Source: Selenomonas sp. AE3005 (GTDB lineage Bacteria > Bacillota > Negativicutes > Selenomonadales > Selenomonadaceae). Taken from it: a DNA stretch of 64,000 bases. The stretch lies in assembly GCF_000686945.1 (NCBI RefSeq), contig NZ_KK366040.1:186001-250000 (forward strand). The letters are read 5' to 3'. The position numbers and the translations under genes are program-made. Positions 1 through 64,000 of the stretch are shown here, one piece after another; position 1 is the first letter of the stretch, and each line of letters begins with the position of its first letter. The notes below the pieces were generated by a model. That model was not told where the DNA came from and did no database searches. It worked only from the letters and a program-made list of their open reading frames with translations.

Positions 1-1015
1 AGGTATCGCTGGCCGGAACTTCGCTGGCACCGGCAGGAATGCTGTTTTCGTACTCGCGGATATCGGCCTCCATACGGGTTTTATACTTGCCGCTGAGGGA
101 TACACCCAATGTATCAGCCACCGTCATACGGAGCTTGTTCAAGTCAGGAATCCAATAGCTGATACCTTCAATATACAACGGGCGCCCAGGTACCATGTCG
201 GTTTTGAGGCCGTTATTTTTTGATTCTTTGAGCGTGCCGGCAAATTCCAGCAGCTGACGGAAGGACAGGTCTGTTTCAATAGAACCCATTACTTCCTTGA
301 TGACAACAGGCAGTTTGGGAATAATGGCCGGGGAAACAAGTTTTTCCATGCAGGCTCTGACAAAGTCCTGCTGACGGCGGATACGTCCCAAATCGCCTTC
401 TTCATCACGATAGCGTACATAGGTTACGGCTTTGGCGCCGTCCATGTGCTGCATACCGGGCTGGAAGTCGATGATAAGACCGCCATCATCGTCCCAGGGG
501 TCCTCATAGTGCATACGTTTAGGCACATCGATATCAATGCCGCCTATGGCGTCGATTATCTTTTTGAAGGACTTGGTGTTGATGATGATGTAGTGGTCAA
601 TATTTACCCCTAAGAGGCTCTCTACCGTGTCCTGGGAGAGTTTCTCCTTACCGTAGGCATAAGCAGCATTAACCTTGTCAAAGCCGTGTCCCTTTATCTT
701 TACCCGGGTATCACGGGGCACAGACAGCAGGGAGGCCTGATTGGTTTTGGGGTCAATGGAGGCAATCATCAGCGTGTCGCTGCGCCCCACATCGTCGTCG
801 CGTTCATCGACACCCATAATCATGATGGTGGCCTTGTCCTTGGCGGTCAACAGTTCTTCTTTCTGCTTGTTCTCTGTCGGCTTTTCCAGCAGGCTATTGC
901 TGGCGAAATACGCACCGCCTATAGCTGCGGAAAGAAAAACAACGATAAGCAGCAACCAGGGCCAAATGCGTCGTTTATTTTTTGCTTTACGTGGTGGAAT
1001 ATTTGATTCTTGCAA
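1..1015 (-). CDS. LytR-CpsA-Psr (LCP) family cell-wall protein, C-terminus cut by window edge
   Basis: LCP proteins transfer undecaprenyl-linked glycopolymers to peptidoglycan outside the membrane. Translating the minus strand gives a basic N-terminus (KAKNKRRIWPW), one membrane anchor, then the LCP core with IMIMGVDERDDD, RSDTLMIASIDP, LLSVPRDTRV, INTKSFKKIIDAIGGIDID and YVRYRDEEGDLGRIRRQQ, which carry the family's conserved Arg and Asp residues. I chose a TTG start at 1015 because AGAAGG lies seven bases upstream. An in-frame ATG at 1075 falls inside a dispersed palindromic repeat and is less likely, though possible. The coding region leaves the window at base 1, so the C-terminus is missing. 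The family call is firm; the glycopolymer substrate cannot be told. Confidence 0.9.
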   Translation of the reverse strand, partial: MQESNIPPRKAKNKRRIWPWLLLIVVFLSAAIGGAYFASNSLLEKPTENKQKEELLTAKDKATIMIMGVDERDDDVGRSDTLMIASIDPKTNQASLLSVPRDTRVKIKGHGFDKVNAAYAYGKEKLSQDTVESLLGVNIDHYIIINTKSFKKIIDAIGGIDIDVPKRMHYEDPWDDDGGLIIDFQPGMQHMDGAKAVTYVRYRDEEGDLGRIRRQQDFVRACMEKLVSPAIIPKLPVVIKEVMGSIETDLSFRQLLEFAGTLKESKNNGLKTDMVPGRPLYIEGISYWIPDLNKLRMTVADTLGVSLSGKYKTRMEADIREYENSIPAGASEVPASDT

Positions 1016-1046
1016 AACAATACCTTCTTTTCTGTAGTTTGTAGTG

Positions 1047-1098
1047 TTATAACGCCGTTGTTCCAGTTTTGCCATAGGCAAAACTTCCTCTTGGCGTT
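1047..1098. repeat. Dispersed 52-bp palindromic repeat, copy 1
   Basis: The outer arms are TTATAACGCC and GGCGTT. The inner arms AGTTTTGCC and GGCAAAACT are a perfect inverted repeat around a 3-base loop. The reverse complement matches 13717-13768 over 52 bases with about six differences. It sits just upstream of, or in the leader of, the LCP gene. It resembles a REP-type intergenic palindrome. Confidence 0.75.
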
Positions 1099-1143
1099 TC
1101 AACGAGGCGGGAGATATGCTCGCCGCCTGTTTTGGTATTCATG

Positions 1144-1165
1144 CCCCCACCTGCTGAGGTGGGGG
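1144..1165. other. Perfect hairpin in LCP gene leader
   Basis: CCCCCACCT, loop GCTG, AGGTGGGGG. It has no T-tract on either strand, so it is not a classical terminator. It lies between the two palindromic repeats at 1047 and 1182. Confidence 0.6.
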
Positions 1166-1181
1166 ACATTTTCTTGCCTCG

Positions 1182-1225
1182 TTATAACGCGGAAGAAGAT
1201 ATCTTCCGCCTCGTTGGCGTTATAA
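1182..1225. repeat. Palindromic repeat unit with TTATAACGC/GCGTTATAA ends
   Basis: Ends TTATAACGC (1182-1190) and GCGTTATAA (1217-1225) are exact reverse complements. Inside is the hairpin GCGGAAGA-agata-TCTTCCGC (1189-1209). The ends match those of the 52-bp repeats at 1047 and 13717. Half-sites (GGCGTTAT) also occur at about 18478 and 47299. The rest of the gap up to 1328 shows nothing else beyond the AAGGAGG ribosome-binding site of the next gene. Confidence 0.6.
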
Positions 1226-1328
1226 ACAAATAAAAGACATATAGTGTTATTATAGCAAAGAAATATGAAAAAAGGAGTAGATAAGCAAAAAAAGTGTTAC
1301 AATTACGAGAGAAAAGGAGGTTGCTGAT

Positions 1329-1793
1329 ATGGCACAGGAAATAGAGCGTAAATTTTTGGTAAAGGCTGGCTGGCAGCCACAGGGGCAGGGGGAAAAAATT
1401 GCCCAGGGCTATCTGTCCACAGTGCCGGAGCGTACAGTTAGAGTCCGCATAAAGGGCGAAAAGGGCTTTTTGACAATAAAAGGAAAAAACAAGGGAATAA
1501 GCCGGGCGGAGTTTGAATACGAAATACCGCTTAAAGAGGCCGAGGCGATTTTAGAGCTGGCTGAGCAGCCTGTACTGACCAAGACACGTTATCTGGAAAG
1601 ACACGGCAGCGATATATGGGAGATAGACGTATTTGCCGGGGAAAATGCAGGACTGGTTGTGGCTGAAATCGAACTGACTGCCGAGGATAGTGATTTCTTT
1701 AGGCCGGCATGGCTCGGAGAAGAAGTATCAGGCGATGTGCGTTACTATAATGCGAACTTAATAAAATCACCATATTCCCTGTGGAAAAAGTAA
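1329..1793 (+). CDS. CYTH domain protein (triphosphate tunnel metalloenzyme)
   Basis: The 154-residue protein starts with the CYTH signature EIERKFLV (residues 4-11), followed by paired basic strands (RTVRVRIKGEKGFLTIKGK) and acidic strands (FEYEIPL, WEIDVF, VVAEIEL). These form the eight-stranded tunnel that binds triphosphate and divalent metal. Members of this length are usually inorganic triphosphatases or class-IV adenylate cyclase relatives. The exact substrate cannot be read from sequence. An AAGGAGG site sits eight bases before the ATG. The gene stands alone, with the DnaA-box region downstream. Confidence 0.88.
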   Translation: MAQEIERKFLVKAGWQPQGQGEKIAQGYLSTVPERTVRVRIKGEKGFLTIKGKNKGISRAEFEYEIPLKEAEAILELAEQPVLTKTRYLERHGSDIWEIDVFAGENAGLVVAEIELTAEDSDFFRPAWLGEEVSGDVRYYNANLIKSPYSLWKK

Positions 1794-1823
1794 AAAATTG
1801 TAACTATTGGGGAAGAATGACTG

Positions 1824-2057
1824 TTATCCACAAGAAATTGACTAAAATTGGTGGAAAAAACCACAAAATATATGGAAAATCAACTTGTCAAGAGGGGATA
1901 TATAGGGTTATCCACGGATTTATCCACATTGTCCACAGATTTTAGCGTATTTGTTTTGAACAATATACACATGTCGCTTATATATTATAGTAGGAAAATG
2001 AAAAAATAGTTACGATAAACATGGTTTATCCACAGCTGTGGATTGTTTTGTGGATAA
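1824..2057. other. DnaA-box cluster, possible replication-origin or DnaA-titration site
   Basis: Perfect TTATCCACA boxes lie at 1824-1832, 1920-1928 and 2026-2034, with a perfect inverse copy (TGTGGATAA) at 2049-2057. One-mismatch boxes lie at 1908-1916 (TTATCCACG) and 1929-1937 (TTGTCCACA), plus a weaker inverse site at 2037. The boxes flank an AT-rich stretch (about 1940-2025). This 376-base gap between the CYTH gene and mgtC holds no credible gene. No dnaA or dnaN is in the window, so oriC is only one reading. The gdpP-rplI-lonB-dnaB block 40 kb away is often near oriC in Firmicutes. Confidence 0.7.
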
Positions 2058-2169
2058 TTTTATGATGTTTAAGGGAATGTTGTATTGTTGAGGAAGGATT
2101 TTCTGCCAGGAGAGGGAATATATTATAGATACCGGGAATATGTAGAAAATGCTGCGGAGGTGAGATGAT

Positions 2170-2850
2170 ATGCTGTCAGAGGGGGAGTTGTTTCTGCGGC
2201 TGGTTCTCGCCTGTGTTTTGGGCGGCGTTATCGGGTATGAACGGCAGTCAAGACGCAAGTCAGCAGGCCTGAGAACAAATGTGCTGGTATGTCTGGGGTC
2301 CTGTCTTATTATGGTTCTGTCAGAGGCCTTGTATCAAAATGTCGAGGGACGGACCAATGCTGACCCGGCCAGATTAGCTGCACAGGTGGTCAGCGGCATA
2401 GGTTTTCTGGGAGCTGGCGCCATCATGAAGGAAGGCCTGTCGGTTACCGGACTTACCACTGCTGCCTGTTTGTGGGTGGTGGCTGGTGTTGGTCTGGCTG
2501 TGGGCTGTGGTTTTTATTCCGGGGCCCTTATCACTACGGCGTTGGTATTTGTGACTCTGGGCAGTTTGTCGCGCTTGGATGACTGGGTAGACCATGAAAA
2601 GAATTTATCACTTAATATCCATACGGTTGACCGGCCGGGGCAGCTCATGCGTATCAGCCGCTGTCTGGAAGATTTGCAGCTCCGGGTACGCGGCGTTAAG
2701 GTCAAGGCCGATGAAGATGAAGTTGATGACAGTGGCGAGAAATCCATGTATATAGACCTGGAGATTTTCAACAAGCAGAGCATTAAGAGTATCATCATCG
2801 TTGATGCCGTACGGCAGATAGATGGGGTTATCCGCGTAGATGTGGTGTAA
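2170..2850 (+). CDS. mgtC: MgtC/SapB family inner-membrane protein
   Basis: This 226-residue protein has the MgtC signature: GGVIGYERQSRRKSAGLRTN near residue 18, then a run of hydrophobic helices with the conserved VSGIGFLGAGAIMKEG and GLTTAACLWVVAGVGLA segments. The C-terminal 80 residues form a soluble ACT-like domain, as in longer MgtC proteins. MgtC proteins are tied to magnesium limitation and modulate membrane ATPase activity in pathogens; many commensals carry homologues of unknown role. The start is set by GAGGTGAG before the ATG. The deaminase-like gene follows 88 bases downstream on the same strand. No magnesium riboswitch was recognised upstream. Confidence 0.88.
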   Translation: MLSEGELFLRLVLACVLGGVIGYERQSRRKSAGLRTNVLVCLGSCLIMVLSEALYQNVEGRTNADPARLAAQVVSGIGFLGAGAIMKEGLSVTGLTTAACLWVVAGVGLAVGCGFYSGALITTALVFVTLGSLSRLDDWVDHEKNLSLNIHTVDRPGQLMRISRCLEDLQLRVRGVKVKADEDEVDDSGEKSMYIDLEIFNKQSIKSIIIVDAVRQIDGVIRVDVV

Positions 2851-2938
2851 AATTTTATTTTCCCGCGACAAGGAATTTGCTGATGGACGGGGAATAGTAA
2901 AAGTAGATAGTGTTGGCGACAAAAGGAGTGAGTGGACA

Positions 2939-3355
2939 ATGAATCCGGAAATAGTGGATACGATGGTGCGGGCGGCCATGCAGGTCATGGATAATGCCTA
3001 CGTACCTTATGGTAAGGCGGCCATAGGAGCATGTGTGCTGGCCAGTGATGGGACTTTTTACACAGGCTGCAATATAGAAAATGCCATACCGCGCCTGTCG
3101 GTTTTTGCGGAGGAAGTAGCTATGTACCGTGCCGTGGCTGATGGCAAACGCGAATTTGACGCCATCGCCATAATCGCTGATACGGAAGAGCCCTTTATCC
3201 CCAATGGTGCTGTATGCCAGCTGCTGGCAGAGTTTGATGTACAGGAAATAATTATGACCAATATGGATGGCGTAGTTAAGACAGCCAAGCTGAGTGACCT
3301 GCTGCCGAATGCCAAGGCGCCGATGGATAATGCGTTGCGCCCAACTGAGGAATAA
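2939..3355 (+). CDS. Cytidine-deaminase-like protein lacking all zinc-binding cysteines
   Basis: The 138-residue protein follows cytidine deaminase end to end: YVPYGKAAIGACVLASDG, TGCNIENA, then the active-site helix. In canonical enzymes zinc is held by Cys in CAE and by two Cys in PCGAC. Here the first motif reads SVFAEEVA (Cys to Phe, catalytic Glu kept) and the second reads PNGAVCQ (both Cys lost, to Asn and Val, with a Cys one residue later). I checked these codons in the DNA. So the fold is clear but zinc catalysis is unlikely by the usual mechanism. The ATG at 2939 is preceded by AAAGGAG; longer in-frame starts overlap mgtC and lack a good site. It may be a nucleoside-binding pseudoenzyme. 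Confidence 0.82.
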   Translation: MNPEIVDTMVRAAMQVMDNAYVPYGKAAIGACVLASDGTFYTGCNIENAIPRLSVFAEEVAMYRAVADGKREFDAIAIIADTEEPFIPNGAVCQLLAEFDVQEIIMTNMDGVVKTAKLSDLLPNAKAPMDNALRPTEE

Positions 3356-3408
3356 CGCGGTAGAATATGTATCCCGACTTTTGACATTATAATAAAGCTA
3401 AAGTTTTG

Positions 3409-3443
3409 CCCCCTTTCTGTCGATATATATGACAGAAAGGGGG
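3409..3443 (+). promoter_or_regulatory. Hairpin sequestering the ribosome-binding site of the next gene
   Basis: CCCCCTTTCTGTC (3409-3421) pairs perfectly with GACAGAAAGGGGG (3431-3443) around a 9-base AU-rich loop. The 3' arm contains the purine-rich AAGGGGG that serves as Shine-Dalgarno for the ATG at 3452. In the folded mRNA the site would be buried. There is no T-run after it, so a terminator role is unlikely. It could be a thermometer or a protein-controlled switch. Confidence 0.6.
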
Positions 3444-3451
3444 CTGTATTT

Positions 3452-3904
3452 ATGTCACAGATGGCTATGGAAACGCTGCTGACTTTGCAAAAGCTGGCAG
3501 ATAAATCATATAAAGGCACGAAAACTGCTGTTAATAAGACTGCGGACGGTGAGAGTTTTGCGGATATATGGAATGAGGTAAAGAGAGAACAGGAAGAATG
3601 GGACAAGACTCTTAATGAGTATGACCTGACGAAGTATAAGCTGGGCCTGATGGACAGCTTTTGGTCAGACAGCCGCAAAAAGACGCAGGATTATATGTAC
3701 AGCTATTATAAACGCCAGCAGCGTTCGCTGAATCAGCAGGCTATTAACGAAGTGGCGCAGAATATCGCCTGGCTGAATCAGCTGAATAACAGCGGCCTCC
3801 TTAACGGAAATATCGACACCGCAGCTGCCCAGGCTACCGGCAAGGCGCTGTCAGCAGCCCTAAAGACCACCATGCTGGCCAGTATCGTAAGCGTCAAAGC
3901 TTAA
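3452..3904 (+). CDS. Hypothetical protein, 3' end replaced by IS66 end
   Basis: I do not recognise the family. The 150-residue product is helical and polar, with a heptad-like Gln/Lys/Tyr-rich middle and an Ala-rich C-terminus; no signal peptide or membrane segment. The last five codons (VSVKA) and the stop come from the terminal repeat of the IS66 unit that begins at 3887. Joining 3452-3886 to 9821-9856 across the duplicated target site restores a 156-codon frame ending RNFQVNSFLGL, followed by a terminator at 9861. So the insertion removed only the last eleven native residues, and the protein may still work. Translation may be controlled by the upstream hairpin. Confidence 0.75.
   Translation: MSQMAMETLLTLQKLADKSYKGTKTAVNKTADGESFADIWNEVKREQEEWDKTLNEYDLTKYKLGLMDSFWSDSRKKTQDYMYSYYKRQQRSLNQQAINEVAQNIAWLNQLNNSGLLNGNIDTAAAQATGKALSAALKTTMLASIVSVKA
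3879..3886. repeat. Target-site duplication CCAGTATC, left copy
   Basis: CCAGTATC immediately precedes the left terminal repeat (GTAAGCGTC, 3887). The identical 8-mer follows the right terminal repeat at 9813-9820. Eight bases is the duplication length known for IS66-family elements. Confidence 0.92.
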
Positions 3905-4038
3905 GGCGTATTCCAGCCATTCTATTAGTGTGAGATAATAACATCAACAAATTAAAGTTTTGCCGAATGTCTCAGAGTTTCGGCAAAACTTCAAAATGGA
4001 GGTGTTTTCTTGGCAGAGAATATATTGGAAATACGAAC
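3887..4038 (+). mobile_element. IS66 end fragment with first ten codons of tnpA
   Basis: This 152-base stretch is the reverse complement of 9661-9812. It begins with the terminal repeat GTAAGCGTC and contains a hairpin (AGTTTTGCCGAA/TTCGGCAAAACT), an AATGGAGG site and a TTG start at 4010. The tnpA frame runs MAENILEIRT and then meets TAA at 4040, just past the break point. The gap from here to the gene at 4234 also holds the inverted repeat TTAAGTTAT/ATAACTTAA (about 4079-4113) and the hairpin at 4117. Confidence 0.9.
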
Positions 4039-4116
4039 TTAAATATTATCATAAAAAGTAAACAGGCTCAAGTTATCATTTAAGTTATTCGTTTGTATAT
4101 CTGATATAACTTAAAA

Positions 4117-4138
4117 AACGCCTACACGGATAGGCGTT
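4117..4138. terminator. Bidirectional intrinsic terminator-like hairpin
   Basis: AACGCCTA, loop CACGGA, TAGGCGTT, with an A-run before and TTTT after. It could shield the cargo genes from transcription coming from outside the transposon. Confidence 0.6.
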
Positions 4139-4233
4139 TTAGTCGAAATATATTTAGTCATGGGCAGGAGAACGACGGGAAAAGCCCGAATTATCTAAGG
4201 CGATAAGAGGATTTCGCCGCATTGTAGGGGAAC

Positions 4234-4602
4234 ATGGCAATTATCAAGAAAATAACTATGTATGTCGCAATTGATGAGAGCAAACTTCTTAATGACAGCT
4301 ACTACAAAGAACGAATCGAGGACGATATTGAGGAAGGCTATACTCAAGAGGAATCGCTGAGCAACCGCGCATCAGACGCACTGGAGCTTATCATGGAGAA
4401 TGCTATATACAACGTTTACGTCCAAGTTGCCGGAGTCCATGCAGCGCTTATTGCAGGCGGCCTGAGGATTTTATCTCTTGAGACATACGGTTTTCAAGGA
4501 GCCGTTAGTATTTTCTATGTGGGAAGTTTGAGGAAGAATATATTATCGTTCACAAGTAAAGATGAGGTAGAAACAGCATTTTTCAACAGAATTTTTGATT
4601 AG
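4234..4602 (+). CDS. Hypothetical cargo protein, 122 aa
   Basis: I do not recognise this protein. It is a small acidic soluble protein with no signal peptide or clear membrane helix. The N-terminus is beta-like (MAIIKKITMYVAID), followed by a charged helix (DDIEEGYTQEESLSNRASDALELIMENAI) and alternating hydrophobic strands. The ATG has AGGGG eight bases upstream. It lies 28 bases before the flagellin gene on the same strand inside the transposon, so co-transcription is likely. A chaperone, glycosylation factor or regulator for the flagellin would fit the position, but nothing in the sequence shows this. Confidence 0.65.
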   Translation: MAIIKKITMYVAIDESKLLNDSYYKERIEDDIEEGYTQEESLSNRASDALELIMENAIYNVYVQVAGVHAALIAGGLRILSLETYGFQGAVSIFYVGSLRKNILSFTSKDEVETAFFNRIFD

Positions 4603-4630
4603 TATATCTTGGGGAAGCGGGTGAACTATC

Positions 4631-7201
4631 ATGTCTATGGTATTGGCACATAATAATGCGGCTATGCAAGCACTCCATGAAAATCAAAAGAATTCCAATA
4701 GGTTATCGAAAGATTTACAAAAAGTGGCTAGTGGAATGAAGATAAATGGGGCTGGTGATAGTGCTGCTGAATATGCTATATCCGAAAAAATGCGGACAAG
4801 AATTAGAGGCCTAGACCAAGACATTCAAAATGTACAAAATGGCAGAGCACTTTTATCTGTGGCTGATGGTGGTATACAAAGCATCATTGATGAGTTACGA
4901 AGCCTGAAGGAGTTGGCAATCAATTCCGCCAATGACCACAATAGCAGTATAGACCGTGCGATCCTTCAGGAAGAATTTAATCAGAGAAGGGCTAATATAG
5001 AAGAAATTGCTGTTGAAACGAATTATAACGGAATTCCCCTGTTGGATGGAAGATGGTGTCAATTACTATGGGAAGATGGACAAACTGACCCTAAAATTAT
5101 CAGTCAAAATGTTTCTAGCAATACTACAACGGGAACTGTTTCGACAACGGTAGTTGGCCCAAATGTATCTGTTAGTACGATACCGTCTACCAAGAAAACA
5201 GTTAATTCCAGTACGACAGTTATTTCATCAACTCCTCCGGCGACAACAGGAATGACAACAGTGGGACCAATTACCGGTACACCTGTCGTTACAAGTGTAA
5301 CTTCTACAACAGGCCCAACGGTAACATCGTCATCCACGACGAGTTCAAATTCTAATATCGTCAAGAATGGAAACAAAACTACCGTTACGGATACAGATGT
5401 TACAACAACCAATAATACTGCAACCACAATAACCACAACTACAGATACGACAACGGTACAGAAGGTGACAACGACAACTTTTGTAACCTGTAATGAAATT
5501 ACTACGACCAAACCAGAAGAGCCTATTCTAATAACTAATGGAACAACATCTATCACTGCTAATGGCGTATACAGATTTGCTTCGGATTACACTGGAACTC
5601 TGACAATAAGTGCACCAACTGTGGAAATAATGGGTCCCGAAGATGGTTCAACGGTGAATGATGTATATATTGTAGATAATGGCTTACAGGATCTCTACTT
5701 AAAGGATGTAAGTATTTCCAATAATGGTGATGATTCAACGATACGATTTGATGCATTGGGTTCAAATACGCTTCATTTGTTAGGGACAAATACTATTTAT
5801 GAAGAAGGAAATTATCCTGGGCTTAGTATACCACGCCCTAAAAATACTGCATGCATTAATGCTGGTGGCAATCTGTCAGTGGTTGGTAGTGGTAGTTTAT
5901 CCATAGATTCTAAATTCTTAAATAATGGAGCAATAATCGGTAGTGATTGTGAAGGAACCTGTGGTAATATAGCACTCGGTCAAGGAATAACAATAAATAT
6001 AGTTCAAGAAAATAATGGTGGTGCTGCCGGAATAGGGGGGGGTGCTGGTGAAGCAGCATCATGTGGGGATATAACGATAGGCAGCAATTCCAATATTACA
6101 GTAAAAAGATATACGACCCCTGGAGGTACAGTAGATAATGATAACCCAGGTGTGGCAATTGGTGCTGGACAAATAAGTGCTCGGCCACAAGTTAATGTTA
6201 ATATGCCACCTAAATGTGGTAATATTATTATTTATTCTAATGCAAATGTTACCGCTTATGGGCAAAAAGGCGCAGGTATTGGCTGTGGTGCTGGGGCAAG
6301 TTCCTGTGGAAATATCGTAATTTATTCCGATGCCAAGGTGGACGCAAAATCACAATCAGTAACAGGCAGTGCGGCAATAGGCAGTGGAACTGGTGGATTT
6401 GATTCGCTTGTTCCTTCAATACGTTACAAATCAACCTGTGGAGATATTAAGATATATTCTTATTCAAGTGGTAATGTAAAAGCTGTTGCTACATCGCTTG
6501 ATGCGCAGGCTATCGGAAAAGGGAATACAAGTTCTAATTATTCAGCCTACAGTATAGTGGGGACTGTATCGTTATTAGACACAGTTATGCAAAAGGCAGG
6601 TGGCATTGCTGATTACAGCGAACTGAGTCTCGGCGAAACTACGGTTACGGAATATGAAATAATCACCGATACTATTGAAACTACAGAAACAACAGGAACT
6701 ATAACAGAGACAACTACAACGCAATATGACACATGGACAGAAACAACGGAAAATATCTCAACGACGGTTTATGAAGATGGCGAATATGAGCGGAGGGCAA
6801 GGTTAAATAAACCGTTGATTATCCATACGGGAACAAAAGCCAATGAGCATCTGCGTGTCTATATCGAAAACATGCGGTTAAGTGCATTAGGTATTGAAGA
6901 TACTAAGATAGACCCCTTGGAAGCTGCGGTATCAGCCTTGGACGTAATTGACGAAGCTATAGAATATGCGTTGAATAATGCGACTAAGGTCGGTGCCTAT
7001 TCATCAAGGCTAGGACAAACAAACGAAACTTTAGTTGTATCACATGAAAGCACAACAGTTAGTGAATCGACCATACGTGATACAGATATGGCAAAAGGCA
7101 TGGTTTCCTTGGTTAAGGATCAGATTCTTACACAAGCGTCACAGGCAATTTTAGCCCAAGCGAATCAAAGTTTGAGCAGTGTGCTATCGCTATTGCAATA
7201 A
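4631..7201 (+). CDS. Flagellin with large Thr-rich/repeat-domain insertion
   Basis: The N-terminal 141 residues are a typical flagellin D0-D1 (NNAAMQALHENQKNSNRLS, LQKVASGMKINGAGDSAAEYAIS, GIPLLDG). The last 140 are the matching C-terminal D1-D0 (LGIEDTKIDP, KVGAYSSRLGQTNETL, QILTQASQAILAQANQSLSSVLSLLQ). Between them lies an unusual insert: a Thr/Ser/Val-rich linker (about 155-297), a beta-rich domain (about 298-640) with five CG[ND]I repeats linked by Gly-rich AGIGxGxG turns, and a second Thr-rich linker (660-715). The repeats resemble carbohydrate-binding or beta-helix surface modules, and Cys is rare in flagellins. At 856 residues it is far longer than the 270-500 usual. It sits alone in transposon cargo with no other flagellar gene nearby. 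The flagellin call is firm; the insert's ligand is unknown. Confidence 0.93.
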   Translation: MSMVLAHNNAAMQALHENQKNSNRLSKDLQKVASGMKINGAGDSAAEYAISEKMRTRIRGLDQDIQNVQNGRALLSVADGGIQSIIDELRSLKELAINSANDHNSSIDRAILQEEFNQRRANIEEIAVETNYNGIPLLDGRWCQLLWEDGQTDPKIISQNVSSNTTTGTVSTTVVGPNVSVSTIPSTKKTVNSSTTVISSTPPATTGMTTVGPITGTPVVTSVTSTTGPTVTSSSTTSSNSNIVKNGNKTTVTDTDVTTTNNTATTITTTTDTTTVQKVTTTTFVTCNEITTTKPEEPILITNGTTSITANGVYRFASDYTGTLTISAPTVEIMGPEDGSTVNDVYIVDNGLQDLYLKDVSISNNGDDSTIRFDALGSNTLHLLGTNTIYEEGNYPGLSIPRPKNTACINAGGNLSVVGSGSLSIDSKFLNNGAIIGSDCEGTCGNIALGQGITINIVQENNGGAAGIGGGAGEAASCGDITIGSNSNITVKRYTTPGGTVDNDNPGVAIGAGQISARPQVNVNMPPKCGNIIIYSNANVTAYGQKGAGIGCGAGASSCGNIVIYSDAKVDAKSQSVTGSAAIGSGTGGFDSLVPSIRYKSTCGDIKIYSYSSGNVKAVATSLDAQAIGKGNTSSNYSAYSIVGTVSLLDTVMQKAGGIADYSELSLGETTVTEYEIITDTIETTETTGTITETTTTQYDTWTETTENISTTVYEDGEYERRARLNKPLIIHTGTKANEHLRVYIENMRLSALGIEDTKIDPLEAAVSALDVIDEAIEYALNNATKVGAYSSRLGQTNETLVVSHESTTVSESTIRDTDMAKGMVSLVKDQILTQASQAILAQANQSLSSVLSLLQ

Positions 7202-7393
7202 ATGAAAAAAGGGGATTCACCAAATTTAAGATTTTGAGCCTCCAAAGGGATTTTATAACGTAATCGTCAAAATATAGTATGTCCCGATAGACATGAAAAA
7301 AGCAGCCCTAAGGCTGCGTTGGACGGTGGCATCATTATTCAGTTGGCAGAACCACATTCCACGGAAGATATTTTTCTAAAAAAGTGTCGTCTT

Positions 7394-8893
7394 TTAGCGA
7401 ATCTTCCTGGGAAATGTTCGTGAAAATGTATTCCAGATATTCCTTGTATCAACTTTGTTGGCTATACATGTCTCTATGAGGCTGTAGGCTGCGGCACTGG
7501 CTGCAGCACCGGCAGGAGAACCGGAGAATATCCAGCTCTTGCGGCTAATGGTAAATGGCCGGATGCTTCTTTCTGCAAGATTATTGGAAATGCTGCAATT
7601 ACCATCACGGAGATAGTTCATCAATTCGTTGCTGTGAGACAGGCAGTAATTTATGGCTTTAGAAATCTTGGATGCTTGCGGGACATGGCCCTTTTCTTTT
7701 TCAAGGTACTCAAATAAGGCTAGAAGAATTGGCCTAGCCTTTTCTTTCCACTGTTTTTGCCGTTCCTCAGCCGAAAGCTCCTGACAATCCTGTTCAATTT
7801 TGAATAAGCGGCCCATTTCCTTAATTACCCGGCCAGGGATGGTCTCCTCAGATTGCTCAATATTTTCAGGCAGGGCTTCAGCAAATTTTAGTCTTGCATG
7901 AACCATACAGCAGCAATGGATTACATCGTCCACCTGACTGTATCCTGCATAGGCATCTGTATGGAGATAGCCGTGAAATCCTTCAAGAAATTTACTGGCA
8001 CATGCTCCTGCTCTGGAAGGCTGGTATTCAAAGAGCCTTATGTGGTGCTTGGCATATTGCCCTGTAGCATAGAGCCACATATAAGATTTGCTCTTATTCT
8101 TCCGGCCCTTCTCCTTAAGCACCTAAACCGGCGTTTCATCCGCATGCAGGATTTTTTCCTGCAGGAGCTGCTTTTTCATCAGCTCAATAAGGGGCTTAAG
8201 GTAATCCCTGTACGCATAATGAATCCAGTTTGCCATGGTCTGCTTGCTAAGGTTAAGTCCAAGAATCTGCCATAGCTTTTCCTGTCGTTGCAACGGCAAT
8301 GCAAACTGGAACTTGTTGAGCATGGTGGCAGTCATCACGGATGGCGTAACCGATGAGTTGGGAATCAGCGGCTTATGTACCGGTGCCTTTATAAATTCCA
8401 CATGTTCATCATTTTCACAGGCTTTGCACTTGTAGACCCACTGGTATATTTCATCAACAATAATCTTTGCGGGGATAACTCGCACCTCATCGCGGACATG
8501 CTCTTTTCCAACGGGAACCAGCTCATCACTGCCGCAAGAAGGGCAACGGTGGTCCTTTTCCGGAATATCCAAAATTACCACATTGCGTTCTGCCATGGAA
8601 AGGTCAAGCTTCCTTTGCGTACGCTGCTTCGTACGCTTATGTGCCTTAACTGTTGTAGACTCTTCAGAGAGCTCTGGAGAAGATTCCTGCTCAACTTCAT
8701 TAAACAGAGACAACTGGTCAGGATTGGGCAATATTATCTTGGTGCGTTCAGATTTGGACGAAAAAAGACGCCTGCGCATAGAAGCATTTTCTTCTTTCAG
8801 AAGTGCTATTTCCTGCTTATAACGCAGCTCCATCTCAGCAATTTTTTGCTCATATTCAGCTCTGAGTTTTTCAAATAAGTTCTTATCTGTCAC
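7394..8893 (-). pseudogene. tnpC: IS66 transposase TnpC with in-frame stop
   Basis: The frame runs 499 codons from a GTG at 8893 (GGGAGAA upstream), the normal IS66 TnpC length. It has an N-terminal coiled coil (LFEKLRAEYEQKIAEMELRYK), a Cys-rich finger (CPSCG...YKCKACE) and the DDE-type core around HADETPV. Directly after HADETPV, at 8123-8125, a TAG replaces the CAG (Gln) expected in the family's DETPVQVL motif; the frame then continues VLKEKGRKNKSKSYMW to the end with no shift. A single C-to-T change explains it. Unless the stop is read through, the element cannot make full transposase. A longer start at 9058 overlaps tnpB and is unlikely. Confidence 0.9.
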
Positions 8894-8985
8894 GCAAAAT
8901 TCTCCCGTATAAAATATACCTATATTATACCCAAAAATCCTTGTGGATGCAGTATTCACAAGGATTTTGGGCAAATTATTCAGGA

Positions 8986-9342
8986 TTAAATTGTGTGGGT
9001 TGGGTACGACTTTTTTACACTTGTCTGCTGGATTATTTCCAATCCTTCCATGAGCCATCTTAACTGCTGTTCAGAAATGCTTATGGCTTCATTTTTAGAT
9101 TGGGGCCAGCGAAATTTACCGTTATCCAAACGTTTATACAGCAGGCTAAAGCCATCCCCGTCCCAGAAAAGGGCTTTTATTCGGTCTTTACGCCTTCCGC
9201 AGAACATGAATACATCCTGTGAAAAAGGGTTAAGCTTAAAATTTTGCTGCACTATAGCCGCCAACCCGTCAATAGACTTTCGCATATCCGTATGCCCGCA
9301 AGCGAGAAAAACGTGCTCGGCAGTAATGTTCTTGACCAGCAT
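8986..9342 (-). CDS. tnpB: IS66 family accessory protein TnpB
   Basis: This 118-residue protein is the IS66 Orf2 protein: VFLACGHTDMRKSIDGLAAIV near the start, then FCGRRKDRIKALFWDGDGFSLLYKRLDNGKFRWP, which is near-diagnostic of the family. TnpB is needed with TnpA and TnpC for transposition, though its biochemical job is not settled. It starts two bases after the tnpA stop and appears intact. The RBS lies within the end of tnpA. Confidence 0.95.
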   Translation of the reverse strand: MLVKNITAEHVFLACGHTDMRKSIDGLAAIVQQNFKLNPFSQDVFMFCGRRKDRIKALFWDGDGFSLLYKRLDNGKFRWPQSKNEAISISEQQLRWLMEGLEIIQQTSVKKSYPTHTI

Positions 9343-9344
9343 GG

Positions 9345-9689
9345 CTACATTTCCTGCAGAACATTCAGCACTGTTTTCAGGGATGCTTTGTTTACATTGC
9401 CTTCAACCTCAACTGACATCCCACCAATATGAATGGTAATCGTACCAGGATTGGCAAGGGCAGGTACCTCCACAGTTGGTGGCAACTGAACAAACTCAGT
9501 TTCTGCAGGCTGAGGCTGAGCAACATATTCCCTGATTTTTCGCAGCCAATAATAATATGCATGCCAGCTGATATTTCTGTCTTCACAGAATTTCGTTACG
9601 CTCATGTCGGATTCCTTGCATTCTTTAATTATGCTCTGCCATTGTGCCATGCGGACTTTGGTTCGTATTTCCAATATATTCTCCGCCAA
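9345..9689 (-). CDS. tnpA: IS66 family accessory protein TnpA
   Basis: This 114-residue protein has an N-terminal helix-turn-helix region (WQSIIKECKESDMSVTKFCEDRNISWHAYYYWLRKIRE) as in IS66/IS3-type TnpA, and a C-terminal beta-rich part (TITIHIGGMSVEVEG). It probably binds the element's ends. The start is TTG at 9689, with GGAGGTG nine bases before. The first ten codons are repeated at 4010-4039 in the opposite arm of the composite unit. Confidence 0.9.
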   Translation of the reverse strand: MAENILEIRTKVRMAQWQSIIKECKESDMSVTKFCEDRNISWHAYYYWLRKIREYVAQPQPAETEFVQLPPTVEVPALANPGTITIHIGGMSVEVEGNVNKASLKTVLNVLQEM

Positions 9690-9812
9690 GAAAACACCTC
9701 CATTTTGAAGTTTTCCCGAAACTCTGAGATATTCGGCAAAACTTTAATTTGTTGATGTTATTATCTCACACTAATAGAATGGCTGGAATACGCCTTAAGC
9801 TTTGACGCTTAC

Positions 9813-9820
9813 CCAGTATC
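9813..9820. repeat. Target-site duplication CCAGTATC, right copy
   Basis: It is identical to 3879-3886 and abuts the right terminal repeat of the composite transposon. Confidence 0.92.
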
Positions 9821-9856
9821 AGGAACTTTCAGGTCAATTCGTTTTTAGGGTTATAG
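9821..9856 (+). pseudogene. Severed 3' end of the gene at 3452
   Basis: Read in the frame set by joining 3886 to 9821, these bases encode RNFQVNSFLGL and a TAG stop. They have no start of their own. The terminator five bases further on would have been the original end of the interrupted transcription unit. Confidence 0.75.
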
Positions 9857-9860
9857 ATCA

Positions 9861-9899
9861 AAAAAGCAGCTCATCACTTGATGAGCTGCTAGTTTTTTT
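9861..9899. terminator. Bidirectional terminator between interrupted gene and fruA
   Basis: GCAGCTCATCA (9866-9876), loop CT, TGATGAGCTGC (9879-9889), flanked by an A-run and by TTTTTTT. It fits convergent transcription from the left gene and from fruA. Confidence 0.88.
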
Positions 9900-9910
9900 A
9901 TGCGATATTA

Positions 9911-11800
9911 TTATTTAAGCGGCTTTTTGAGTACGGAGAGTACTGCACAGCCTACTACAGCACCGATAAGGATAGCTGCAATATACATACCGGCATTGCC
10001 GATGGTCGGTACTACGAAGATGCCGCCATGGGGAGCACGCAGAGTGCAGTCAAAGGCCATGGAGAGGGCACCAGCCGTAGCGGAGCCGATGAATACGGAA
10101 GGAATTACACGCAGGGGGTCACCAGCGGCAAACGGGATAGCACCTTCAGTGATGAAGGACATACCCATTACATAGTTGGTAATACCAGCTTTGCGTTCGC
10201 TTTCGGTGAAACGGTTCTTGAAGAACGTGGTGCACAGAGCGATAGCCAGAGGCGGAACCATACCGCCAGCCATAACAGCGGCCATTACATGATATTCACC
10301 GGAGGCCAGGAGACCCGTACCAGTTACATAAGCAGCCTTGTTGATGGGGCCGCCCATGTCGATAGCCATCATGCCGCCCATAACGATACCCAGCATAATG
10401 CGGGCGTTCGGGTCCATGTTCTTCAGCGTGTCAACGAGCCAGGTGTTGATAGCACCAACCGGCGGAGCAATGATGAACATGCTGATGAAACCGATAATCA
10501 GAATACCGAAGAACGGATAGAGCAGAACGGGTTTGATACCGTCGAGAGATTCCGGCAGGCAGGAGAAGGCTTTCTTCAGGAAGTTTACAGCATAACCTGC
10601 TACGAAACCGGCTACGAGAGCACCGAGGAAACCGGAGCCAGTGCTGCCAGCCAGAGCACCGCCGACGAAACCTACAGCCAGACCCGGACGGTCAGCAATG
10701 GACATGGCGATAAAACCAGCGAGAATCGGCAGCATGAAACCGAAGGATGCACCGCCGATATCCATGAAGAACTTAGCCAGCGGCGTGTTGGAACCGAATT
10801 TGCTCGGGTCGATGGAGTAATCATCAAACAGGAAGGCCATGGCAATCAGGATACCACCGCCAACAACGAAGGGCAGCATGTGGCTGACACCGTTCATGAG
10901 GTGCTTGTAAATCTGACGGCCGAGGCTTTCACCGGAAACGTCAGCTGCACCGGCCTCTTCATCAGCGCCGGACGCATGGTAGATGGGAGCGTTGCCGGAC
11001 AGGGCACGGTCAAGGAGTTCGTCAGCCTTGTTGATGCCGTCAGCAACCTTGGTGATGATGGTCGGTTTGCCATCGAAACGAGCCATAGCGACGTTCTTGT
11101 CAGCAGCGACGATAATAGCGTCAGCCTTGGCGATTTCTTCAGCGGTCAGTACGTTCTTAGCACCGCCGGAGCCATTGGTTTCAACCTTGATGGTGATGCC
11201 GCGCTTTTTAGCGTGCTGTTCGAGGCTTTCAGCAGCCATGAAGGTGTGGGCAATACCAGTCGGGCAGGCCGTAACAGCCAGCACCTGAATGTGGTCAGCT
11301 TGCGGAGCTGCCTGAGCAGTTTCGGCAGCCGGAGCTACGAAATTGCCATCTTCTTTAGCATCGATGAGTTTCAGGAATTCTTCTTTGCTCTTAGCGGCAA
11401 TCAGGGCCTCCTTGAAGTCCGGGTCCATAATCATGGTAGCCAGCTTGGACAGGATAGCCAGATGGTCGTCATTGGCAGAGTCCGGAGCAGCAATCATGAA
11501 GAACAGGCGGCTCGGCAGGCCGTCCATGGACGCAAAATCCATACCGCCGGGAACCGTCATAGCGGCCAGACCGGCAGCCTTTACGCCAGCACTCTTGGCA
11601 TGCGGCGTGGCGATACCATCGCCGAGGCCGGTCGTGCCGGAGGCCTCACGGGCAAAGACATCTTTCTTGTACTGTTCCTTGTCGGACAGGTTGCCGCCAG
11701 CCTCCATGAGGTCGGCCAGCTGATTGATGGCTGCGTTTTTATCAGCCGGGGAAGTACCCAGAGCAATGCTTTCGCTCTTGAGCAGGTCGGTAATACGCAT
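9911..11800 (-). CDS. fruA: PTS fructose transporter, IIA-IIB-IIC fusion
   Basis: The 629-residue protein imports fructose while phosphorylating it. Domains in order: IIA (about 1-145) with its phosphorylatable His in GIATPHAKS; IIB (about 170-270) with active-site Cys in VLAVTACPTGIAHTFMAAE; and IIC (about 295-629), with roughly ten membrane segments and the substrate-site motif MDMGGPINKAAYVTG. The ATG follows GGAGAGAACATT. It is the last gene of the fruR-fruK-fruA operon, 76 bases after fruK, and ends at a shared terminator. Fructose 1-phosphate is the expected product, taken on by FruK. Confidence 0.96.
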   Translation of the reverse strand: MRITDLLKSESIALGTSPADKNAAINQLADLMEAGGNLSDKEQYKKDVFAREASGTTGLGDGIATPHAKSAGVKAAGLAAMTVPGGMDFASMDGLPSRLFFMIAAPDSANDDHLAILSKLATMIMDPDFKEALIAAKSKEEFLKLIDAKEDGNFVAPAAETAQAAPQADHIQVLAVTACPTGIAHTFMAAESLEQHAKKRGITIKVETNGSGGAKNVLTAEEIAKADAIIVAADKNVAMARFDGKPTIITKVADGINKADELLDRALSGNAPIYHASGADEEAGAADVSGESLGRQIYKHLMNGVSHMLPFVVGGGILIAMAFLFDDYSIDPSKFGSNTPLAKFFMDIGGASFGFMLPILAGFIAMSIADRPGLAVGFVGGALAGSTGSGFLGALVAGFVAGYAVNFLKKAFSCLPESLDGIKPVLLYPFFGILIIGFISMFIIAPPVGAINTWLVDTLKNMDPNARIMLGIVMGGMMAIDMGGPINKAAYVTGTGLLASGEYHVMAAVMAGGMVPPLAIALCTTFFKNRFTESERKAGITNYVMGMSFITEGAIPFAAGDPLRVIPSVFIGSATAGALSMAFDCTLRAPHGGIFVVPTIGNAGMYIAAILIGAVVGCAVLSVLKKPLK

Positions 11801-11876
11801 AATGTTCTCTCCTTTGTATAAAAAAGAATTTTATAATAATGCCTTAAAGGCGAACACCCAATTTAGTAGTTAAAAC

Positions 11877-12785
11877 TTAGGCAATAGTTGCCAGCAGCGC
11901 CTCAACTTCCGGACGCGTAGCGAGATTTTCGCTGAAGGCCGAGGCTGAACCCGTGGCTACACCCATGTGGAAGGCTTTTTCGAAGTCACCATTGGATTCA
12001 ATGTAGCCGGTGATAAAGCCGGCCACCATGGAGTCACCAGCACCTACGGAGTTGATAAGCTTGCCCTTCGGTGCCGGGCATTTGAAGGACTGGCCCTCAG
12101 CCGTCAGCAGGATAGCGCCATCGCCAGCCATGGAAATCAGCACGTTCTGTGCGCCTTTTTCCTGCAGTTTCTTGGCGTAGGTGATGATTTCTTCGTCCGT
12201 AGTGAGTTTCACGCCGAACATGTCACCAAGTTCGTGATTGTTGGGTTTAATCAGGAACGGATGATACTGCAGCACGTTGAGGAGCAGTTTCTTTTCAGCA
12301 TCAACCACAATGCGAATGCCTTTGCCGTCCAGACGGGCCATAATGCGCTGGTAGATATCGTCCGGCAGCGTCTTGGGAATGGAACCGGCCAGCACCAGTG
12401 TGTCACCTTCTACCAGCTTATCCAGCTGCGCGAAGAGTTCCTGCTGTTTTGCCTCGCTGATGTCAGGTCCCTGACCGTTGATTTCCGTTTCGTTTTCAGC
12501 CTTGGCTTTTACGTTAATACGGGAGAAACCTTTTTCCAACTGGACGAAATCGCTTTTTACGCCAAAGTCTTTCAGCTGGGATTTGATTTCTTCGCCGGTA
12601 AAGCCAGCCAGGAAACCCAGGGCCGTATTATCATGGCCGAGGTTCTTCAGCACGATGGACACGTTGATGCCCTTGCCGCCGGCCAAAACCTGCTCGTAGT
12701 TGACGCGGTTAATCTGGCCTGCTGTAAAGGAATCAAGGCGTACAATGTAATCCAGGGATGGATTGAAGGTTACGGTGTAAATCAT
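11877..12785 (-). CDS. fruK: 1-phosphofructokinase
   Basis: FruK phosphorylates fructose 1-phosphate to fructose 1,6-bisphosphate. The 302-residue PfkB/ribokinase-family protein begins MIYTVTFNPSLDYIVRLD, typical of FruK, and has GGKGINVSIVLKNLG near residue 37 and the catalytic signature INSVGAGDSMVAGFITGY, with its Asp base, near residue 250. I chose ATG 12785 because AAGGAGAG is eight bases upstream; an upstream TTG overlaps that site. The gene begins four bases after fruR, so the two are translated from one mRNA. Confidence 0.95.
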   Translation of the reverse strand: MIYTVTFNPSLDYIVRLDSFTAGQINRVNYEQVLAGGKGINVSIVLKNLGHDNTALGFLAGFTGEEIKSQLKDFGVKSDFVQLEKGFSRINVKAKAENETEINGQGPDISEAKQQELFAQLDKLVEGDTLVLAGSIPKTLPDDIYQRIMARLDGKGIRIVVDAEKKLLLNVLQYHPFLIKPNNHELGDMFGVKLTTDEEIITYAKKLQEKGAQNVLISMAGDGAILLTAEGQSFKCPAPKGKLINSVGAGDSMVAGFITGYIESNGDFEKAFHMGVATGSASAFSENLATRPEVEALLATIA

Positions 12786-12789
12786 TCTC

Positions 12790-13536
12790 TTACTCTCCTT
12801 CAAGAATAGTGGTATAATCTCGATATTTTATATCTGTCAGTTTACCGGTAATGATGGTAGCACTGGAGATATGGGCAAAGGTAATGGGGGAAATCTTGTT
12901 GAACTTTGACTGGTCAGCCAGTACGTAGGCATTTTTACAGCGGGATAAGGCTGCACCTTTAATGGTGCCCTCTTCGGCATCAGGGGTAGAAAAACCTGAT
13001 TTCATGCTGATGCCATTGGTGCCGAAAAAGCCTTTGGTGAAGTTATAAGATTTTAAATTGTTTAAAGCCTCTGTGCCGACCACGGCCTCAGTGATGGCTT
13101 TTACTGCGCCGCCAATAATAAAGACCTTAAAACCTTTGGCAGCCAGTTTGCTGGCGTGCTGCATGCCGTTGGTGACAAAGACGGCGCTGGTTTCGGTAAT
13201 GAAGTCGATAAGGTGCAGCGTGGTGGTGCCGGCGTCGATATAAACGAAATCTTTGCGCTTAATCAGGCTGGCGGCTTTTTTGGCAATGGCGATTTTTTCC
13301 TCGGGGAATAAATCGTTCTTTGTTTTCATATCTTCCTCGGCATTGCTGTAATTGTTGTCGATGGAAGTCGCACCGCCGTAAACTTTGTAGAGACGTCCAC
13401 TCTTATGCAAGGCGGTGAGGTCGCGGCGTACCGTGGATTCCGAGGCATCAAGGGCCTTGGTTAAATCAAGGACGGTAACAGCCTTTTTTTCTTCGAGAAT
13501 ACGTAGAATTATGGCATAACGCTCTTCCGTCAGCAT
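12790..13536 (-). CDS. fruR: DeoR-family fructose operon regulator
   Basis: It has an N-terminal DeoR helix-turn-helix (residues 2-57, MLTEERYAIILRILEE...SESTVRRDLTALHKSGRLYKVYGGA) and a C-terminal DeoR sensor domain, related to sugar-phosphate isomerases (YIDAGTTTLHLI, VFVTNGM, FIIGGAV, FFGTNGIS). FruR proteins of this type usually repress fru operons and respond to fructose phosphates. ATG 13536 is chosen since GGAGAG lies eight bases upstream; the GTG at 13545 would abut that site. It is the first gene of the operon and probably autoregulated through the repeats at 13581-13610. Confidence 0.92.
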   Translation of the reverse strand: MLTEERYAIILRILEEKKAVTVLDLTKALDASESTVRRDLTALHKSGRLYKVYGGATSIDNNYSNAEEDMKTKNDLFPEEKIAIAKKAASLIKRKDFVYIDAGTTTLHLIDFITETSAVFVTNGMQHASKLAAKGFKVFIIGGAVKAITEAVVGTEALNNLKSYNFTKGFFGTNGISMKSGFSTPDAEEGTIKGAALSRCKNAYVLADQSKFNKISPITFAHISSATIITGKLTDIKYRDYTTILEGE

Positions 13537-13569
13537 GGCTATCACTCTCCAAAAGTTTGATTATTTTAT

Positions 13570-13610
13570 ACTATACAACTAAAGTCAATCAAAGTCAATC
13601 AAAGTCGCGA
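13570..13610 (-). promoter_or_regulatory. fru operon promoter with triple 10-bp direct repeat operator
   Basis: On the minus strand, TTGACT (13598-13593), 17 bases, TATAGT (13575-13570). On the plus strand the region reads three tandem 10-mers: AAAGTCAATC, AAAGTCAATC, AAAGTCGCGA (13581-13610). Each of the first two contains the -35 hexamer in reverse. A DeoR-type repressor bound to these phased repeats would cover the promoter. FruR is the likely ligand by position. Confidence 0.75.
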
Positions 13611-13716
13611 GAAAACACGCAAAAAAATGGGCTAATCCCGTCAAAAAACTCCAATGTAATACATTTGTACTTTAGTGAGATACAATGGTAAAATTGTTAC
13701 CTAGTCCCCGGAGGAA

Positions 13717-13768
13717 AACGCTAAGAGGAAGTTTTGACTGTGGCAAAACTGAAATAACGGCGTTATAA
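13717..13768. repeat. Dispersed 52-bp palindromic repeat, copy 2
   Basis: It matches the reverse complement of 1047-1098 over its full length. The inner arms AGTTTTG/CAAAACT and outer arms AACGCT/GGCGTT are kept, although loop bases differ. It ends in GTTATAAT, which could act as a -10 box for the next gene. The rest of the gap upstream (13620-13716) shows no other feature. Confidence 0.75.
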
Positions 13769-13828
13769 TATATATAAATATATATGAAAGATCTAATAAT
13801 TAGGGAAGTATAGGGGAGTGTGAGGCGT

Positions 13829-14731
13829 GTGGAAGAGGCAGCTGCTTATGCTGTTAATAAGACAAAACAAAAAATAGGACAAAACCGCAAGACATCATTC
13901 TATATAAAAAAATACCTGATGATTTTCGTTGGTGCCGTTATTGCCGCCTTTGGCTTGGAAGAGTTTTTGATACCTAATAATGTAATTGATGGTGGTATCG
14001 TCGGTATTTCCATCATGCTCGAAACCATAACGGGTATGAGTCTGGGTGTGTTCCTGGTACTGCTCAATATACCCTTTCTGTTCATGGGCTATAAGCAGAT
14101 TGGCAAAAACTTTGCTATCGCCACTTTGGTAGCCATTTGTTTTCTGTCAGTGTGGTCGGAGATTTTTGAACCTTTGCAAAAGGTGACGGACGACCCCTTT
14201 TTGGCGGCCATCTTTGGCGGTATAATTGACGGTCTGGGTGTAGGACTCATAATCAGGGCTGGCGGCAGCCTGGACGGTACGGAGATTGTGGCTATCATCA
14301 TGGATAAGAAGTCCGTTTTCTCCGTGGGCGAAGTAGTTATGTTTATCAACCTCTTTATTCTTTCCAGTGCCGGCCTTCTTTACGGCTGGGATAAGGCCAT
14401 GTATTCGCTGGTAGCTTATTTTGTTATTTCCAAGATGATTGACGTGGTTATCAAAGGGTTGGACGAATCATACGCTGTCATGATTGTGACTAATGCACAC
14501 GAAGAAATAACCTCAGCCCTGAATGACCGTCTGGGGCGTGGCGTGACGCTCCTGCATGGTGCCGGCGGCTACACGGGGGAAAGCAAGGAAGTCCTTTACT
14601 GCGTGGTGACACGCTTGGAGGTGGATAAACTCAAGGAAATCGTACTCGACAAAGACGAGAGTGCCTTTGTTACCATCAATGCCGTTCATGATATCGTGGG
14701 CGGCCGGTTTAAGAAAAAGTCAATTCACTGA
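13829..14731 (+). CDS. YitT family membrane protein (DUF161/DUF2179)
   Basis: The protein of about 300 residues has five or six hydrophobic helices (residues about 25-190), including GAVIAAFGLEEFLIPNNVIDGGIVGISI, which is characteristic of YitT. A C-terminal soluble DUF2179 domain follows (SYAVMIVTNAHEEITSALNDRLGRGVTLLHGAGGYTGE...VLYCVVTR...VTINAVHDIVGGRF). Function is unknown in most members; some affect efflux or regulation. The start is uncertain: GTG 13829 has a GGGGAG ten bases upstream, and GTG 13820 is also in frame but abuts that site. The next gene, an exported protein, begins 22 bases downstream and is probably co-transcribed. Confidence 0.87.
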   Translation: MEEAAAYAVNKTKQKIGQNRKTSFYIKKYLMIFVGAVIAAFGLEEFLIPNNVIDGGIVGISIMLETITGMSLGVFLVLLNIPFLFMGYKQIGKNFAIATLVAICFLSVWSEIFEPLQKVTDDPFLAAIFGGIIDGLGVGLIIRAGGSLDGTEIVAIIMDKKSVFSVGEVVMFINLFILSSAGLLYGWDKAMYSLVAYFVISKMIDVVIKGLDESYAVMIVTNAHEEITSALNDRLGRGVTLLHGAGGYTGESKEVLYCVVTRLEVDKLKEIVLDKDESAFVTINAVHDIVGGRFKKKSIH

Positions 14732-14752
14732 TTGGGAGAAGAGGTGCCGGCA

Positions 14753-15352
14753 ATGAAAAAGAAAATTGTTTTATCATTGGTAATGCTGCTTTGCTGCTTT
14801 ATGGCACAGGTTTACGCTGCTCAGCGTGTGCCGTTAAGGGTGGCGCAGTTTCCCCTGACGGTGCAGAGCTATATGACACCGTCACAGGACGTGCAGGACA
14901 GCTTGGAAAGGCTCGTTGACCGCAGTCTGCACATTCCTTTGAATGGCACATTGAACGCGGTTTACTATATTCCTGAAAAGGAATGTTGGGAGGCTTTTGA
15001 CGCAGCCCGGGCCGAGGCTTTTGGCAAGGTAAAACTCAAGGATTTAATGCGTCCGGTAGCGGAAAAACTCAAAGCTGATTTGGTAGTTATGCCGGTGCTG
15101 ACAGGCTATGAGCAGTACCAGACCATGAGCTGGAACCGCTGGGGGCGGTATATAACTCATAGCTATGCCTCTGTAGAAATCATCGGTTATGACAAGTCAA
15201 AAGACGAAGTATTCAGCAAAGGCGCCTCACGCCAGTATAATGACGAATACTCCACGCAGGCAGAAGTATCAAGGCTGGCCTGCGAGGCCATGGACGATGC
15301 CCTGCGCAGTGCCAAGGTCAACGAACGTGTATGGATTTGGAAAAACAGGTAA
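14753..15352 (+). CDS. Exported protein of unknown function
   Basis: The 199-residue product starts with a clear signal peptide (MKKKIVLSLVMLLCCFMAQVYAAQ). The mature part has alternating strands and helices (VPLRVAQFPLTVQSY, LKADLVVMPVLTGYEQY, YASVEIIGYDKSKDEVFSKGASRQYND). It resembles small periplasmic proteins with a nucleotide- or CsgG-like fold, but I cannot assign a family. ATG 14753 follows AGAAGAGGTG; an in-frame TTG upstream at 14732 is less likely. It ends just before a strong terminator. Confidence 0.8.
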   Translation: MKKKIVLSLVMLLCCFMAQVYAAQRVPLRVAQFPLTVQSYMTPSQDVQDSLERLVDRSLHIPLNGTLNAVYYIPEKECWEAFDAARAEAFGKVKLKDLMRPVAEKLKADLVVMPVLTGYEQYQTMSWNRWGRYITHSYASVEIIGYDKSKDEVFSKGASRQYNDEYSTQAEVSRLACEAMDDALRSAKVNERVWIWKNR

Positions 15353-15355
15353 TGT

Positions 15356-15394
15356 AAAACGCCTGACCGCGATGATGGTCAGGCGTTTTATTTT
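15356..15394. terminator. Bidirectional terminator
   Basis: CGCCTGACC (15360-15368) and GGTCAGGCG (15377-15385), with AAAA before and TTTTATTTT after. It serves the exported-protein gene on the left and the carbonic anhydrase gene on the right, which converge here. Confidence 0.88.
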
Positions 15395-15956
15395 ACGTAT
15401 AGCCGTTTTCAACTACGTCTATTTTTCCGGTACGGGGGTGGAAAATCAGGCCGTGAATGGGGACGTCGGCAGGGATAAGGGGATTTAAGCGAATGTATTC
15501 CACTGTGTCGCGGACGTTTTGTTCCGGGTGGTGGAATTCGTCAGCCCATTCCTGCAGTTCTTTTTTCACCATGTGGATGGCCTCTTTGGCAATGCCCCGT
15601 TCCAGCATGGATTTTATCAGGCTTTCGGAGGTGGTATGAGCCATGCCGCACTCGTGATGGCCGATGACGATGATTTCCTTTACGCCGAGTTCGTAGATAC
15701 AGACCAGCAGGCTGCGTATGGTGCCGTCAAATACACCGGTTACACCGTTGCCGGCGGTTTTTATGACCTTGGCCTCACCACGGCCTATGCCCAAAGCCGG
15801 CTCCAAAAAATTTACCAGCCGGGTATCCATGCAGGTGATGATGGCTGCCTGTTTTTGGGGAAGTTTGCTTTTCTTATGGTCCTCCTGCGTGTAGTCTGTG
15901 GGCGGATGGGCACAGAATTCGGCGTTGGCGGCCAGCATATCGTCAAGCAGGGACAT
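15393..15956 (-). CDS. Beta-class carbonic anhydrase
   Basis: It interconverts carbon dioxide and bicarbonate in the cytoplasm. The 187-residue protein has the zinc and active-site motifs of the class: CMDTR (ITCMDTRLVNF near residue 42) and HHEC (VIGHHECGMAHTT near residue 97). TAGNGVTGVFDGTIRSLLVCIYELGVKEI is the usual intervening region. The length fits the shorter beta-CA forms of anaerobes. ATG 15956 is preceded by AAGGAG at eight bases; the GTG at 15965 is too close to that site. Confidence 0.94.
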   Translation of the reverse strand: MSLLDDMLAANAEFCAHPPTDYTQEDHKKSKLPQKQAAIITCMDTRLVNFLEPALGIGRGEAKVIKTAGNGVTGVFDGTIRSLLVCIYELGVKEIIVIGHHECGMAHTTSESLIKSMLERGIAKEAIHMVKKELQEWADEFHHPEQNVRDTVEYIRLNPLIPADVPIHGLIFHPRTGKIDVVENGYT

Positions 15957-15980
15957 GATACTCACTCCTTTGTGCTTTGC

Positions 15981-16541
15981 TTAAATAAATCCCGGGCGGA
16001 TATTCAGTTTCTGGCCATCGCGCAGGGTGACTTTTTGTACCAGGCAATTGCGCATACCCACCATAAAGAGCTCAAATTCGTCAGCATGGGGGAGTTTTTT
16101 GAGCAGTTCGTCCCGGCTGACTTTTTCCGTAAGGTTTTGGGCACCTTCCTTGCCGTTGGGGTCAAGTATCATGACGTAGTAATCGCTGGCAGGTACGTCC
16201 TTGATTTCAAATTTACCTTTTTCATCAGCGACAGCATGATAGATGGGCTGGTTGGCAGGAATTATCCCGTCCTGATACCATTTTTGTACGGCAGCGTAGG
16301 GCAGGGCAGCAAAGTTGATGTTGCGGTCAATAAGCCATATTTCGGCCCGTTCAGTTTTTTTCTTGTTTTTGGGAGCGCTCATATCCCACATCATGCCGGC
16401 TCCGGCGTCACTTTTGGCGATATGCATACCGCGTTCCGTATTGGGTGTATAGACGTTGCCGGTAATGGAACCGGCAGCCGAGGCGATGGCTGTGCTGAGA
16501 GCCCAAAGGCAAATTAACAGCAATGTAATATGGCGTTTCAT
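15981..16541 (-). CDS. Exported protein with carboxypeptidase-regulatory-like fold
   Basis: The 186-residue protein has a signal peptide (MKRHITLLLICLWALSTAIASAA). The middle segment HAVADEKGKFEIKDVPASDYYVMILDPNGKEG is typical of small Ig-like or transthyretin-like carboxypeptidase regulatory domains found on surface and periplasmic proteins. Two variable stretches flank it. No catalytic motif is visible. ATG 16541 is chosen with GAAAGGA upstream. It is 24 bases upstream of the carbonic anhydrase gene on the same strand and may share its transcript; a functional link is not evident. Confidence 0.72.
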   Translation of the reverse strand: MKRHITLLLICLWALSTAIASAAGSITGNVYTPNTERGMHIAKSDAGAGMMWDMSAPKNKKKTERAEIWLIDRNINFAALPYAAVQKWYQDGIIPANQPIYHAVADEKGKFEIKDVPASDYYVMILDPNGKEGAQNLTEKVSRDELLKKLPHADEFELFMVGMRNCLVQKVTLRDGQKLNIRPGFI

Positions 16542-16700
16542 ATATATCATCCTTTCTAAAATAATCCTTGTAGATATTCTTCGCTTTGCAGGAAAAAAAT
16601 CCTGCTGTGTTTGCCTGTAACATCATTTTGCGGTACACTAGAGAGCGACGGTATGCACGGCAAAAAATTAGGTGCAACTGTACGAAAGGAGTATTTATTT

Positions 16701-16973
16701 ATGACAGAATGGGAAAAGTATCAGCAAATTCGCCGGGAGGCCGTGTTTACGGGACTGGCATTGCTGGTACTTATTTTATTTTGGTGCTGGGCCGGGTTTG
16801 GTCTGGCCAGCGTAGAGACGGAGATTTTTGGTTTGCCGCTATGGGCAGTCACGTCAAGTATCGGTGTTTGGCTGTTTGCCATCGTGCTGGTGAAAATTTT
16901 GCTGAAATTCGTATTCCGGGATATGCCCTTGGAAGATAGTCAGGTGGAAAAGGGGGCTGATATCCATGAATAA
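16701..16973 (+). CDS. YhdT-like small membrane protein (DUF997)
   Basis: The 90-residue protein has two membrane helices (FTGLALLVLILFWCWAGFGL and LWAVTSSIGVWLFAIVLVKILL) and a charged C-terminus. YhdT/DUF997 proteins are encoded directly before panF-type sodium symporters in many bacteria, as here, where the next gene overlaps by eight bases. A role as accessory subunit is inferred from this pairing only. ATG 16701 follows GAAAGGAG. Confidence 0.85.
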   Translation: MTEWEKYQQIRREAVFTGLALLVLILFWCWAGFGLASVETEIFGLPLWAVTSSIGVWLFAIVLVKILLKFVFRDMPLEDSQVEKGADIHE

Positions 16974-18465
16974 TGGTGGTAATATGGCCGCGCTTTTACC
17001 TCTGCTGGTCTTTATGGCGGTGATGGTCGGCATTGGCTTTTATGTACGGCAGGTGCAGGCCCGGGGCTTTGCGAAAAACTTTGTTCAGCAGTATTTTATC
17101 GGCAATCATGATTTAGGCGGCTTTGTACTGGCCATGACTACGGTCGCTACATACAGCTCCGTGAGTTCTTTTGTCGGCGGCCCGGGCATGGCCTGGCAGA
17201 TTGGCTTTGGCTGGATTTACATGGCGGTTGTACAGGTGACAGCTATCTTCCTGGTGCTGGGTATCTTCGGTAAACGGGTGGCCCTGTTGTCGCGGAAGTT
17301 TGACGCGGTGACGGTAGTGGATATCATTCGGGAGCGCTTTCAGTCAGATGGACTGGCCAGCCTCGCGGCGTTCATCATCGTGTTGTTTTTCTGTGCAACG
17401 ATGACGGCGCAGTTTGTGGGCGGTGCTAAGCTGTTTGCGGCGGTGACGGGGTACAGCTATGAAATGGGCTTGCTGCTCTTTGGTCTGGCCGTGGTTGTCT
17501 ATACGACTGTCGGCGGATTCCGGGCGGTGGCGATTACGGATACCTGTTGTGCGCTGATGATGATGGTGGGGATTGTCCTGCTGCTGTACTATGTACTTGC
17601 GGCCGGGGGCGGTTATACGAATTTGATGGCTAATCTCCACAGCAGCCACCCGGAAATGTTTGAGCCGTTTTCCGGCGGTCACATGCCAGCCGGGCTGTAC
17701 CTGACACAGTGGATTTTGGTCGGTATCTGTACTATTGCCCTGCCGCAGTCAGTTGTGCGTGGCATCAGCTACAAGGATACGGCCAGCCTGCACCGGGCTA
17801 TGCTTATCGGTACGGTGGTCGTAGGTTTTATGAATATCGGCATCAATTTCACGGGGATTCTGTCCCATGGCGTGCTTACCGGTGACCTGGCCGCTTATGG
17901 CGGCGTGGATAATATCATTCCCAAAACCATCGTGACGGTTATGCCGCCGGCTCTGGTGGGGCTGGCTATTATCGGCCCCTTGGCGGCGTCCATTTCCACG
18001 ATTTCCGGCCTGCTGATTGTAGCGTCCTCAGCGATTATCAAGGACGTATACCTGCACCACGCGCATAAGCAGGGCAAAGAGCCGGGGACAAAGCAGCTGC
18101 GCCTCTTGTCCATGGCAGCTACGGCGGTTATCGGCGTGGTGGTCTTTGTAATTGCGCTGACACCGCCCAGTCTTATCTGGATTATCAATATGTTCGCCTT
18201 CGGTGGTCTGGAAACAGCGTTTTTCTGGATGCTGCTCCTGGGCCTCTTCTGGCGGCGCGCCAATAAGCTCGGAGCTTTGCTGTCCATGGGCGGCGGCACG
18301 GTGGTGTACTGTCTGACACAGGGGCTGGGCTTTAAGGTCATGGGCCTGCACCAGATAACCATCGGCATTACGGCCTCCCTGCTGTTCTTCCTGTTGGGCA
18401 CGTATTTAGGTAAGCCGCAGGACGAACGGGTGCTGGCCATGTTCTTTCCCCAGCGGGATAAATAG
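16966..18465 (+). CDS. panF: Sodium/pantothenate symporter, SSS family
   Basis: The 499-residue protein with about thirteen membrane segments belongs to the sodium:solute symporter family. Visible motifs include FIGNHDLGGFVLAMTTVATYSSVSSFVGGPG near residue 45 and the family region VGLAIIGPLAASISTISGLLIVASSAIIKD near 325, which holds the sodium-binding Ser/Thr. The preceding DUF997 gene makes pantothenate the most likely substrate, the known one for this pair. AAGGGGG precedes the ATG inside the upstream gene. A 16-bp terminator follows. Confidence 0.88.
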   Translation: MNNGGNMAALLPLLVFMAVMVGIGFYVRQVQARGFAKNFVQQYFIGNHDLGGFVLAMTTVATYSSVSSFVGGPGMAWQIGFGWIYMAVVQVTAIFLVLGIFGKRVALLSRKFDAVTVVDIIRERFQSDGLASLAAFIIVLFFCATMTAQFVGGAKLFAAVTGYSYEMGLLLFGLAVVVYTTVGGFRAVAITDTCCALMMMVGIVLLLYYVLAAGGGYTNLMANLHSSHPEMFEPFSGGHMPAGLYLTQWILVGICTIALPQSVVRGISYKDTASLHRAMLIGTVVVGFMNIGINFTGILSHGVLTGDLAAYGGVDNIIPKTIVTVMPPALVGLAIIGPLAASISTISGLLIVASSAIIKDVYLHHAHKQGKEPGTKQLRLLSMAATAVIGVVVFVIALTPPSLIWIINMFAFGGLETAFFWMLLLGLFWRRANKLGALLSMGGGTVVYCLTQGLGFKVMGLHQITIGITASLLFFLLGTYLGKPQDERVLAMFFPQRDK

Positions 18466-18491
18466 ACAAATACAAAATGGCGTTATAAACA

Positions 18492-18533
18492 AACAGCCAT
18501 GGAAGTTCAGGAAAAAACTTCCATGGCTGTTTT
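18492..18533. terminator. Bidirectional terminator between panF and azlD
   Basis: A perfect 16-bp stem (18492-18507 with 18516-18531) is followed by TTTTT. It sits between convergent genes. A GGCGTTATAA half-site of the palindromic repeat family precedes it at about 18479. Confidence 0.9.
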
Positions 18534-18543
18534 TATGTTTTCA

Positions 18544-18852
18544 TTACAGCAATACCAGTTCAACGCCAAATACGACAATACAGCAGGCTGCCGCCACTTT
18601 GAACAGGCTGAATCCTTTCCAGGCCAGGCCAATGCCGATAAGCAGGGCCAAAAGTCCGGCGTACGGGCTGCGGGTGGCGTCCATAATGGCGGGGAAGGTC
18701 ATCACGGCCAGTGTTACATAGGGGACGTAAAACAGGAAAGAGCGCAGGAATATGTTTTTGATGGGGCGGCGGATAAGGGTGACGGGGAGTATGCGAATCG
18801 CTATGGTTACGGCACTCATAACAAACAGGTAGATGTAAATGTCATGGTTCAT
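18544..18852 (-). CDS. azlD: AzlD family branched-chain amino acid export subunit
   Basis: The 102-residue protein has four hydrophobic helices and the AzlD pattern (AVTIAIRILPVTLI, RSFLFYVPYVTLAVMTFPAI, SPYAGLLALLIGIGLAWKGFSLFKVAAAC). AzlD is the small partner of AzlC in export of branched-chain amino acids and analogues. Usually azlC and azlD are adjacent. Here azlC lies 4 kb away on the same strand, beyond five other features, so the pair is split. The ATG is preceded by AAAGGAA. Confidence 0.85.
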   Translation of the reverse strand: MNHDIYIYLFVMSAVTIAIRILPVTLIRRPIKNIFLRSFLFYVPYVTLAVMTFPAIMDATRSPYAGLLALLIGIGLAWKGFSLFKVAAACCIVVFGVELVLL

Positions 18853-19014
18853 GGGAATGTTCCTTTCCTTTTGTATATGTTATCTATTGTAGGGGGCTGG
18901 TAGGGGATTGTAAAGGAAAAATTACCGTGGGGCAGGAAAAGAAGAATTTTGCAAGAAATAGATAACATGGCTTTATTGAGGCCGTAGGTAAACAATCTGC
19001 CCTAGGAGGTAAAA

Positions 19015-19530
19015 ATGGACTTCTTAAAACTTGCTAAAGACCGTTATTCCTGCAAGAAGTACAATCCGGACAAGAAAGTGCCGCAGGAATTGTTGGACAA
19101 AATTCTGCGGGCTGGCCAGTTGGCGCCTACTGCGAAGAACAGTCAGCCGCAGCATATCTACGTCATGCAGTCCGAGGACGCACTGCAGTTAGTAGACAGT
19201 CTGACGCCCTGCCGCTATGGTGCTCCGGTGGTACTGGCTGTGACCTATGACCAGCAGCAGGAGTTTAATTACCCCGGGGATAAATATTCGTCTGGTGCTG
19301 AAGATGCCAGTATCGTAGCCACGCACATGATGCTGGCTGCTGCAGCTGAAGGTGTAGACAGCTGCTGGCTGAATTTCTTTGACCCGGATAAGGCCGCAGA
19401 GGCGATGAAATTGCCGGAGAATGAAAAAGTAGTGCTGCTGTTGGATATCGGCTACGCCGCCGATGGGGTACGTCCTACGCCTACGCATGAAAAGACAAAG
19501 AGTATAGAGGAACTGGTAACATATTGCTGA
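19015..19530 (+). CDS. Nitroreductase family protein
   Basis: The 171-residue protein fits short FMN-dependent nitroreductases. It starts with the classic RYSCKKYNPDKKVPQELLDKIL, whose basic residues bind FMN phosphate, followed by AGQLAPTAKNSQPQHIYV, then AEDASIVATHMMLAAAAEGVDSCWL, and ends in the flavin-binding LLLDIGYAADG. Substrates in this family range widely (nitroaromatics, quinones, enoates) and cannot be called. AGGAGG lies six bases before the ATG. A terminator follows directly; no gene is clearly linked. Confidence 0.92.
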   Translation: MDFLKLAKDRYSCKKYNPDKKVPQELLDKILRAGQLAPTAKNSQPQHIYVMQSEDALQLVDSLTPCRYGAPVVLAVTYDQQQEFNYPGDKYSSGAEDASIVATHMMLAAAAEGVDSCWLNFFDPDKAAEAMKLPENEKVVLLLDIGYAADGVRPTPTHEKTKSIEELVTYC

Positions 19531-19534
19531 GGAA

Positions 19535-19575
19535 AAGCCCTATTGGAGTGTAAGGCTCCGATGGGGCCTTTTTTT
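19535..19575 (+). terminator. Terminator of nitroreductase gene
   Basis: AAGCCCTATTGGAG and CTCCGATGGGGCCTT form an imperfect stem, followed by six T residues. Confidence 0.75.
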
Positions 19576-19603
19576 AATATCCCGTTCATGCGTGCACAGG
19601 GTT

Positions 19604-20090
19604 CACGGGGGAGTAATTTTTCTGCCTCCGCTAAACGACACACCTCGTAAAATACTGCTGTCCAGTTACCTGCGCCGGGCAGGCCAACGGCGCTCCTTTA
19701 AGCGTAGTTGCTTAGCTGAGCCCAACAGTGTGCCGGCCTTCGCTGCGCTCAGGCAGTCGCTCCCCGCATAAAAATCACTCCCCCGTTCGCCCCCACAAAC
19801 GGCCTGTACAATTGCCACGAACTCGTTGCTCCCGTAACAAGAACATCGATGTGCCTGCCCCATATCACAGGGAAGAATACATTTAATGCGTACGTTACTT
19901 AGGGCGGAGGTGGTGATGCTTTTCGCAGTGGAACGACCGTCCGAACGCAGTGAGGACTGGCCCACAAACAACAGTCCCTGGACACTAAGATGAACAATCG
20001 CGCCGACTGCTTGCCGGCGCATGTAACTGGAAAAGTCTTTATTATGCTGGTGGGACATTCAGTGCAACAGCGAAAAGTATTACCACCTCC
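19604..20090. other. Gene-free stretch with two long-range stems; candidate structured RNA
   Basis: The 690-base gap between nitroreductase and methyltransferase genes has no convincing protein gene. It contains two long inverted repeats in tandem. First, about 16 bases near 19605-19620 (CGGGGGAGTAATTTTT) pair with 19770-19785 at one mismatch. Second, 21 bases at 19906-19926 pair with 20070-20090; read as plus-strand RNA, the only two non-Watson-Crick positions are G-U pairs. Each encloses 140-150 bases with further small palindromes. The frames here have unprotein-like composition. I could not match RNase P, tmRNA, SRP RNA, 6S or a group II intron domain V. A large non-coding RNA or a decayed mobile element are both possible. 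Confidence 0.4.
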
Positions 20091-20262
20091 ACCCGACTGA
20101 GCTGTAACAAATAAAATAAAGCAGGCACTAATCATCAAACTGCAATTTATATAGGTGATTTTGTTTTCTTGCACCGTAGTGGCAGGATTTCGTATTAGGG
20201 AGAGCGAATTATTCTAAGTGCGTTTATTCATAATTATGTAACTAAGGAAAGGTGTGTAAAAG

Positions 20263-21213
20263 ATGAACAAAATACTGCCAATTAGATGGCTTACTGTAAT
20301 GGTATTGGGATTATTTCTACTGTTGAGCGGCAAAAGCTGGGCGGCGGAGTTTGAGCCGGTTTCTTATACGGCTTATACGTCCCTGTTCTGGCTGCGTGAG
20401 GCCGGGGTGCCGGAGGCTGCGGAATATGCGAAGGCTACGGGCAAGACGCATCTTTTATTTACCGGGAAAATCAAGAATTTCTATACCCTGCAGCCTGTGA
20501 ATATGCTGTATCATGAAATGCGCTATGCCGCTATCAATCAGTATGTGCAGCAGAAAGGCTATAAAAATGTTATGGATATTGCCTGCGGCTTTTCGAGCCG
20601 CGGACTGTATATGGCCAGACATGGGGTGAAGTATATCGGGGCAGAGTTCCCGGCTGTGGCAGTTACCGGCAACGGTTATCTGCAAAAATGCCTGAAACCT
20701 GCTGAGCTGAAACTGGCCGCCTATGAAGTTGCTGACGCGACGGACAAGCAGCAAATGCTCGCAGCTGCCGATAAAATGGAAGGGCCTATCTGTATTGCCA
20801 TGGACGGTCTGATGATGTATCTTACCCATGAACAGCAGGCCAGTGTTTTGCAAAACATTAAGGCTGTACTGAAAAAGCATGGCGGCTGCTTTGTTACTTC
20901 TGATTTTTCTGCCCGTGATTTTGTCATGGATGCCTCGAAAGTTGTTTATGATGAAAAAAATGCTCGGGAAGTATACCGTGAATCGGCCAAAGTTTATGAG
21001 GAAATCGCTGAGGCAGACTTTGACCAGAAGTTCTTTGCCACTGATGCGGAAGTACAGAAGTTCATCACTGCTCAGGGACTTAAGGCACAGCAGATTCCCC
21101 TGTTCAGCGAACCTGTAAAACTCTATAGTGAAAAAGGGTTGAACAAAGTACAGCTGAAACGTCTGGACAATCTTAAGAAAGAGAAAATTTTATGGCTGAT
21201 AACGCTCGAATAA
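20263..21213 (+). CDS. Exported class I SAM-dependent methyltransferase-like protein
   Basis: The 316-residue protein begins with an apparent signal peptide or anchor (MNKILPIRWLTVMVLGLFLLLSGKSWAAEF). A Rossmann methyltransferase domain follows, with motif I VMDIACGFSSRGLYMARHGVKYIGAEFPAV (residues about 103-132) and a later acidic strand region (PICIAMDGLMMYLTHEQQASVLQNI). It resembles leucine-carboxyl-type O-methyltransferases. SAM is not expected outside the membrane, so the leader is odd: it may stay anchored, or it may bind something else. The next gene overlaps by 22 bases, so the two are co-translated. Confidence 0.8.
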   Translation: MNKILPIRWLTVMVLGLFLLLSGKSWAAEFEPVSYTAYTSLFWLREAGVPEAAEYAKATGKTHLLFTGKIKNFYTLQPVNMLYHEMRYAAINQYVQQKGYKNVMDIACGFSSRGLYMARHGVKYIGAEFPAVAVTGNGYLQKCLKPAELKLAAYEVADATDKQQMLAAADKMEGPICIAMDGLMMYLTHEQQASVLQNIKAVLKKHGGCFVTSDFSARDFVMDASKVVYDEKNAREVYRESAKVYEEIAEADFDQKFFATDAEVQKFITAQGLKAQQIPLFSEPVKLYSEKGLNKVQLKRLDNLKKEKILWLITLE

Positions 21214-22820
21214 GCGGTAGTCAGTTTGCCATGACGATGGAAAACTTCTCCCAGGCTATGGAATGGATTGCCGATAGTCTGGCCGGGGAGAAGGTTGAGC
21301 AGCATGAAATCTATATTATGCAGTTGCTGGTGGAGGAGTCATTTCTGCGCCTGGCCAAGCATAGCAACAATCAGGCGGATTTTTGTGTAAACCTTTCATG
21401 GCATAGTAAATTTAAGCGGTTAAGTTTGGTTATGTCTGCCAAGGGCGAGGCCTATAATCCCTTGCTGGTTTTACCCGAAGATACGGAAGATGAGCTTTCG
21501 GGGTATGCGATACTGTCTTCCCACCGTAAACGGCTGAAATACGCGCGCCGCCGGCGTGATGGTGTGAATAATGTCACCATTTTACTGCATGAACCTGGCA
21601 ATCAGGAAGTGCGTAATATTTTGACGGGGCTTGTTTTGGGTGCCGCCATGGGCATTTTTCTACATTATGCAGCCGGAGCGCAGACTAAGATTTGGCTGGA
21701 AGATGGCGTGATAGAACCGATACAGTCTATGTTTATCAGCGCCTTGATGATGGCTATTGCCCCCATGATATTTTTTTCAGTTATTTCGGGAATTTCCAGT
21801 ATGTCCTATTCCAGTAATATTGGGCGAATAGGCTGGCGTGTGGTTTTTTGGTCGTTAGGTAAACTGGCTTTTTATGTAATAATCGGCATACTGGCCGGAT
21901 ATCTAGTGGGCGGTATGACGGATATATTACCGGCACTGTTAGTAGGCGACCAGGCTGCTGTTGATAGCAGCCTCACGCTGCGCTCTTTAATTACCGGAAT
22001 TGTGCCTGGTAATGTCATTTCACCTTTTGCCAACAACAACATCATGCAGACCTTGTTCCTGGCGTGTTTCTGCGGTTTTATTTTAAATAAAATGGAGGGG
22101 CCGTTGGAATGGGCGCGGGAAGGCGTCAATTTCATGAACAGATTCACGATGAATGTCGTACAGATGGTAACCATGCTGCTGCCTTTTTTGGTATTCATAT
22201 CTATGGCCAGAATGGTCATGAAGATGGGGCTGGGGGTTCTGCTTACCTATGGCAAGCTGTTGTTGGTCATAGCTTTGGGCATGCCGTTATGTTTCATCGT
22301 TTCCAGTGTGCTTATCGGTGTGATTGCCAGGTTGTCGCCTGTGATTTTTCTGCAAAAGACGGTACGTTTCAGCGCTTTGCCCTTTTCCACCTGTAATTCC
22401 AGCGCCTGCCTGCCGGCAACGCTGCAGTTCTGTGAGGAAAAACTGGGGATAAGTGAGCGCCTGTCTAAATTTTCCGTGCCCGTGGGCATGCAGTTCAATA
22501 TGGACGGGATAGCCTATTATGTTTCTGTAGTGTCCATGATGCTGGCGTGTACTTTTTCTGTTACCATCGATGCTGATTTTTTGTTTTCCTTGTTTTGTGT
22601 AGAATTCTTGATGGCCATGACGGGGGTAGGCCTTATCGTCATGCCGCCGGTACTTGAGAGCATGGGGATTCCCGGGACGGCGGTCATGCATTTTATCGGC
22701 CTGGAACCGCTTATGGATATGCCGGGGACAGCACAGAATGTTGTGGGAAATATCACGTCGGCCTTATTGGTGGCCAAGCAGGAAGGCCAGGTAGATGAGA
22801 AAGTGTATAATTCGCTATAG
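21192..22820 (+). CDS. HATPase-like domain fused to sodium:dicarboxylate-type symporter
   Basis: Residues 1-130 look like a GHKL/HATPase domain of the RsbW (anti-sigma) type: IYIMQLLVEESFLRLAKHSNN matches the N-box region and SAKGEAYNPL the G1 region. From about 137 to 540 the protein is an SDF/DAACS symporter with eight helices and re-entrant loops, including the serine-rich FSTCNSSACLPATL and MQFNMDGIAYYVSV motifs. SDF carriers take up dicarboxylates or amino acids with sodium. The cytosolic ATPase-like domain suggests regulation or sensing. No Asp of a normal G1 DxGxG is obvious, so ATP binding is unproven. It overlaps the methyltransferase gene upstream. Confidence 0.82.
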   Translation: MADNARISGSQFAMTMENFSQAMEWIADSLAGEKVEQHEIYIMQLLVEESFLRLAKHSNNQADFCVNLSWHSKFKRLSLVMSAKGEAYNPLLVLPEDTEDELSGYAILSSHRKRLKYARRRRDGVNNVTILLHEPGNQEVRNILTGLVLGAAMGIFLHYAAGAQTKIWLEDGVIEPIQSMFISALMMAIAPMIFFSVISGISSMSYSSNIGRIGWRVVFWSLGKLAFYVIIGILAGYLVGGMTDILPALLVGDQAAVDSSLTLRSLITGIVPGNVISPFANNNIMQTLFLACFCGFILNKMEGPLEWAREGVNFMNRFTMNVVQMVTMLLPFLVFISMARMVMKMGLGVLLTYGKLLLVIALGMPLCFIVSSVLIGVIARLSPVIFLQKTVRFSALPFSTCNSSACLPATLQFCEEKLGISERLSKFSVPVGMQFNMDGIAYYVSVVSMMLACTFSVTIDADFLFSLFCVEFLMAMTGVGLIVMPPVLESMGIPGTAVMHFIGLEPLMDMPGTAQNVVGNITSALLVAKQEGQVDEKVYNSL

Positions 22821-22823
22821 TAA

Positions 22824-22862
22824 AACGCCCGTGGGACTGGCTGTCAGATCCACGGGCGTTAT
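22824..22862. terminator. Bidirectional terminator
   Basis: AACGCCCGTGG (22824-22834) and CCACGGGCGTT (22850-22860) lie between the symporter gene and azlC, which converge. Confidence 0.85.
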
Positions 22863-23585
22863 TTATTCTTCTTTTATGGGGTGCAGTATGGCACCGATGG
22901 TGGCAATTACTACCGTCAGGATAATCGTGCGTGTGCCGCCGGACAGCTCGCTGATGAGGGGCAGGTTGGCACAGGCAAAGCTGGCGATAAAGCTCACGGC
23001 AACCAAAGCGCCGATAATGCGGTTATCCCGGGCAGGAGGGATAATAACCCAGATAAACATACCAAACAAAGCGACGCTTAGAGCGCTGACCGCAGCCTCC
23101 GGCAGGAGGTTGCCGGCCATTACCCCCAGAGCCGTGCCTACAGACCAGCCCGGCAGAGCCAGGCTCATGGCTCCATAATTGTAATAGGGATTTAATGGGC
23201 CTTTGCGGGCAATGGTGATACCGAAGATTTCATCGGTGATATCAAAGCCCACCAATACACGGTGGAGAATGTTGGTATCCGGGGAGAATTTTTGGCTGAC
23301 CACGCAGCTCATCAGAAGATACCGGGCATTGGCCACAAGCGTCATAATTGCCAGTTCCAGATAGGGCGCGTCGGCGGCAATGATGGTGAAAGCCGCGTAT
23401 TCGCCGGCTGATGCATTATTGAATAAACTGGCTAAGAAACCTTCAAACGGTGTCAGACCGGCATTGCGGGCGGCAATGCCCAACGTAAAAGATACCACGA
23501 AATAACCAAGGGCAATGGGCATACCATCGCGCATGCCGTCAATAAAAGCTTCCCGGCGGGGGGACGTGGTTGTTGTAAGGGTCAT
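22863..23585 (-). CDS. azlC: AzlC family branched-chain amino acid export permease
   Basis: The 240-residue membrane protein has the AzlC signature GMRDGMPIALGYFVVSFTLGIAARNAGLTPFEGFLASLFNNASAGEYAAFTII, followed by NARYLLMSCVVSQKF and about seven helices. AzlC works with AzlD to export branched-chain amino acids. The partner azlD gene lies at 18544-18852, not adjacent as usual. GAAGG precedes the ATG. The thrE gene is 19 bases upstream on the same strand, so azlC is probably the second gene of a thrE-azlC amino-acid export operon. Confidence 0.9.
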   Translation of the reverse strand: MTLTTTTSPRREAFIDGMRDGMPIALGYFVVSFTLGIAARNAGLTPFEGFLASLFNNASAGEYAAFTIIAADAPYLELAIMTLVANARYLLMSCVVSQKFSPDTNILHRVLVGFDITDEIFGITIARKGPLNPYYNYGAMSLALPGWSVGTALGVMAGNLLPEAAVSALSVALFGMFIWVIIPPARDNRIIGALVAVSFIASFACANLPLISELSGGTRTIILTVVIATIGAILHPIKEE

Positions 23586-23604
23586 AAAGTACCTTCTTTC
23601 TTAA

Positions 23605-24933
23605 TCAGTCTGCTGATTCTGCATAGCGTTTGGCCAATAATTTCTGGACATTATCCTGTTTGCGGCGTTCGATTTGGCGGTGGATAAAAATATTGGGAAT
23701 GGCGACGCCGACAGCAATACCGATAATGATGGTTATGGCATCTATGCCGCTTTTGAAACTCGTGAAAAAACCTTCTGCAGTAATGAAATGGATATTAAGC
23801 AAGGCAAAGAGCAGCCGGTACAGCAGTACCCCGGGAATCATGGGAATGGCCGAGGGAATCGTCATGACGATATTCGGTGTATGAAACCAGTGAATGGCCT
23901 TTAAGGCGATGAGTCCCACAACGGCGGCACCCAGAAAGGAACCGGCTGTCTGGGTAAATCCAAATTCCAGTACGGTGATATTGCGGATAAGCACCGTGAT
24001 AATGCCGCCTACCGCCACTACGGGCAAAATACGCGGCGGCACGTTAAAGATGATGGAAAAGCCGACAGCACTGATAGCGGCGGCTATTGCCTGGGAAAAA
24101 TAAACCGTATCGGGAGTCAGCTGCACACTGGTAAAGTCCGTTACGCCGCAAAGGCGGATAGCGATGACAATACCAAAGGTCATGCTGCCGACAACCAATA
24201 GCGTGTGCATGGCTCTGGTCATGCCGGCTACGATGAAGTTGTTGAGCAAATCGTCAACCGCGTTTATCAGCGGTATGCCTGGCACGAGGAACAAGGTGCA
24301 GGCAATGAGCGGATACCAGTTTAGGCCGCCTGTTAAAAACTGGGTGCTCCAGGCCAAAAGGGTGGTCACAAACGAGGTGATGGCAATCGTGGCATAAGTA
24401 TTGAAGGCGTAGGCTGTACAGAGCCGCCGCATATAAAAGCCCAACAGGGAACAGATGGCCGTGAGCAGAAAATCGAGCCAGCTGCCGCCAAAGAGTTTGC
24501 AAAAACCGCCGCAGGCTGCCCCGGCACCCAAAGCTGTCAGCCAGACAGGATAAGCCCGGGGCAGATTTCTGATATTATTCAGCTGCCGCCGAAAGGCCTC
24601 CAGACTGTAGTTTTGTTCCAGCGCCCGCCAGGTAAGTTTGCTGACAGCTGACAGGGTAGTCATGTTTATGCCGTGCTTTTGGTACTTGCAAAACTCCGTA
24701 TAAGAATGCCGGCTGTCGCTGACGTTTAACATCAAAGTGGTATAAAGTACATGCTGGTGCATGTGTTCGCTGTCAATGCCCATAAAAGCCGCCGCGCGCC
24801 GCATATCCCGTACGGTTCTGTCGCTGTCGGCCCCGTTTTCCATCAGGAGCGCCCCGGTTTGCAGCAGCAGGTGCAATTTCTCCCCGATTTCCGCAAAGGG
24901 CTTGTTCAGTATCTCGTCCTTGTCCTCACTCAA
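23605..24933 (-). CDS. thrE: Threonine/serine exporter family protein (ThrE-like)
   Basis: The 442-residue protein joins the two halves of the ThrE family: an N-terminal DUF1212 part (GALLMENGADSDRTVRDMRRAAAFMG, residues 30-60, then five helices) and a C-terminal DUF3815 part (four or five helices, GSFLGAAVVGLIALKAIHWFHTPNIVMTIPSAIPMIPGVLLYR). Known members export threonine and serine. The start is TTG at 24933 with ATAGGGA six bases before. Upstream, TGTAAAC/T recurs at 24957, 24969 and 24979 and may be an operator. azlC follows on the same strand. Confidence 0.9.
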   Translation of the reverse strand: MSEDKDEILNKPFAEIGEKLHLLLQTGALLMENGADSDRTVRDMRRAAAFMGIDSEHMHQHVLYTTLMLNVSDSRHSYTEFCKYQKHGINMTTLSAVSKLTWRALEQNYSLEAFRRQLNNIRNLPRAYPVWLTALGAGAACGGFCKLFGGSWLDFLLTAICSLLGFYMRRLCTAYAFNTYATIAITSFVTTLLAWSTQFLTGGLNWYPLIACTLFLVPGIPLINAVDDLLNNFIVAGMTRAMHTLLVVGSMTFGIVIAIRLCGVTDFTSVQLTPDTVYFSQAIAAAISAVGFSIIFNVPPRILPVVAVGGIITVLIRNITVLEFGFTQTAGSFLGAAVVGLIALKAIHWFHTPNIVMTIPSAIPMIPGVLLYRLLFALLNIHFITAEGFFTSFKSGIDAITIIIGIAVGVAIPNIFIHRQIERRKQDNVQKLLAKRYAESAD

Positions 24934-25104
24934 AAATATCCCTATCCTTTCCCTAGTGTAAACATAATTGTAAATGTATGTAAACTATTGTAGGACAGAG
25001 GCAGATTTATGTAAAGTGTTTTAGCCGGGAAAAGTTAAAATGAGGTCTTAGGGACTGTTTATGGTAAAATAGAAGGAAATAACCTGTGGAAGTGAGGAAT
25101 CAGA

Positions 25105-25518
25105 ATGGTAAAGAATATTGTCAAAGACACAGAATTTTTACAGCGCCCTTCCGAGCCGGCAACACGCAAGGACAAGAAGGTGGCAGAAGACTTGCTGGAC
25201 ACACTGAAAGCCAACAGTGTTGCCTGTGTAGGTCTGGCGGCCAATATGATTGGCGTATCCAAATGCATTATTGCCGTACAGGTGGGCAAGTATAACGTGG
25301 CTATGTTCAACCCCAAAATTGTCAGGCACTCAGCAGAATCAGCGGAAGTGATGGAAGGCTGCCTGTCCCTGCTGGGGCAGCGTCCGGCCAAGCGTTATGA
25401 GTGGATTGAAGTAGAGTATCAGGATATAAAATTCAAACCGCAGAAACAACGGTTCACTGGCTTTACCGCCGAGATTATCCAGCATGAGATTGACCATTGC
25501 CAAGGGATATTGATTTAA
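25105..25518 (+). CDS. Peptide deformylase-like protein, AANMIG variant
   Basis: The 137-residue protein has two of the three deformylase motifs in normal form: EGCLS (metal-binding Cys) and QHEIDH (two His and the catalytic Glu). Motif 1 reads VGLAANMIGVSK instead of GxGLAAPQVG, so the oxyanion-hole Gln is replaced by Met. I recall similar AANMIG proteins in other Clostridia-type bacteria, where they are annotated as deformylases; activity is uncertain. The ATG follows GTGAGGAA, and a TG-G-TAAAAT extended -10 element lies near 25062. Confidence 0.85.
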   Translation: MVKNIVKDTEFLQRPSEPATRKDKKVAEDLLDTLKANSVACVGLAANMIGVSKCIIAVQVGKYNVAMFNPKIVRHSAESAEVMEGCLSLLGQRPAKRYEWIEVEYQDIKFKPQKQRFTGFTAEIIQHEIDHCQGILI

Positions 25519-25530
25519 AAAATAAATAGG

Positions 25531-25575
25531 AAAATCACCATGATGTGTGGAATACATACAACATGGTGATTTTTA
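25531..25575 (+). terminator. Terminator of deformylase gene
   Basis: AAAATCACCATG (25531-25542) and CATGGTGATTTT (25562-25573), followed by TTA. Confidence 0.8.
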
Positions 25576-25593
25576 TTGAAAGGAAGTTTGGCT

Positions 25594-26949
25594 ATGAAAA
25601 GAAATTTTTTGACAGCCTGCGGCAGCCGCTGCTTATGGCTTATAGCGTTGGTAATTATAGCTGTACCTGCCTGGGGGGAGGCCTCTATAGCCATTAGTGA
25701 CAACCGGGCAACGGAGACTTACTGGACAAAAAACAACAGCGCGGGCGACAAGGTGCTGCTGTCTGCGCAGGAAATCACGGCGCTTAATCGCACTATGCGT
25801 ACCAAGAGCGACAGTCTGGTGGACCTGGCCGCCTTTAATGTTAATGTGCCGGCGGCGTCCGTAAAAGAAATGATACTTAAAGCCCAGCAGGACTATCGTG
25901 GAGAAAGTACACCCGGTGAGGTTTATGATGCCAGTGGCAAGGCTATTAGCACAGCCAGCTACGCACAGGCACAGGCGAACTGTAATCTTAAGGCCCTGCA
26001 GGGAACTATCACAGGAAAATATGCGTTGACGACGGAACGGACGGATATGCGCCTGCTGCCGACACCGCAGAATTATTTTGATGATGCTTCTTTCCGTCAT
26101 TATGACAACCTGCAGGGCACGGCGCTGGACCCGGCAGAACCGCTTATCATTCTGCATAAGAGTGCCGATGGGGCCTTTGCTTTTTGCCAGGCCCGTCATT
26201 ACACGGGCTGGGTGAGTCTGGGCGCTTTAGCTGTTACGGACCGTGCGCACTGGCAGCGTTATGTGAATCCCAAGGATTTTCTCGTCGTGACTGCCAATAA
26301 AAAGGTGGTGGCCGTGGGTGGTGCCTGGACGGTACTTTTCCAGATGGGCAGCGTCATTCCGCTGGCGAACAGCAAATTGCAGGCGCATGATACCTGGCTG
26401 GCTTATGTACCGGTAGAGGTAAACGGTGTCCTGACTGAGGCGGAAGTAAAAATCACTGATGATGATAGCGTTCATAAGGGATTCCTGCCCTGCACACAAA
26501 ACAACTTCATTCGTCAGAGCATGAAATTCCTAGGCGATGGCTATGGCTGGGGCGGCATGGAGGACAGCGTTGATTGTTCCTCGTTTGTGGGTGATGTTTA
26601 CCGCAGCATGGGTATTGAAATCCCCCGTGACGCTGACCAGCAGGAGCTGGCTATGCCGCAGTCGCTGAATTTTGCCGGCCTGTCCACTGCCAAGCGCTGG
26701 CAGAAAATGCAGGAAGTACCGGCCGGCGCCCTGCTCTTTAAACCGGGACATGTTATGATGTATCTGGGCCGTGATGCCAAGGGAAATCCGCTGGTAATTC
26801 ATTCTGCCAGCAGCTATTTCACTTTTAAGAATGGCAATAAACAGAAACATTACATCAGAAAAGTGCTGGTGTCTGACCTGCACTATCAGAACAGCAAGGG
26901 TGTAGAAACGATTGACGGCCTGACCAGTGCCGGTTTCTGCGTCAAATAA
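25594..26949 (+). CDS. Exported SH3b-NlpC/P60 peptidoglycan endopeptidase
   Basis: The 451-residue protein has a signal peptide (residues 1-33, ending in PAWGEAS), an N-terminal segment with SH3-like folds (about 140-300; TERTDMRLLPTPQNYF...CQARHYTGWVSLGAL) and a C-terminal NlpC/P60 domain (about 310-450). Catalytic Cys lies in DSVDCSSFVGDVYRSMGIEIPRDADQQ and the His in GHVMMYLG, with a polar third residue in VIHSASS. This is the layout of YkfC-like enzymes that cut gamma-D-Glu-diamino-acid bonds in peptidoglycan stems. ATG 25594 has AAAGGAAG upstream. The next gene is also a peptidoglycan enzyme. Confidence 0.92.
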   Translation: MKRNFLTACGSRCLWLIALVIIAVPAWGEASIAISDNRATETYWTKNNSAGDKVLLSAQEITALNRTMRTKSDSLVDLAAFNVNVPAASVKEMILKAQQDYRGESTPGEVYDASGKAISTASYAQAQANCNLKALQGTITGKYALTTERTDMRLLPTPQNYFDDASFRHYDNLQGTALDPAEPLIILHKSADGAFAFCQARHYTGWVSLGALAVTDRAHWQRYVNPKDFLVVTANKKVVAVGGAWTVLFQMGSVIPLANSKLQAHDTWLAYVPVEVNGVLTEAEVKITDDDSVHKGFLPCTQNNFIRQSMKFLGDGYGWGGMEDSVDCSSFVGDVYRSMGIEIPRDADQQELAMPQSLNFAGLSTAKRWQKMQEVPAGALLFKPGHVMMYLGRDAKGNPLVIHSASSYFTFKNGNKQKHYIRKVLVSDLHYQNSKGVETIDGLTSAGFCVK

Positions 26950-26990
26950 AATAAAATCCTGCATGGCGGTGGCTATGCAGGATTTTATTT
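26949..26990 (+). terminator. Terminator after NlpC/P60 gene
   Basis: ATAAAATCCTGCAT (26951-26964) and ATGCAGGATTTTAT (26975-26988), followed by a T-rich run. Confidence 0.88.
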
Positions 26991-27055
26991 TATTTTGTGG
27001 AATTTTACCTAGGATGACAGTTTAGTTAACATATATATGATAAAAGGAGGTTTTT

Positions 27056-28423
27056 ATGAATACTAAACGCTTTTGGGGCAGGTTTATTCTGCCACTGCTG
27101 ATGTTAGGCCTTTTGCTGGTGAATTTCACCGCACCGGCCAAGGCCGAATCCCGTAATGTGAATCCCCTGGATTCTTCGGGCTTTGTGGTGCTCTCGGACG
27201 TGGTGCCTGATGTCATTCAGGAAATTCGCTACTTCAGCACCTATAATTTTGTTGGTGAACGGATTACGGGCTATCATACGCCCTGTGCGCTTATGACCAA
27301 AGAGGCAGCCATGGCCTTGAAAGAGGTATCTGATGAGGTAAAAGCCAAGGGCTACCGCTTGAAGGTCTATGATGCTTACCGTCCGCAGATGGCAGTGGAC
27401 CACTTTGTCAGATGGGCAGAAAACCTGAATGACAAGCGTATGAAACCATATTTCTATCCGCAGGTAGAAAAGAACCGCCTGTTTGTTGATGGCTATATTG
27501 ACGCTAAATCCGGTCACAGCCGGGGCAGCACGATTGACCTGACGCTCTTTGACATGTCAACCGGCAAGGAACTGGACATGGGCGGCACCTTTGACTATTT
27601 TGGCGAGTTGTCCCATCCCGATTACAAGGGCAACCTGACGGAACAGCAGTTAAAGAACCGCAGCATTCTGCGTGAGGCTATGACGCGTCATGGCTTTAAG
27701 CCGCTGGCTACGGAATGGTGGCATTTCACCCTCCGCAATGAACCGTATCCCGATACGTATTTCAATTTCCCCGTGGAAAAACTGCCGCAGTCCAATCTGA
27801 CGGTGCAGGCATCGCCGCAGTGGGTGCAGAATCTGCCGGCCGCCAAGACGGCCAAGCAGCTCTTTGTTGTTGGTGCCGTTGGCACGACTACGGCCTGGGT
27901 ATCCCTGCATGAAAAGAACGCGCAGGGCCAGTGGCAGCAGATTATGAGCACGCCTGGCTTTATCGGCAAAAACGGTCTGGGTAAAGTGCAGGAAGGTGAC
28001 AATAAAACGCCTGTCGGCACGTTCTATTTCACCAAGGCTTTCGGCATTGCCCCGGACCCGGGTTGTGCCATTCCCTACAAGCAGGTAGATGACAACATTT
28101 ACTGGTCCGGCGATGGCCGCCCCGGTATGCACTACAATGAAATGGTGGATATTCGTCAGTATCCGTCCTTGAATAAAAAGGACAGCGAACATATTATCGA
28201 CTACAATCCGCATTACATTTACTGCCTGAATATCAGCTACAATGAAAAAGGCACGCCCGGCAAAGGTTCGGCTATTTTCCTTCACTGCCTGGGGGATAAA
28301 AAGCCTTATACCGGCGGCTGTGTAGCAATTCCTGAGGCGAAAATGCGTTTTGTGCTTCAGCATGTAAAGGCTGATTGTGCCGTAGTTATTGATTCGTTGA
28401 ACAATCTCGGCGGCAGCCTGTAA
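27056..28423 (+). CDS. VanX-type D-Ala-D-Ala dipeptidase fused to L,D-transpeptidase (YkuD) domain
   Basis: After a signal peptide (to about residue 31) come two enzyme domains. Residues about 40-245 are VanX-like: SGHSRGSTIDLTLFD carries the zinc His and Asp, and EWWHFTL carries the catalytic Glu and third His; YDAYRPQMAV holds the conserved Arg. Residues about 265-455 are a YkuD-type domain ending in IFLHCLGDKKPYTGGCVAIPE, which has the His and catalytic Cys of L,D-transpeptidases. The combination could trim D-Ala-D-Ala and act on L,D bonds in the same wall region. The 455-residue length fits a true fusion with no frameshift. AAAAGGAGG precedes the ATG. Confidence 0.9.
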   Translation: MNTKRFWGRFILPLLMLGLLLVNFTAPAKAESRNVNPLDSSGFVVLSDVVPDVIQEIRYFSTYNFVGERITGYHTPCALMTKEAAMALKEVSDEVKAKGYRLKVYDAYRPQMAVDHFVRWAENLNDKRMKPYFYPQVEKNRLFVDGYIDAKSGHSRGSTIDLTLFDMSTGKELDMGGTFDYFGELSHPDYKGNLTEQQLKNRSILREAMTRHGFKPLATEWWHFTLRNEPYPDTYFNFPVEKLPQSNLTVQASPQWVQNLPAAKTAKQLFVVGAVGTTTAWVSLHEKNAQGQWQQIMSTPGFIGKNGLGKVQEGDNKTPVGTFYFTKAFGIAPDPGCAIPYKQVDDNIYWSGDGRPGMHYNEMVDIRQYPSLNKKDSEHIIDYNPHYIYCLNISYNEKGTPGKGSAIFLHCLGDKKPYTGGCVAIPEAKMRFVLQHVKADCAVVIDSLNNLGGSL

Positions 28424-28453
28424 GCATAGCGGCCTTAAAAGCCACACAGAAAT

Positions 28454-28489
28454 GGCGGTCCGCAGACTCTTGCGAGTTTGCGGACCGCC
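28454..28489. terminator. Bidirectional terminator, loop CTCTTGCGAG
   Basis: GGCGGTCCGCA (28454-28464) and TGCGGACCGCC (28479-28489) enclose an inner ACTC-TTGC-GAGT hairpin. A related hairpin lies at 33215-33250, on the other side of the beta-glucoside PTS locus. It lies between convergent genes. Confidence 0.82.
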
Positions 28490-28504
28490 TTTGTGATATC
28501 GCGA

Positions 28505-29974
<1,470 letters not shown>

Positions 29975-30307
29975 TTACTTTAGTTTTGCCTCCAACGTAT
30001 CAATCCGCTTGTGCGTATCAATGAATTCCTGGGCAATAATCTTGAAGGCCTCCGCACTCATCAGCTGGTCCTCAGCGTGGAGAATGAGCAGGGATACGGA
30101 ACTGCCCTCGCCTTCGTTGGCCTCCTTGGTCAGCAGACCGGCATGGGCCTCGTGACCTAAGGCAAAGCTTTCATCACCTTCGGTGATAAGTTTTTCGGCC
30201 TGTTCGTAATTACCAGTTTTGGCAGACTGAATGGCTTCAATATAGCAGCTGCGAGCAGTACCAACACTGGAAATGATATTAAAGGCAATAAGTTCTAATT
30301 CTTTCAT
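29975..30307 (-). CDS. celC: PTS lactose/cellobiose-type IIA component
   Basis: The 110-residue helical protein fits the Lac-type IIA family: ELIAFNIISSVGTARSCYIEAIQSAKTGNYEQAEKLI, then the phosphorylated His in LLILHAEDQLMSAE, and a C-terminal coiled coil. It passes phosphate from HPr to IIB. It lies between the IIB gene and the glucosidase, with short gaps. AAGGTGG precedes the ATG. Confidence 0.94.
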   Translation of the reverse strand: MKELELIAFNIISSVGTARSCYIEAIQSAKTGNYEQAEKLITEGDESFALGHEAHAGLLTKEANEGEGSSVSLLILHAEDQLMSAEAFKIIAQEFIDTHKRIDTLEAKLK

Positions 30308-30334
30308 AGCTATAATCCACCTTTCAGTTTCTGT

Positions 30335-30637
30335 TTAAGCGTGCATTTTTTCCTGGGCAAATTTCAGCACACCTGCGCCGTCCATACGGCCATACATGCG
30401 CATGTCGATAGCGTCTACAGGAATCCCGGGCAGCAGTTCCTGAATCTTGGCTTTCTGGAAACGTACCTGGGGGCCAAGCAGGACGACATCAGAGCCGGCG
30501 GCCTTGTCTTTAGCCTCAGACGTGGGGTAAGCGGCGATTTCACATTCGAAGTTTTCACTTTCCGCGGCTTTTTGCATAGCCTTTACCAGCATGCTGGTGC
30601 TCATACCTGCGGCACAGAGTAAAGTAATCTTTTTCAT
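30335..30637 (-). CDS. celA: PTS cellobiose-type IIB component
   Basis: The 100-residue protein starts MKKITLLCAAGMSTSMLVKAMQKAAE, with the phosphorylated Cys at residue 8 in the loop typical of the Lac/Cel IIB family. It receives phosphate from IIA and passes it to the sugar bound in IIC. The gap to the IIC gene is 82 bases and holds a GC-rich hairpin (CCGGG...CCCGG, about 30690-30716) that could tune relative expression. Confidence 0.94.
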   Translation of the reverse strand: MKKITLLCAAGMSTSMLVKAMQKAAESENFECEIAAYPTSEAKDKAAGSDVVLLGPQVRFQKAKIQELLPGIPVDAIDMRMYGRMDGAGVLKFAQEKMHA

Positions 30638-30719
30638 AATCTATCATCCTTTCAAATATACGTTGTTATTGCTTGGGAAAAAGTTATTTACCGGGAACTG
30701 CCCGGAGGGCCGGGACGGC

Positions 30720-32078
30720 TCAGTTATTCAGAGCAGGTTCGCCGTCTTCTTCCTCATTGGTCTTGTCGATATCGTTGGAGCCTTCACCCATTTCCTCAGC
30801 CAGCATGGCCTTGTCCTGTGCGCGGACGAAGGGGAAGTACACAGCGGTGCTCATGGCGATGACGATAATCTGTACCACTGCACCCTGCCAGCCATTTAAG
30901 AGCAGACCGGCGATGATGGGCGGCGTGGTCCAGGGAATCTGGACGGCGCTGAACGGGCTCATGAAACCAATGGCGATGGACGCATAGGTGATGACAATCG
31001 CGAGCAGCGGTACCAGTACGAACGGAATGAGCAGGAAGGGGTTAAAGACAATCGGCAGACCGAAGATAACCGGTTCATTGATGTTGAAGAGGCCCGGCAC
31101 CGTAGCCAGTTTCGTGATGGATTTCATCTGGGAGGACTTAGCGGAGAGCCAGCTGGCAATGAGTAAGCCCATGGTAATGCCGCAGCCGCCGGATTTGATG
31201 AATACATCAGTAACCTGAATGGTGATGATTTTGGCATCGGGATTACCGACAAGGCTCATACCGGCGTTGAGCATAGCCTGATTGTCAAGGGAATTGGCAA
31301 TCAAAATGGGGTTCACGACACCGCCAACCACGTTGGGGCCATGAATGCCGGCCCAGAACAAAATGCTCTGGAGAGCCGCGATAATGGAACCGCCGATAAG
31401 CGTGTCGGAAAGGCCCTGCAGCGGCGTCTGTACCATAGCGAAGATGAGTTCCGGGAAGGTGGTAGCACCCACGAAGTGGCAGAGGCCGTAAATCGCAGCA
31501 CCAAGCGTAAAGAGAATCATACCGGGCGTCAGAGCCTCAAAGGCTTTGGCTACACCGCCAGGAACGGCGGGCGGCATCTTGATGCCGATGTGGTTTTTCT
31601 CACAGTAGCAGAACACCCAGGAAACTACGAAACTTACGAGGATAGCGGTGATGACACCGTTGCTGCCTGCCCAGGCTTTAGGGATGATGTTATCCACAAC
31701 AGCACCGCCTTCGGCTGCTACAGTGGGAGGCAGGAGAATCAGGAAAGTGGAAAGAGCGAGAATCGAGGCCATTATGGCATCACAGCCTTCGCCTTCCACA
31801 TATTTGTAAGTGATAGCCAGTACGGCAATCAGAGCCAGTACGCTGAACGTTGCTCCGGAAACAGCATTTAAGGGGTCAGTCCAATTCGGGCCGAACAGGC
31901 CAGCCATAAATTCTGCATAACCAGGTATTGGCAGGTTTGCCAGCAGAAGGAATACAGAACCGCAAATGGTAAAGGGGGTAGTCATGATAAAGCCATCGCG
32001 CAGGGCGGCAACGGCACGGATTTCCGCGAAGCGCCCCATGAACTCGATGAACTTATCGAACATCTCTTGTTTGTTCAT
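30720..32078 (-). CDS. celB: PTS beta-glucoside/cellobiose-type IIC permease
   Basis: The 452-residue membrane protein has about ten helices and the Lac/Cel IIC landmarks: MTTPFTICGSVFLLLANLPIPG near residue 50, WAGIHGPNVVGGVVNPI near 240, and the substrate-region FNINEPVIFGLPIVFNPFLLIPFVL near 345. It moves a beta-linked disaccharide or aryl-glucoside; cellobiose is the default guess. It is the first gene after the operon promoter. GGAG precedes the ATG at seven bases. Confidence 0.93.
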   Translation of the reverse strand: MNKQEMFDKFIEFMGRFAEIRAVAALRDGFIMTTPFTICGSVFLLLANLPIPGYAEFMAGLFGPNWTDPLNAVSGATFSVLALIAVLAITYKYVEGEGCDAIMASILALSTFLILLPPTVAAEGGAVVDNIIPKAWAGSNGVITAILVSFVVSWVFCYCEKNHIGIKMPPAVPGGVAKAFEALTPGMILFTLGAAIYGLCHFVGATTFPELIFAMVQTPLQGLSDTLIGGSIIAALQSILFWAGIHGPNVVGGVVNPILIANSLDNQAMLNAGMSLVGNPDAKIITIQVTDVFIKSGGCGITMGLLIASWLSAKSSQMKSITKLATVPGLFNINEPVIFGLPIVFNPFLLIPFVLVPLLAIVITYASIAIGFMSPFSAVQIPWTTPPIIAGLLLNGWQGAVVQIIVIAMSTAVYFPFVRAQDKAMLAEEMGEGSNDIDKTNEEEDGEPALNN

Positions 32079-32137
32079 TTTGATAACTCCTTTGCAATTT
32101 TGTCTGAATAAATGCTATCTTGCCTTAAGACATGTTC

Positions 32138-32190
32138 ACTATATCATTACTTTGGCGTTGTTTCAATAGATTGAGTCGATTGTGGTCGAT
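32138..32190 (-). promoter_or_regulatory. Promoter of the beta-glucoside PTS operon with upstream repeats
   Basis: On the minus strand, TTGAAA (32166-32161), 17 bases, TATAGT (32143-32138). Upstream of the -35 lie repeats of GATTG, including two direct TCGATTG copies (about 32176-32190). The neighbouring RpiR-family regulator is the obvious candidate to bind here, as activator or repressor. Confidence 0.7.
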
Positions 32191-32207
32191 TGTTTCGGGG
32201 AAAGAAC

Positions 32208-32245
32208 AAAAAAACCGAAACGCGTGAAACAACGTTTCGGTTTTT
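32208..32245 (-). terminator. Terminator of rpiR-family gene
   Basis: AAAACCGAAACG (32211-32222) pairs with CGTTTCGGTTTT (32233-32244); on the minus strand a T-run follows. Confidence 0.88.
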
Positions 32246-32261
32246 TATTCTTTTGTTAGGA

Positions 32262-33125
32262 TTACCATAAACGATTTTTGTCATCGGGATGGCCAAGGTA
32301 ACTCTCAAATTCTGTATAGAAGTTTTCTACATCCTTGAAATGGCGGGAGAGAAGCATACTGACCATTACATCAAAGTAATAGCGGGCGCCGACACTGAAG
32401 ATGTTGCCGCCCATATCCAAATACTCCAGCGTATTGGCTACATAGAGAAATTCATCGCATAGTCCGGCCAGTTCTGTTTCACGGTTTACGGAGAGCAGAA
32501 TCGTTTTGATCTTGCATTTTTTCAGGATTTTCGCTGTGCGAATCAGACGCTGATTGATACCGGAGCGGCTGATGATAATAGCGGCATGACTGGGGTCTGC
32601 GACCAGTGCGGCACAAAGCTGGCTGTTCAGGGAGTTATGGGCTACGGCGGTTTTTTTCACCTGCAGGAAGTTATATACCGCCATTTGGGCGAGTGAATAA
32701 TTCTGGTCGTAGGCATAGATGTCGATGATGGCCGCTTTATCCAGGATGCTTGCTATCCGTTCCATTTGGTCGGTGTCCATTTCATTCTTCGTTTCTTCAA
32801 TGGCCTCGATTTCGAGCTGTGCCAGCATGCGGATGATATCGGAGGTGGAGTCCTTGTCCGTGATGGGACGGCGCATGATGTGGGAGTCACAGGGCAGCGT
32901 CCGGTTTATTTCGCTGGTAAATTTTATTTTGAATTCATTGTAGCCCTTCAGCCCCAGTTTTTGACATAACCGAAAGATGGCGGCAGGACTGGTATAGGTT
33001 TTTTCCGCCAGTTCCCGGGTCGTCATTTCGGAAATTTGGGCAGGATGGGACAGTATGTATTCGACAATGTTTTCCTCGGTGGAAGAAAAACGCTCTCCTT
33101 CCTGCATGGCTTTTAACAGACGCAC
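32262..33125 (-). CDS. RpiR-family transcriptional regulator of the beta-glucoside operon
   Basis: The protein of about 287 residues has an N-terminal RpiR helix-turn-helix (residues 5-80, STEENIVEYILSHPAQISEMTTRELAEKTYTSPAAIFRLCQKLGLKGYNEFK) and a C-terminal SIS sugar-phosphate-binding domain (about 125-260; AAIIISRSGINQRLIRTAKILKKCKIKTILLSVN). Such regulators respond to phosphosugars made by the adjacent PTS. GTG 33125 is chosen because GAAGGAG lies eight bases upstream; the GTG at 33134 abuts it. It is separated from the operon by its own terminator and the operon promoter. Confidence 0.9.
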   Translation of the reverse strand: MRLLKAMQEGERFSSTEENIVEYILSHPAQISEMTTRELAEKTYTSPAAIFRLCQKLGLKGYNEFKIKFTSEINRTLPCDSHIMRRPITDKDSTSDIIRMLAQLEIEAIEETKNEMDTDQMERIASILDKAAIIDIYAYDQNYSLAQMAVYNFLQVKKTAVAHNSLNSQLCAALVADPSHAAIIISRSGINQRLIRTAKILKKCKIKTILLSVNRETELAGLCDEFLYVANTLEYLDMGGNIFSVGARYYFDVMVSMLLSRHFKDVENFYTEFESYLGHPDDKNRLW

Positions 33126-33214
33126 GGCAAACACTCCTTCGTTTATGCTGTTTCTATTATATTAGGAATATCGGCCGATAGCAAAATTTTTATCTTCTTA
33201 TCCGCATAATAAAA

Positions 33215-33250
33215 GACGGTTCGCCGGCTCTTGCGAGCCAGCGGACCGTC
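33215..33250 (-). terminator. Terminator of AGCS gene, loop CTCTTGCGAG
   Basis: GACGGTTCGCCGGCTC, loop TTGC, GAGCCAGCGGACCGTC. Loop and flanking bases resemble the hairpin at 28454-28489. Confidence 0.8.
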
Positions 33251-33263
33251 CGGATGATAAAAT

Positions 33264-34643
33264 TTATTCGGCAATTACCGTAGAATCAACGTCTTTTGTA
33301 ACTTCTCCCTTGCGGGCCAGATAGCTTTCAGTTTCAGCCACGACTACACCGGAGAGGGCAATCAGGGCAATCAGGTTCGGAATGGCCATCAGCCCGTTGA
33401 CGATATCAGCCAGAATCCAGATGGCCTCCAGTTTCAGGAAACCGCCGCTGGCAATCAGGGCGATGAAGATGATACGGTACGGCATAACACCTTTGGTGCC
33501 AAACAGGTAAATGCAGGCACGTTCACCGTAGTAGTTCCAGCCAAGAATCGTGGTGAAGGCAAAGAGCACCAGAGCCACGGTAAGCAGCATGCTGCCGATA
33601 TTGCCATAAGCGGTGGCAAAAGCCGCACTGGTCATAGCAGCACCAGCGGCATCGCCCTGCCATACGCCCGTGAGGACGAGAGCCAGGCCGGTCATGGTGC
33701 AGATAATCAGGGTATCGATAAAGGTACCGGTCATGGAGATAAGGCCCTGTTCAGCAGGTTCCTTGGTCTTGGCAGCTGCCGCCGCAATGGGGGCAGAACC
33801 CAGACCGGATTCGTTGGAGAACACGCCACGGGCGATACCGTTCTGCATGGCCATCATGATGGTTGAACCGGCAAAACCGCCGGCCGCTGCCGCACCTGTG
33901 AACGCGGATTCAAAGATAAGAGCCACAGCGGCAGGTACACCGTCAATATTCATGACGATAAGACCAAGGCTGATGGCAATATACATAACAGCCATAAAAG
34001 GAATAACCTTGGAGGCAACTTTGGCAATGCTTTGCAGACCGCCGATGGTGATAGCGGCGATGAGAACTGTCAGTACAAAACCTGTCAGCACCTTGGACAG
34101 GCCAAAGGAAATTTCCGCACTGTCCACAATAGCGTTGACCTGTGGGAAGGTGCCGATACCGAAATATGCCACGAGAATCGTAGCTGCAGCGAAGAACGTG
34201 GCCAGCGGTTTATATTTTTCACCCATGCCCTGACGGATATAGTACATGGGGCCGCCAGCGATGTTGCCATTGGCGTCGGTGCTGCGATACTTTACCGCCA
34301 GCAGGCCTTCGGCGTATTTGGTGGCCATACCGAAGAAAGCTGCCATCCACATCCAGAAGATAGCACCGGGGCCGCCGATTTTTACCGCGGTAGCCACACC
34401 GACGATGTTGCCAGTGCCGACCGTAGCCGCCAAAGCCACACACAGGGCTTTGAAACTGGATACATCACCTTCACCGTGATTTTTGGCCTTGAAGATAAGG
34501 GATAACGCCTTGGGCAGGCGTATTACCTGCAAAAGTTTCAGCCGCAGGGTAAGGTAAATGCCAGTGCCCACCAGCAGTGTGATAAGCGGGGGGCCCCACA
34601 TAAAGGAGTCGATGGCATTAAGCATAGGGATAAATGATTCCAT
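33264..34643 (-). CDS. Sodium:alanine symporter, AGCS family
   Basis: The 459-residue protein with about eleven helices imports alanine or glycine with sodium. AGCS landmarks are visible: GTGIYLTLRLKLLQV near residue 28, FKALCVALAATVGTGNIVGVATAV near 65, GGPGAIFWMWMAAFFGMATKYAEGLLAVKYR near 95 and NESGLGSAPIAAAAAKT near 275. ATG 34643 is chosen, with AAGGAGG seven bases upstream; a longer frame to 34697 starts in sequence with no site. It is a single gene with its own terminator. Confidence 0.93.
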   Translation of the reverse strand: MESFIPMLNAIDSFMWGPPLITLLVGTGIYLTLRLKLLQVIRLPKALSLIFKAKNHGEGDVSSFKALCVALAATVGTGNIVGVATAVKIGGPGAIFWMWMAAFFGMATKYAEGLLAVKYRSTDANGNIAGGPMYYIRQGMGEKYKPLATFFAAATILVAYFGIGTFPQVNAIVDSAEISFGLSKVLTGFVLTVLIAAITIGGLQSIAKVASKVIPFMAVMYIAISLGLIVMNIDGVPAAVALIFESAFTGAAAAGGFAGSTIMMAMQNGIARGVFSNESGLGSAPIAAAAAKTKEPAEQGLISMTGTFIDTLIICTMTGLALVLTGVWQGDAAGAAMTSAAFATAYGNIGSMLLTVALVLFAFTTILGWNYYGERACIYLFGTKGVMPYRIIFIALIASGGFLKLEAIWILADIVNGLMAIPNLIALIALSGVVVAETESYLARKGEVTKDVDSTVIAE

Positions 34644-34750
34644 GAAGTGTCCTCCTTGCATGATACGAACAGGTTGCTGTCTAATGACAGTGAACATAGG
34701 TACTTCTAAAATAAGACAGTCCCTATATTATCATACAAAAAGACATTTGT

Positions 34751-36538
34751 CTACATAATTCCCGCCATTTTTAACAAATATTGCGCGTTGGTGGTCTGGC
34801 AGCGCCCATTCTTTATTTTATAGTCGAATTTTATCTTGTTGTCGTCGTAGTATTCCGCGAAGTGAAAATTGGTAACGGGGGTACTGTTGGGTGACTTTAT
34901 ATCGCATAGTTCGAAGTCGTGGGTGGATACCAGCGTGAGGCAGTATGGCTGTGTTAATCTGGCGATAGCCTCCCGGGCACCGATGATACGGTCGGCTGAA
35001 TTGGTGCCCTTGAAAATTTCGTCGATGCAGATAAGCATAGGCTGTTGCTGTTTACAAAAATCCACCATCTGTTTGATACGCAACAGTTCAGCGTAAAAGG
35101 TGGAAATACCCTGACTCTGGTCATCGTGAACCTGAATGGAAGTGAAAATGTGCATAGGTGTAAAGGCAAAGCTCCGGGCACAGACCGGGGCCCCGGCGTA
35201 AGCCAGCACCAGGGAACTGGCCAGCGTACGCATATACGTCGTTTTGCCGGACATATTGGAGCCGGTGATTATGCGTGTTTCAGCCTGCATGGCCGTGTCA
35301 TTGGGAACGGCCTGGTCCTCGTTCAATAACAGGGAGGTAAGGGCGGTGGCGTTTAACTGGGGCGCACTGTCCAGCAGCTGGGGAAAGGTATAACATTCGC
35401 GTGTATGTCCGGCCATGGCCAGTGACAGATAAAGCTCCATTTCGCTCCAGGACGCAAGCCAGCTTTTTAAGTGTTGCGCGGTATGCAGCTGCCAACGGCA
35501 GAACCGGGCGGCACAGTGGCAGTCCCAAAGCAGCAGGGCATTTCCGCATACGAAGAAGAAAAGATTGCGGCACATGTTCACATGGTCTGTCAGCCTGGCC
35601 AGTGTTTGTAAAGCCGGTGCTGCGCCCTGAGATAAACTATGGGTAATACTAGTCAGGGCAGGGCTTGTAAAGTTTGTTTCTCCCAGACGGATAAACAAGG
35701 TCTGATATGTATGCAGCTCCTGCTGGAGGGCGTGCAGGGGCGCAAGCATGGCCTGATTATGTTTATGGAATATCATGGCAATGGTGAATTGCAGCAGGAT
35801 AAGCAGGCCGGGAATATCCCAGCCGGTCAGCTGCAAACCGGCCAGGGCAATACTGCAGGCCGTCAGCACAGGCAAAATCCAGGCCGTGCGCTGCAAAGTC
35901 CGGCTGATATGGTGCTGGCGGTCAGCGGTGATTTCCTGAACAAGAGCCGCGGTATCGTGGTTATCGGGGAGCAGACGCCCCAGGGCCTCCAGTTCTACAC
36001 ATAAATATGGATGGCCAAGGAGTTCTCGGACAGCTGACTGACGGCGCAGCAGTACCTCCCTGGCAGGTGGAACCGGGGAAAGGGCATGGGCCAGAGCCAG
36101 GCGGCCGCCTTTTGTACGGGCCGCACAGAGATACTGGAACAGGGAGCTCGGGCCGAAAATATGCAGGTCAACATTCTGTGGCCGCTTATTGCTGCTAAAT
36201 TCCTGACCATTGACAGGCAGCTGCTGCCAGCTGTTGTCAAAGCGGCACAGATAATCGTGCAGGACTGCTATTTCGTTGTCCAGAAGTCGGAGCATTTTTT
36301 TTACCCTGTTGTGGCGGCGGATAAGCATGACAAAGGCAATGAGGAAGATGGGGGACAGCAGCAGGGCGGCCGTCAGGCCATCATAGGCACCTGCCAGGGA
36401 GAACAGCAGGGCGAAAAAGCAGATAGTCCGCTCCAGCGTCAGGCGGCTGCTTTTTTTCTGGCAGTCCTGGGCGCGGCTCAGGGCCGTATGCTGCAGATTG
36501 GCGTAAAAGCTGGCTTTCTGTTTATATGTATTATGCAT
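34751..36538 (-). CDS. Membrane-anchored MutS-family ATPase
   Basis: The 595-residue protein has two hydrophobic segments near residues 40-85, a helical middle, and a C-terminal MutS ATPase domain (about 385-595). Walker A is TGSNMSGKTTYMRTLA, Walker B is MLICIDEIFKGTNSADRI, and the switch His is in VSTHDFELCDI. The mismatch-recognition domain of MutS1 is absent, as in a family of short MutS-like proteins of unknown role. The membrane helices make a mismatch-repair job unlikely. ATG 36538 is my choice; the frame extends to a TTG at 36565. Upstream is a divergent promoter for small genes. Confidence 0.85.
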   Translation of the reverse strand: MHNTYKQKASFYANLQHTALSRAQDCQKKSSRLTLERTICFFALLFSLAGAYDGLTAALLLSPIFLIAFVMLIRRHNRVKKMLRLLDNEIAVLHDYLCRFDNSWQQLPVNGQEFSSNKRPQNVDLHIFGPSSLFQYLCAARTKGGRLALAHALSPVPPAREVLLRRQSAVRELLGHPYLCVELEALGRLLPDNHDTAALVQEITADRQHHISRTLQRTAWILPVLTACSIALAGLQLTGWDIPGLLILLQFTIAMIFHKHNQAMLAPLHALQQELHTYQTLFIRLGETNFTSPALTSITHSLSQGAAPALQTLARLTDHVNMCRNLFFFVCGNALLLWDCHCAARFCRWQLHTAQHLKSWLASWSEMELYLSLAMAGHTRECYTFPQLLDSAPQLNATALTSLLLNEDQAVPNDTAMQAETRIITGSNMSGKTTYMRTLASSLVLAYAGAPVCARSFAFTPMHIFTSIQVHDDQSQGISTFYAELLRIKQMVDFCKQQQPMLICIDEIFKGTNSADRIIGAREAIARLTQPYCLTLVSTHDFELCDIKSPNSTPVTNFHFAEYYDDNKIKFDYKIKNGRCQTTNAQYLLKMAGIM

Positions 36539-36605
36539 GACACACGCTCTTTTCTGACCGGTCAATTGGCCTTTATTTGCTTTTATTATATGTCATATTT
36601 ATGAA

Positions 36606-36634
36606 TTGTGACAGGAGAGAAACTCTGTTATACT
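36606..36634 (+). promoter_or_regulatory. Sigma-A-type promoter for the 54-aa gene
   Basis: TTGTGA (36606-36611), 17 bases, TATACT (36629-36634). The ATG of the short gene follows 21 bases later. Confidence 0.6.
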
Positions 36635-36654
36635 ATTAGTCGGAGGCTATAAAT

Positions 36655-36819
36655 ATGGATAATAAAAATGCAGCCATGGCCCGTCTGCAGCAGAGTATTG
36701 ACGCGATAAACAAGCGCCTGGCCATTGATTCCAACGATTTGGATTACGAAACCCATTTGCGGCAAAAGCGGCAGTTACAGCAGATTTTGGACCGCATGAA
36801 AGCCGGAGAGCAGAAATAG
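36655..36819 (+). CDS. Small helical protein, 54 aa
   Basis: ATG at 36655, with CGGAGG eight bases upstream and a promoter before it. The product MDNKNAAMARLQQSIDAINK... continues with a charged, Gln/Lys/Arg-rich amphipathic helix (HLRQKRQLQQILDRMKAGEQK). It is probably a short coiled coil. No family is recognised. It precedes two other small genes in the same direction. Confidence 0.65.
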   Translation: MDNKNAAMARLQQSIDAINKRLAIDSNDLDYETHLRQKRQLQQILDRMKAGEQK

Positions 36820-36896
36820 ATTAAAATCAGTTTATTTTCAGATATAATTGTTAGAATTATAAACATCAAAAAGTCAAAGACGAAAGGATGAACACT

Positions 36897-37175
36897 ATGT
36901 CACAGCGTATGACCATGGACGAAGTATTGAAGGAATACGGCGTGCCTCAGATAAAACTGGATATACATGCCACGCGTTCGGAATTGCTGAAACTGAGGGA
37001 GAAACTCATGGCGATTCGTGACTTGTCAAATGGCAATGAACAGGGCTATCTCGACCTTGACTGCAAATTGTATATTGACGTGGACGATATTGACCGTTAT
37101 CTGTCCGGTGAGCTGGACACGGTGGGGGAAATTTACGCTTTCCCGGAAGATATAAAGTCCTACAAGGAAAATTAA
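36897..37175 (+). CDS. Hypothetical protein, 92 aa
   Basis: A small acidic soluble protein: MSQRMTMDEVLKEYGVPQIKLDIHATRSELLKLREKLMAIRDLSN, then a beta-like LDCKLYIDVDDIDRYLSGELD. I see no known motif. ATG 36897 has AAAGGA eight bases before; the ATG at 36888 directly abuts that site. It is 20 bases from the next gene and may be in one transcript with it. Confidence 0.68.
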   Translation: MSQRMTMDEVLKEYGVPQIKLDIHATRSELLKLREKLMAIRDLSNGNEQGYLDLDCKLYIDVDDIDRYLSGELDTVGEIYAFPEDIKSYKEN

Positions 37176-37195
37176 ACTAAAAAGGAGACAGTATT

Positions 37196-37864
37196 ATGAA
37201 GATGAAAAAAATCCTTGCCTCCCTGATGGTGGGAGCTATGGTTATGACCACTGTACCCGTGATAAATGCAAGCTATGTTTCTACGGCTTACGCGGCCAAA
37301 GGCGGTGCCAAAATCGGCGGCGGTGCGAAGAGTGCTGCACCTAAAGCTGCACCGAAAACCAATACGCCCAGCAGCAATAACAGCACGAGCAAATCCGTTT
37401 CCGGCAACGGCGAAACCTACAAGCCGTCCAAGGACGCGAAAAGCCTGGACAAAAACGCGCCGGCAGCCAACAGCAAGAGCAATGCTAATGCCAATACCGC
37501 GGCCAATGCCCAGAGCGGCAGCCGTTGGGGCAGTGCCCTGAGAACCATTGGCTTGTTTGCCGGTGGTATGCTGCTCGGCTCTATGCTCGGTAATTTGTTC
37601 GGCAGCAGCCTGTTAGGCGATGTTTTTGGCTTAATTGCCAATGTGCTGATGCTGATGGTGGCCTTTATGGCTATTCGCTGGCTCTGGAATAAGTTCCGCA
37701 ATCGCAACAAGGAAAACGTGTATGCCTCGCGGATGAATGATTACAATCGCCATAATGCGCCGGTGGATATTGCACCGCGTCAGAATAATTCAGTGCAGGA
37801 TATTCAGGGGCCGTCCGGTGACTACAACGCCCGGAATACGGCTGATAAATATCGGAACCGTTAA
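37196..37864 (+). CDS. Exported Ala/Ser/Asn-rich protein with Gly-rich membrane hairpin (Tim44-like precursor type)
   Basis: The 222-residue protein has a signal peptide (MKMKKILASLMVGAMVMTTVPVINAS), a low-complexity linker rich in Ala, Lys, Ser and Asn (30-105), then two adjoining hydrophobic segments (LRTIGLFAGGMLLGSMLGNLFGSSLLGDVFGLIANVLMLMVAFMAIRWLW) and a polar tail. This layout resembles short proteins annotated as Tim44-like, but the Tim44 domain itself is absent. Function is unknown. AAAAGGAG precedes the ATG. Confidence 0.75.
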   Translation: MKMKKILASLMVGAMVMTTVPVINASYVSTAYAAKGGAKIGGGAKSAAPKAAPKTNTPSSNNSTSKSVSGNGETYKPSKDAKSLDKNAPAANSKSNANANTAANAQSGSRWGSALRTIGLFAGGMLLGSMLGNLFGSSLLGDVFGLIANVLMLMVAFMAIRWLWNKFRNRNKENVYASRMNDYNRHNAPVDIAPRQNNSVQDIQGPSGDYNARNTADKYRNR

Positions 37865-37888
37865 ATAGCAGCAAAAGGGAGATTTATT

Positions 37889-38548
37889 TTGGTTAAGGAA
37901 TCGACTTTAAAATGTATAGATGATTTAATTGCCCGTTATCCGCAGCTGGCTGAGTGCCGTGCTGATTTGCAGTCCGCCGTGGAAATCATTTGCGACAGTT
38001 ACCGCCAGGGACATAAACTGATTGCCTGCGGCAACGGTGGCAGTGCGTCTGACAGTGAGCATATCGTGGGTGAGCTGATGAAAGGTTTCCTGCTGAAACG
38101 GGAAATCAAGGGCGAACTGGCAGAGAAAATCCGCCAGCATTGCGGCGAAGATGCGCAGTATCTCATTGACAACCTGCAGGGAGCATTGCCGGCCCTGTCC
38201 ATGGTCAATCAGGTGGCCCTCAATACGGCTTTTGCCAATGACCAGGCCCCTGATTTGTCCTTTGCCCAGCAGCTGTTAGGCATGGGCGATGACGGTGATG
38301 TCCTGCTCGGTATATCCACCTCCGGCAACTCCACCAATGTCATTTACGCTTTGGAAATGGCCAAGGTCAAGGGCGTGAAATCAATTGCACTGCTTGGACA
38401 CAGCGGCGGCAAAATCAAGGCCCGGGGACTGGCTGATGTCAATATCTGCGTGCCCGAGGACGAAACATATAAAATTCAGGAATTGCACCTGCCGGTTTAC
38501 CACATGCTGTGCATTGCCGTGGAGAACGAATTCTTCGGCGAAGGCTGA
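37889..38548 (+). CDS. SIS-domain phosphoheptose isomerase-like protein (GmhA type)
   Basis: The 219-residue protein has the GmhA-type SIS fold: KLIACGNGGSASDSEHIVGELMKGF near residue 43, then a longer-than-usual insertion (about 70-100), MVNQVALNTAFAND, and VLLGISTSGNSTNVIYALEMAKVKG near 135, the phosphosugar-binding loop. GmhA makes D-glycero-D-manno-heptose 7-phosphate for LPS or surface glycans. The insert means a different phosphosugar is possible. The start is TTG 37889, with AAAGGGAG eight bases before. A phosphohexomutase gene lies downstream, beyond the toxin locus, fitting a sugar-nucleotide role. Confidence 0.88.
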   Translation: MVKESTLKCIDDLIARYPQLAECRADLQSAVEIICDSYRQGHKLIACGNGGSASDSEHIVGELMKGFLLKREIKGELAEKIRQHCGEDAQYLIDNLQGALPALSMVNQVALNTAFANDQAPDLSFAQQLLGMGDDGDVLLGISTSGNSTNVIYALEMAKVKGVKSIALLGHSGGKIKARGLADVNICVPEDETYKIQELHLPVYHMLCIAVENEFFGEG

Positions 38549-38552
38549 AATA

Positions 38553-38680
38553 TTGATTTTTCTCGTGAAAAATGATATGATAAGCACAAGAAAGGCTACC
38601 GGTGACGGTCAGCCCTACATAAGAAAAACGATGATAAGAATCGCCGCCTTCAGATTGCAGGTCCAGAGGCGGCTTTTCTT
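38553..38680 (+). ncRNA. Candidate antisense (antitoxin) RNA of a type I toxin-antitoxin pair
   Basis: A plus-strand promoter TTGATT (38553-38558), 17 bases, TATGAT (38576-38581) points at a terminator GCCGCCT/AGGCGGC (38643-38673) followed by TTTTCTT. The predicted transcript of about 90 bases starts near 38588. Its 3' part overlaps the 3' end of the toxin mRNA encoded opposite, as in TxpA/RatA-type pairs. The overlap and promoter are visible; the RNA itself is inferred. The terminator may also serve the upstream isomerase gene. Confidence 0.4.
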
Positions 38681-38747
38681 ATGCCTTTATGGTTATTACA
38701 AGCGCAAGAACTAAAATCAGTATCAGATAAAAGTCATATCTACTCAT
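38679..38747 (-). CDS. Small hydrophobic type I toxin-like peptide, 22 aa
   Basis: The minus-strand frame ATG 38747 to TAA 38679 encodes MSRYDFYLILILVLALVITI and ends KA: a short polar head, one membrane helix and a basic residue at the end, the form of TxpA/YonT/holin-like toxins. AAGGGG lies nine bases upstream. An extended -10 element TGCTATACT (38816-38808) sits 61 bases before the ATG, leaving a leader that could fold over the start. The 341-base gap between the isomerase and phosphohexomutase genes holds only this locus. Target membrane disruption is inferred from family likeness. Confidence 0.55.
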   Translation of the reverse strand: MSRYDFYLILILVLALVITIKA

Positions 38748-38888
38748 CGTTCAGCGCCCCTTCCCAGGGCCATAGATTAACCGCCACCGTTCGGTAGCCA
38801 TGCAAACAGTATAGCATACTGGCAGGAATTATTCTATATGACGGCGAATTATACCAATATATGTACTAATCTAAGGGAGGCATTATCT

Positions 38889-40397
38889 ATGATTATTCCG
38901 GAAAAGAATCTGATGAAACTGGCCAATGGCAGTGATGTGCGTGGCGTGGCTATTGAAGGTGTGGCTGATGAGCCTGTAACCCTCAGCACTGACGCGGCCA
39001 ATGTTATTACCAGTGGTTTCCTGGATTTCCTGGCTGAAAAGACCGGCAAGAAGAAAAAGGATTTGCGTGTAGCTGTTGGCCATGATTCCCGGCTGTCTGC
39101 CGGCGACCTCAAACACGCCGTATTAAACGCCCTGACGGCGGCAGGCGTGGTGGCAGTGGACTGCGGCCTGGCGTCTACACCGGCTATGTTCATGTCCATT
39201 GTGTTCCCGGAAACAAAGATGGATGGTTCCATCATGATTACGGCCAGCCATCTGCCCTACAACCGCAATGGCCTGAAATTCTTCACCAAGGATGGCGGCG
39301 TGGAACATGACGATGTAATCGCTATCCTCAAAAATGCCTCCCGTAACCCTGTAGTAACCGGCGACCTGACCAAGGTGCAGAAATATGACCTCATTGAACG
39401 TTACGGTCATCACCTCCGCAAGAAGATTCGTCAGGCTTTGGGCGGCGAAAACGAACCCTTAAAGGGCATGCACATTGTTGTAGACGCCGGCAACGGCGCC
39501 GGTGGTTTCTTTGCCACGCAGGTGCTGAGCCGCTTGGGTGCCAACACCGCCGGCAGCGTATTCTTAGAGCCGGACGGACACTTCCCAAATCACATTCCAA
39601 ACCCGGAAAACAAGCAGGCTATGGCCGCTATCAAAAAAGCTGTGCTGGACAGCCATGCTGACCTCGGCCTTATCTTTGATACGGACGTTGACCGCATGAG
39701 CGCCGTGCTGAAAAACGGCAAAGAAATCAGCCGCAACGCGCTGATTGCCATGATGGCCGCTATTCTGGCCCCGGATTATCCCGGCAGCACCATTATCACT
39801 GACTCTGTTACGAGTGATGAGCTGACGGTATTCCTCGAAAAGGAACTCAGCCTTAAACACCTGCGTTATATGCGCGGCTACAAGAATGTCATTGACGAAT
39901 GTATCCGCCAGAACAAAGCTGGAACTGTTTCGCCGCTGGCTATTGAAACCTCCGGTCACGGTGCACTTTCGGAAAACTATTATCTTGATGATGGCGCTTA
40001 TCTGGCAGTTAAACTGCTGATTGCTGCCGCCAAGGCCAAAGCCAAGGGCAAGAAACTGTCTGACCTGGTAGCCAAGCTGGGTGAGCCGGTAGAAAGCCAG
40101 GAATTCCGCCTGAAAATCAAGGGTGAAGAAAACTTCCGTGCTTATGGTGACGATGTTCTCAAACAGTTTGAGGAAAGAGCACAAGCTGCCGGCATTAAGA
40201 TTGCTAAACCTTCCTACGAAGGTGTGCGCTTAGTGTTCGCTGACGGCTGGGCCCTGCTCCGTATGTCCCTCCATGACCCCAATATGCCGCTGAACATCGA
40301 AAGCCGCAAAGCCGGCGGTGTCAAAGTTATCGCTGACAAGGTCAAGGAACTGCTGGCAGGCTTTAACAGCCTTGATATGAGCGTGTTTGAAAAATAA
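38889..40397 (+). CDS. Phosphomannomutase/phosphoglucomutase
   Basis: The 502-residue alpha-D-phosphohexomutase moves phosphate between C6 and C1 of hexoses for glycan precursor synthesis. Motifs in order: VAVGHDSRLSAGDLKHAV; the catalytic phosphoserine loop ITASHLPYNRNGLKFF near residue 118; the metal loop DTDVDRM near 265; the sugar-binding loop ETSGHGAL near 360; and a C-terminal phosphate-binding part (SYEGVRLVFADGWALLRMSLHDP). Normal TASHNP reads TASHLP here, with Ser kept. ATG 38889 follows AGGGAGG by eight bases; a longer frame from 38838 crosses that site. Confidence 0.9.
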   Translation: MIIPEKNLMKLANGSDVRGVAIEGVADEPVTLSTDAANVITSGFLDFLAEKTGKKKKDLRVAVGHDSRLSAGDLKHAVLNALTAAGVVAVDCGLASTPAMFMSIVFPETKMDGSIMITASHLPYNRNGLKFFTKDGGVEHDDVIAILKNASRNPVVTGDLTKVQKYDLIERYGHHLRKKIRQALGGENEPLKGMHIVVDAGNGAGGFFATQVLSRLGANTAGSVFLEPDGHFPNHIPNPENKQAMAAIKKAVLDSHADLGLIFDTDVDRMSAVLKNGKEISRNALIAMMAAILAPDYPGSTIITDSVTSDELTVFLEKELSLKHLRYMRGYKNVIDECIRQNKAGTVSPLAIETSGHGALSENYYLDDGAYLAVKLLIAAAKAKAKGKKLSDLVAKLGEPVESQEFRLKIKGEENFRAYGDDVLKQFEERAQAAGIKIAKPSYEGVRLVFADGWALLRMSLHDPNMPLNIESRKAGGVKVIADKVKELLAGFNSLDMSVFEK

Positions 40398-40412
40398 TAG
40401 ATAAGTAAACAC

Positions 40413-40463
40413 AAGTGGGAAAAGCTGTTTGTTTTTTATGACAGAGCTTTTCCCACTTTTTTA
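40413..40463 (+). terminator. Terminator of phosphohexomutase gene
   Basis: AAGTGGGAAAAGCT (40413-40426) and AGCTTTTCCCACTT (40445-40458), followed by TTTT. Confidence 0.9.
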
Positions 40464-40535
40464 TTGGCTGTCAGCGTGAGGATATATCGGTTGTGGCGGT
40501 TTAGTACCTGCTTGCAAGACAGGGTATAGCTTTTC

Positions 40536-40544
40536 TGCTATAAT
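40536..40544 (+). promoter_or_regulatory. Extended -10 promoter of the yybS-gdpP-rplI-lonB-dnaB cluster
   Basis: TGC followed by TATAAT (40539-40544), an extended -10. No good -35 at 17 bases; TTGCAA lies a little further off. GAAAGGA and the yybS ATG follow about 20-30 bases on. Confidence 0.55.
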
Positions 40545-40577
40545 AAGGGGTGGTTTCTTTTAGAAAGGAATGACGAT

Positions 40578-41540
40578 ATGAATCAACATAGAATCACTCC
40601 CTTGACGGAGAGTGGGCTGCTGACGGCATTGTCGGTAGTACTGGCGCTGGCGGCGATTTACCTGCCGGTGGTGGGGTTCCTGGTAGTGCTGTTGTGGCCT
40701 TTGCCTCTGGTGGTGCTGGTGGTCCGGCATGGCCTGCGTTATGGCGTGATGGCGGCGGCAGTGGCTGGTTTGCTGGTGGGGATACTGGTTGAACCGCTGC
40801 TGGCTTTGCGGCTGATACTGGCCTTTGGCCCGGCAGGTATTATTCTGGGGCTGGCGTTTCGGCGCAGGACTTCCGGTGTATGGGCCTTTGGGGCAACTTT
40901 GGGAGCAGCGATACTGGGCCAGATAATGGCCGTGCTGCTGTTACTGGCAGTTACCAATATCAATCCTTTGACGGCGCAGGTGGATATGCTGCAGTCGTCC
41001 TTTGATACCTCGCTGCAGCTTTACGCGGATATGGGGCTGGACGAAGAACAGCTGGCCAAAACCAAAGCTGATATTCAGGAAGGCATCAAGATGCTTACCT
41101 ATCTGTTCCCCCTGGTATTTATCCTGACGGGGCTGTTGTATGCGGCGGTGGCGTACAGTACGGGCAGCCGGGTTTTACGGCGGCTGGGACATGATGTTCC
41201 CCAGTTTCCGCCCTTTGCTGAGTGGCGTCTGCCGCAGGCGTTTTTGTACCTGTTCGGGTTTGCCCTGGTGGGGCTGTACTGGGGCGGTACAAGGCAGATT
41301 ACCCTGCTGTACGAAATATCCCTGAATGCTAATGTCCTGGCGATTTTAGCCGGCCTGCTGCAAGGTATGGTGCTCATACACTGCCTGCTGCGGCATTACA
41401 AAGTGATTATTCCCTTGCGGATTGTCGTTTATGTATTCGTAATTATGACTCCGTTTTTGGCGCAGGTTACGGCCATGACCGGACTTATCGATATGTTGTT
41501 TGACTATCGGCGGCGTTTTTCTGCGCGGGGGAAGAAATGA
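40578..41540 (+). CDS. yybS: YybS-family membrane protein (DUF2232)
   Basis: The 320-residue protein has about eight membrane helices, starting LTALSVVLALAAIYLPVVGFLVVLLWPLPLVVLVVRHGLRYGVMAAAVAGLLVG, a typical DUF2232 opening. Its molecular role is not settled; the family sits directly before gdpP in many Firmicutes. It is the first gene of the cluster here. GAAAGGAATGACGAT precedes the ATG. The gdpP gene begins ten bases after its stop. Confidence 0.9.
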   Translation: MNQHRITPLTESGLLTALSVVLALAAIYLPVVGFLVVLLWPLPLVVLVVRHGLRYGVMAAAVAGLLVGILVEPLLALRLILAFGPAGIILGLAFRRRTSGVWAFGATLGAAILGQIMAVLLLLAVTNINPLTAQVDMLQSSFDTSLQLYADMGLDEEQLAKTKADIQEGIKMLTYLFPLVFILTGLLYAAVAYSTGSRVLRRLGHDVPQFPPFAEWRLPQAFLYLFGFALVGLYWGGTRQITLLYEISLNANVLAILAGLLQGMVLIHCLLRHYKVIIPLRIVVYVFVIMTPFLAQVTAMTGLIDMLFDYRRRFSARGKK

Positions 41541-41550
41541 GGTGGACTAA

Positions 41551-43560
41551 ATGCCACGCAATTTATCGGCATGGATAGATTTGACAATACATCTGGTGAT
41601 AATGCTGGTGCTTATCGGTGTACTGTCTTACTATAATTTTTACATTGCGGCCATCGCGGCTGTGGTATGGCTGGCCCTGGCGTCTTTTGCCCGGGAACGC
41701 TGTACGGACAGAGCGCGGCGCTTTGAGCGTTATTGCCGTAATGTGGTGCGCAATATCAATGAAATGCTCAATTATGCCGTGGATGAACTGCCGCAGGCCA
41801 TCGTTATTGTCAACGAGGACGGGCGGATCCAGTGGTGTAATGACAGAATAACGGCCTATCTGCCGGAAAAGCCCGAGCAGGATACGGACATAAAGGATGT
41901 CTGGCCGGGGGTAATTGTCGCGCCTGTCTGGGGACAGGAGGGCGAGTATGTTTTTGCCCATGAGGACAAGTACTATCATGTATACTACCATCCGGTGAAG
42001 ATGGCACCGCGGCAGGAACCGCTGATGACGCTGTATATTCAGGATGTTACCAGTCATGAGCAGCTGAAAAACACTTATCAGCAGAGCCGGACGGTGCTGG
42101 TTTATATCCAGATTGACAACTATGATGAAGTCATGCAGGGGCAGACGGAGGCCGAACGTACCTCACTGTTGCTGGCGGTCAATCAGACCATTGACAAGTG
42201 GATGAAAAATCTGGGCGGCTTTATGCGCCGGGTGTCAGAGGACCTGTATGTGGTAATTCTGACGCGTGAGGGGCTCGACCAGGCGCTGAATGAAAAGTTT
42301 GATGTTCTGGACAAGGCGCGGCAGCTGCAAAATACCAACCGCCTGCCGGTTACATTGTCCATGGGTATCGCGGTGGCTGAGAACCAGACGATGGCGGAAC
42401 TCGGCGCACAGGCACAGGCCGGTCTTGACCTGGCACTGGGCCGTGGCGGTGACCAGGTGGCCGTGATGATGAATGGCAAGACGCAGTTCTTTGGCGGCCG
42501 GGCCAAGGCCGTGGAAAAACATACCCGTGTCAAGGCCCGTGTGGTGGCGCATGCTATCCGGGAAATCATGGAAGGTGCCGATGAAATCTACATCATGGGC
42601 CATCATAATGAGGATTTTGACTGCTTTGGGGCGGCCATGGGTGTGGCCAAAATGGCCCGTCAGCTGGAAAAGCCTTATCATATTGTGCTGTCGGATATGA
42701 ACGATGGCATTGATAAATTCCTGGAATTGTTAAAGGAAAAGGAAGAGTACGCAGATGTTTTTGTGCATGCGGAGGATATTAAGAACTCCACGGCGCTGAA
42801 CCCTGTACTCATCGTGGTGGATACGCATATCCCCCATCTGGTGGCGGATCCCACCTTACTCGACCGTGTTCATCAGGTGGTTGTTATCGACCATCATCGC
42901 CGCAGTGAAAACTTTATCAAGAGCCCTCTGCTGGTGTACATAGAACCGGCGGCCAGCTCCACCAGTGAGCTGATTACGGAGCTTTTGATGTACTTCGGTG
43001 ATGATATACGGTTAGGTCGTTTGGACGCTACGGCGCTCTATTCCGGTATCGTGGTCGATACGAAAAACTTTGCGGTGCAGACCGGTGTGCGTACCTTTGA
43101 TGCGGCGGCTTTCCTGCGGCGCAGCGGTGCTGACCCGGTTATGGTACGTCATCTGTTCCGTTCTGACTACGATACGACCGTGGCCCTGGCGCGCACGAAG
43201 TCCCGGGCAGAGTTGTACCCGGGCGGCCTGATTATCGCGACGATTCCGGAGCGCATGAACAACATTCAGGTGATTGCGGCGCAGGCGGCGGATTCACTGC
43301 TGCGCATTGAAAATGTCCGCATGAGCATTTTGATTTTCCAGCTGACGGAAGACACTGTGGGGCTAAGTGCCCGTTCTACCGGCGAGCTGAACGTGCAGGT
43401 CATCATGGAATCCTTTGGCGGCGGCGGCCATCAGAATGTGGCCGGGGCGCAGATAAAGGGCGGCAGCCTGGCGGCAATCAAGGCTAAAGTCATAGAAGTT
43501 AGTGAAAAATATATTGAGGAGAATGATAAAGATGAAAGTAATTCTGCAACAGGACGTTAA
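41551..43560 (+). CDS. gdpP: Cyclic-di-AMP phosphodiesterase
   Basis: GdpP hydrolyses c-di-AMP and so controls wall and potassium homeostasis. The 669-residue protein has two N-terminal membrane helices (13-55), a PAS-like domain (about 75-165; AIVIVNEDGRIQWCND), a degenerate GGDEF domain (about 180-310), and a DHH/DHHA1 domain (about 340-660). The DHH motifs are present: IMGHHNEDFDCFGAAMGV, VVIDHHRRSENF, and the late FGGGGHQNVAGAQI of DHHA1. Length matches the family. The rplI start lies inside its 3' end, so the two overlap by 29 bases. Confidence 0.96.
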   Translation: MPRNLSAWIDLTIHLVIMLVLIGVLSYYNFYIAAIAAVVWLALASFARERCTDRARRFERYCRNVVRNINEMLNYAVDELPQAIVIVNEDGRIQWCNDRITAYLPEKPEQDTDIKDVWPGVIVAPVWGQEGEYVFAHEDKYYHVYYHPVKMAPRQEPLMTLYIQDVTSHEQLKNTYQQSRTVLVYIQIDNYDEVMQGQTEAERTSLLLAVNQTIDKWMKNLGGFMRRVSEDLYVVILTREGLDQALNEKFDVLDKARQLQNTNRLPVTLSMGIAVAENQTMAELGAQAQAGLDLALGRGGDQVAVMMNGKTQFFGGRAKAVEKHTRVKARVVAHAIREIMEGADEIYIMGHHNEDFDCFGAAMGVAKMARQLEKPYHIVLSDMNDGIDKFLELLKEKEEYADVFVHAEDIKNSTALNPVLIVVDTHIPHLVADPTLLDRVHQVVVIDHHRRSENFIKSPLLVYIEPAASSTSELITELLMYFGDDIRLGRLDATALYSGIVVDTKNFAVQTGVRTFDAAAFLRRSGADPVMVRHLFRSDYDTTVALARTKSRAELYPGGLIIATIPERMNNIQVIAAQAADSLLRIENVRMSILIFQLTEDTVGLSARSTGELNVQVIMESFGGGGHQNVAGAQIKGGSLAAIKAKVIEVSEKYIEENDKDESNSATGR

Positions 43561-43975
43561 AAAATTGGGCAAGAAGGGCGAAATCGTAGAGGTTTCCGAA
43601 GGCTACGGCCGCAACTTCCTCCTGCCGCGCAAGGCCGCTGTACTGGCTACGGCCGAAAATATGAATGTAGCCAAGGCTCAGGCCGGCTCCAAGGCCCGTA
43701 AAGAGGCGATGGCCACGGACGAGGCCAAGCTGATGGCTGCCCAGCTCGAAAAGGTTTCCGTAACCATTCCGGTGAAAATCGGTGAGAACGGTAAGCTCTT
43801 TGGTTCGGTAACGGGCAAGGATGTGGCAGACGCACTGAAAAAAGAAAATATCGATATTGACCGCCGCAAAATCACCATTCAGGGCGATGTAACCGGCACA
43901 GGCACTTATGAGGCGGTTATCAAGGTTCATCCGTCTATAACGAGCAAAATCAAGGTTAATGTAGTGGCAGGCTGA
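43532..43975 (+). CDS. rplI: 50S ribosomal protein L9
   Basis: The 147-residue protein starts MKVILQQDVKKLGKKGEIVEVSEGYGRNFLLPRKAAVLAT, the standard L9 N-terminus that binds 23S rRNA, followed by the long connecting helix and the C-terminal domain (VTIPVKIGENGKLFGSVTGKDVADALKKE). ATG 43532 is chosen over the upstream in-frame ATGs at 43502 and 43523 because L9 always begins at MKVIL, and GAGGAG lies about ten bases before. It overlaps gdpP and is one base from lonB. Confidence 0.97.
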   Translation: MKVILQQDVKKLGKKGEIVEVSEGYGRNFLLPRKAAVLATAENMNVAKAQAGSKARKEAMATDEAKLMAAQLEKVSVTIPVKIGENGKLFGSVTGKDVADALKKENIDIDRRKITIQGDVTGTGTYEAVIKVHPSITSKIKVNVVAG

Positions 43976-43976
43976 T

Positions 43977-45947
43977 ATGAATCTACTAGACTTTATTCGC
44001 AAATTTTTTACGAAAAAGCAGGAGCAGGCATTGCCTGCTCCTGTTTCACATGACCAGCCGCTGGACAGGCAGATAGACGCCCTGTACGCGATTCTGGTAG
44101 ATGTGATGGGGACGGAAAAGCTGGTCATTAAGGCCGGCAAGATGAAGGCGCTGTCCCTGATGCGGTCGGAAAACCGCTGTGAGCGCGTGCTGGCCCTGCA
44201 GCGTATTTTGGGGGAGGACCCGCTTATTGCTCCTGCCCCGAAGGAAGAGCAGCTGCCTTCCATACTGGAGGCCCTGTCAGAACGGGTGGCCGATATCGTC
44301 GCCCGGCGGAATGTGGAGGACAGCATTGAAAAAAAGGTCAATGAAAAAATGGAAAAAGACCATGCGGACTACGTCAATGACATACGTCAGCAGGTTATGA
44401 AAGATGAAAAAGGCGGCAATGAAAGTCCGCAGGATAAGGAAAAAATGGCCAAGCTGGAGAAACTGGAAAGCATTAAGCTCACCCAGTCCATTATGGAACT
44501 GCTGCGGCCGCAGGATTTTTCGGAAATCGTGGGGCAGGAACGGGCAGTCAAGTCCCTGATGGCCAAGCTCAGCTCGCCTTATCCGCAGCACTTGCTCCTG
44601 TACGGGCCGCCTGGTGTGGGCAAGACCACAGCTGCCAGACTGGTGCTGGAGGCGGCCAAGAAAAAGGCGGTATCTCCGTTTGGCGAGGAGGCTCCCTTTG
44701 TAGAAACAGACGGTACAACCTTGCGCTGGGACCCACGGGATATTACCAATCCCCTGCTCGGTTCCGTCCATGACCCCATCTATCAGGGCGCGCAAAAGAC
44801 CTTGGCGGACAGCGGTATTCCCGAACCCAAGCCGGGGCTGGTTACCGACGCCCACGGCGGCATTTTGTTTATCGATGAAATCGGGGAAATGGACGAAATG
44901 CTGCAAAATAAGCTGCTTAAGGTGCTGGAAGATAAGCGCGCCTATTTTGAGTCGGCCTATTATGACCCGACGGATAAGAAGGTGCCGCCCTATATCAAAA
45001 AGCTGTTTGAGGAAGGTGCTCCGGCAGATTTCGTGCTGATTGGGGCAACCACCCGTGATGCCGGGCATATCAATCCGGCCCTGCGCTCACGCTGCGCGGA
45101 GATTTACTTTGAACCGCTGACGCCCAAGCATATACAGCAGATAGTCCGCAATGCAGCCGCCAAGCTGCAGGTGACGGTCAGTGATGAAGTGGCGGAGCTT
45201 ATCAGTGAGTACACCATTGAAGGGCGCAAGGCTATCAATATTTTAGCTGACGCCTACAGCCTGGCGCTCGACCGCTGCGGCGTAGGCGACGAATTCAAAG
45301 TCGAGGACCTCGGCACGGAAAATGGCCCTGTTGTGGAAATCAGCAAGGCTGATATCTACGAGGTGACGCAGGTCAGCCGTCTGACGCCTTATGTGACGAA
45401 AAAGGCGGCGGATACAGCTGTGCAGGGACATATTTTTGGTCTGGGCGTGGCCGGCTTTTTAGGCTCGGCCATCGAGATTGAGGCCGTAGCTTTTCCGGCG
45501 GCGGAAAAGGGCAAGGGGACGGTGCGGTTCAATGAAACCGCCGGTTCCATGGCCAAGGATTCTGTCTTTAACGCGGCCTCAGTTATGCGGCAGCTCACGG
45601 GCAAGGATTTGCACGATTACGATGTTCACATCAATGTGATTGGCGGCGGTAATATCGACGGGCCCAGTGCCGGTACGGCCATTTTGGCGGTTATCACCAG
45701 TGCTGTGACCGGGCGGAAAATCCGGCAGGATGTGGCGGTGACCGGGGAGATTTCCCTGGCCGGACGGGTGCGTCCGGTAGGCGGCGTCTTTGAAAAGGCC
45801 TATGGCGCCAAGCAGGCAGGAATTAAAACATTGGTCATTCCGCAGGAAAACAGCAAGGATATCCCGAAAGAACATTTAGGACTGGATATTCATCCCGTCG
45901 CGACGGCCGAAGAGGCGTTTAACTATATCTTCCAGCCAGAGGAGTAA
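43977..45947 (+). CDS. lonB: ATP-dependent Lon-type protease LonB
   Basis: The 656-residue protein has an N-terminal helical part (1-165), an AAA+ module (about 175-435; Walker A LLYGPPGVGKTTAARLV, Walker B GGILFIDEIGEMDEMLQ) and a C-terminal Lon protease domain (about 450-656). The catalytic Ser lies in NIDGPSAGTAIL and the Lys in GAKQAGIKTLVIP, the Ser-Lys dyad. No membrane helix is evident, so it is closer to the Bacillus-type LonB than to archaeal LonB. A perfect 12-bp hairpin lies in codons 15-22 (44019-44043). It sits between rplI and dnaB, a placement seen in Negativicutes and some Clostridia. Confidence 0.92.
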   Translation: MNLLDFIRKFFTKKQEQALPAPVSHDQPLDRQIDALYAILVDVMGTEKLVIKAGKMKALSLMRSENRCERVLALQRILGEDPLIAPAPKEEQLPSILEALSERVADIVARRNVEDSIEKKVNEKMEKDHADYVNDIRQQVMKDEKGGNESPQDKEKMAKLEKLESIKLTQSIMELLRPQDFSEIVGQERAVKSLMAKLSSPYPQHLLLYGPPGVGKTTAARLVLEAAKKKAVSPFGEEAPFVETDGTTLRWDPRDITNPLLGSVHDPIYQGAQKTLADSGIPEPKPGLVTDAHGGILFIDEIGEMDEMLQNKLLKVLEDKRAYFESAYYDPTDKKVPPYIKKLFEEGAPADFVLIGATTRDAGHINPALRSRCAEIYFEPLTPKHIQQIVRNAAAKLQVTVSDEVAELISEYTIEGRKAINILADAYSLALDRCGVGDEFKVEDLGTENGPVVEISKADIYEVTQVSRLTPYVTKKAADTAVQGHIFGLGVAGFLGSAIEIEAVAFPAAEKGKGTVRFNETAGSMAKDSVFNAASVMRQLTGKDLHDYDVHINVIGGGNIDGPSAGTAILAVITSAVTGRKIRQDVAVTGEISLAGRVRPVGGVFEKAYGAKQAGIKTLVIPQENSKDIPKEHLGLDIHPVATAEEAFNYIFQPEE

Positions 45948-45952
45948 GGAAA

Positions 45953-47281
45953 ATGGCATTACCAGAACGGGTACCTCCCCAGAACATCGAAGCCGAGCAG
46001 GCTGTTTTGGGGGCTATGCTCATCAAAAAAGAAGCCATCATCGAGGTGCAGGAAATCCTGCGTCCTGATGATTTTTACCGGGAGATTCACCGCATTGTTT
46101 ACGAGGCTATGGTGCGCCTGCAGAATAATGACGAGGCGGTGGACCTGGTCACGCTGACAGAGGAACTGCGCAAGACCGATATGCTGGACAAGGTGGGCGG
46201 CCTTGGCTTTATCACCCAGCTGGCCAACATCGTCGGCACGGCAGCCAATGTCAGCTATCATGCCAAAATCGTTAAAGAAAAGGCAGAACTTAGAAATCTT
46301 ATCAACGTAGCCACGGAAATTGCCGGTAAGGCTTACGAGGACAGCGATGAAGTGGAAAACATCATGGACGAGGCGGAGAAGAAAATCCTCGCCGTGGCCA
46401 GCCGTCAGGGCGGCGGTGCCTTTGAGTCCATGAAGAACATCGTCATGCGTACCTTTGAGCGCATTAACATTCTGTATGAGTCCAAGGGCGGCCTTACGGG
46501 TATCAGCTCCGGGTTCAAGGACCTGGATAAGCTGACCGCCGGCCTGCAAAAGTCGGATTTGATTCTCGTGGCGGCGCGTCCGTCCATGGGTAAGACGGCC
46601 TTTACCCTGAATATTGCCAGCTACGTGGGGCTCCACGGCGGCAGTGTGGCCTTCTTCTCCCTCGAAATGAGCAAGGAGCAGCTCATGCAGCGTATGCTCT
46701 GCTCCGAGGGCGGTATTGACGCCTCCCGGCTGCGTACCGGACAGCTGGACGAAGTGGAATGGAACAAACTGGTGGGCGTGGCCGATAAAATGAGCCGGGC
46801 GCCTATCTACATCGACGATACGGCCGGTATTACGGTTATGGAACTGCGTTCCAAAGCCCGCCGCCTGAAGGCAGAGCATGGCCTTGACCTCATCATCATC
46901 GACTACTTGCAGCTGATGCAGGGCCGGGCCAGCAAGAACAGCGACAACCGTCAGCAGGAAATCTCCGAGATTTCCCGTTCGCTGAAAGCTCTGGCCCGTG
47001 AGCTGGACGTGCCGGTTATCGCTCTGTCACAGCTTTCCCGTTCTGTGGAAAGCCGTCAGATAAAGAAACCCATGCTCTCGGACCTGCGTGAATCCGGGTC
47101 GTTGGAGCAGGATGCTGATATCGTTATGTTCCTGTATCGTGAAGATTACTATGATAAGGATACGGAGAACAAGAATATAACTGAAATCATCGTGGCCAAG
47201 CACCGTAATGGCCCCGTGGACAGCGTGCAGCTGTTCTTCCAGAAGGAATACACCAAGTTCCGCGACTTGCTTATGCAATAA
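45953..47281 (+). CDS. dnaB: Replicative DNA helicase DnaB
   Basis: DnaB is the hexameric helicase that unwinds DNA at the fork. The 442-residue protein starts LPERVPPQNIEAEQAVLGAMLI, the family's N-terminal domain, and has Walker A in LVAARPSMGKTAFTLNIA (near residue 205), the SLEMSKEQLMQRMLC helicase motif, Walker B in LDLIIIDYLQLMQG, and the arginine-finger region ESGSLEQDADIVMFLYR. No intein is present. The start is five bases after lonB. The fprA gene follows 50 bases downstream, beyond a GGCGTTAT repeat half-site. Confidence 0.97.
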   Translation: MALPERVPPQNIEAEQAVLGAMLIKKEAIIEVQEILRPDDFYREIHRIVYEAMVRLQNNDEAVDLVTLTEELRKTDMLDKVGGLGFITQLANIVGTAANVSYHAKIVKEKAELRNLINVATEIAGKAYEDSDEVENIMDEAEKKILAVASRQGGGAFESMKNIVMRTFERINILYESKGGLTGISSGFKDLDKLTAGLQKSDLILVAARPSMGKTAFTLNIASYVGLHGGSVAFFSLEMSKEQLMQRMLCSEGGIDASRLRTGQLDEVEWNKLVGVADKMSRAPIYIDDTAGITVMELRSKARRLKAEHGLDLIIIDYLQLMQGRASKNSDNRQQEISEISRSLKALARELDVPVIALSQLSRSVESRQIKKPMLSDLRESGSLEQDADIVMFLYREDYYDKDTENKNITEIIVAKHRNGPVDSVQLFFQKEYTKFRDLLMQ

Positions 47282-47330
47282 CCCGGAACTTGGACAACGG
47301 CGTTATTATTTTGTGAAGGAGAGGACGATT

Positions 47331-48488
47331 ATGCAGGCAGTAGAAATCAAGCAGGGAATTTACTGGGTAGGCGCTATTGACTGGTCAATGCGCAGTTTTC
47401 ATGGTTATCAGACAGGCCGGGGCACGACATATAACGCCTATCTGATAATTGATGATAAAATAACGCTTATTGACACCGTAAAAGAGGCCTTTGCGCCGGA
47501 ACTGCTGGCGCGGATAAAATCGGTTATTGACCCGTCAAAAATTGACTACATCGTTTCCAGCCATGTAGAGCCCGACCATTCCGGGGCGATTCCCTTTATG
47601 CTGGAACACGCTCCGCAGGCCAGGGTCATCACCACCCTGCCCAATGGGGAAAAGGGGCTTACCGGCCGCTATGGGCAGCTGCCCCTGCAGGGGGTTAAGG
47701 CCGGCGACAGTCTGAATATCGGCAGCCGAACCCTGCAGTTCGTACCCACGCCCATGCTGCACTGGCCGGACAGCATGGTTACCTACTGCCCGGAGGAAAA
47801 AATCCTGTTCTCCAATGATGCCTTTGGTGAGCACTTGGCATCCAGCGGCCGTTATGATGATGAAGTCGATTATGGCACGCTGCTGTTTGAGTGTCAGAAG
47901 TATTATGCCAATATCCTGATGCTCTACGGCCGGCAGGCACAAACTGCCCTTAAGGCGCTGAGCGGCCTGGAGATTAACCTGATTGCCACTGGCCACGGTG
48001 TCATTTGGCGCAAACATATCAAGGATATTATGGCCTGCTACGAAAAGTGGTCAGCCGGTGAGATGGAGGAACGGGCTGTTGTGGTCTTTGACAGCATGTG
48101 GCATTCCACGGAAAAAATGGCCAGAGCTGTGGCCGAAGGCTTTGCACAACGGGGCATAGCTGTAGGTTTCTACGACATTAAGGAAAATCACATGTCAGAT
48201 ATTGTCACTGACCTGATGACGGCTAAATATCTGGCTGTGGGTTCACCGACCATCAACAACCAGATGATGCCGACAATCGCGGCGTTCCTGTGTTATCTAA
48301 AGGGCCTGGCACCCAAGGGGAAAAAGGCCTTTGCTTTCGGTTCCTACGGCTGGGGCGGTCAGAGTATCGGCCAGGTGGAAGAAGAATTAAAGGCCTGCGG
48401 CTGTGAAATCGTCCTCGACAAAATCCGCGTGGCCAACGTGCCCAGTGACGAGGATTTAGCGGCGATAGCTGCCAAGATGAATTTTTAA
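47331..48488 (+). CDS. fprA: Flavodiiron protein (FprA-type oxygen or NO reductase)
   Basis: Flavodiiron proteins reduce oxygen to water or nitric oxide to nitrous oxide in anaerobes. The 385-residue protein has an N-terminal metallo-beta-lactamase-like diiron domain with HVEPDHSG (near residue 76), HWPDSM, the FSNDAFG loop and GHG (near 222), and a C-terminal flavodoxin domain (about 250-385; VVVFDSMWHSTEKMARAVAEG, AVGSPTINNQMMP, AFGSYGWGGQS). The first iron-site His, Glu, Asp and His are all present. GAAGGAGAGG precedes ATG 47331. Confidence 0.95.
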   Translation: MQAVEIKQGIYWVGAIDWSMRSFHGYQTGRGTTYNAYLIIDDKITLIDTVKEAFAPELLARIKSVIDPSKIDYIVSSHVEPDHSGAIPFMLEHAPQARVITTLPNGEKGLTGRYGQLPLQGVKAGDSLNIGSRTLQFVPTPMLHWPDSMVTYCPEEKILFSNDAFGEHLASSGRYDDEVDYGTLLFECQKYYANILMLYGRQAQTALKALSGLEINLIATGHGVIWRKHIKDIMACYEKWSAGEMEERAVVVFDSMWHSTEKMARAVAEGFAQRGIAVGFYDIKENHMSDIVTDLMTAKYLAVGSPTINNQMMPTIAAFLCYLKGLAPKGKKAFAFGSYGWGGQSIGQVEEELKACGCEIVLDKIRVANVPSDEDLAAIAAKMNF

Positions 48489-48518
48489 TGGAAATATAAT
48501 TTCTTTTAAATTGTTTTC

Positions 48519-48563
48519 AAAGGTTGACTATGTATACTATATGCATAGTCAACCTTTATTATT
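48519..48563 (+). terminator. Terminator of fprA
   Basis: AAAGGTTGACTATG (48519-48532) and CATAGTCAACCTTT (48544-48557), followed by ATTATTTT. Confidence 0.85.
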
Positions 48564-48600
48564 TTAGGGATAATTTTACAAGCGATGGGAGCGATAGGAT

Positions 48601-49092
48601 ATGACAAGCAAGAAATGGCAAAAGCTGACGGGCGGTGTACTGGCCGGACTTATGACTTTTAGTATTATGGGAACGACTTTGGCAGTGCCGGCTTATGCTG
48701 CCAGCTATGAGTCCTCTTGGAGCGAACGTGAACATCGTGAGGACGTGCAAAAGGAAATGCACCGTCATAAGGAAAAGCAGGACAAGCTCGCGGAGGAGCG
48801 CCGCAAGGAAGATGCGCGTCATGATGAAAAGGTACGGGAACTGAAATACGAAAAGGAAAAACACAAGCGCGAGCAGTATGAAAAAGAGCGCCGGGAACAT
48901 TATGAGCGTGAACACCGTAAAACGGCCTACGAACGTTATCGTGAGGCCCGTGAACGGCAGGATGCCCGCGAACGCCGGGAAAAAGAACTTGAAGAACAGC
49001 GCAAGCATGATGAACAGGTACAGCAGAATCAAAAGATTGCCGCCGGGGTTATCGGTGCTGTAATTGGTGCTGTAATTGCGAAAAATACCTGA
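48601..49092 (+). CDS. Exported, highly charged helical protein with C-terminal Gly-zipper
   Basis: The 163-residue product has a signal peptide (residues 1-33, ending AVPAYAAS). A mature chain follows that is almost all Glu, Arg, Lys and His in a continuous amphipathic helix (about 38-140; KYEKEKHKREQYEKERREHY). It ends with a short Gly/Ala-rich hydrophobic helix (IAAGVIGAVIGAVIAKNT). Such chains can span the periplasm or line the wall. I know no family name. A terminator follows. Confidence 0.72.
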   Translation: MTSKKWQKLTGGVLAGLMTFSIMGTTLAVPAYAASYESSWSEREHREDVQKEMHRHKEKQDKLAEERRKEDARHDEKVRELKYEKEKHKREQYEKERREHYEREHRKTAYERYREARERQDARERREKELEEQRKHDEQVQQNQKIAAGVIGAVIGAVIAKNT

Positions 49093-49100
49093 TAAAAAAT

Positions 49101-49132
49101 ACTCCCGCGGTTTATTACCGGGGGAGTTTTTG
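49101..49132 (+). terminator. Terminator after charged-helix protein gene
   Basis: ACTCCCGCGGT (49101-49111) and ACCGGGGGAGT (49117-49127), followed by a T-run. Confidence 0.8.
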
Positions 49133-49231
49133 CAAATGTAACAAGAATACAGAATACTTCCTTCTAAATCGTCTACAAATCGAGTGTAAAGTTGTATACT
49201 GATGGTGGGTAAAGAAGGAGGTTGATTCTGA

Positions 49232-49474
49232 ATGAAGAAGTACTTAGGTCTGTTGGCTGGTCTGTTGCTTTGGGGAGGCCTGCTCTATTTGCAGGGCACG
49301 CCGGCTATCACAGAGGAAATTGCCGCGGAGGCTGTAATTGCAGCGCATCCGGACACACAGTTCTGCGAAGTGGAACGTCAGGGGAATGAGTTCCAGGTCG
49401 CCTATGTGACGGCTGATTTGCAGCAGGGAAAAGTGACTATTGCCAAAGATGGTCATATTGTCAGTGTGCAGTAA
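49232..49474 (+). CDS. Small exported or anchored protein, 80 aa
   Basis: It starts with a signal or anchor helix (MKKYLGLLAGLLLWGGLLYLQG). The rest (ITEEIAAEAVIAAHPDTQFCEVERQGNEFQVAYVTADLQQGKVTIAKDGHIVSVQ) reads as two strands and a helix, like a single PepSY-type repeat. Function is unknown. AAGGAGG precedes the ATG at eight bases. A hairpin terminator follows. Confidence 0.7.
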   Translation: MKKYLGLLAGLLLWGGLLYLQGTPAITEEIAAEAVIAAHPDTQFCEVERQGNEFQVAYVTADLQQGKVTIAKDGHIVSVQ

Positions 49475-49518
49475 AGTGCTTGCCAATACAAGGGAGAATG
49501 AAGTCTCCTAAAATGCGG

Positions 49519-49553
49519 AAAGGCCGGTGACGTGCGTGTCAACGGCCTTTTTC
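49519..49553. terminator. Terminator between small gene and AAA ATPase gene
   Basis: AAAGGCCG (49519-49526) and CGGCCTTT (49543-49550), followed by TTC. The genes on either side converge. Confidence 0.72.
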
Positions 49554-50808
49554 ATAATCCGAGCAAAGATACCGGATACATCCAGGCTGCCTCATTTATG
49601 GGGCGGATTTTTTCGCAGGTGTCGATAACCAGTCCTGGCTGGATAGTCTGCTTGTACTTTTGCAGGACAGAGAAGTTTTTGGTAGGCTGGCTGGGAGCAA
49701 TACCTTTTTTGATTTCGATAGGATAGATTTTGCCCTGCTCAACATATAGGATGTCTACTTCTTTTTGGTCAATATCCCGGTAATAGAAGAGAAATGATTG
49801 GGGGTCAAGGTTATGGGCGTAAGCATTCTTGATGATTTCGCTGACTACATATGTTTCAAAGAATGCGCCGCTCATGGCACAGTTTTCCAGCATTTCCGCA
49901 TTAGGCCATTTACAGAGATAGGAGCACAGGCCAGTGTCAAGAAAATAAATTTTGGGCGCTTTGATAATGCGTTTGGAAATTTTTGCCATGTAGGGCTGCA
50001 GGAGATAGATAATCCCCGAGGTTTCCAGTACAGAAATCCATTTCTTGCAGGTGCGTGTGTCAATGCCGACGGCGTTGGCCAACTCGCCTACATGAAACTC
50101 CTGCGCGGTGCGCAAAGCGAGCAGGGAGATAAAGTTGCGGAACGCCAGTTCACTACCCACTGAGATTAGCTTGCGGACATCCTTTTCGATATAGGTATTG
50201 ACGTAGGATTTGAAGTAAGCATCCCTGTCGGCGATGTTGGTGCAGATATCTGGCATGCCGCCGGTAAAGATATCGGCAAATATCTCTTTGCGTGTACGGT
50301 ACGGCAATTTTAATTCTTTCTCCCGTTTTAACAGCGGGGCAATCTCCGGGTGGAAAAGCCTGCCAGCAGCATTTGCTTTTTCCCCTTGGGAGAAGGAGGT
50401 CATTTCCAGTACGCCGCAACGGCCTGTCAAAGAATCAGATATGCCCTGCTGCAGTTCAAAGCGGTTGGAGCCGGTAAGGATATACATCAGCTGGCGTGGT
50501 TCACCGCTGTCGAGCCATTGCAGGCGGGCTTCGTCAATACGCTTTTTTATCTCGTCCAGAAGCAGCGGTGCCTTTTGAATCTCGTCAATAATGAGCGGCC
50601 AGCCGTATGTTTCCAGAAAAAGTTTCGGATTGTTAAGGGCTAAAGCACGGTCATCTAAATCATCAAGGGTGACTTTTGTATATTTCTGTCCAAAAATATG
50701 CTGTATGGTCGTGGACTTGCCTACCTGACGAGCACCATAAATGACGATACAGGGAAAGGACTGGCCTAGCCTTAGAATAGCATCTTCAATTGTGCGCTTC
50801 ACATACAT
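49552..50808 (-). CDS. AAA ATPase with DUF4143 (PD-(D/E)XK-like) domain
   Basis: The 418-residue protein has an N-terminal AAA domain (Walker A YGARQVGKSTTIQHIF near residue 24; Walker B PLIIDEIQKAPLLLDE near 70; sensor ILTGSNRFEL near 108) and a C-terminal DUF4143 region (about 200-410) with a nuclease-like EVDILYVEQGKIYPIEIKKG. These are very common in anaerobes, often in several copies, and their role is unproven; toxin-like or accessory DNA functions have been proposed. The start follows AAAGGTGGG. Two tandem palindromes lie directly upstream and may be its operator. Confidence 0.88.
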   Translation of the reverse strand: MYVKRTIEDAILRLGQSFPCIVIYGARQVGKSTTIQHIFGQKYTKVTLDDLDDRALALNNPKLFLETYGWPLIIDEIQKAPLLLDEIKKRIDEARLQWLDSGEPRQLMYILTGSNRFELQQGISDSLTGRCGVLEMTSFSQGEKANAAGRLFHPEIAPLLKREKELKLPYRTRKEIFADIFTGGMPDICTNIADRDAYFKSYVNTYIEKDVRKLISVGSELAFRNFISLLALRTAQEFHVGELANAVGIDTRTCKKWISVLETSGIIYLLQPYMAKISKRIIKAPKIYFLDTGLCSYLCKWPNAEMLENCAMSGAFFETYVVSEIIKNAYAHNLDPQSFLFYYRDIDQKEVDILYVEQGKIYPIEIKKGIAPSQPTKNFSVLQKYKQTIQPGLVIDTCEKIRPINEAAWMYPVSLLGL

Positions 50809-50823
50809 GGATATCCCACCTTT

Positions 50824-50909
50824 CGATTAAATCATCATCGCGATGCTTGTTTAATCGAAGTATAACAAAAAAGTCCGATTAAATCAACATTGCGATGCTG
50901 ATTTAATCG
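50824..50909. repeat. Two tandem 34-bp palindromes upstream of AAA/DUF4143 gene
   Basis: Copies at 50824-50857 and 50876-50909 share CGATTAAATCA, a GCGATGCT middle and TTTAATCG ends. Each is an imperfect inverted repeat, and they are 52 bases apart start to start. The second is extended by flanks AAAAAGTC/GACTTTTT into a long terminator-like hairpin (50867-50917). The first begins 16 bases before the ATPase start codon, so it lies in its promoter or leader. Confidence 0.7.
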
Positions 50910-51010
50910 GACTTTTTGCATGGTCACTTTCAGGGGAGACTGGTTCGTGTTCAGTGATTGAAATGTCTTATCAAGGAGGAAATTAGTCGGTGTTTTTAAT
51001 AATTTAAGGC

Positions 51011-53563
51011 TTATGGTTGAATGCCGAACCGTTCCTTTGCCTCGGCGGCCAGTTTGGTGTAGAGCGCAAGGGCCTCGTCATGATGGTCTTTGATGAACTG
51101 CAGGTGTACGGCTTTTTCTTCCTCGGGGCCTTCAGTGTAGGCCTGGCCGGCCATTTCGAGGGCTTTGGCGCATTCGGATAGTTTGACGCCGCCGATGGCC
51201 AGGGCCGTGGATTTGAGGGCATGAACGTGGGTGGTGTAATCGGCGATGTTGTTTGCTGTCAAATCCTCATTAAGCTGTTGGCTTACAGCCTCCTGGCGTG
51301 TGACGAAAATGTTCAGGAATTTCTTCTGCATTTCCTCGTTGCCACCACAGTATTTGAGGGCGGTAGCAAGGTCAATATGTTCTTCAGTGCCGGCGGTGCT
51401 TTCCGGCGCGGCAGGTGGTGCTGTGCCTGCGGGGGCGTCCGTTTTTTCACCGGCAGCCATGATTTTTTCCGGGGGCAGGTATTTTTGTACCACGCGCTCC
51501 AGGGTTTTGCCGTCCACGGGTTTGGACAGGTAGTCGGTAAAGCCTTTGCCCAGGAACATTTCCCTTACCCCGGCCACAGCATTGGCGGTCAGGGCGATGA
51601 AGGGGGTATCCTTGCATTTGCTGGTGATGAGGTTCTTGGCCCGCTGCAGGGTTTCAATGCCATCCATTTCCGGCATCATGTGGTCCAGGAATACAATGTC
51701 GTAGTGGTTGTCCGCAATCAGCTGCAGGCAGTCCTTGCCGGAGCTGGCCGTATGGATGTGTATACGGGTTTTCTCCAGCAGGCTCTCCACTACGGTAAGG
51801 TTCATGTCGTTATCGTCCACTACCAGAATATGGGCCTGCGGGGCGGTGAAACTTTCCCGGTAGTTTTCTTCTTCCTGCAGGGCGGCCTCAATACGGGCAT
51901 TAAAATCGCCAATCGGTTCATATTTTTCCACTTGCTGGGGCAGGTTAATGGTGAAGGTGCTGCCTTCGCCGTAAACGCTGTCTACAGATATGGTGCCCTG
52001 CATCATTTCCGTCAGCCGCACGGTGATGGCCAGTCCGAGCCCTGTGCCTTCGATATTGCGGTTTTTTTGGAGGTCCAGCCGCTGGAATTTGGAGAAGAGT
52101 TTTTCCTTGTCCTCTTCGCGGATGCCAATACCGGTGTCCTGCGTGATGAATTGCAGTTCCAGCTTATCGTTTTCCGCCTCGCCGCTGGCTTTGACGGTAA
52201 AGGTCACGGAGCCTTTGGGGGTGTATTTGACAGCGTTGTTGAGGATGTTCACTACCACCTGCCGCAGGCGCACTTCGTCCCCAATCAGGGCATCGGGAAT
52301 GTCCTGGTCGACATGCATCGTGAATTCCAGCCCTTTTTGGCCGGCCTTGTAGCTGACCATATTGTAGACATCGTTGAGGACGGAGCTCAGGCTGTAGCTT
52401 ACCGGCACAATCTCCATCTTGCCGGATTCGATTTTGGAAAAATCCAGAATGTCATTGATGATGGAAAGCAGGGTTTCGCCGGCGCTCTTGATATTAAAGG
52501 CGTATTTTTTGAGGCTGCCGCTGGCCTCACGCATAATCATCTCGTTCATGCCTAAGATGGCGTTGAGCGGCGTGCGGATTTCGTGACTCATATTGGCCAA
52601 AAACTCGCTTTTGGCGCGATTGGCCCGCAGGGCCTCGTCGCGAGCCTCGCGGAGGGCAGTGCTTTCCTCGGCGGCCACCTGATTGGTGAAGGCGTAGAGG
52701 ATAAAGACGCAGAACAGTACCACTAAAAGGCCAAATACCCAGAGGACAATCAGGTGGATATTGGTTATGCCTGTGACTACGGAGCGCCATTCCCGGTAGC
52801 CGATGGCGATAAAACTCGTATCGGGGATGGGGGCGGCATAGAGCACATAATCTGCGCTGAGCTCGGAGTCAAAGATAGCTGCCTCATGGGCGCTGGCCAG
52901 TTTGGCCAGCAGCTTGTCAAGTCCCAGCGGACTGTCGGTGGCAGCGTCATAAAAGGGACTGTCCTTATAGTTTTCGAAGGGCACTACCACCCGTTGGGTG
53001 TTGGTATCGTAGAGCAGAATTTTATCTTCGTCCGGTTTGCCGGCGAAATGGAAGGGGGAGCTCTTATCTTTGAGGGATGTGTCCGTGTGGAGTTTGCAGA
53101 GTACATAACGGGCGGTGGTTCCCTGATAGACGGGCACCATCACCAGCAGCCCTACATCTTTGTAGTAGCGCCAGCTGGGTTCTCCCTGCAGGGTACGGGC
53201 GCATTGCAGTTTGACTTCAGCAGGCAGGGCAACGCCCCATATACTGTTACCGTTGATGTCCAGCAGGCCGCCCAGTTGTCCCTGGCTGCTGATGGCCTGC
53301 ACGCCGTTGGCCAGGCTGATTTTTTCCGCCGCAATCAGGGTAGCGGTCTGACTGAGGTCAGCGATTTCCGTCTGCAGCAGATTTTGATAGAGGAAGGCCA
53401 GCGATTCCCCTTGATGTGTACTGAATTTTTCCACTTCCCGGTTCAGGGAGTCGTTCATCTTGCTCTGCAGGGCAAAGCCAATCAGGAGCAGAATGGCAAA
53501 GAAAAGCATAAACCTTCCCAGCAGCTGCAGGGAGAAGTTGAGTATGCGTTTATTTGGTTTCAA
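51011..53563 (-). CDS. Hybrid sensor histidine kinase with receiver and Hpt domains
   Basis: The 850-residue protein has a membrane helix (about 12-31), an extracytoplasmic Cache-like sensor (32-265), a second helix (268-292), HisKA with phospho-His in FLANMSHEIRTPLNAILGMN (about 326), HATPase (about 430-555; N-box NNAVKYTP, G2 GTGLGL), a receiver (about 577-700; phospho-Asp in VFLDHMMPEMDG), an Ala/Pro-rich linker, and a C-terminal Hpt (about 740-840; phospho-His in HALKSTALAIGG). The start is TTG 53563, overlapping the BMP gene by 14 bases. No DNA-binding output is in the operon; the lone receiver at 56009 is the obvious partner. It is the last gene of a five-gene sensory operon. Confidence 0.9.
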   Translation of the reverse strand: MKPNKRILNFSLQLLGRFMLFFAILLLIGFALQSKMNDSLNREVEKFSTHQGESLAFLYQNLLQTEIADLSQTATLIAAEKISLANGVQAISSQGQLGGLLDINGNSIWGVALPAEVKLQCARTLQGEPSWRYYKDVGLLVMVPVYQGTTARYVLCKLHTDTSLKDKSSPFHFAGKPDEDKILLYDTNTQRVVVPFENYKDSPFYDAATDSPLGLDKLLAKLASAHEAAIFDSELSADYVLYAAPIPDTSFIAIGYREWRSVVTGITNIHLIVLWVFGLLVVLFCVFILYAFTNQVAAEESTALREARDEALRANRAKSEFLANMSHEIRTPLNAILGMNEMIMREASGSLKKYAFNIKSAGETLLSIINDILDFSKIESGKMEIVPVSYSLSSVLNDVYNMVSYKAGQKGLEFTMHVDQDIPDALIGDEVRLRQVVVNILNNAVKYTPKGSVTFTVKASGEAENDKLELQFITQDTGIGIREEDKEKLFSKFQRLDLQKNRNIEGTGLGLAITVRLTEMMQGTISVDSVYGEGSTFTINLPQQVEKYEPIGDFNARIEAALQEEENYRESFTAPQAHILVVDDNDMNLTVVESLLEKTRIHIHTASSGKDCLQLIADNHYDIVFLDHMMPEMDGIETLQRAKNLITSKCKDTPFIALTANAVAGVREMFLGKGFTDYLSKPVDGKTLERVVQKYLPPEKIMAAGEKTDAPAGTAPPAAPESTAGTEEHIDLATALKYCGGNEEMQKKFLNIFVTRQEAVSQQLNEDLTANNIADYTTHVHALKSTALAIGGVKLSECAKALEMAGQAYTEGPEEEKAVHLQFIKDHHDEALALYTKLAAEAKERFGIQP

Positions 53564-54665
53564 TGATTTCCACTCCCTTCACCAGCCAGTCCATTTTCTC
53601 GCGCAGGCTGTTGTTGGCGATGACTTCGCCCTCCTGGCAGCGTACCCGGCCCTCCCTGTCCACGATATTGCCGGAAAAGACGGGATAGCCCTGCAGAAGT
53701 TCCTGCCGGGCCCGCAATACCAGTGCCTCTTCGCGGGGCGTAAGGCCGGGGGACAGCCGCAGGCTGATTACATCATCCAGCATGCCCTGCCAGTATACCT
53801 TGTTGGCGGTCTTATGGCCGTTTATATGGAGCAGCTTGCCATAGACCTTTTGCCAGTCCGTTTCGATAGAGGCTATGCAGTGAGGGGAGGTGTTCAGGCC
53901 GGCTGTATGGAAGTCTATGTAGTCAAGCCCCAGGCTGGCCGCCTCTTGGGCGGCGTGTTGGGAGGCCGCAAAATAGGTGATTACATCGGCACCGCTGTGT
54001 TTCAGAATATAGAGTGCTTTATTTTCCTTTTCAGGGGAAATCCATTGTCCCGTCCATTCGACGAGAATCCGGGCCTCCGGGCGCACCTTTAGTACGCCCA
54101 AGGCAAAGGCGTTGACATCCTGACGCGTTTCCAATGCAGGAAAGGGGGCCAGATAGCCCACAACGCCTGTCTGGCTGTGCAGGCCGGCCAGAATTCCTGC
54201 CAGGTAGCGTACCTCGTAATAGCGCATGGAGTAGTTGAACATGCGGTCGGAAATGGTCTCGCCTACGGAGTTGGCATAGAATTCCACTTGCGGATAGCGG
54301 CGGGCAATATCCTCCAAATTGTGCTGATAGCCGGGATTAGCCAAAAATATTTTTTTTACGCCTTTGTTAACGAGGTTATCTGTTACCCGCGCAAGGCTGT
54401 TATCGTCACTGTTTACATTGTCCTCGATATAGAGGTTAAAACTTCGTTCATTGCAGGCTTTTTGCAGTCCCTGTGCCATTTCGCGGGGCCAGCCCGGAGC
54501 ATCTTTGGGGCTGGCGAGAATCAGGCCCACGGCGTCACGTTTCTCCCAGATGGCAGAGCCAAAGTAGTTGATGGAGAGGAAGATGGCCAGACAAAGCAGG
54601 AAGGCCTGCAGGAGGGCAAAGGCTATAAAGCGGCGTTTTAGCATATCATGACTGCTAAGTTTCAT
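53550..54665 (-). CDS. Membrane-anchored BMP/PnrA-type periplasmic binding protein
   Basis: The 371-residue protein has an N-terminal membrane helix (RRFIAFALLQAFLLCLAIFLSINYFG) with no clear lipobox, so it seems anchored rather than a free lipoprotein. The rest is a BMP-family fold (VGLILASPKDAPGWPREMAQGLQKAC, NLVNKGVKKIFLANPGYQHNLEDIARRYPQVEFY, RYLAGILAGLHSQTGVVGYLAPFPALETRQDVNAFALGV, ALYILKHSGADVITYFAASQHAAQEAASLGLDYIDFH). Family members bind nucleosides for ABC importers, but no ABC genes are present. Its overlap with the kinase gene suggests a sensing partner. Confidence 0.85.
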   Translation of the reverse strand: MKLSSHDMLKRRFIAFALLQAFLLCLAIFLSINYFGSAIWEKRDAVGLILASPKDAPGWPREMAQGLQKACNERSFNLYIEDNVNSDDNSLARVTDNLVNKGVKKIFLANPGYQHNLEDIARRYPQVEFYANSVGETISDRMFNYSMRYYEVRYLAGILAGLHSQTGVVGYLAPFPALETRQDVNAFALGVLKVRPEARILVEWTGQWISPEKENKALYILKHSGADVITYFAASQHAAQEAASLGLDYIDFHTAGLNTSPHCIASIETDWQKVYGKLLHINGHKTANKVYWQGMLDDVISLRLSPGLTPREEALVLRARQELLQGYPVFSGNIVDREGRVRCQEGEVIANNSLREKMDWLVKGVEIIETK

Positions 54666-55998
54666 GGGGATACGCCTCCTCCGTCCGGTCTTCCTCCTTG
54701 GTCAACAGGTTGAAAATAATGACAAAGGGAGTATAGATAACGATATCCAGGCTCAGCCAAACAAGCTGCAATACTGCGCCCATTATATCGCCGGTGGCCA
54801 GCCAGCCTTGCAGCAGCACCGGGGCGGTGGACTCCACCGTATAGCGGAACAGGGGAACAATACCCCAGTGAATGGCCAGCCAGCCCACCAGAACGTTGAG
54901 CATGGGAGCCAGCAGATAAGGGACAAGGAACATGGGGTTAAGGACAATGGGCAGGGCGAAGAGGAAAGGCTCGTTGATGGAGAGCAGCATGATGGGAAAG
55001 CAGTAGGCCGACAGCCGCCGCAGCCGCTGCCGGGAGGCAAATACCCAGACCGAAATAGCCAGCCCCAGGAGTGATATGGAGGCGGCATCGAAGAATTCCG
55101 CGGTAAAGATGAATTTGCCGCCGGAGATTTCATTGGCTATCTGGGCTGGTATATAGAAGGCCTCATTCCAGAAGTAGGTGAGACTGTTGCCGTTCAAGCC
55201 CAGCCACCAGAGCAGGCGGCGCAAAAGCTCATAGCCAATGGCCATGGCCGGACTTTGGGCAATGCTTTCATTTATGGTATGGGCAAGAATGGCTGGCAGG
55301 GAAAGCAGGGAGCTTTCCACGGATATCCAGCCAAAGGCAGTGAGCAGGGAGGCCAGCAGGGTACAGCTCAGGGGCAGCAGCAGTTTCAGGGAAAGGGCCA
55401 TCTCATGGGGCAGCTCCGGCAGCACAGGCAGCTGCAGAAATTTCAGCCGCGACAGGCGGCTGAACATGAGGGTGCTGAACGTGGCAATGAGCAGTGCCAG
55501 GAAAAAACTCCGTCCGGCAAAGTAAAGGGCCAGTTCGTGGTCATTTCCCGAAAAGGCGGTAATTATAAACAGATAGGCCGCCACGGTGCAGATAAGAGCC
55601 AGATATTTATTCACCTGCCACAAGTCGGCCAGTTTGACCGTCAGCACCATGGCAAAAAGCAGGGAGTTTAGTATGTTGGTGACTTCCAGATACTCCCGGA
55701 TATGGTTCCAAAAGGCAAAGAAGGAGGACTCCCGGTAGGCCTGGTCATGGAGGCCGCCAGTCAGGACACTGCCCAGCCCCAGCCAGTCCTCGCCCAGTAA
55801 GGGACCGGTGGGATTGCACAGCAGATAGCCGGTCATGTGGATAAGCGTCAGCAGAATAATGACCGGCATCATCAGAAAGAAGGATTCCCGAATGGCTTTA
55901 AGATAGGCAATTTGGCGCAGACGGCGGCTCAGGGGAATGATAACGTCCTCCAGCAGGCCGCTCCGCTGGCGATAATCTTGCTCGTTATGACCGCCCAT
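54655..55998 (-). CDS. PTS EIIC-like membrane protein without IIA/IIB partners
   Basis: The 447-residue protein has about ten helices of the lactose/cellobiose EIIC family, including FWNEAFYIPAQIANEISGGKFIFTAEFFDAASISLLGLA and SINEPFLFALPIVLNPMFLVPYLLAPMLNVLVGWLA, whose NEPFLFALPIVLNP matches the substrate-site motif. It is encoded in a signalling operon, overlapping the BMP gene by 11 bases, with no IIA, IIB or hydrolase. Either it uses the celA/celC components at 30 kb, or it has become a sensor. AAGGAG precedes the ATG. Confidence 0.85.
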   Translation of the reverse strand: MGGHNEQDYRQRSGLLEDVIIPLSRRLRQIAYLKAIRESFFLMMPVIILLTLIHMTGYLLCNPTGPLLGEDWLGLGSVLTGGLHDQAYRESSFFAFWNHIREYLEVTNILNSLLFAMVLTVKLADLWQVNKYLALICTVAAYLFIITAFSGNDHELALYFAGRSFFLALLIATFSTLMFSRLSRLKFLQLPVLPELPHEMALSLKLLLPLSCTLLASLLTAFGWISVESSLLSLPAILAHTINESIAQSPAMAIGYELLRRLLWWLGLNGNSLTYFWNEAFYIPAQIANEISGGKFIFTAEFFDAASISLLGLAISVWVFASRQRLRRLSAYCFPIMLLSINEPFLFALPIVLNPMFLVPYLLAPMLNVLVGWLAIHWGIVPLFRYTVESTAPVLLQGWLATGDIMGAVLQLVWLSLDIVIYTPFVIIFNLLTKEEDRTEEAYPHET

Positions 55999-56008
55999 AA
56001 TTTACTCC

Positions 56009-56449
56009 TTAGAGTCCTAAACTATCCAATGCCTTGAAGATATTATTGACTTCCTGGTCTTCAATAGGTGGGTAAAGGTGCTTTTCCACCCTGTTGATGA
56101 GGTCATCAGGGATAAAGGGTTTTTTTACATAATCGGAGATTTTTAGCTGGCTGGCCTTGACAATGGTGTCCTTGTCGGCCGCAGCCGTGAGGAAGATGAC
56201 TTTCATATCAGCGTAATCAGGATTTTTCCGGATTACCGAGAGCGTCTGCAGGCCGTCCATGCCGGGCATGGCAATATCCAGCAGGATTAAATCAATGGCG
56301 CCCTGCCGCTTTTGCAGGATATCCAGACAGCCGGCGCCGCTGGTGGTAGTCAGGATTTCGGCCCGCACTTTCATTTCCAAAATGCTTTTAGCCATGGCGA
56401 TATTCATATCGTCATCATCAACTACTAAAATAACAGGTAATTTACTCAT
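56009..56449 (-). CDS. Stand-alone response-regulator receiver protein
   Basis: The 146-residue protein is a single CheY-like receiver: acidic pocket VDDDD (near residue 11), phospho-Asp in LILLDIAMPGMDG (near 57), Thr in VIFLTAAAD, and Lys in DYVKKPF. A short helical tail follows, with no DNA-binding or enzymatic output. In this operon it could take phosphate from the hybrid kinase's Hpt, or compete for it. It starts 18 bases after the sensor gene; its stop overlaps the RBS of the EIIC gene. Confidence 0.92.
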   Translation of the reverse strand: MSKLPVILVVDDDDMNIAMAKSILEMKVRAEILTTTSGAGCLDILQKRQGAIDLILLDIAMPGMDGLQTLSVIRKNPDYADMKVIFLTAAADKDTIVKASQLKISDYVKKPFIPDDLINRVEKHLYPPIEDQEVNNIFKALDSLGL

Positions 56450-56467
56450 GTTTGTTCCTCCTAATAT

Positions 56468-58522
56468 TTATAACTGTTTATCCCAAATATGGGCGGGGGT
56501 ACCTTTTTCAATAGCTGCCTGACAGGCATGGACAGCTCGTTCTTCGGCCTGGGGCAGACTGTTGCCGGCCATGGGGCAGCAGCCTGACTGCCAGATATAT
56601 TCTTCCTGCATGCCCTGCAGGTCGGTGACAAATTCGGCAGCAAAGTTCAACATCTGCCTGTTGTTTTGGGCGGCACAGAGGCAGACAAGCTCCCCGGTGA
56701 CATTGCCGGCTGCAGTTGCCAGTACCCATTCCTTATCCTTTAAGAGCTCAGCGGCCTTTTGCAGAGGTTCGGCCAAAAGATGGCGGTTAGCGGCAGATTC
56801 TTTGGGGGCTGCGGCAAATATTGTCAGATAGCAGGCTGGTTTGGGGGGCGCTATAGGTAATTTCCCCATCAGGGGGACGAGGTTGTGCTCCAGATAACGC
56901 ATATTGGGGAGCTGACTGAAGTTATCCCTATAGGCCAGTGTTTCCATGGCTGTCAGCTGCTGACGGTGGTTCTGGGAACGGTAGTAGATAATGCCGATGA
57001 TAATACTCATGGTGAGAAAAATCAGCAGGGCAGCTTGCTGCGGATAGTGGTACAGAAGATACCGGGGGCTGAGATGCTGGATATGTTCATGGGTTCCCTG
57101 ATTCAGAGCCGTGGTCAGCAGCCCGGGCGGCAGATGATTGACTTCTTTATTGAGAATCTGCCAAAGGTGTCTGTCAGCAGTTTGGGAAATCCCCAGACTG
57201 ATGGTGCTGGTAAAGACCTGCTCCGTGTCTGCTGACAGATTGTAGGCAGCGGAAGATTCCAGCAGGGTGGGGGCCACAGCCCGGGGAATGTAGGTAATAT
57301 CTGCCAGCCCGTTGCTGACGGCATAGCAGCATTCATCCAGACTTTTGCAGTAGAGAATCTGTTCTTCGGGATAGCTGGCCTTGACGAAGGTGACGGTTTC
57401 AAACAGGCCGTCCACAGCTGCGACACGGGGCGTGCCCGGCAGGGGCGTGCCATGCTTGGTGACGGCTACAAAGCCGATATCCAGATAGGGCTGTGTAGGA
57501 ATCAGGCCCATCTTGTCCAGCCAGCTGAAATCGCAGGGGATATCGGCCACCACATCTACCGTGCCGCGCAGCAGCAGGCGATGTATTTCCTCCAATGATT
57601 TTTCCGCCACCAGTTCAATCCTGATGTTCAAATCCTTTTCCAACTGGCTGAGCAGGGCTTGGGTGGCGCCAGCCCACGTTCCGTCAGTATTTCGGTAGAA
57701 GTAGGGCTTGTTGTTCATCAGTACAGCGACTTTGAGGATTTTCTTACCCTGCAGATAGGCCTGTTCTTCCGGGGAAAGCACCAGCGGAAAACCTTTGGCA
57801 CGTTCGTATTTGTCATTGAGGCGGTTGCGGATATTGGGCTGATTCAGCAGCAGGCTGTCCTGAGCGGCGTTAACCCGTGCGAGCAGCTCAGGGCGGCTGT
57901 GGTGCAGGAGCAGCCGGTAGCTTACCCGGTCGAACAGCGCCAATACCCGTTCTGATTTTTCCGGGTGCAGCAGGGGCTGTATATAGCCGTCCAGCTGATG
58001 GGCGGTGAAAGCGGCTTTCATCGCCGTGGGGTCGTTATAGGTGATGAGTTCATAACTAAAACCGTGTTCCTTGGCAATGGCCGGCAGATTGGGGGTAGGA
58101 TAATTGTAATCCAGCGTGCCCAGTCGTACCTGGCCACCGTGGAAATCATCCTGTACCACCAGTTCCATGGGGAACCGGGCGATAACATGGTCTGTACGCA
58201 CCGCAAAGGGCAGCGTCTTGTAATCGCCGGGCATAGCCGGCAGCAGGTCAATCTCCATTTTCTCCAGCTTATTGCCGGCCTCCCACCAGTTTACACAGGG
58301 AATATAGGTGAATTTTGCGCCCAGAAAACCGGAGAGAAATTCCATGTACTCATAACCGTTGCCGCGCATGTGTCCGGGCCTGTCCTCGTCTAAAAAGCCT
58401 GTTCCCGGTACGTAGCCGACTTTTAGTTCCTCCGTGGCTCCCGCCAGCCCCGGCAGACATAAGGCGCTCAAAAAAATACACAGCAGGGCACAAAGCAATA
58501 TCTTCCGTGGAAAAATCCTCAT
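56468..58522 (-). CDS. Two-domain SBP_bac_3 sensor with degenerate GGDEF domain
   Basis: The 684-residue protein has a signal peptide (LLCALLCIFLSALCLPGLAGATE). Two family-3 solute-binding domains follow in tandem: about 30-240 (LKVGYVPGTGFLDEDRPGHMRGNGYEYMEFLSG) and about 270-480 (LKVAVLMNNKPYFYRNTDGTWAGATQALLSQLEKDLNI). Then come a membrane helix (about 490-512) and a cytoplasmic part (520-684) that resembles GGDEF at its start (TLAYRDNFSQLPNMRYLEHNL) but has no GGDEF active site. It therefore probably senses ligands without making c-di-GMP. ATG 58522 follows GGAGGCGAGG; a longer frame to 58588 lacks a site. First gene of the sensory operon. Confidence 0.87.
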   Translation of the reverse strand: MRIFPRKILLCALLCIFLSALCLPGLAGATEELKVGYVPGTGFLDEDRPGHMRGNGYEYMEFLSGFLGAKFTYIPCVNWWEAGNKLEKMEIDLLPAMPGDYKTLPFAVRTDHVIARFPMELVVQDDFHGGQVRLGTLDYNYPTPNLPAIAKEHGFSYELITYNDPTAMKAAFTAHQLDGYIQPLLHPEKSERVLALFDRVSYRLLLHHSRPELLARVNAAQDSLLLNQPNIRNRLNDKYERAKGFPLVLSPEEQAYLQGKKILKVAVLMNNKPYFYRNTDGTWAGATQALLSQLEKDLNIRIELVAEKSLEEIHRLLLRGTVDVVADIPCDFSWLDKMGLIPTQPYLDIGFVAVTKHGTPLPGTPRVAAVDGLFETVTFVKASYPEEQILYCKSLDECCYAVSNGLADITYIPRAVAPTLLESSAAYNLSADTEQVFTSTISLGISQTADRHLWQILNKEVNHLPPGLLTTALNQGTHEHIQHLSPRYLLYHYPQQAALLIFLTMSIIIGIIYYRSQNHRQQLTAMETLAYRDNFSQLPNMRYLEHNLVPLMGKLPIAPPKPACYLTIFAAAPKESAANRHLLAEPLQKAAELLKDKEWVLATAAGNVTGELVCLCAAQNNRQMLNFAAEFVTDLQGMQEEYIWQSGCCPMAGNSLPQAEERAVHACQAAIEKGTPAHIWDKQL

Positions 58523-58646
58523 GTCCTCGCCTCCGTAGAAAAACAGATATATCGAAATTATCAGAAAATGACAGACGAAATTCAGCATTGCACACTAAGT
58601 CTATTTTCGCGTTTAGTTGATTATAATCCTGCTGACAAAAATGAAA

Positions 58647-58688
58647 AAAGAGGCCAGCTTACTTTTACGAGCAAGCTGGCCTCTTTGG
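58647..58688 (-). terminator. Terminator after thiW
   Basis: AAAGAGGCCAGCTT and AAGCTGGCCTCTTT form a 14-bp stem; the minus strand has a T-run after it. Confidence 0.88.
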
Positions 58689-58721
58689 TGATGCGATTTA
58701 GGGTGAAGTAATATTGATGCT

Positions 58722-59240
58722 TTATGAGTAATTATTTGTACTGCTGCTGGGCAGGATTTTTTTTACCTTTTGCAGGTTATAGAGCAGAACAGCGGAGATG
58801 GCGGCGCCGGCGGCGGTGGAGATAAGGAAGGGGACGATGTAGGCGTAGAAGGCTATGCTGCCGGCACTTTGACCGAGAAACAGCAAGGCCAGGGGATAGG
58901 CGCAAAGACCGCCTATCAGGGCGGTGCCTAAAACCTCCCCGGCAAGGGCTGCAACGATACTGTGCGTGTGTTTATAGGCCAGTCCGCACAGCAGGGCGCC
59001 GCACATACTGCCGGGGAAAGCCAGAACACTGCCCAAGCCTAAAAGATTGCGCAGCAGTGAGGCGGTAAAAGCTGCGCCTACGGCATACCATGGTCCCAGC
59101 AGGACGCCGCAGAGAATATTGACCATATGCTGGACAGGGGCACATTTACTGCCTAGTACGGGCAGCGCAAAGAGACTGCCGGCGACGGCAACGGCACAGA
59201 ATACACTGGCCATAACTAATTTTTGCGTGTTGATATTCAT
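58722..59240 (-). CDS. thiW: ThiW-type ECF transporter S component (thiamine/HMP precursor)
   Basis: The 172-residue membrane protein has five or six helices and the ThiW signature GSKCAPVQHMVNILCGVLLGPWYAVGAAFTASLLRNLLGLGSVLAFPGSMCGALLCG. ThiW proteins are predicted thiazole-precursor carriers that use a shared ECF energizing module; no ECF ATPase is in this window. It follows cytX by one base and shares its TPP-controlled transcript. Its RBS (GGAGG) lies within the end of cytX. Confidence 0.9.
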   Translation of the reverse strand: MNINTQKLVMASVFCAVAVAGSLFALPVLGSKCAPVQHMVNILCGVLLGPWYAVGAAFTASLLRNLLGLGSVLAFPGSMCGALLCGLAYKHTHSIVAALAGEVLGTALIGGLCAYPLALLFLGQSAGSIAFYAYIVPFLISTAAGAAISAVLLYNLQKVKKILPSSSTNNYS

Positions 59241-59241
59241 T

Positions 59242-60435
59242 TTAGTGAACCTCCACTTCGACTGGATTTTCCTGGGGGCGTAAAGCGTTGCAGACGGCGC
59301 ACAGCATCATGGTCAGCAGCATAGCTGGCAAGGTGCTGCCCAGCGGCAGGTCAGCCTGCATAAGCAGGCGGTAGATAATGAATCCGGCAAGCCAAAGCAG
59401 CAGGTTGTGCCGGGAAAAGGCTGTTTGTTCGTAATGTCTGCCCGTGAAGAAATAATCTGTCAGCTGTACGGCAATCATGGGGGCAAAGACGGAGCCTATA
59501 AAATACAGAAAATCCGTAAAATCCAGCAGGGGCAGCAGGATAGCGCCAATTGTGCCGAGCAGGGTGACGGCAAGCGAAACGGCCTTGGGGTTAACGCGGC
59601 TGAACAGGGATTGACTGGATACCCCGGCAGAGTAAGCGTCCAGGAAAGTAGTGGTTACGGTGGACAGCAGGATTATCAAAAGTCCGGCTATCCCCAGCCC
59701 GGATTTCAGCATAACCTGCGCAATATCATTTTCACCAAAGGTCAGCGCAGCGCCCAGGCCGATAGCATACATCCAGCAGCTGACCAGGCCATAGACAATG
59801 GTGCTGACCGCAGTCGTCCGGACGGGATTCTGGGCTGACCGTGTGTAATCGCTGATAAGCGGCAGCCAGGAGAGCGGCATAGCGATGGACAGCTCCAAGG
59901 CCAAGGCAAAGCTGATACCCTCGCCGGATACGGGCGCAGATTCTGTCACAGTAAACAGGCCGGTACTAAGCAGGATGGTCAGCAGCAGCAAGGCACCCAT
60001 GGCCATGACGTTAAAGCGGCCAAGATTTTTGCGGCCGGCAGCAATCCAAAACATAATCAACAGTCCCAGAACGCCGCACCATATTTGCTGGCCTGTGCCA
60101 AACAGAGTGCTGGCGGCCAGTGCGCCTTCGTAAATCATAATGCCCGTCCAGCCTAATAACTGGATGATATTCAGCAGGGCAAAGAGGCGGCCGCCTTTAT
60201 TGCCAAAACTCATTTTTACGGTTTCCATGGCGCTTTTGTGTGTTCTGCCGCCGATGATGCCGGCCGCAAAAAGCAGGGCACAGCCGATAATATGCCCGGC
60301 CACGATAGCGATAAGTCCCTGTTTTAAACCAAGAGGGGCAAAATAAGTGCCGGTCTGCATTTCGGCCAGGGAGAGAGCTGCTCCGAACCAAAGCAGCCCG
60401 CTTTCCCAGAGGGAGATTCCTTTTGAATTGGTCAT
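59242..60435 (-). CDS. cytX: Putative hydroxymethylpyrimidine transporter CytX
   Basis: The 397-residue NCS1-family permease has about twelve helices, beginning LWESGLLWFGAALSLAEMQTGTYFAPLGLKQGLIAIVAGHIIGCALLFAAGIIGGRT, and PLSWLPLISDYTRSA near residue 195. CytX is the NCS1 branch found under TPP riboswitches and is thought to import the thiamine precursor HMP. AAAGGTGG precedes the ATG. It is the first gene after the riboswitch, followed by thiW. Confidence 0.92.
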   Translation of the reverse strand: MTNSKGISLWESGLLWFGAALSLAEMQTGTYFAPLGLKQGLIAIVAGHIIGCALLFAAGIIGGRTHKSAMETVKMSFGNKGGRLFALLNIIQLLGWTGIMIYEGALAASTLFGTGQQIWCGVLGLLIMFWIAAGRKNLGRFNVMAMGALLLLTILLSTGLFTVTESAPVSGEGISFALALELSIAMPLSWLPLISDYTRSAQNPVRTTAVSTIVYGLVSCWMYAIGLGAALTFGENDIAQVMLKSGLGIAGLLIILLSTVTTTFLDAYSAGVSSQSLFSRVNPKAVSLAVTLLGTIGAILLPLLDFTDFLYFIGSVFAPMIAVQLTDYFFTGRHYEQTAFSRHNLLLWLAGFIIYRLLMQADLPLGSTLPAMLLTMMLCAVCNALRPQENPVEVEVH

Positions 60436-60451
60436 ACTGATTCCACCTTTC

Positions 60452-60489
60452 GAAAATAAAAAGCAGGAAACGCCGTAAGCATCTCCTGC
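60452..60489 (-). terminator. Riboswitch-controlled terminator of cytX-thiW
   Basis: On the minus strand, GCAGGA...TCCTGC followed by a T-rich run, just below the TPP aptamer. Its loop CTTACGGCG is complementary to GCCGTAG of the aptamer 3' part, which would give the antiterminator. Confidence 0.8.
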
Positions 60490-60506
60490 AATAAAACCCT
60501 CAGTAT

Positions 60507-60592
60507 GACTTCCTACGGCGGCATTACCCGCATCAGGTTAAAGGGTCGAAGTTAGATTACTTCCTCTCAGCCTGCTTAAACAAGCTCCCCTG
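60507..60592 (-). promoter_or_regulatory. TPP riboswitch (THI element)
   Basis: Minus-strand reading gives GGGGAGCTTG, AGCAGGCTGAGAGGAAG, GACCCTTTAACCTGAT, GCGGGTAATGCCG and CGTAGGAAGTC, the conserved THI-box segments in order. It lies about 70 bases above cytX and acts with the terminator at 60452-60489: TPP should stop cytX-thiW transcription. Confidence 0.96.
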
Positions 60593-60641
60593 TTTCAATT
60601 TCAAGGTAATTATATAAAATTTTCTTTGTGAATACAAGTGT

Positions 60642-61004
60642 TTATTTCTTGGTAAAGGTAACATGTGCGCCAACTGTAAGCACCGGCAGGGCGGGGCCTT
60701 TGAGGATAATCTGTCCCGGCATGGAGCCTTCAGCGTTGAACACCAGCGTGCAATGGCCTTCTTCGCGCAGGTTTTCATTTACGGCGTCACCGACTTTTTC
60801 AACGGTGTACTTAATGCCGCCCATAAGCAGCTTGTCGCCCTTCTTGATGTCCTCTTCCAATTTTCCGGGGGTGTGCTGGATAACCATGTCGGAAAGATTG
60901 GGGCGGATGCCTTCATCCAACAGGATTACGCTGTTGTTGTTGGTAAGAAAGGTCTTGGCCAGATTGCCGATGGCTGTAATGGATATGTCGTATTTGATGT
61001 CCAT
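60642..61004 (-). CDS. srlB: PTS glucitol/sorbitol-type IIA component, orphan
   Basis: The 120-residue protein fits the glucitol IIA family: MDIKYDISITAIGNLAKTFLTNNNSVILLDEGIRPNLSDMVIQHTPG, where the active His lies in VIQHTPG, then VGDAVNENLREEGHCTLVF. There are no IIB or IIC genes of the sorbitol system nearby, so it may serve a distant permease or have a regulatory role. ATG 61004 has AGGAGG ten bases upstream; the ATG at 61013 is too close to it. Confidence 0.85.
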   Translation of the reverse strand: MDIKYDISITAIGNLAKTFLTNNNSVILLDEGIRPNLSDMVIQHTPGKLEEDIKKGDKLLMGGIKYTVEKVGDAVNENLREEGHCTLVFNAEGSMPGQIILKGPALPVLTVGAHVTFTKK

Positions 61005-61166
61005 GCTGTTCATTCCTCCTAAATAACACATTACCTTCAGCTTGCTTTGTTTACATACACATTATGAGTCTTATTCACTATTATATCATAATTAAACATG
61101 AAATAGCTAAGACATTTGTCTTGCTTTGTAATTTTTTTTCTGACTGCGGTCAATAATGCAGGTTTA

Positions 61167-61175
61167 TGTTATAAT
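61167..61175 (+). promoter_or_regulatory. Extended -10 promoter of the sugar-binding/two-component operon
   Basis: TG-T-TATAAT (TATAAT at 61170-61175), about 30 bases before the TTG start. No good -35 is seen. The gap between the two divergent genes (61005-61205) holds nothing else I can support. Confidence 0.55.
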
Positions 61176-61205
61176 TTGAATGAAAATGACTAAGAAAGGC
61201 AGAGT

Positions 61206-62180
61206 TTGACAGCTATGGATAGACGGGAGCAGCTTTTTGGCTGGCTGATTGGCGGTTTAAGCATCATAATGCTGGCGTTGGTGGGCTGGCAGGTCATGCA
61301 GGGAGATTTTTCCCAGCGGCAGACGGAACACCGGCGTAAGTTTGGGGCCGTGTATATGACACTTAACAATCCCTTTTATGAAATTGTGGACGAGGAAATC
61401 CGCATGACCGTTGAGGGGCATGGTGATGTGCTTATCAGCCGGGACCCGGTGTTGTCGGTAGAGCGGCAGGAAGAGGAAGTGCGGGAGCTGATTGCCGAGG
61501 GCGTGGAGGTACTGTTTATCAATCCCGTGGACTGGCAGCGGATTGAACCGGCTCTCAAAGCGGCCTATGATGCTCATGTACCGGTTATTGCCGTAGATAC
61601 GAATGTGCAGGATGACCGTTATGTGGCGGCTACCATCGTGTCGGACAATTATCTGGCTGGCAGGCAATGTGCAGAGCACTTGCGCGCGCATGCTGCCGGC
61701 GGGAAAATCGCGCTGCTGAAACATACGGAAACGCGTTCGTCTGTGGACAGGATTCAAGGGTTTATTGACGGCCTGGCAGACAGTCCTGAATTTCAGGTCG
61801 TGGCGGAGGCTGAATGCCGCGGTCAGCTGGAGCAGGCTATGCCGGCCATGCAGGAAATGCTGGCCGCTCATCCCGATATCGATGTGGTGATGGCGCTGAA
61901 TGACCCGGCGGCCATGGGGGCCTTGGCGGCCTTGCAGGCGGCAGGAAAATTGGACAAGGTGCGCGTCTATGGTGTGGACGGTGTGCCGGAAACCAAGGAA
62001 ATGATTGCCCAGGGGCACATGATGGCGACGGCCGGGCAGTCCCCCAGGCAGATAGGCCGGCAGGCGGCGGAATGTGCCTATAAGCTGCTGGCTGGCAAGG
62101 ATTTGTCCAAGCTGACCATGCTGCCGACTAAGCTGCTGACGAAGGAAAATGTCTGGCAGAACATGGAGGGATGGGACTGA
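61206..62180 (+). CDS. Membrane-anchored periplasmic sugar-binding protein (RbsB type)
   Basis: The 324-residue protein has an N-terminal membrane helix (LFGWLIGGLSIIMLALVGWQVMQG) and a type I periplasmic-binding fold (KFGAVYMTLNNPFYEIVDEEIRMTVEGHG, VEVLFINPVDWQRIEPALKAAYDAHVPVIAVDTNV, PDIDVVMALNDPAAMGALAALQAAGKLDKVRVYGVDGVPETKEMI). No ABC permease or ATPase genes accompany it; instead a kinase gene overlaps its stop, so it probably feeds ligand state to the kinase. TTG 61206 has GAAAGG six bases upstream; an ATG at 61215 is an alternative. Confidence 0.87.
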   Translation: MTAMDRREQLFGWLIGGLSIIMLALVGWQVMQGDFSQRQTEHRRKFGAVYMTLNNPFYEIVDEEIRMTVEGHGDVLISRDPVLSVERQEEEVRELIAEGVEVLFINPVDWQRIEPALKAAYDAHVPVIAVDTNVQDDRYVAATIVSDNYLAGRQCAEHLRAHAAGGKIALLKHTETRSSVDRIQGFIDGLADSPEFQVVAEAECRGQLEQAMPAMQEMLAAHPDIDVVMALNDPAAMGALAALQAAGKLDKVRVYGVDGVPETKEMIAQGHMMATAGQSPRQIGRQAAECAYKLLAGKDLSKLTMLPTKLLTKENVWQNMEGWD

Positions 62181-63523
62181 TGGATGCTGCGGTAAAGTCT
62201 GAGGGCAAAAGCCGTCTGCTGCGTACGCATGGCCTGCTGGTTTGGTATAATGGCCTGGTGGTTTTGCTGATGGCCGGCTTTATGAGTATAACGCAGGAAA
62301 AAATAATTTCTGCGATGGCCGCAAGGTCATTTTTGGCGACCATTCCGATAGTGCCGCTTCCAACGGCTAAAGGGTTTTCGCTGGCTGTTGGTTCCTATGT
62401 CCTGCTCATGTTATTGGGCAGTCTATGTCGGCGCCGTAATCTGTCCAACAAAAACCTGTATTTTGTCATCATGGCGGAGATTGTCACCTGCCTCATTCTG
62501 ATGCACAGTCTCAATCTGGGTTATGATGGCGTGGTGCTGGTGGTGGTGGCTGATTTAATGTTTCGCTATCAGGGGAAGAATCAGGGCTGGCTGCTGCTGG
62601 TGACCATGCTGGGGCTGTATTTTATGGCCAGTTACAATCTGGCCTTGTTCCAAAGTCATGTGGCCCCGTTTGACGCTTATGCTGCCTATTACCGCTCCGA
62701 TGTGCAGGCGGTGTTGTGGGCGATAAAGAATGGGCTGTCATCCCTGAATATCATAATTTTCGTCTTTTATATGGTGCTGCTGGTGCAGGATAAGCATGAT
62801 GAGAAGGAACGCATTGCCAGCCTGAACAAACAGCTGGGCGAGGCCAATGACAGGCTGCGGGCTTATGCTCTGGAGGCGGAGCATACAGCAGAAACCAGAG
62901 AACGCAACCGTCTGGCCCGTGAGATTCATGATACGCTGGGCCATGCCCTGTCCGGTATCGCCACGGGGCTTGATGCCTGTATTGTTCTGGTGGATGCGGC
63001 CCCGGAGGCAGCCAAGGCGCAGCTGGCCAAAATCCGGGAAACGGCCCGGCGCGGCATTGTGGACGTGCGGCGGTCTGTAAAAAAACTGCGTCCCGATGAC
63101 TTGGAAAAATTGCCCTTACGGCAGGCCGTGGAAAAACTTATTTTTGAGTACAGTGCCTCCTCGGGCATGCAGACAAAACTGGTAGTGCTGGGCTGGCCCA
63201 AGGATTTGCGCCCGGACGTAGAGGATGTCATTTACCGTATTGTGCAGGAGGGCATAACCAATGCCAACCGGCATGGGCAGGCCACGGAAGTGGTCATTAC
63301 CATAGGTACGGAGCCGGGACGTCTTTATATTATCATGGCCGACAACGGCAAGGGTTGTGCCGAGCTGAAGGACGGCTTTGGCCTGCGGCACATGCGTGAG
63401 CGTCTGGAACTGCTGCACGGACGGCTGCGGTATTGGAACGACAAAGGATTTACCCTGGAGGCGGTTATTCCGTTGGGCAAAGCCGGTGAACAGGTAGAAA
63501 AACAGGGGGATGAACATATATGA
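62180..63523 (+). CDS. NarL-type (HisKA_3) sensor histidine kinase
   Basis: The 447-residue protein has about six membrane helices (25-205), a coiled coil (about 200-238), a HisKA_3 domain with phospho-His in RLAREIHDTLGHALSG (near 250), and a HATPase domain (340-440; N-box EGITNANRHGQA, G1 MADNGKGCAELKDGFGLRHM). The membrane part resembles a 6-TM sensor with no large extracellular loop, so ligand input may come from the adjoining sugar-binding protein. ATG 62180 overlaps the stop of that gene (TGATG) and has GGAGGG nine bases before; ATG 62171 is also in frame. Its TGA overlaps the regulator's ATG. Confidence 0.9.
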   Translation: MDAAVKSEGKSRLLRTHGLLVWYNGLVVLLMAGFMSITQEKIISAMAARSFLATIPIVPLPTAKGFSLAVGSYVLLMLLGSLCRRRNLSNKNLYFVIMAEIVTCLILMHSLNLGYDGVVLVVVADLMFRYQGKNQGWLLLVTMLGLYFMASYNLALFQSHVAPFDAYAAYYRSDVQAVLWAIKNGLSSLNIIIFVFYMVLLVQDKHDEKERIASLNKQLGEANDRLRAYALEAEHTAETRERNRLAREIHDTLGHALSGIATGLDACIVLVDAAPEAAKAQLAKIRETARRGIVDVRRSVKKLRPDDLEKLPLRQAVEKLIFEYSASSGMQTKLVVLGWPKDLRPDVEDVIYRIVQEGITNANRHGQATEVVITIGTEPGRLYIIMADNGKGCAELKDGFGLRHMRERLELLHGRLRYWNDKGFTLEAVIPLGKAGEQVEKQGDEHI

Positions 63524-64000
63524 TTAAGGTCATCATTGTGGACGACCAGGAACTGATTCGCGACAGCCTGAAAATCGTTTTGGACCAGAACGAGGACATT
63601 GAGGTGTCGGGACTGGCGGCTAGTGGCGCGCAGCTGATGGATATGCTGGTGGATTCCCAGCCGGATGTAATTCTGATGGATGTGCGCATGCCGGAGCTCG
63701 ACGGCGTACAGGCCACCCGGGAGGTAAAGCGCCTGTATCCGGCAGTGAAAATCATCATTCTCACGACTTTTGACGATGATGAATACGTGTTTAATGCTTT
63801 GAAATATGGGGCCAGCGGGTACCTGCTCAAAGGTGTGTCTGTGCCGGAGCTTACGGGGGCTATCCGCACGGTTGTTTCCGGCGGCGCTATGATTAACCCT
63901 GGTATTGTAGCCAAGGTGGTAAAATTCTTCAGTCAGATGGCGCAGGGCAGCAATGCCGTGGACACCGCACCGGAGACCGAGGGGCTCAGCCGTACGGAAC
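63520..64000 (+). CDS. NarL/LuxR-family response regulator, cut by window edge
   Basis: The visible 160 codons hold a full receiver: acidic pair in VIIVDDQELIRDSL, phospho-Asp in VILMDVRMPELDG (near residue 54), Thr in IIILTTFDDDEYV, and Lys in GYLLKGVS. A linker ending GLSRTE leads into the expected LuxR helix-turn-helix outside the window. The ATG overlaps the kinase stop (ATGA), so the pair is translationally coupled. Its targets are unknown; nearby sugar genes are plausible. Confidence 0.9.
   Translation, partial: MIKVIIVDDQELIRDSLKIVLDQNEDIEVSGLAASGAQLMDMLVDSQPDVILMDVRMPELDGVQATREVKRLYPAVKIIILTTFDDDEYVFNALKYGASGYLLKGVSVPELTGAIRTVVSGGAMINPGIVAKVVKFFSQMAQGSNAVDTAPETEGLSRTE

Follow-up and report, generated by a model that had tools for sequence, protein, structure and literature searches.

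The locus raises the question of how a giant flagellin gene came to lie between two inverted IS66 ends inside a gene that is conserved in its genus, and in particular whether it was carried there by a composite transposon, as the original prediction held. The window, as the whole stretch of DNA analysed is called here, comprises 64,000 nucleotides (G000:C3:186001-250000) of a 2.82-Mb draft assembly, in 25 contigs, of a Selenomonas-like bacterium. The unit in question spans positions 3887-9812 of the window (5,926 bp), has IS66 ends outermost and shows a G+C content of 37-44%, compared with 50% for the window. Its features are collected in Table 1.

Table 1. Features of the unit and of the interrupted gene (positions in the window).
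Feature	Position	Strand	Basis or remark
Interrupted host gene, 145 codons kept	3452-3904	+	comparison with genus relatives
Target duplication, left copy, CCAGTATC	3879-3886		abuts left arm
Left arm, 152 bp of the IRL/tnpA end of IS66, starting GTAAGCGTCAAAG	3887-4038	+	sequence comparison
Hairpin in the IS66 end, over the tnpA ribosome-binding site	3940-4006	+	z -4.9 against shuffles
Small ORF, 122 aa, no family	4234-4602	+	ORF; relatives for the middle part alone
Remnant of the right end of an unrelated IS/MITE, ending ...TGTGGGAAGTTTGAG	4406-4532	+	repeat in G023, G010, G004, G013, G011
Cargo flagellin, 856 aa: Flagellin_N, Thr-rich linker, beta-rich (beta-helix-like) centre, Flagellin_C	4631-7201	+	domain search and structure prediction
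Complete IS66, right arm, 2,553 bp; outer IRL at 9812, inner IRR at 7260	7260-9812	-	sequence comparison and gene content
tnpC, DDE transposase: PF03050 with zf-IS66 and LZ_Tnp_IS66	about 7394-8896	-	domain search
tnpB, PF05717	8986-9342	-	domain search
tnpA, HTH_Tnp_1-like, slightly under the Pfam cut-off	9345-9689	-	domain search
Target duplication, right copy, CCAGTATC	9813-9820		abuts right arm
Displaced 3′ end of the host gene, coding RNFQVNSFLGL and stop in the join	9821-9856	+	empty-site join

The boundaries of the unit agree with those first proposed. On re-comparison, the inverted arms (the right one at 9661-9812) are 152 nt each and 98% identical, with three differences at arm positions 83, 98 and 129, and the same octamer stands directly outside both. 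The probability that a given 8-mer is matched by chance at a fixed place is about 1.5e-5. IS66 is known to make target duplications of 8 bp (PMC6778807, PMC3281130). The terminal inverted repeats also have the GTAA start typical of the family, with IRL GTAAGCGTCAAAG and IRR GTAATCGTCAAAA (at 7260, GTAATCGTCAAA). The left arm is, as had been claimed, an IS end alone, that of the tnpA side, and breaks off shortly past the tnpA start.

Both outward-facing ends of the unit are IRL, and the intact IRR sits internally. Beside this inner IRR stand the eight bases TTTATAAC, which differ from the octamer outside the unit, as would be expected at the inner end of a composite. The arrangement is that of a composite transposon in reduced form, in which the cargo lies between outward ends of one IS, the left copy is represented by its end, and a single target duplication surrounds the whole unit, with the empty site preserved in relatives.

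The right arm belongs to the IS66 family: tnpA, tnpB and tnpC follow in order, and TnpC contains the DDE_Tnp_IS66 domain, with matches to PF13005 and PF13007 besides PF03050, notwithstanding one in-frame TAG. This stop lies at about codon 257 of tnpC, directly past the HADETPV motif, and cuts the DDE domain in two behind its first portion. Because of the TAG the unit is probably no longer autonomous; either the stop is an assembly error, or the unit is now immobile without help. Searched in full, the draft yielded no further complete copy of this type of IS66, and the one other IS66-like transposase match in the source genome contains two stops. Given the stop in tnpC and the lack of another complete copy in the genome, the present mobility of the unit is doubtful. 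The hairpin of the left IS66 end, whose arms are about 33 nt long, is found with base differences also in the right arm (9693-9759); it may keep outside transcription from turning on the transposase.

Elements of the same IS66 type occur in other genomes. Two genomes of a sister genus, G113 and G104, contain it at 82-83% identity, and G005 has an internally deleted copy about 95-96% identical to that of the window, in which the IRL side up to about position 306 is fused with 58 bp of the IRR side (L050:1-248). At the three places where the arms differ, G005 sides with the left arm at one and with the right arm at two. Since it agrees with each arm at different sites, the comparison indicates that both arms have changed or that they derive from different IS66 copies. 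Two contig ends of G005 (C84 and C117) were considered as the two sides of one short IS66 derivative, and this was dropped as their 8-bp flanks, GATATAGA and AACGTTCC, differ. In G113 a complete IS66 of the same type has a further, partial IRL 290 bp from it, oriented alike (L120:5240-8369, on C21); this was rejected as a second composite because the flanks mismatch. A search of viral contigs for the cargo and TnpC gave no match, and plasmid records gave weak tnpB-level matches only (68-74% identity across 4-8% of the IS).

Evidence for insertion also comes from the interrupted gene. It is conserved in the genus with about 157 codons (154-159 aa in relatives), and no Pfam or NCBIfam family matched it. 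The insertion exchanges its last 11 residues for five from the IS end (VSVKA), followed by a stop. The empty site was modelled by joining 3300-3886 to 9821-10400 and was then compared with relatives. As had been predicted, it was found in 14 genus genomes, with the reading frame unbroken over the join and the target octamer present once; the relatives' gene ends in residues such as RNFQVNSFLGI. G017, G002 and G012 have exactly CCAGTATC as the octamer at the empty site; the other genomes, which are of different species, deviate from it by one to three substitutions. The presence of the empty site in 14 related genomes indicates that the unit was inserted into the 3′ end of a conserved gene.

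The original prediction had named as cargo a giant chimeric flagellin and a small gene, and only the former held up. The flagellin ORF is intact and carries flagellin domains at both ends (PF00669, 104 bits; PF00700, 55.9 bits). Its centre is predicted to be all beta, at low confidence (pLDDT 61), and it is termed merely beta-helix-like because the PDB matches, the best of which are mostly beta-helix proteins, are not significant (best E 0.09). The small ORF, conversely, is probably a chimera that crosses what is left of another IS, and its status as true cargo is improbable. Its sole relatives are short stretches that coincide with a multi-genome repeat, mostly without a matching ORF, and in G023 the repeat forms the right-hand end of a small unit resembling an IS. 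Only the middle of the ORF has relatives, and the ORF is a doubtful one. A sigma-28-like promoter at 4180-4206 scored 10/12 and was not claimed, as it was matched by 37 of 300 shuffles; a search of Rfam gave no credible match.

A close relative of the flagellin occurs in one of the 22 genus genomes, G008, which is of another Selenomonas species, at 85-89% DNA identity. The homology is limited to the coding sequence with about 19 bases before it and five after (4612-7206). The G008 gene lies on two contigs, which would join within it: the first part follows genes for a methyltransferase and a Pin-like serine recombinase, the second precedes serC, and no IS66 was found near it on either contig. 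Judged by this distribution, the flagellin can be regarded as foreign to the insertion site, since congeners other than G008 have no close relative of it and the G008 copy adjoins serC without IS66. The contig break falls inside the gene at IS-end-like sequences, CTCAAACTTCGCA... and ...TGCGAAGTTTGAG, with TAACTAA on either side, which suggests that an IS with these ends, and with a TAACTAA duplication, has inserted into the G008 copy. The IS ends (L034:6110-6120 and L035:90-103) are of the same kind as the remnant beside the flagellin in the window. A scan of genome contigs for the flagellin centre returned the G008 record alone, a MAG with the label Selenomonas ruminantium RUG12654. The centre also has more remote relatives (42-52%) in G114, G087 and G027, each in a different neighbourhood.

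The two parts of the cargo gene give dN/dS values of 0.08 and 0.10 against the G008 flagellin, about 0.09 overall. Such values point to purifying selection on the cargo flagellin for most of the time since it split from the G008 copy, and suggest that it had a function in the past. The protein may be expressed and form part of the filament. Elsewhere in the source genome, two flagellin genes 2.8 kb apart (G000:C7:50232 and 53022; L131) have equal scores and match coordinates and are probably a recent tandem duplicate.

Transposition as an IS66-family composite very probably gives the best account of window 3887-9812, since one move of a two-IRL unit is enough to explain the ends as well as the duplication and the empty site. 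IS66 proteins would have acted on the two outward IRLs as transposon ends, in an IRL-IRL pairing, and would have been supplied by the unit's own copy before tnpC was broken or in trans by another copy. The whole 5.9-kb unit, with the flagellin inside, would thereby have entered the 3′ end of the conserved gene and duplicated 8 bp. The left stub may be the deletion remnant of a second IS66 copy, lost before or after the move, and owing to the stop in tnpC the unit would today be immobile without help in trans. Against this account it must be said that there is a single such unit in a single genome, with no second insertion bearing another duplication and no donor locus, that the arms, 2% apart, were not freshly copied from one element, and that the assembly is a draft. 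Compatible with it, and somewhat favoured, is the view that the composite is old and decayed: it would have transposed once and then lost the left IS66 and the function of tnpC, leaving the flagellin as a fixed accessory gene. The in-frame TAG, the reduction of the left arm to 152 bp, the IS remnant within the cargo and the divergence of the arms agree with such decay. However, neither the outer ends nor the octamers have decayed, so that the insertion is not very old, and a helper IS66 copy may be present in other strains.

Other histories account for the locus less well. A resident IS66 might have inserted alone and acquired the flagellin afterwards, by homologous recombination or by a second insertion inside the IS66; indeed, the interval between tnpC and IRR of an IS66 can house passenger genes (PMC12888890), and the remains of another IS lie inside the cargo. 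This course of events would, however, leave one outward IRL and one outward IRR, whereas here IRL is found at both outward ends and the IRR lies inside. The two outward IRLs with one duplication show that the locus is not simply one resident IS66, and later addition of the flagellin is improbable, as it requires an extra replacement of one end that left the duplication untouched. It would be more extraordinary still if the flagellin were the ancestral occupant of the site, with an IS66 that landed alongside and an octamer match due to coincidence. The match is exact and abuts both IS ends, and at this place 14 congeners, close and distant ones alike, have the gene uninterrupted and no flagellin; among the genomes compared, this reading is refuted.

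A wider claim, that surface-antigen genes hop as composites in this lineage, did not fare as well as the account of the locus itself. Neither the 22 genus genomes nor the 189 family genomes searched with the IS yielded another flagellin flanked by IS66, the G008 relative has no IS66 beside it, and no second copy of the unit turned up in searches of its own genome, the genus and the family (one genome per species). With one case found, there is no support for repeated hopping of flagellins in IS66 composites. Some mobility of the flagellin is nevertheless real, because it is found at unrelated places in different species. A serine recombinase domain lies within 1 kb of two of the 41 flagellins in seven genomes (G008 and G087), and this link is a lead and no result. 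In both genomes, a gene for a Pin/Mpi-like serine recombinase lies less than 1 kb upstream of an orphan giant flagellin (L034:3866-5324 with L035:1-1892; L100:326-6140); the recombinase gene is whole in G008 and a fragment in G087. In G087 it is seemingly duplicated, the second copy being split by about 1.8 kb with three small ORFs (L100:326-3404). A flagellin linked in this way is possibly a mobile or switchable islet. It is a tentative and rather unlikely extension that very large orphan flagellins with beta-rich centres form a class of accessory genes of the Selenomonadaceae, moved by different mobile elements (the IS66 composite here; in G008 and G087, serine-recombinase-linked islets), and that this gene movement would make the filament surface differ from species to species.

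The variable regions of flagellins are among the most diverse proteins known, and their horizontal transfer is thought to be common (PMC7018530). The vehicle of such transfer is seldom visible; here one is seen at base resolution, along with the duplication it made and the site as it stands empty in relatives. It is a single case, which does not show such movement to be common or to alter the filament. No description of a flagellin as the cargo of a composite transposon was found in the literature searched, the coverage of which is incomplete.

Second flagellins on mobile islets have been described in Escherichia coli (the flk islet; unilateral flagellar phase variation), work that PMC7018530 cites as its references 20 and 21. 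The flk islet resembles the present unit in being a second flagellin gene off the main locus and on acquired DNA. The E. coli islets move and are regulated by means other than an IS66 composite, whereas here the vehicle is such a composite and no integrase or repressor gene was seen in it. In construction the unit resembles Tn6097 of Paracoccus, a composite transposon with an ISPfe2 (IS1634 family) at either end (PMC3281130): cargo lies between two copies of one IS, with a single target duplication outside the pair. It differs from Tn6097 in that one arm is a 152-bp end, the IS is of the IS66 family, and the cargo is a flagellin in place of resistance or catabolic genes. With the tIS66 elements, which are IS66 with passenger genes such as ISPa75 with fosZ (PMC12888890), it shares IS66 tnpA, tnpB and tnpC, GTAA-starting ends and a single acquired gene travelling with the element. 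In tIS66, however, a single element encloses its passenger, between tnpC and IRR, whereas the flagellin here lies beyond the IRR, and a further IRL forms the other boundary. Both composite transposons and IS66 elements that carry passenger genes are already known (PMC3281130, PMC12888890), so the mechanism is an ordinary one and it is the flagellin cargo that is unusual.
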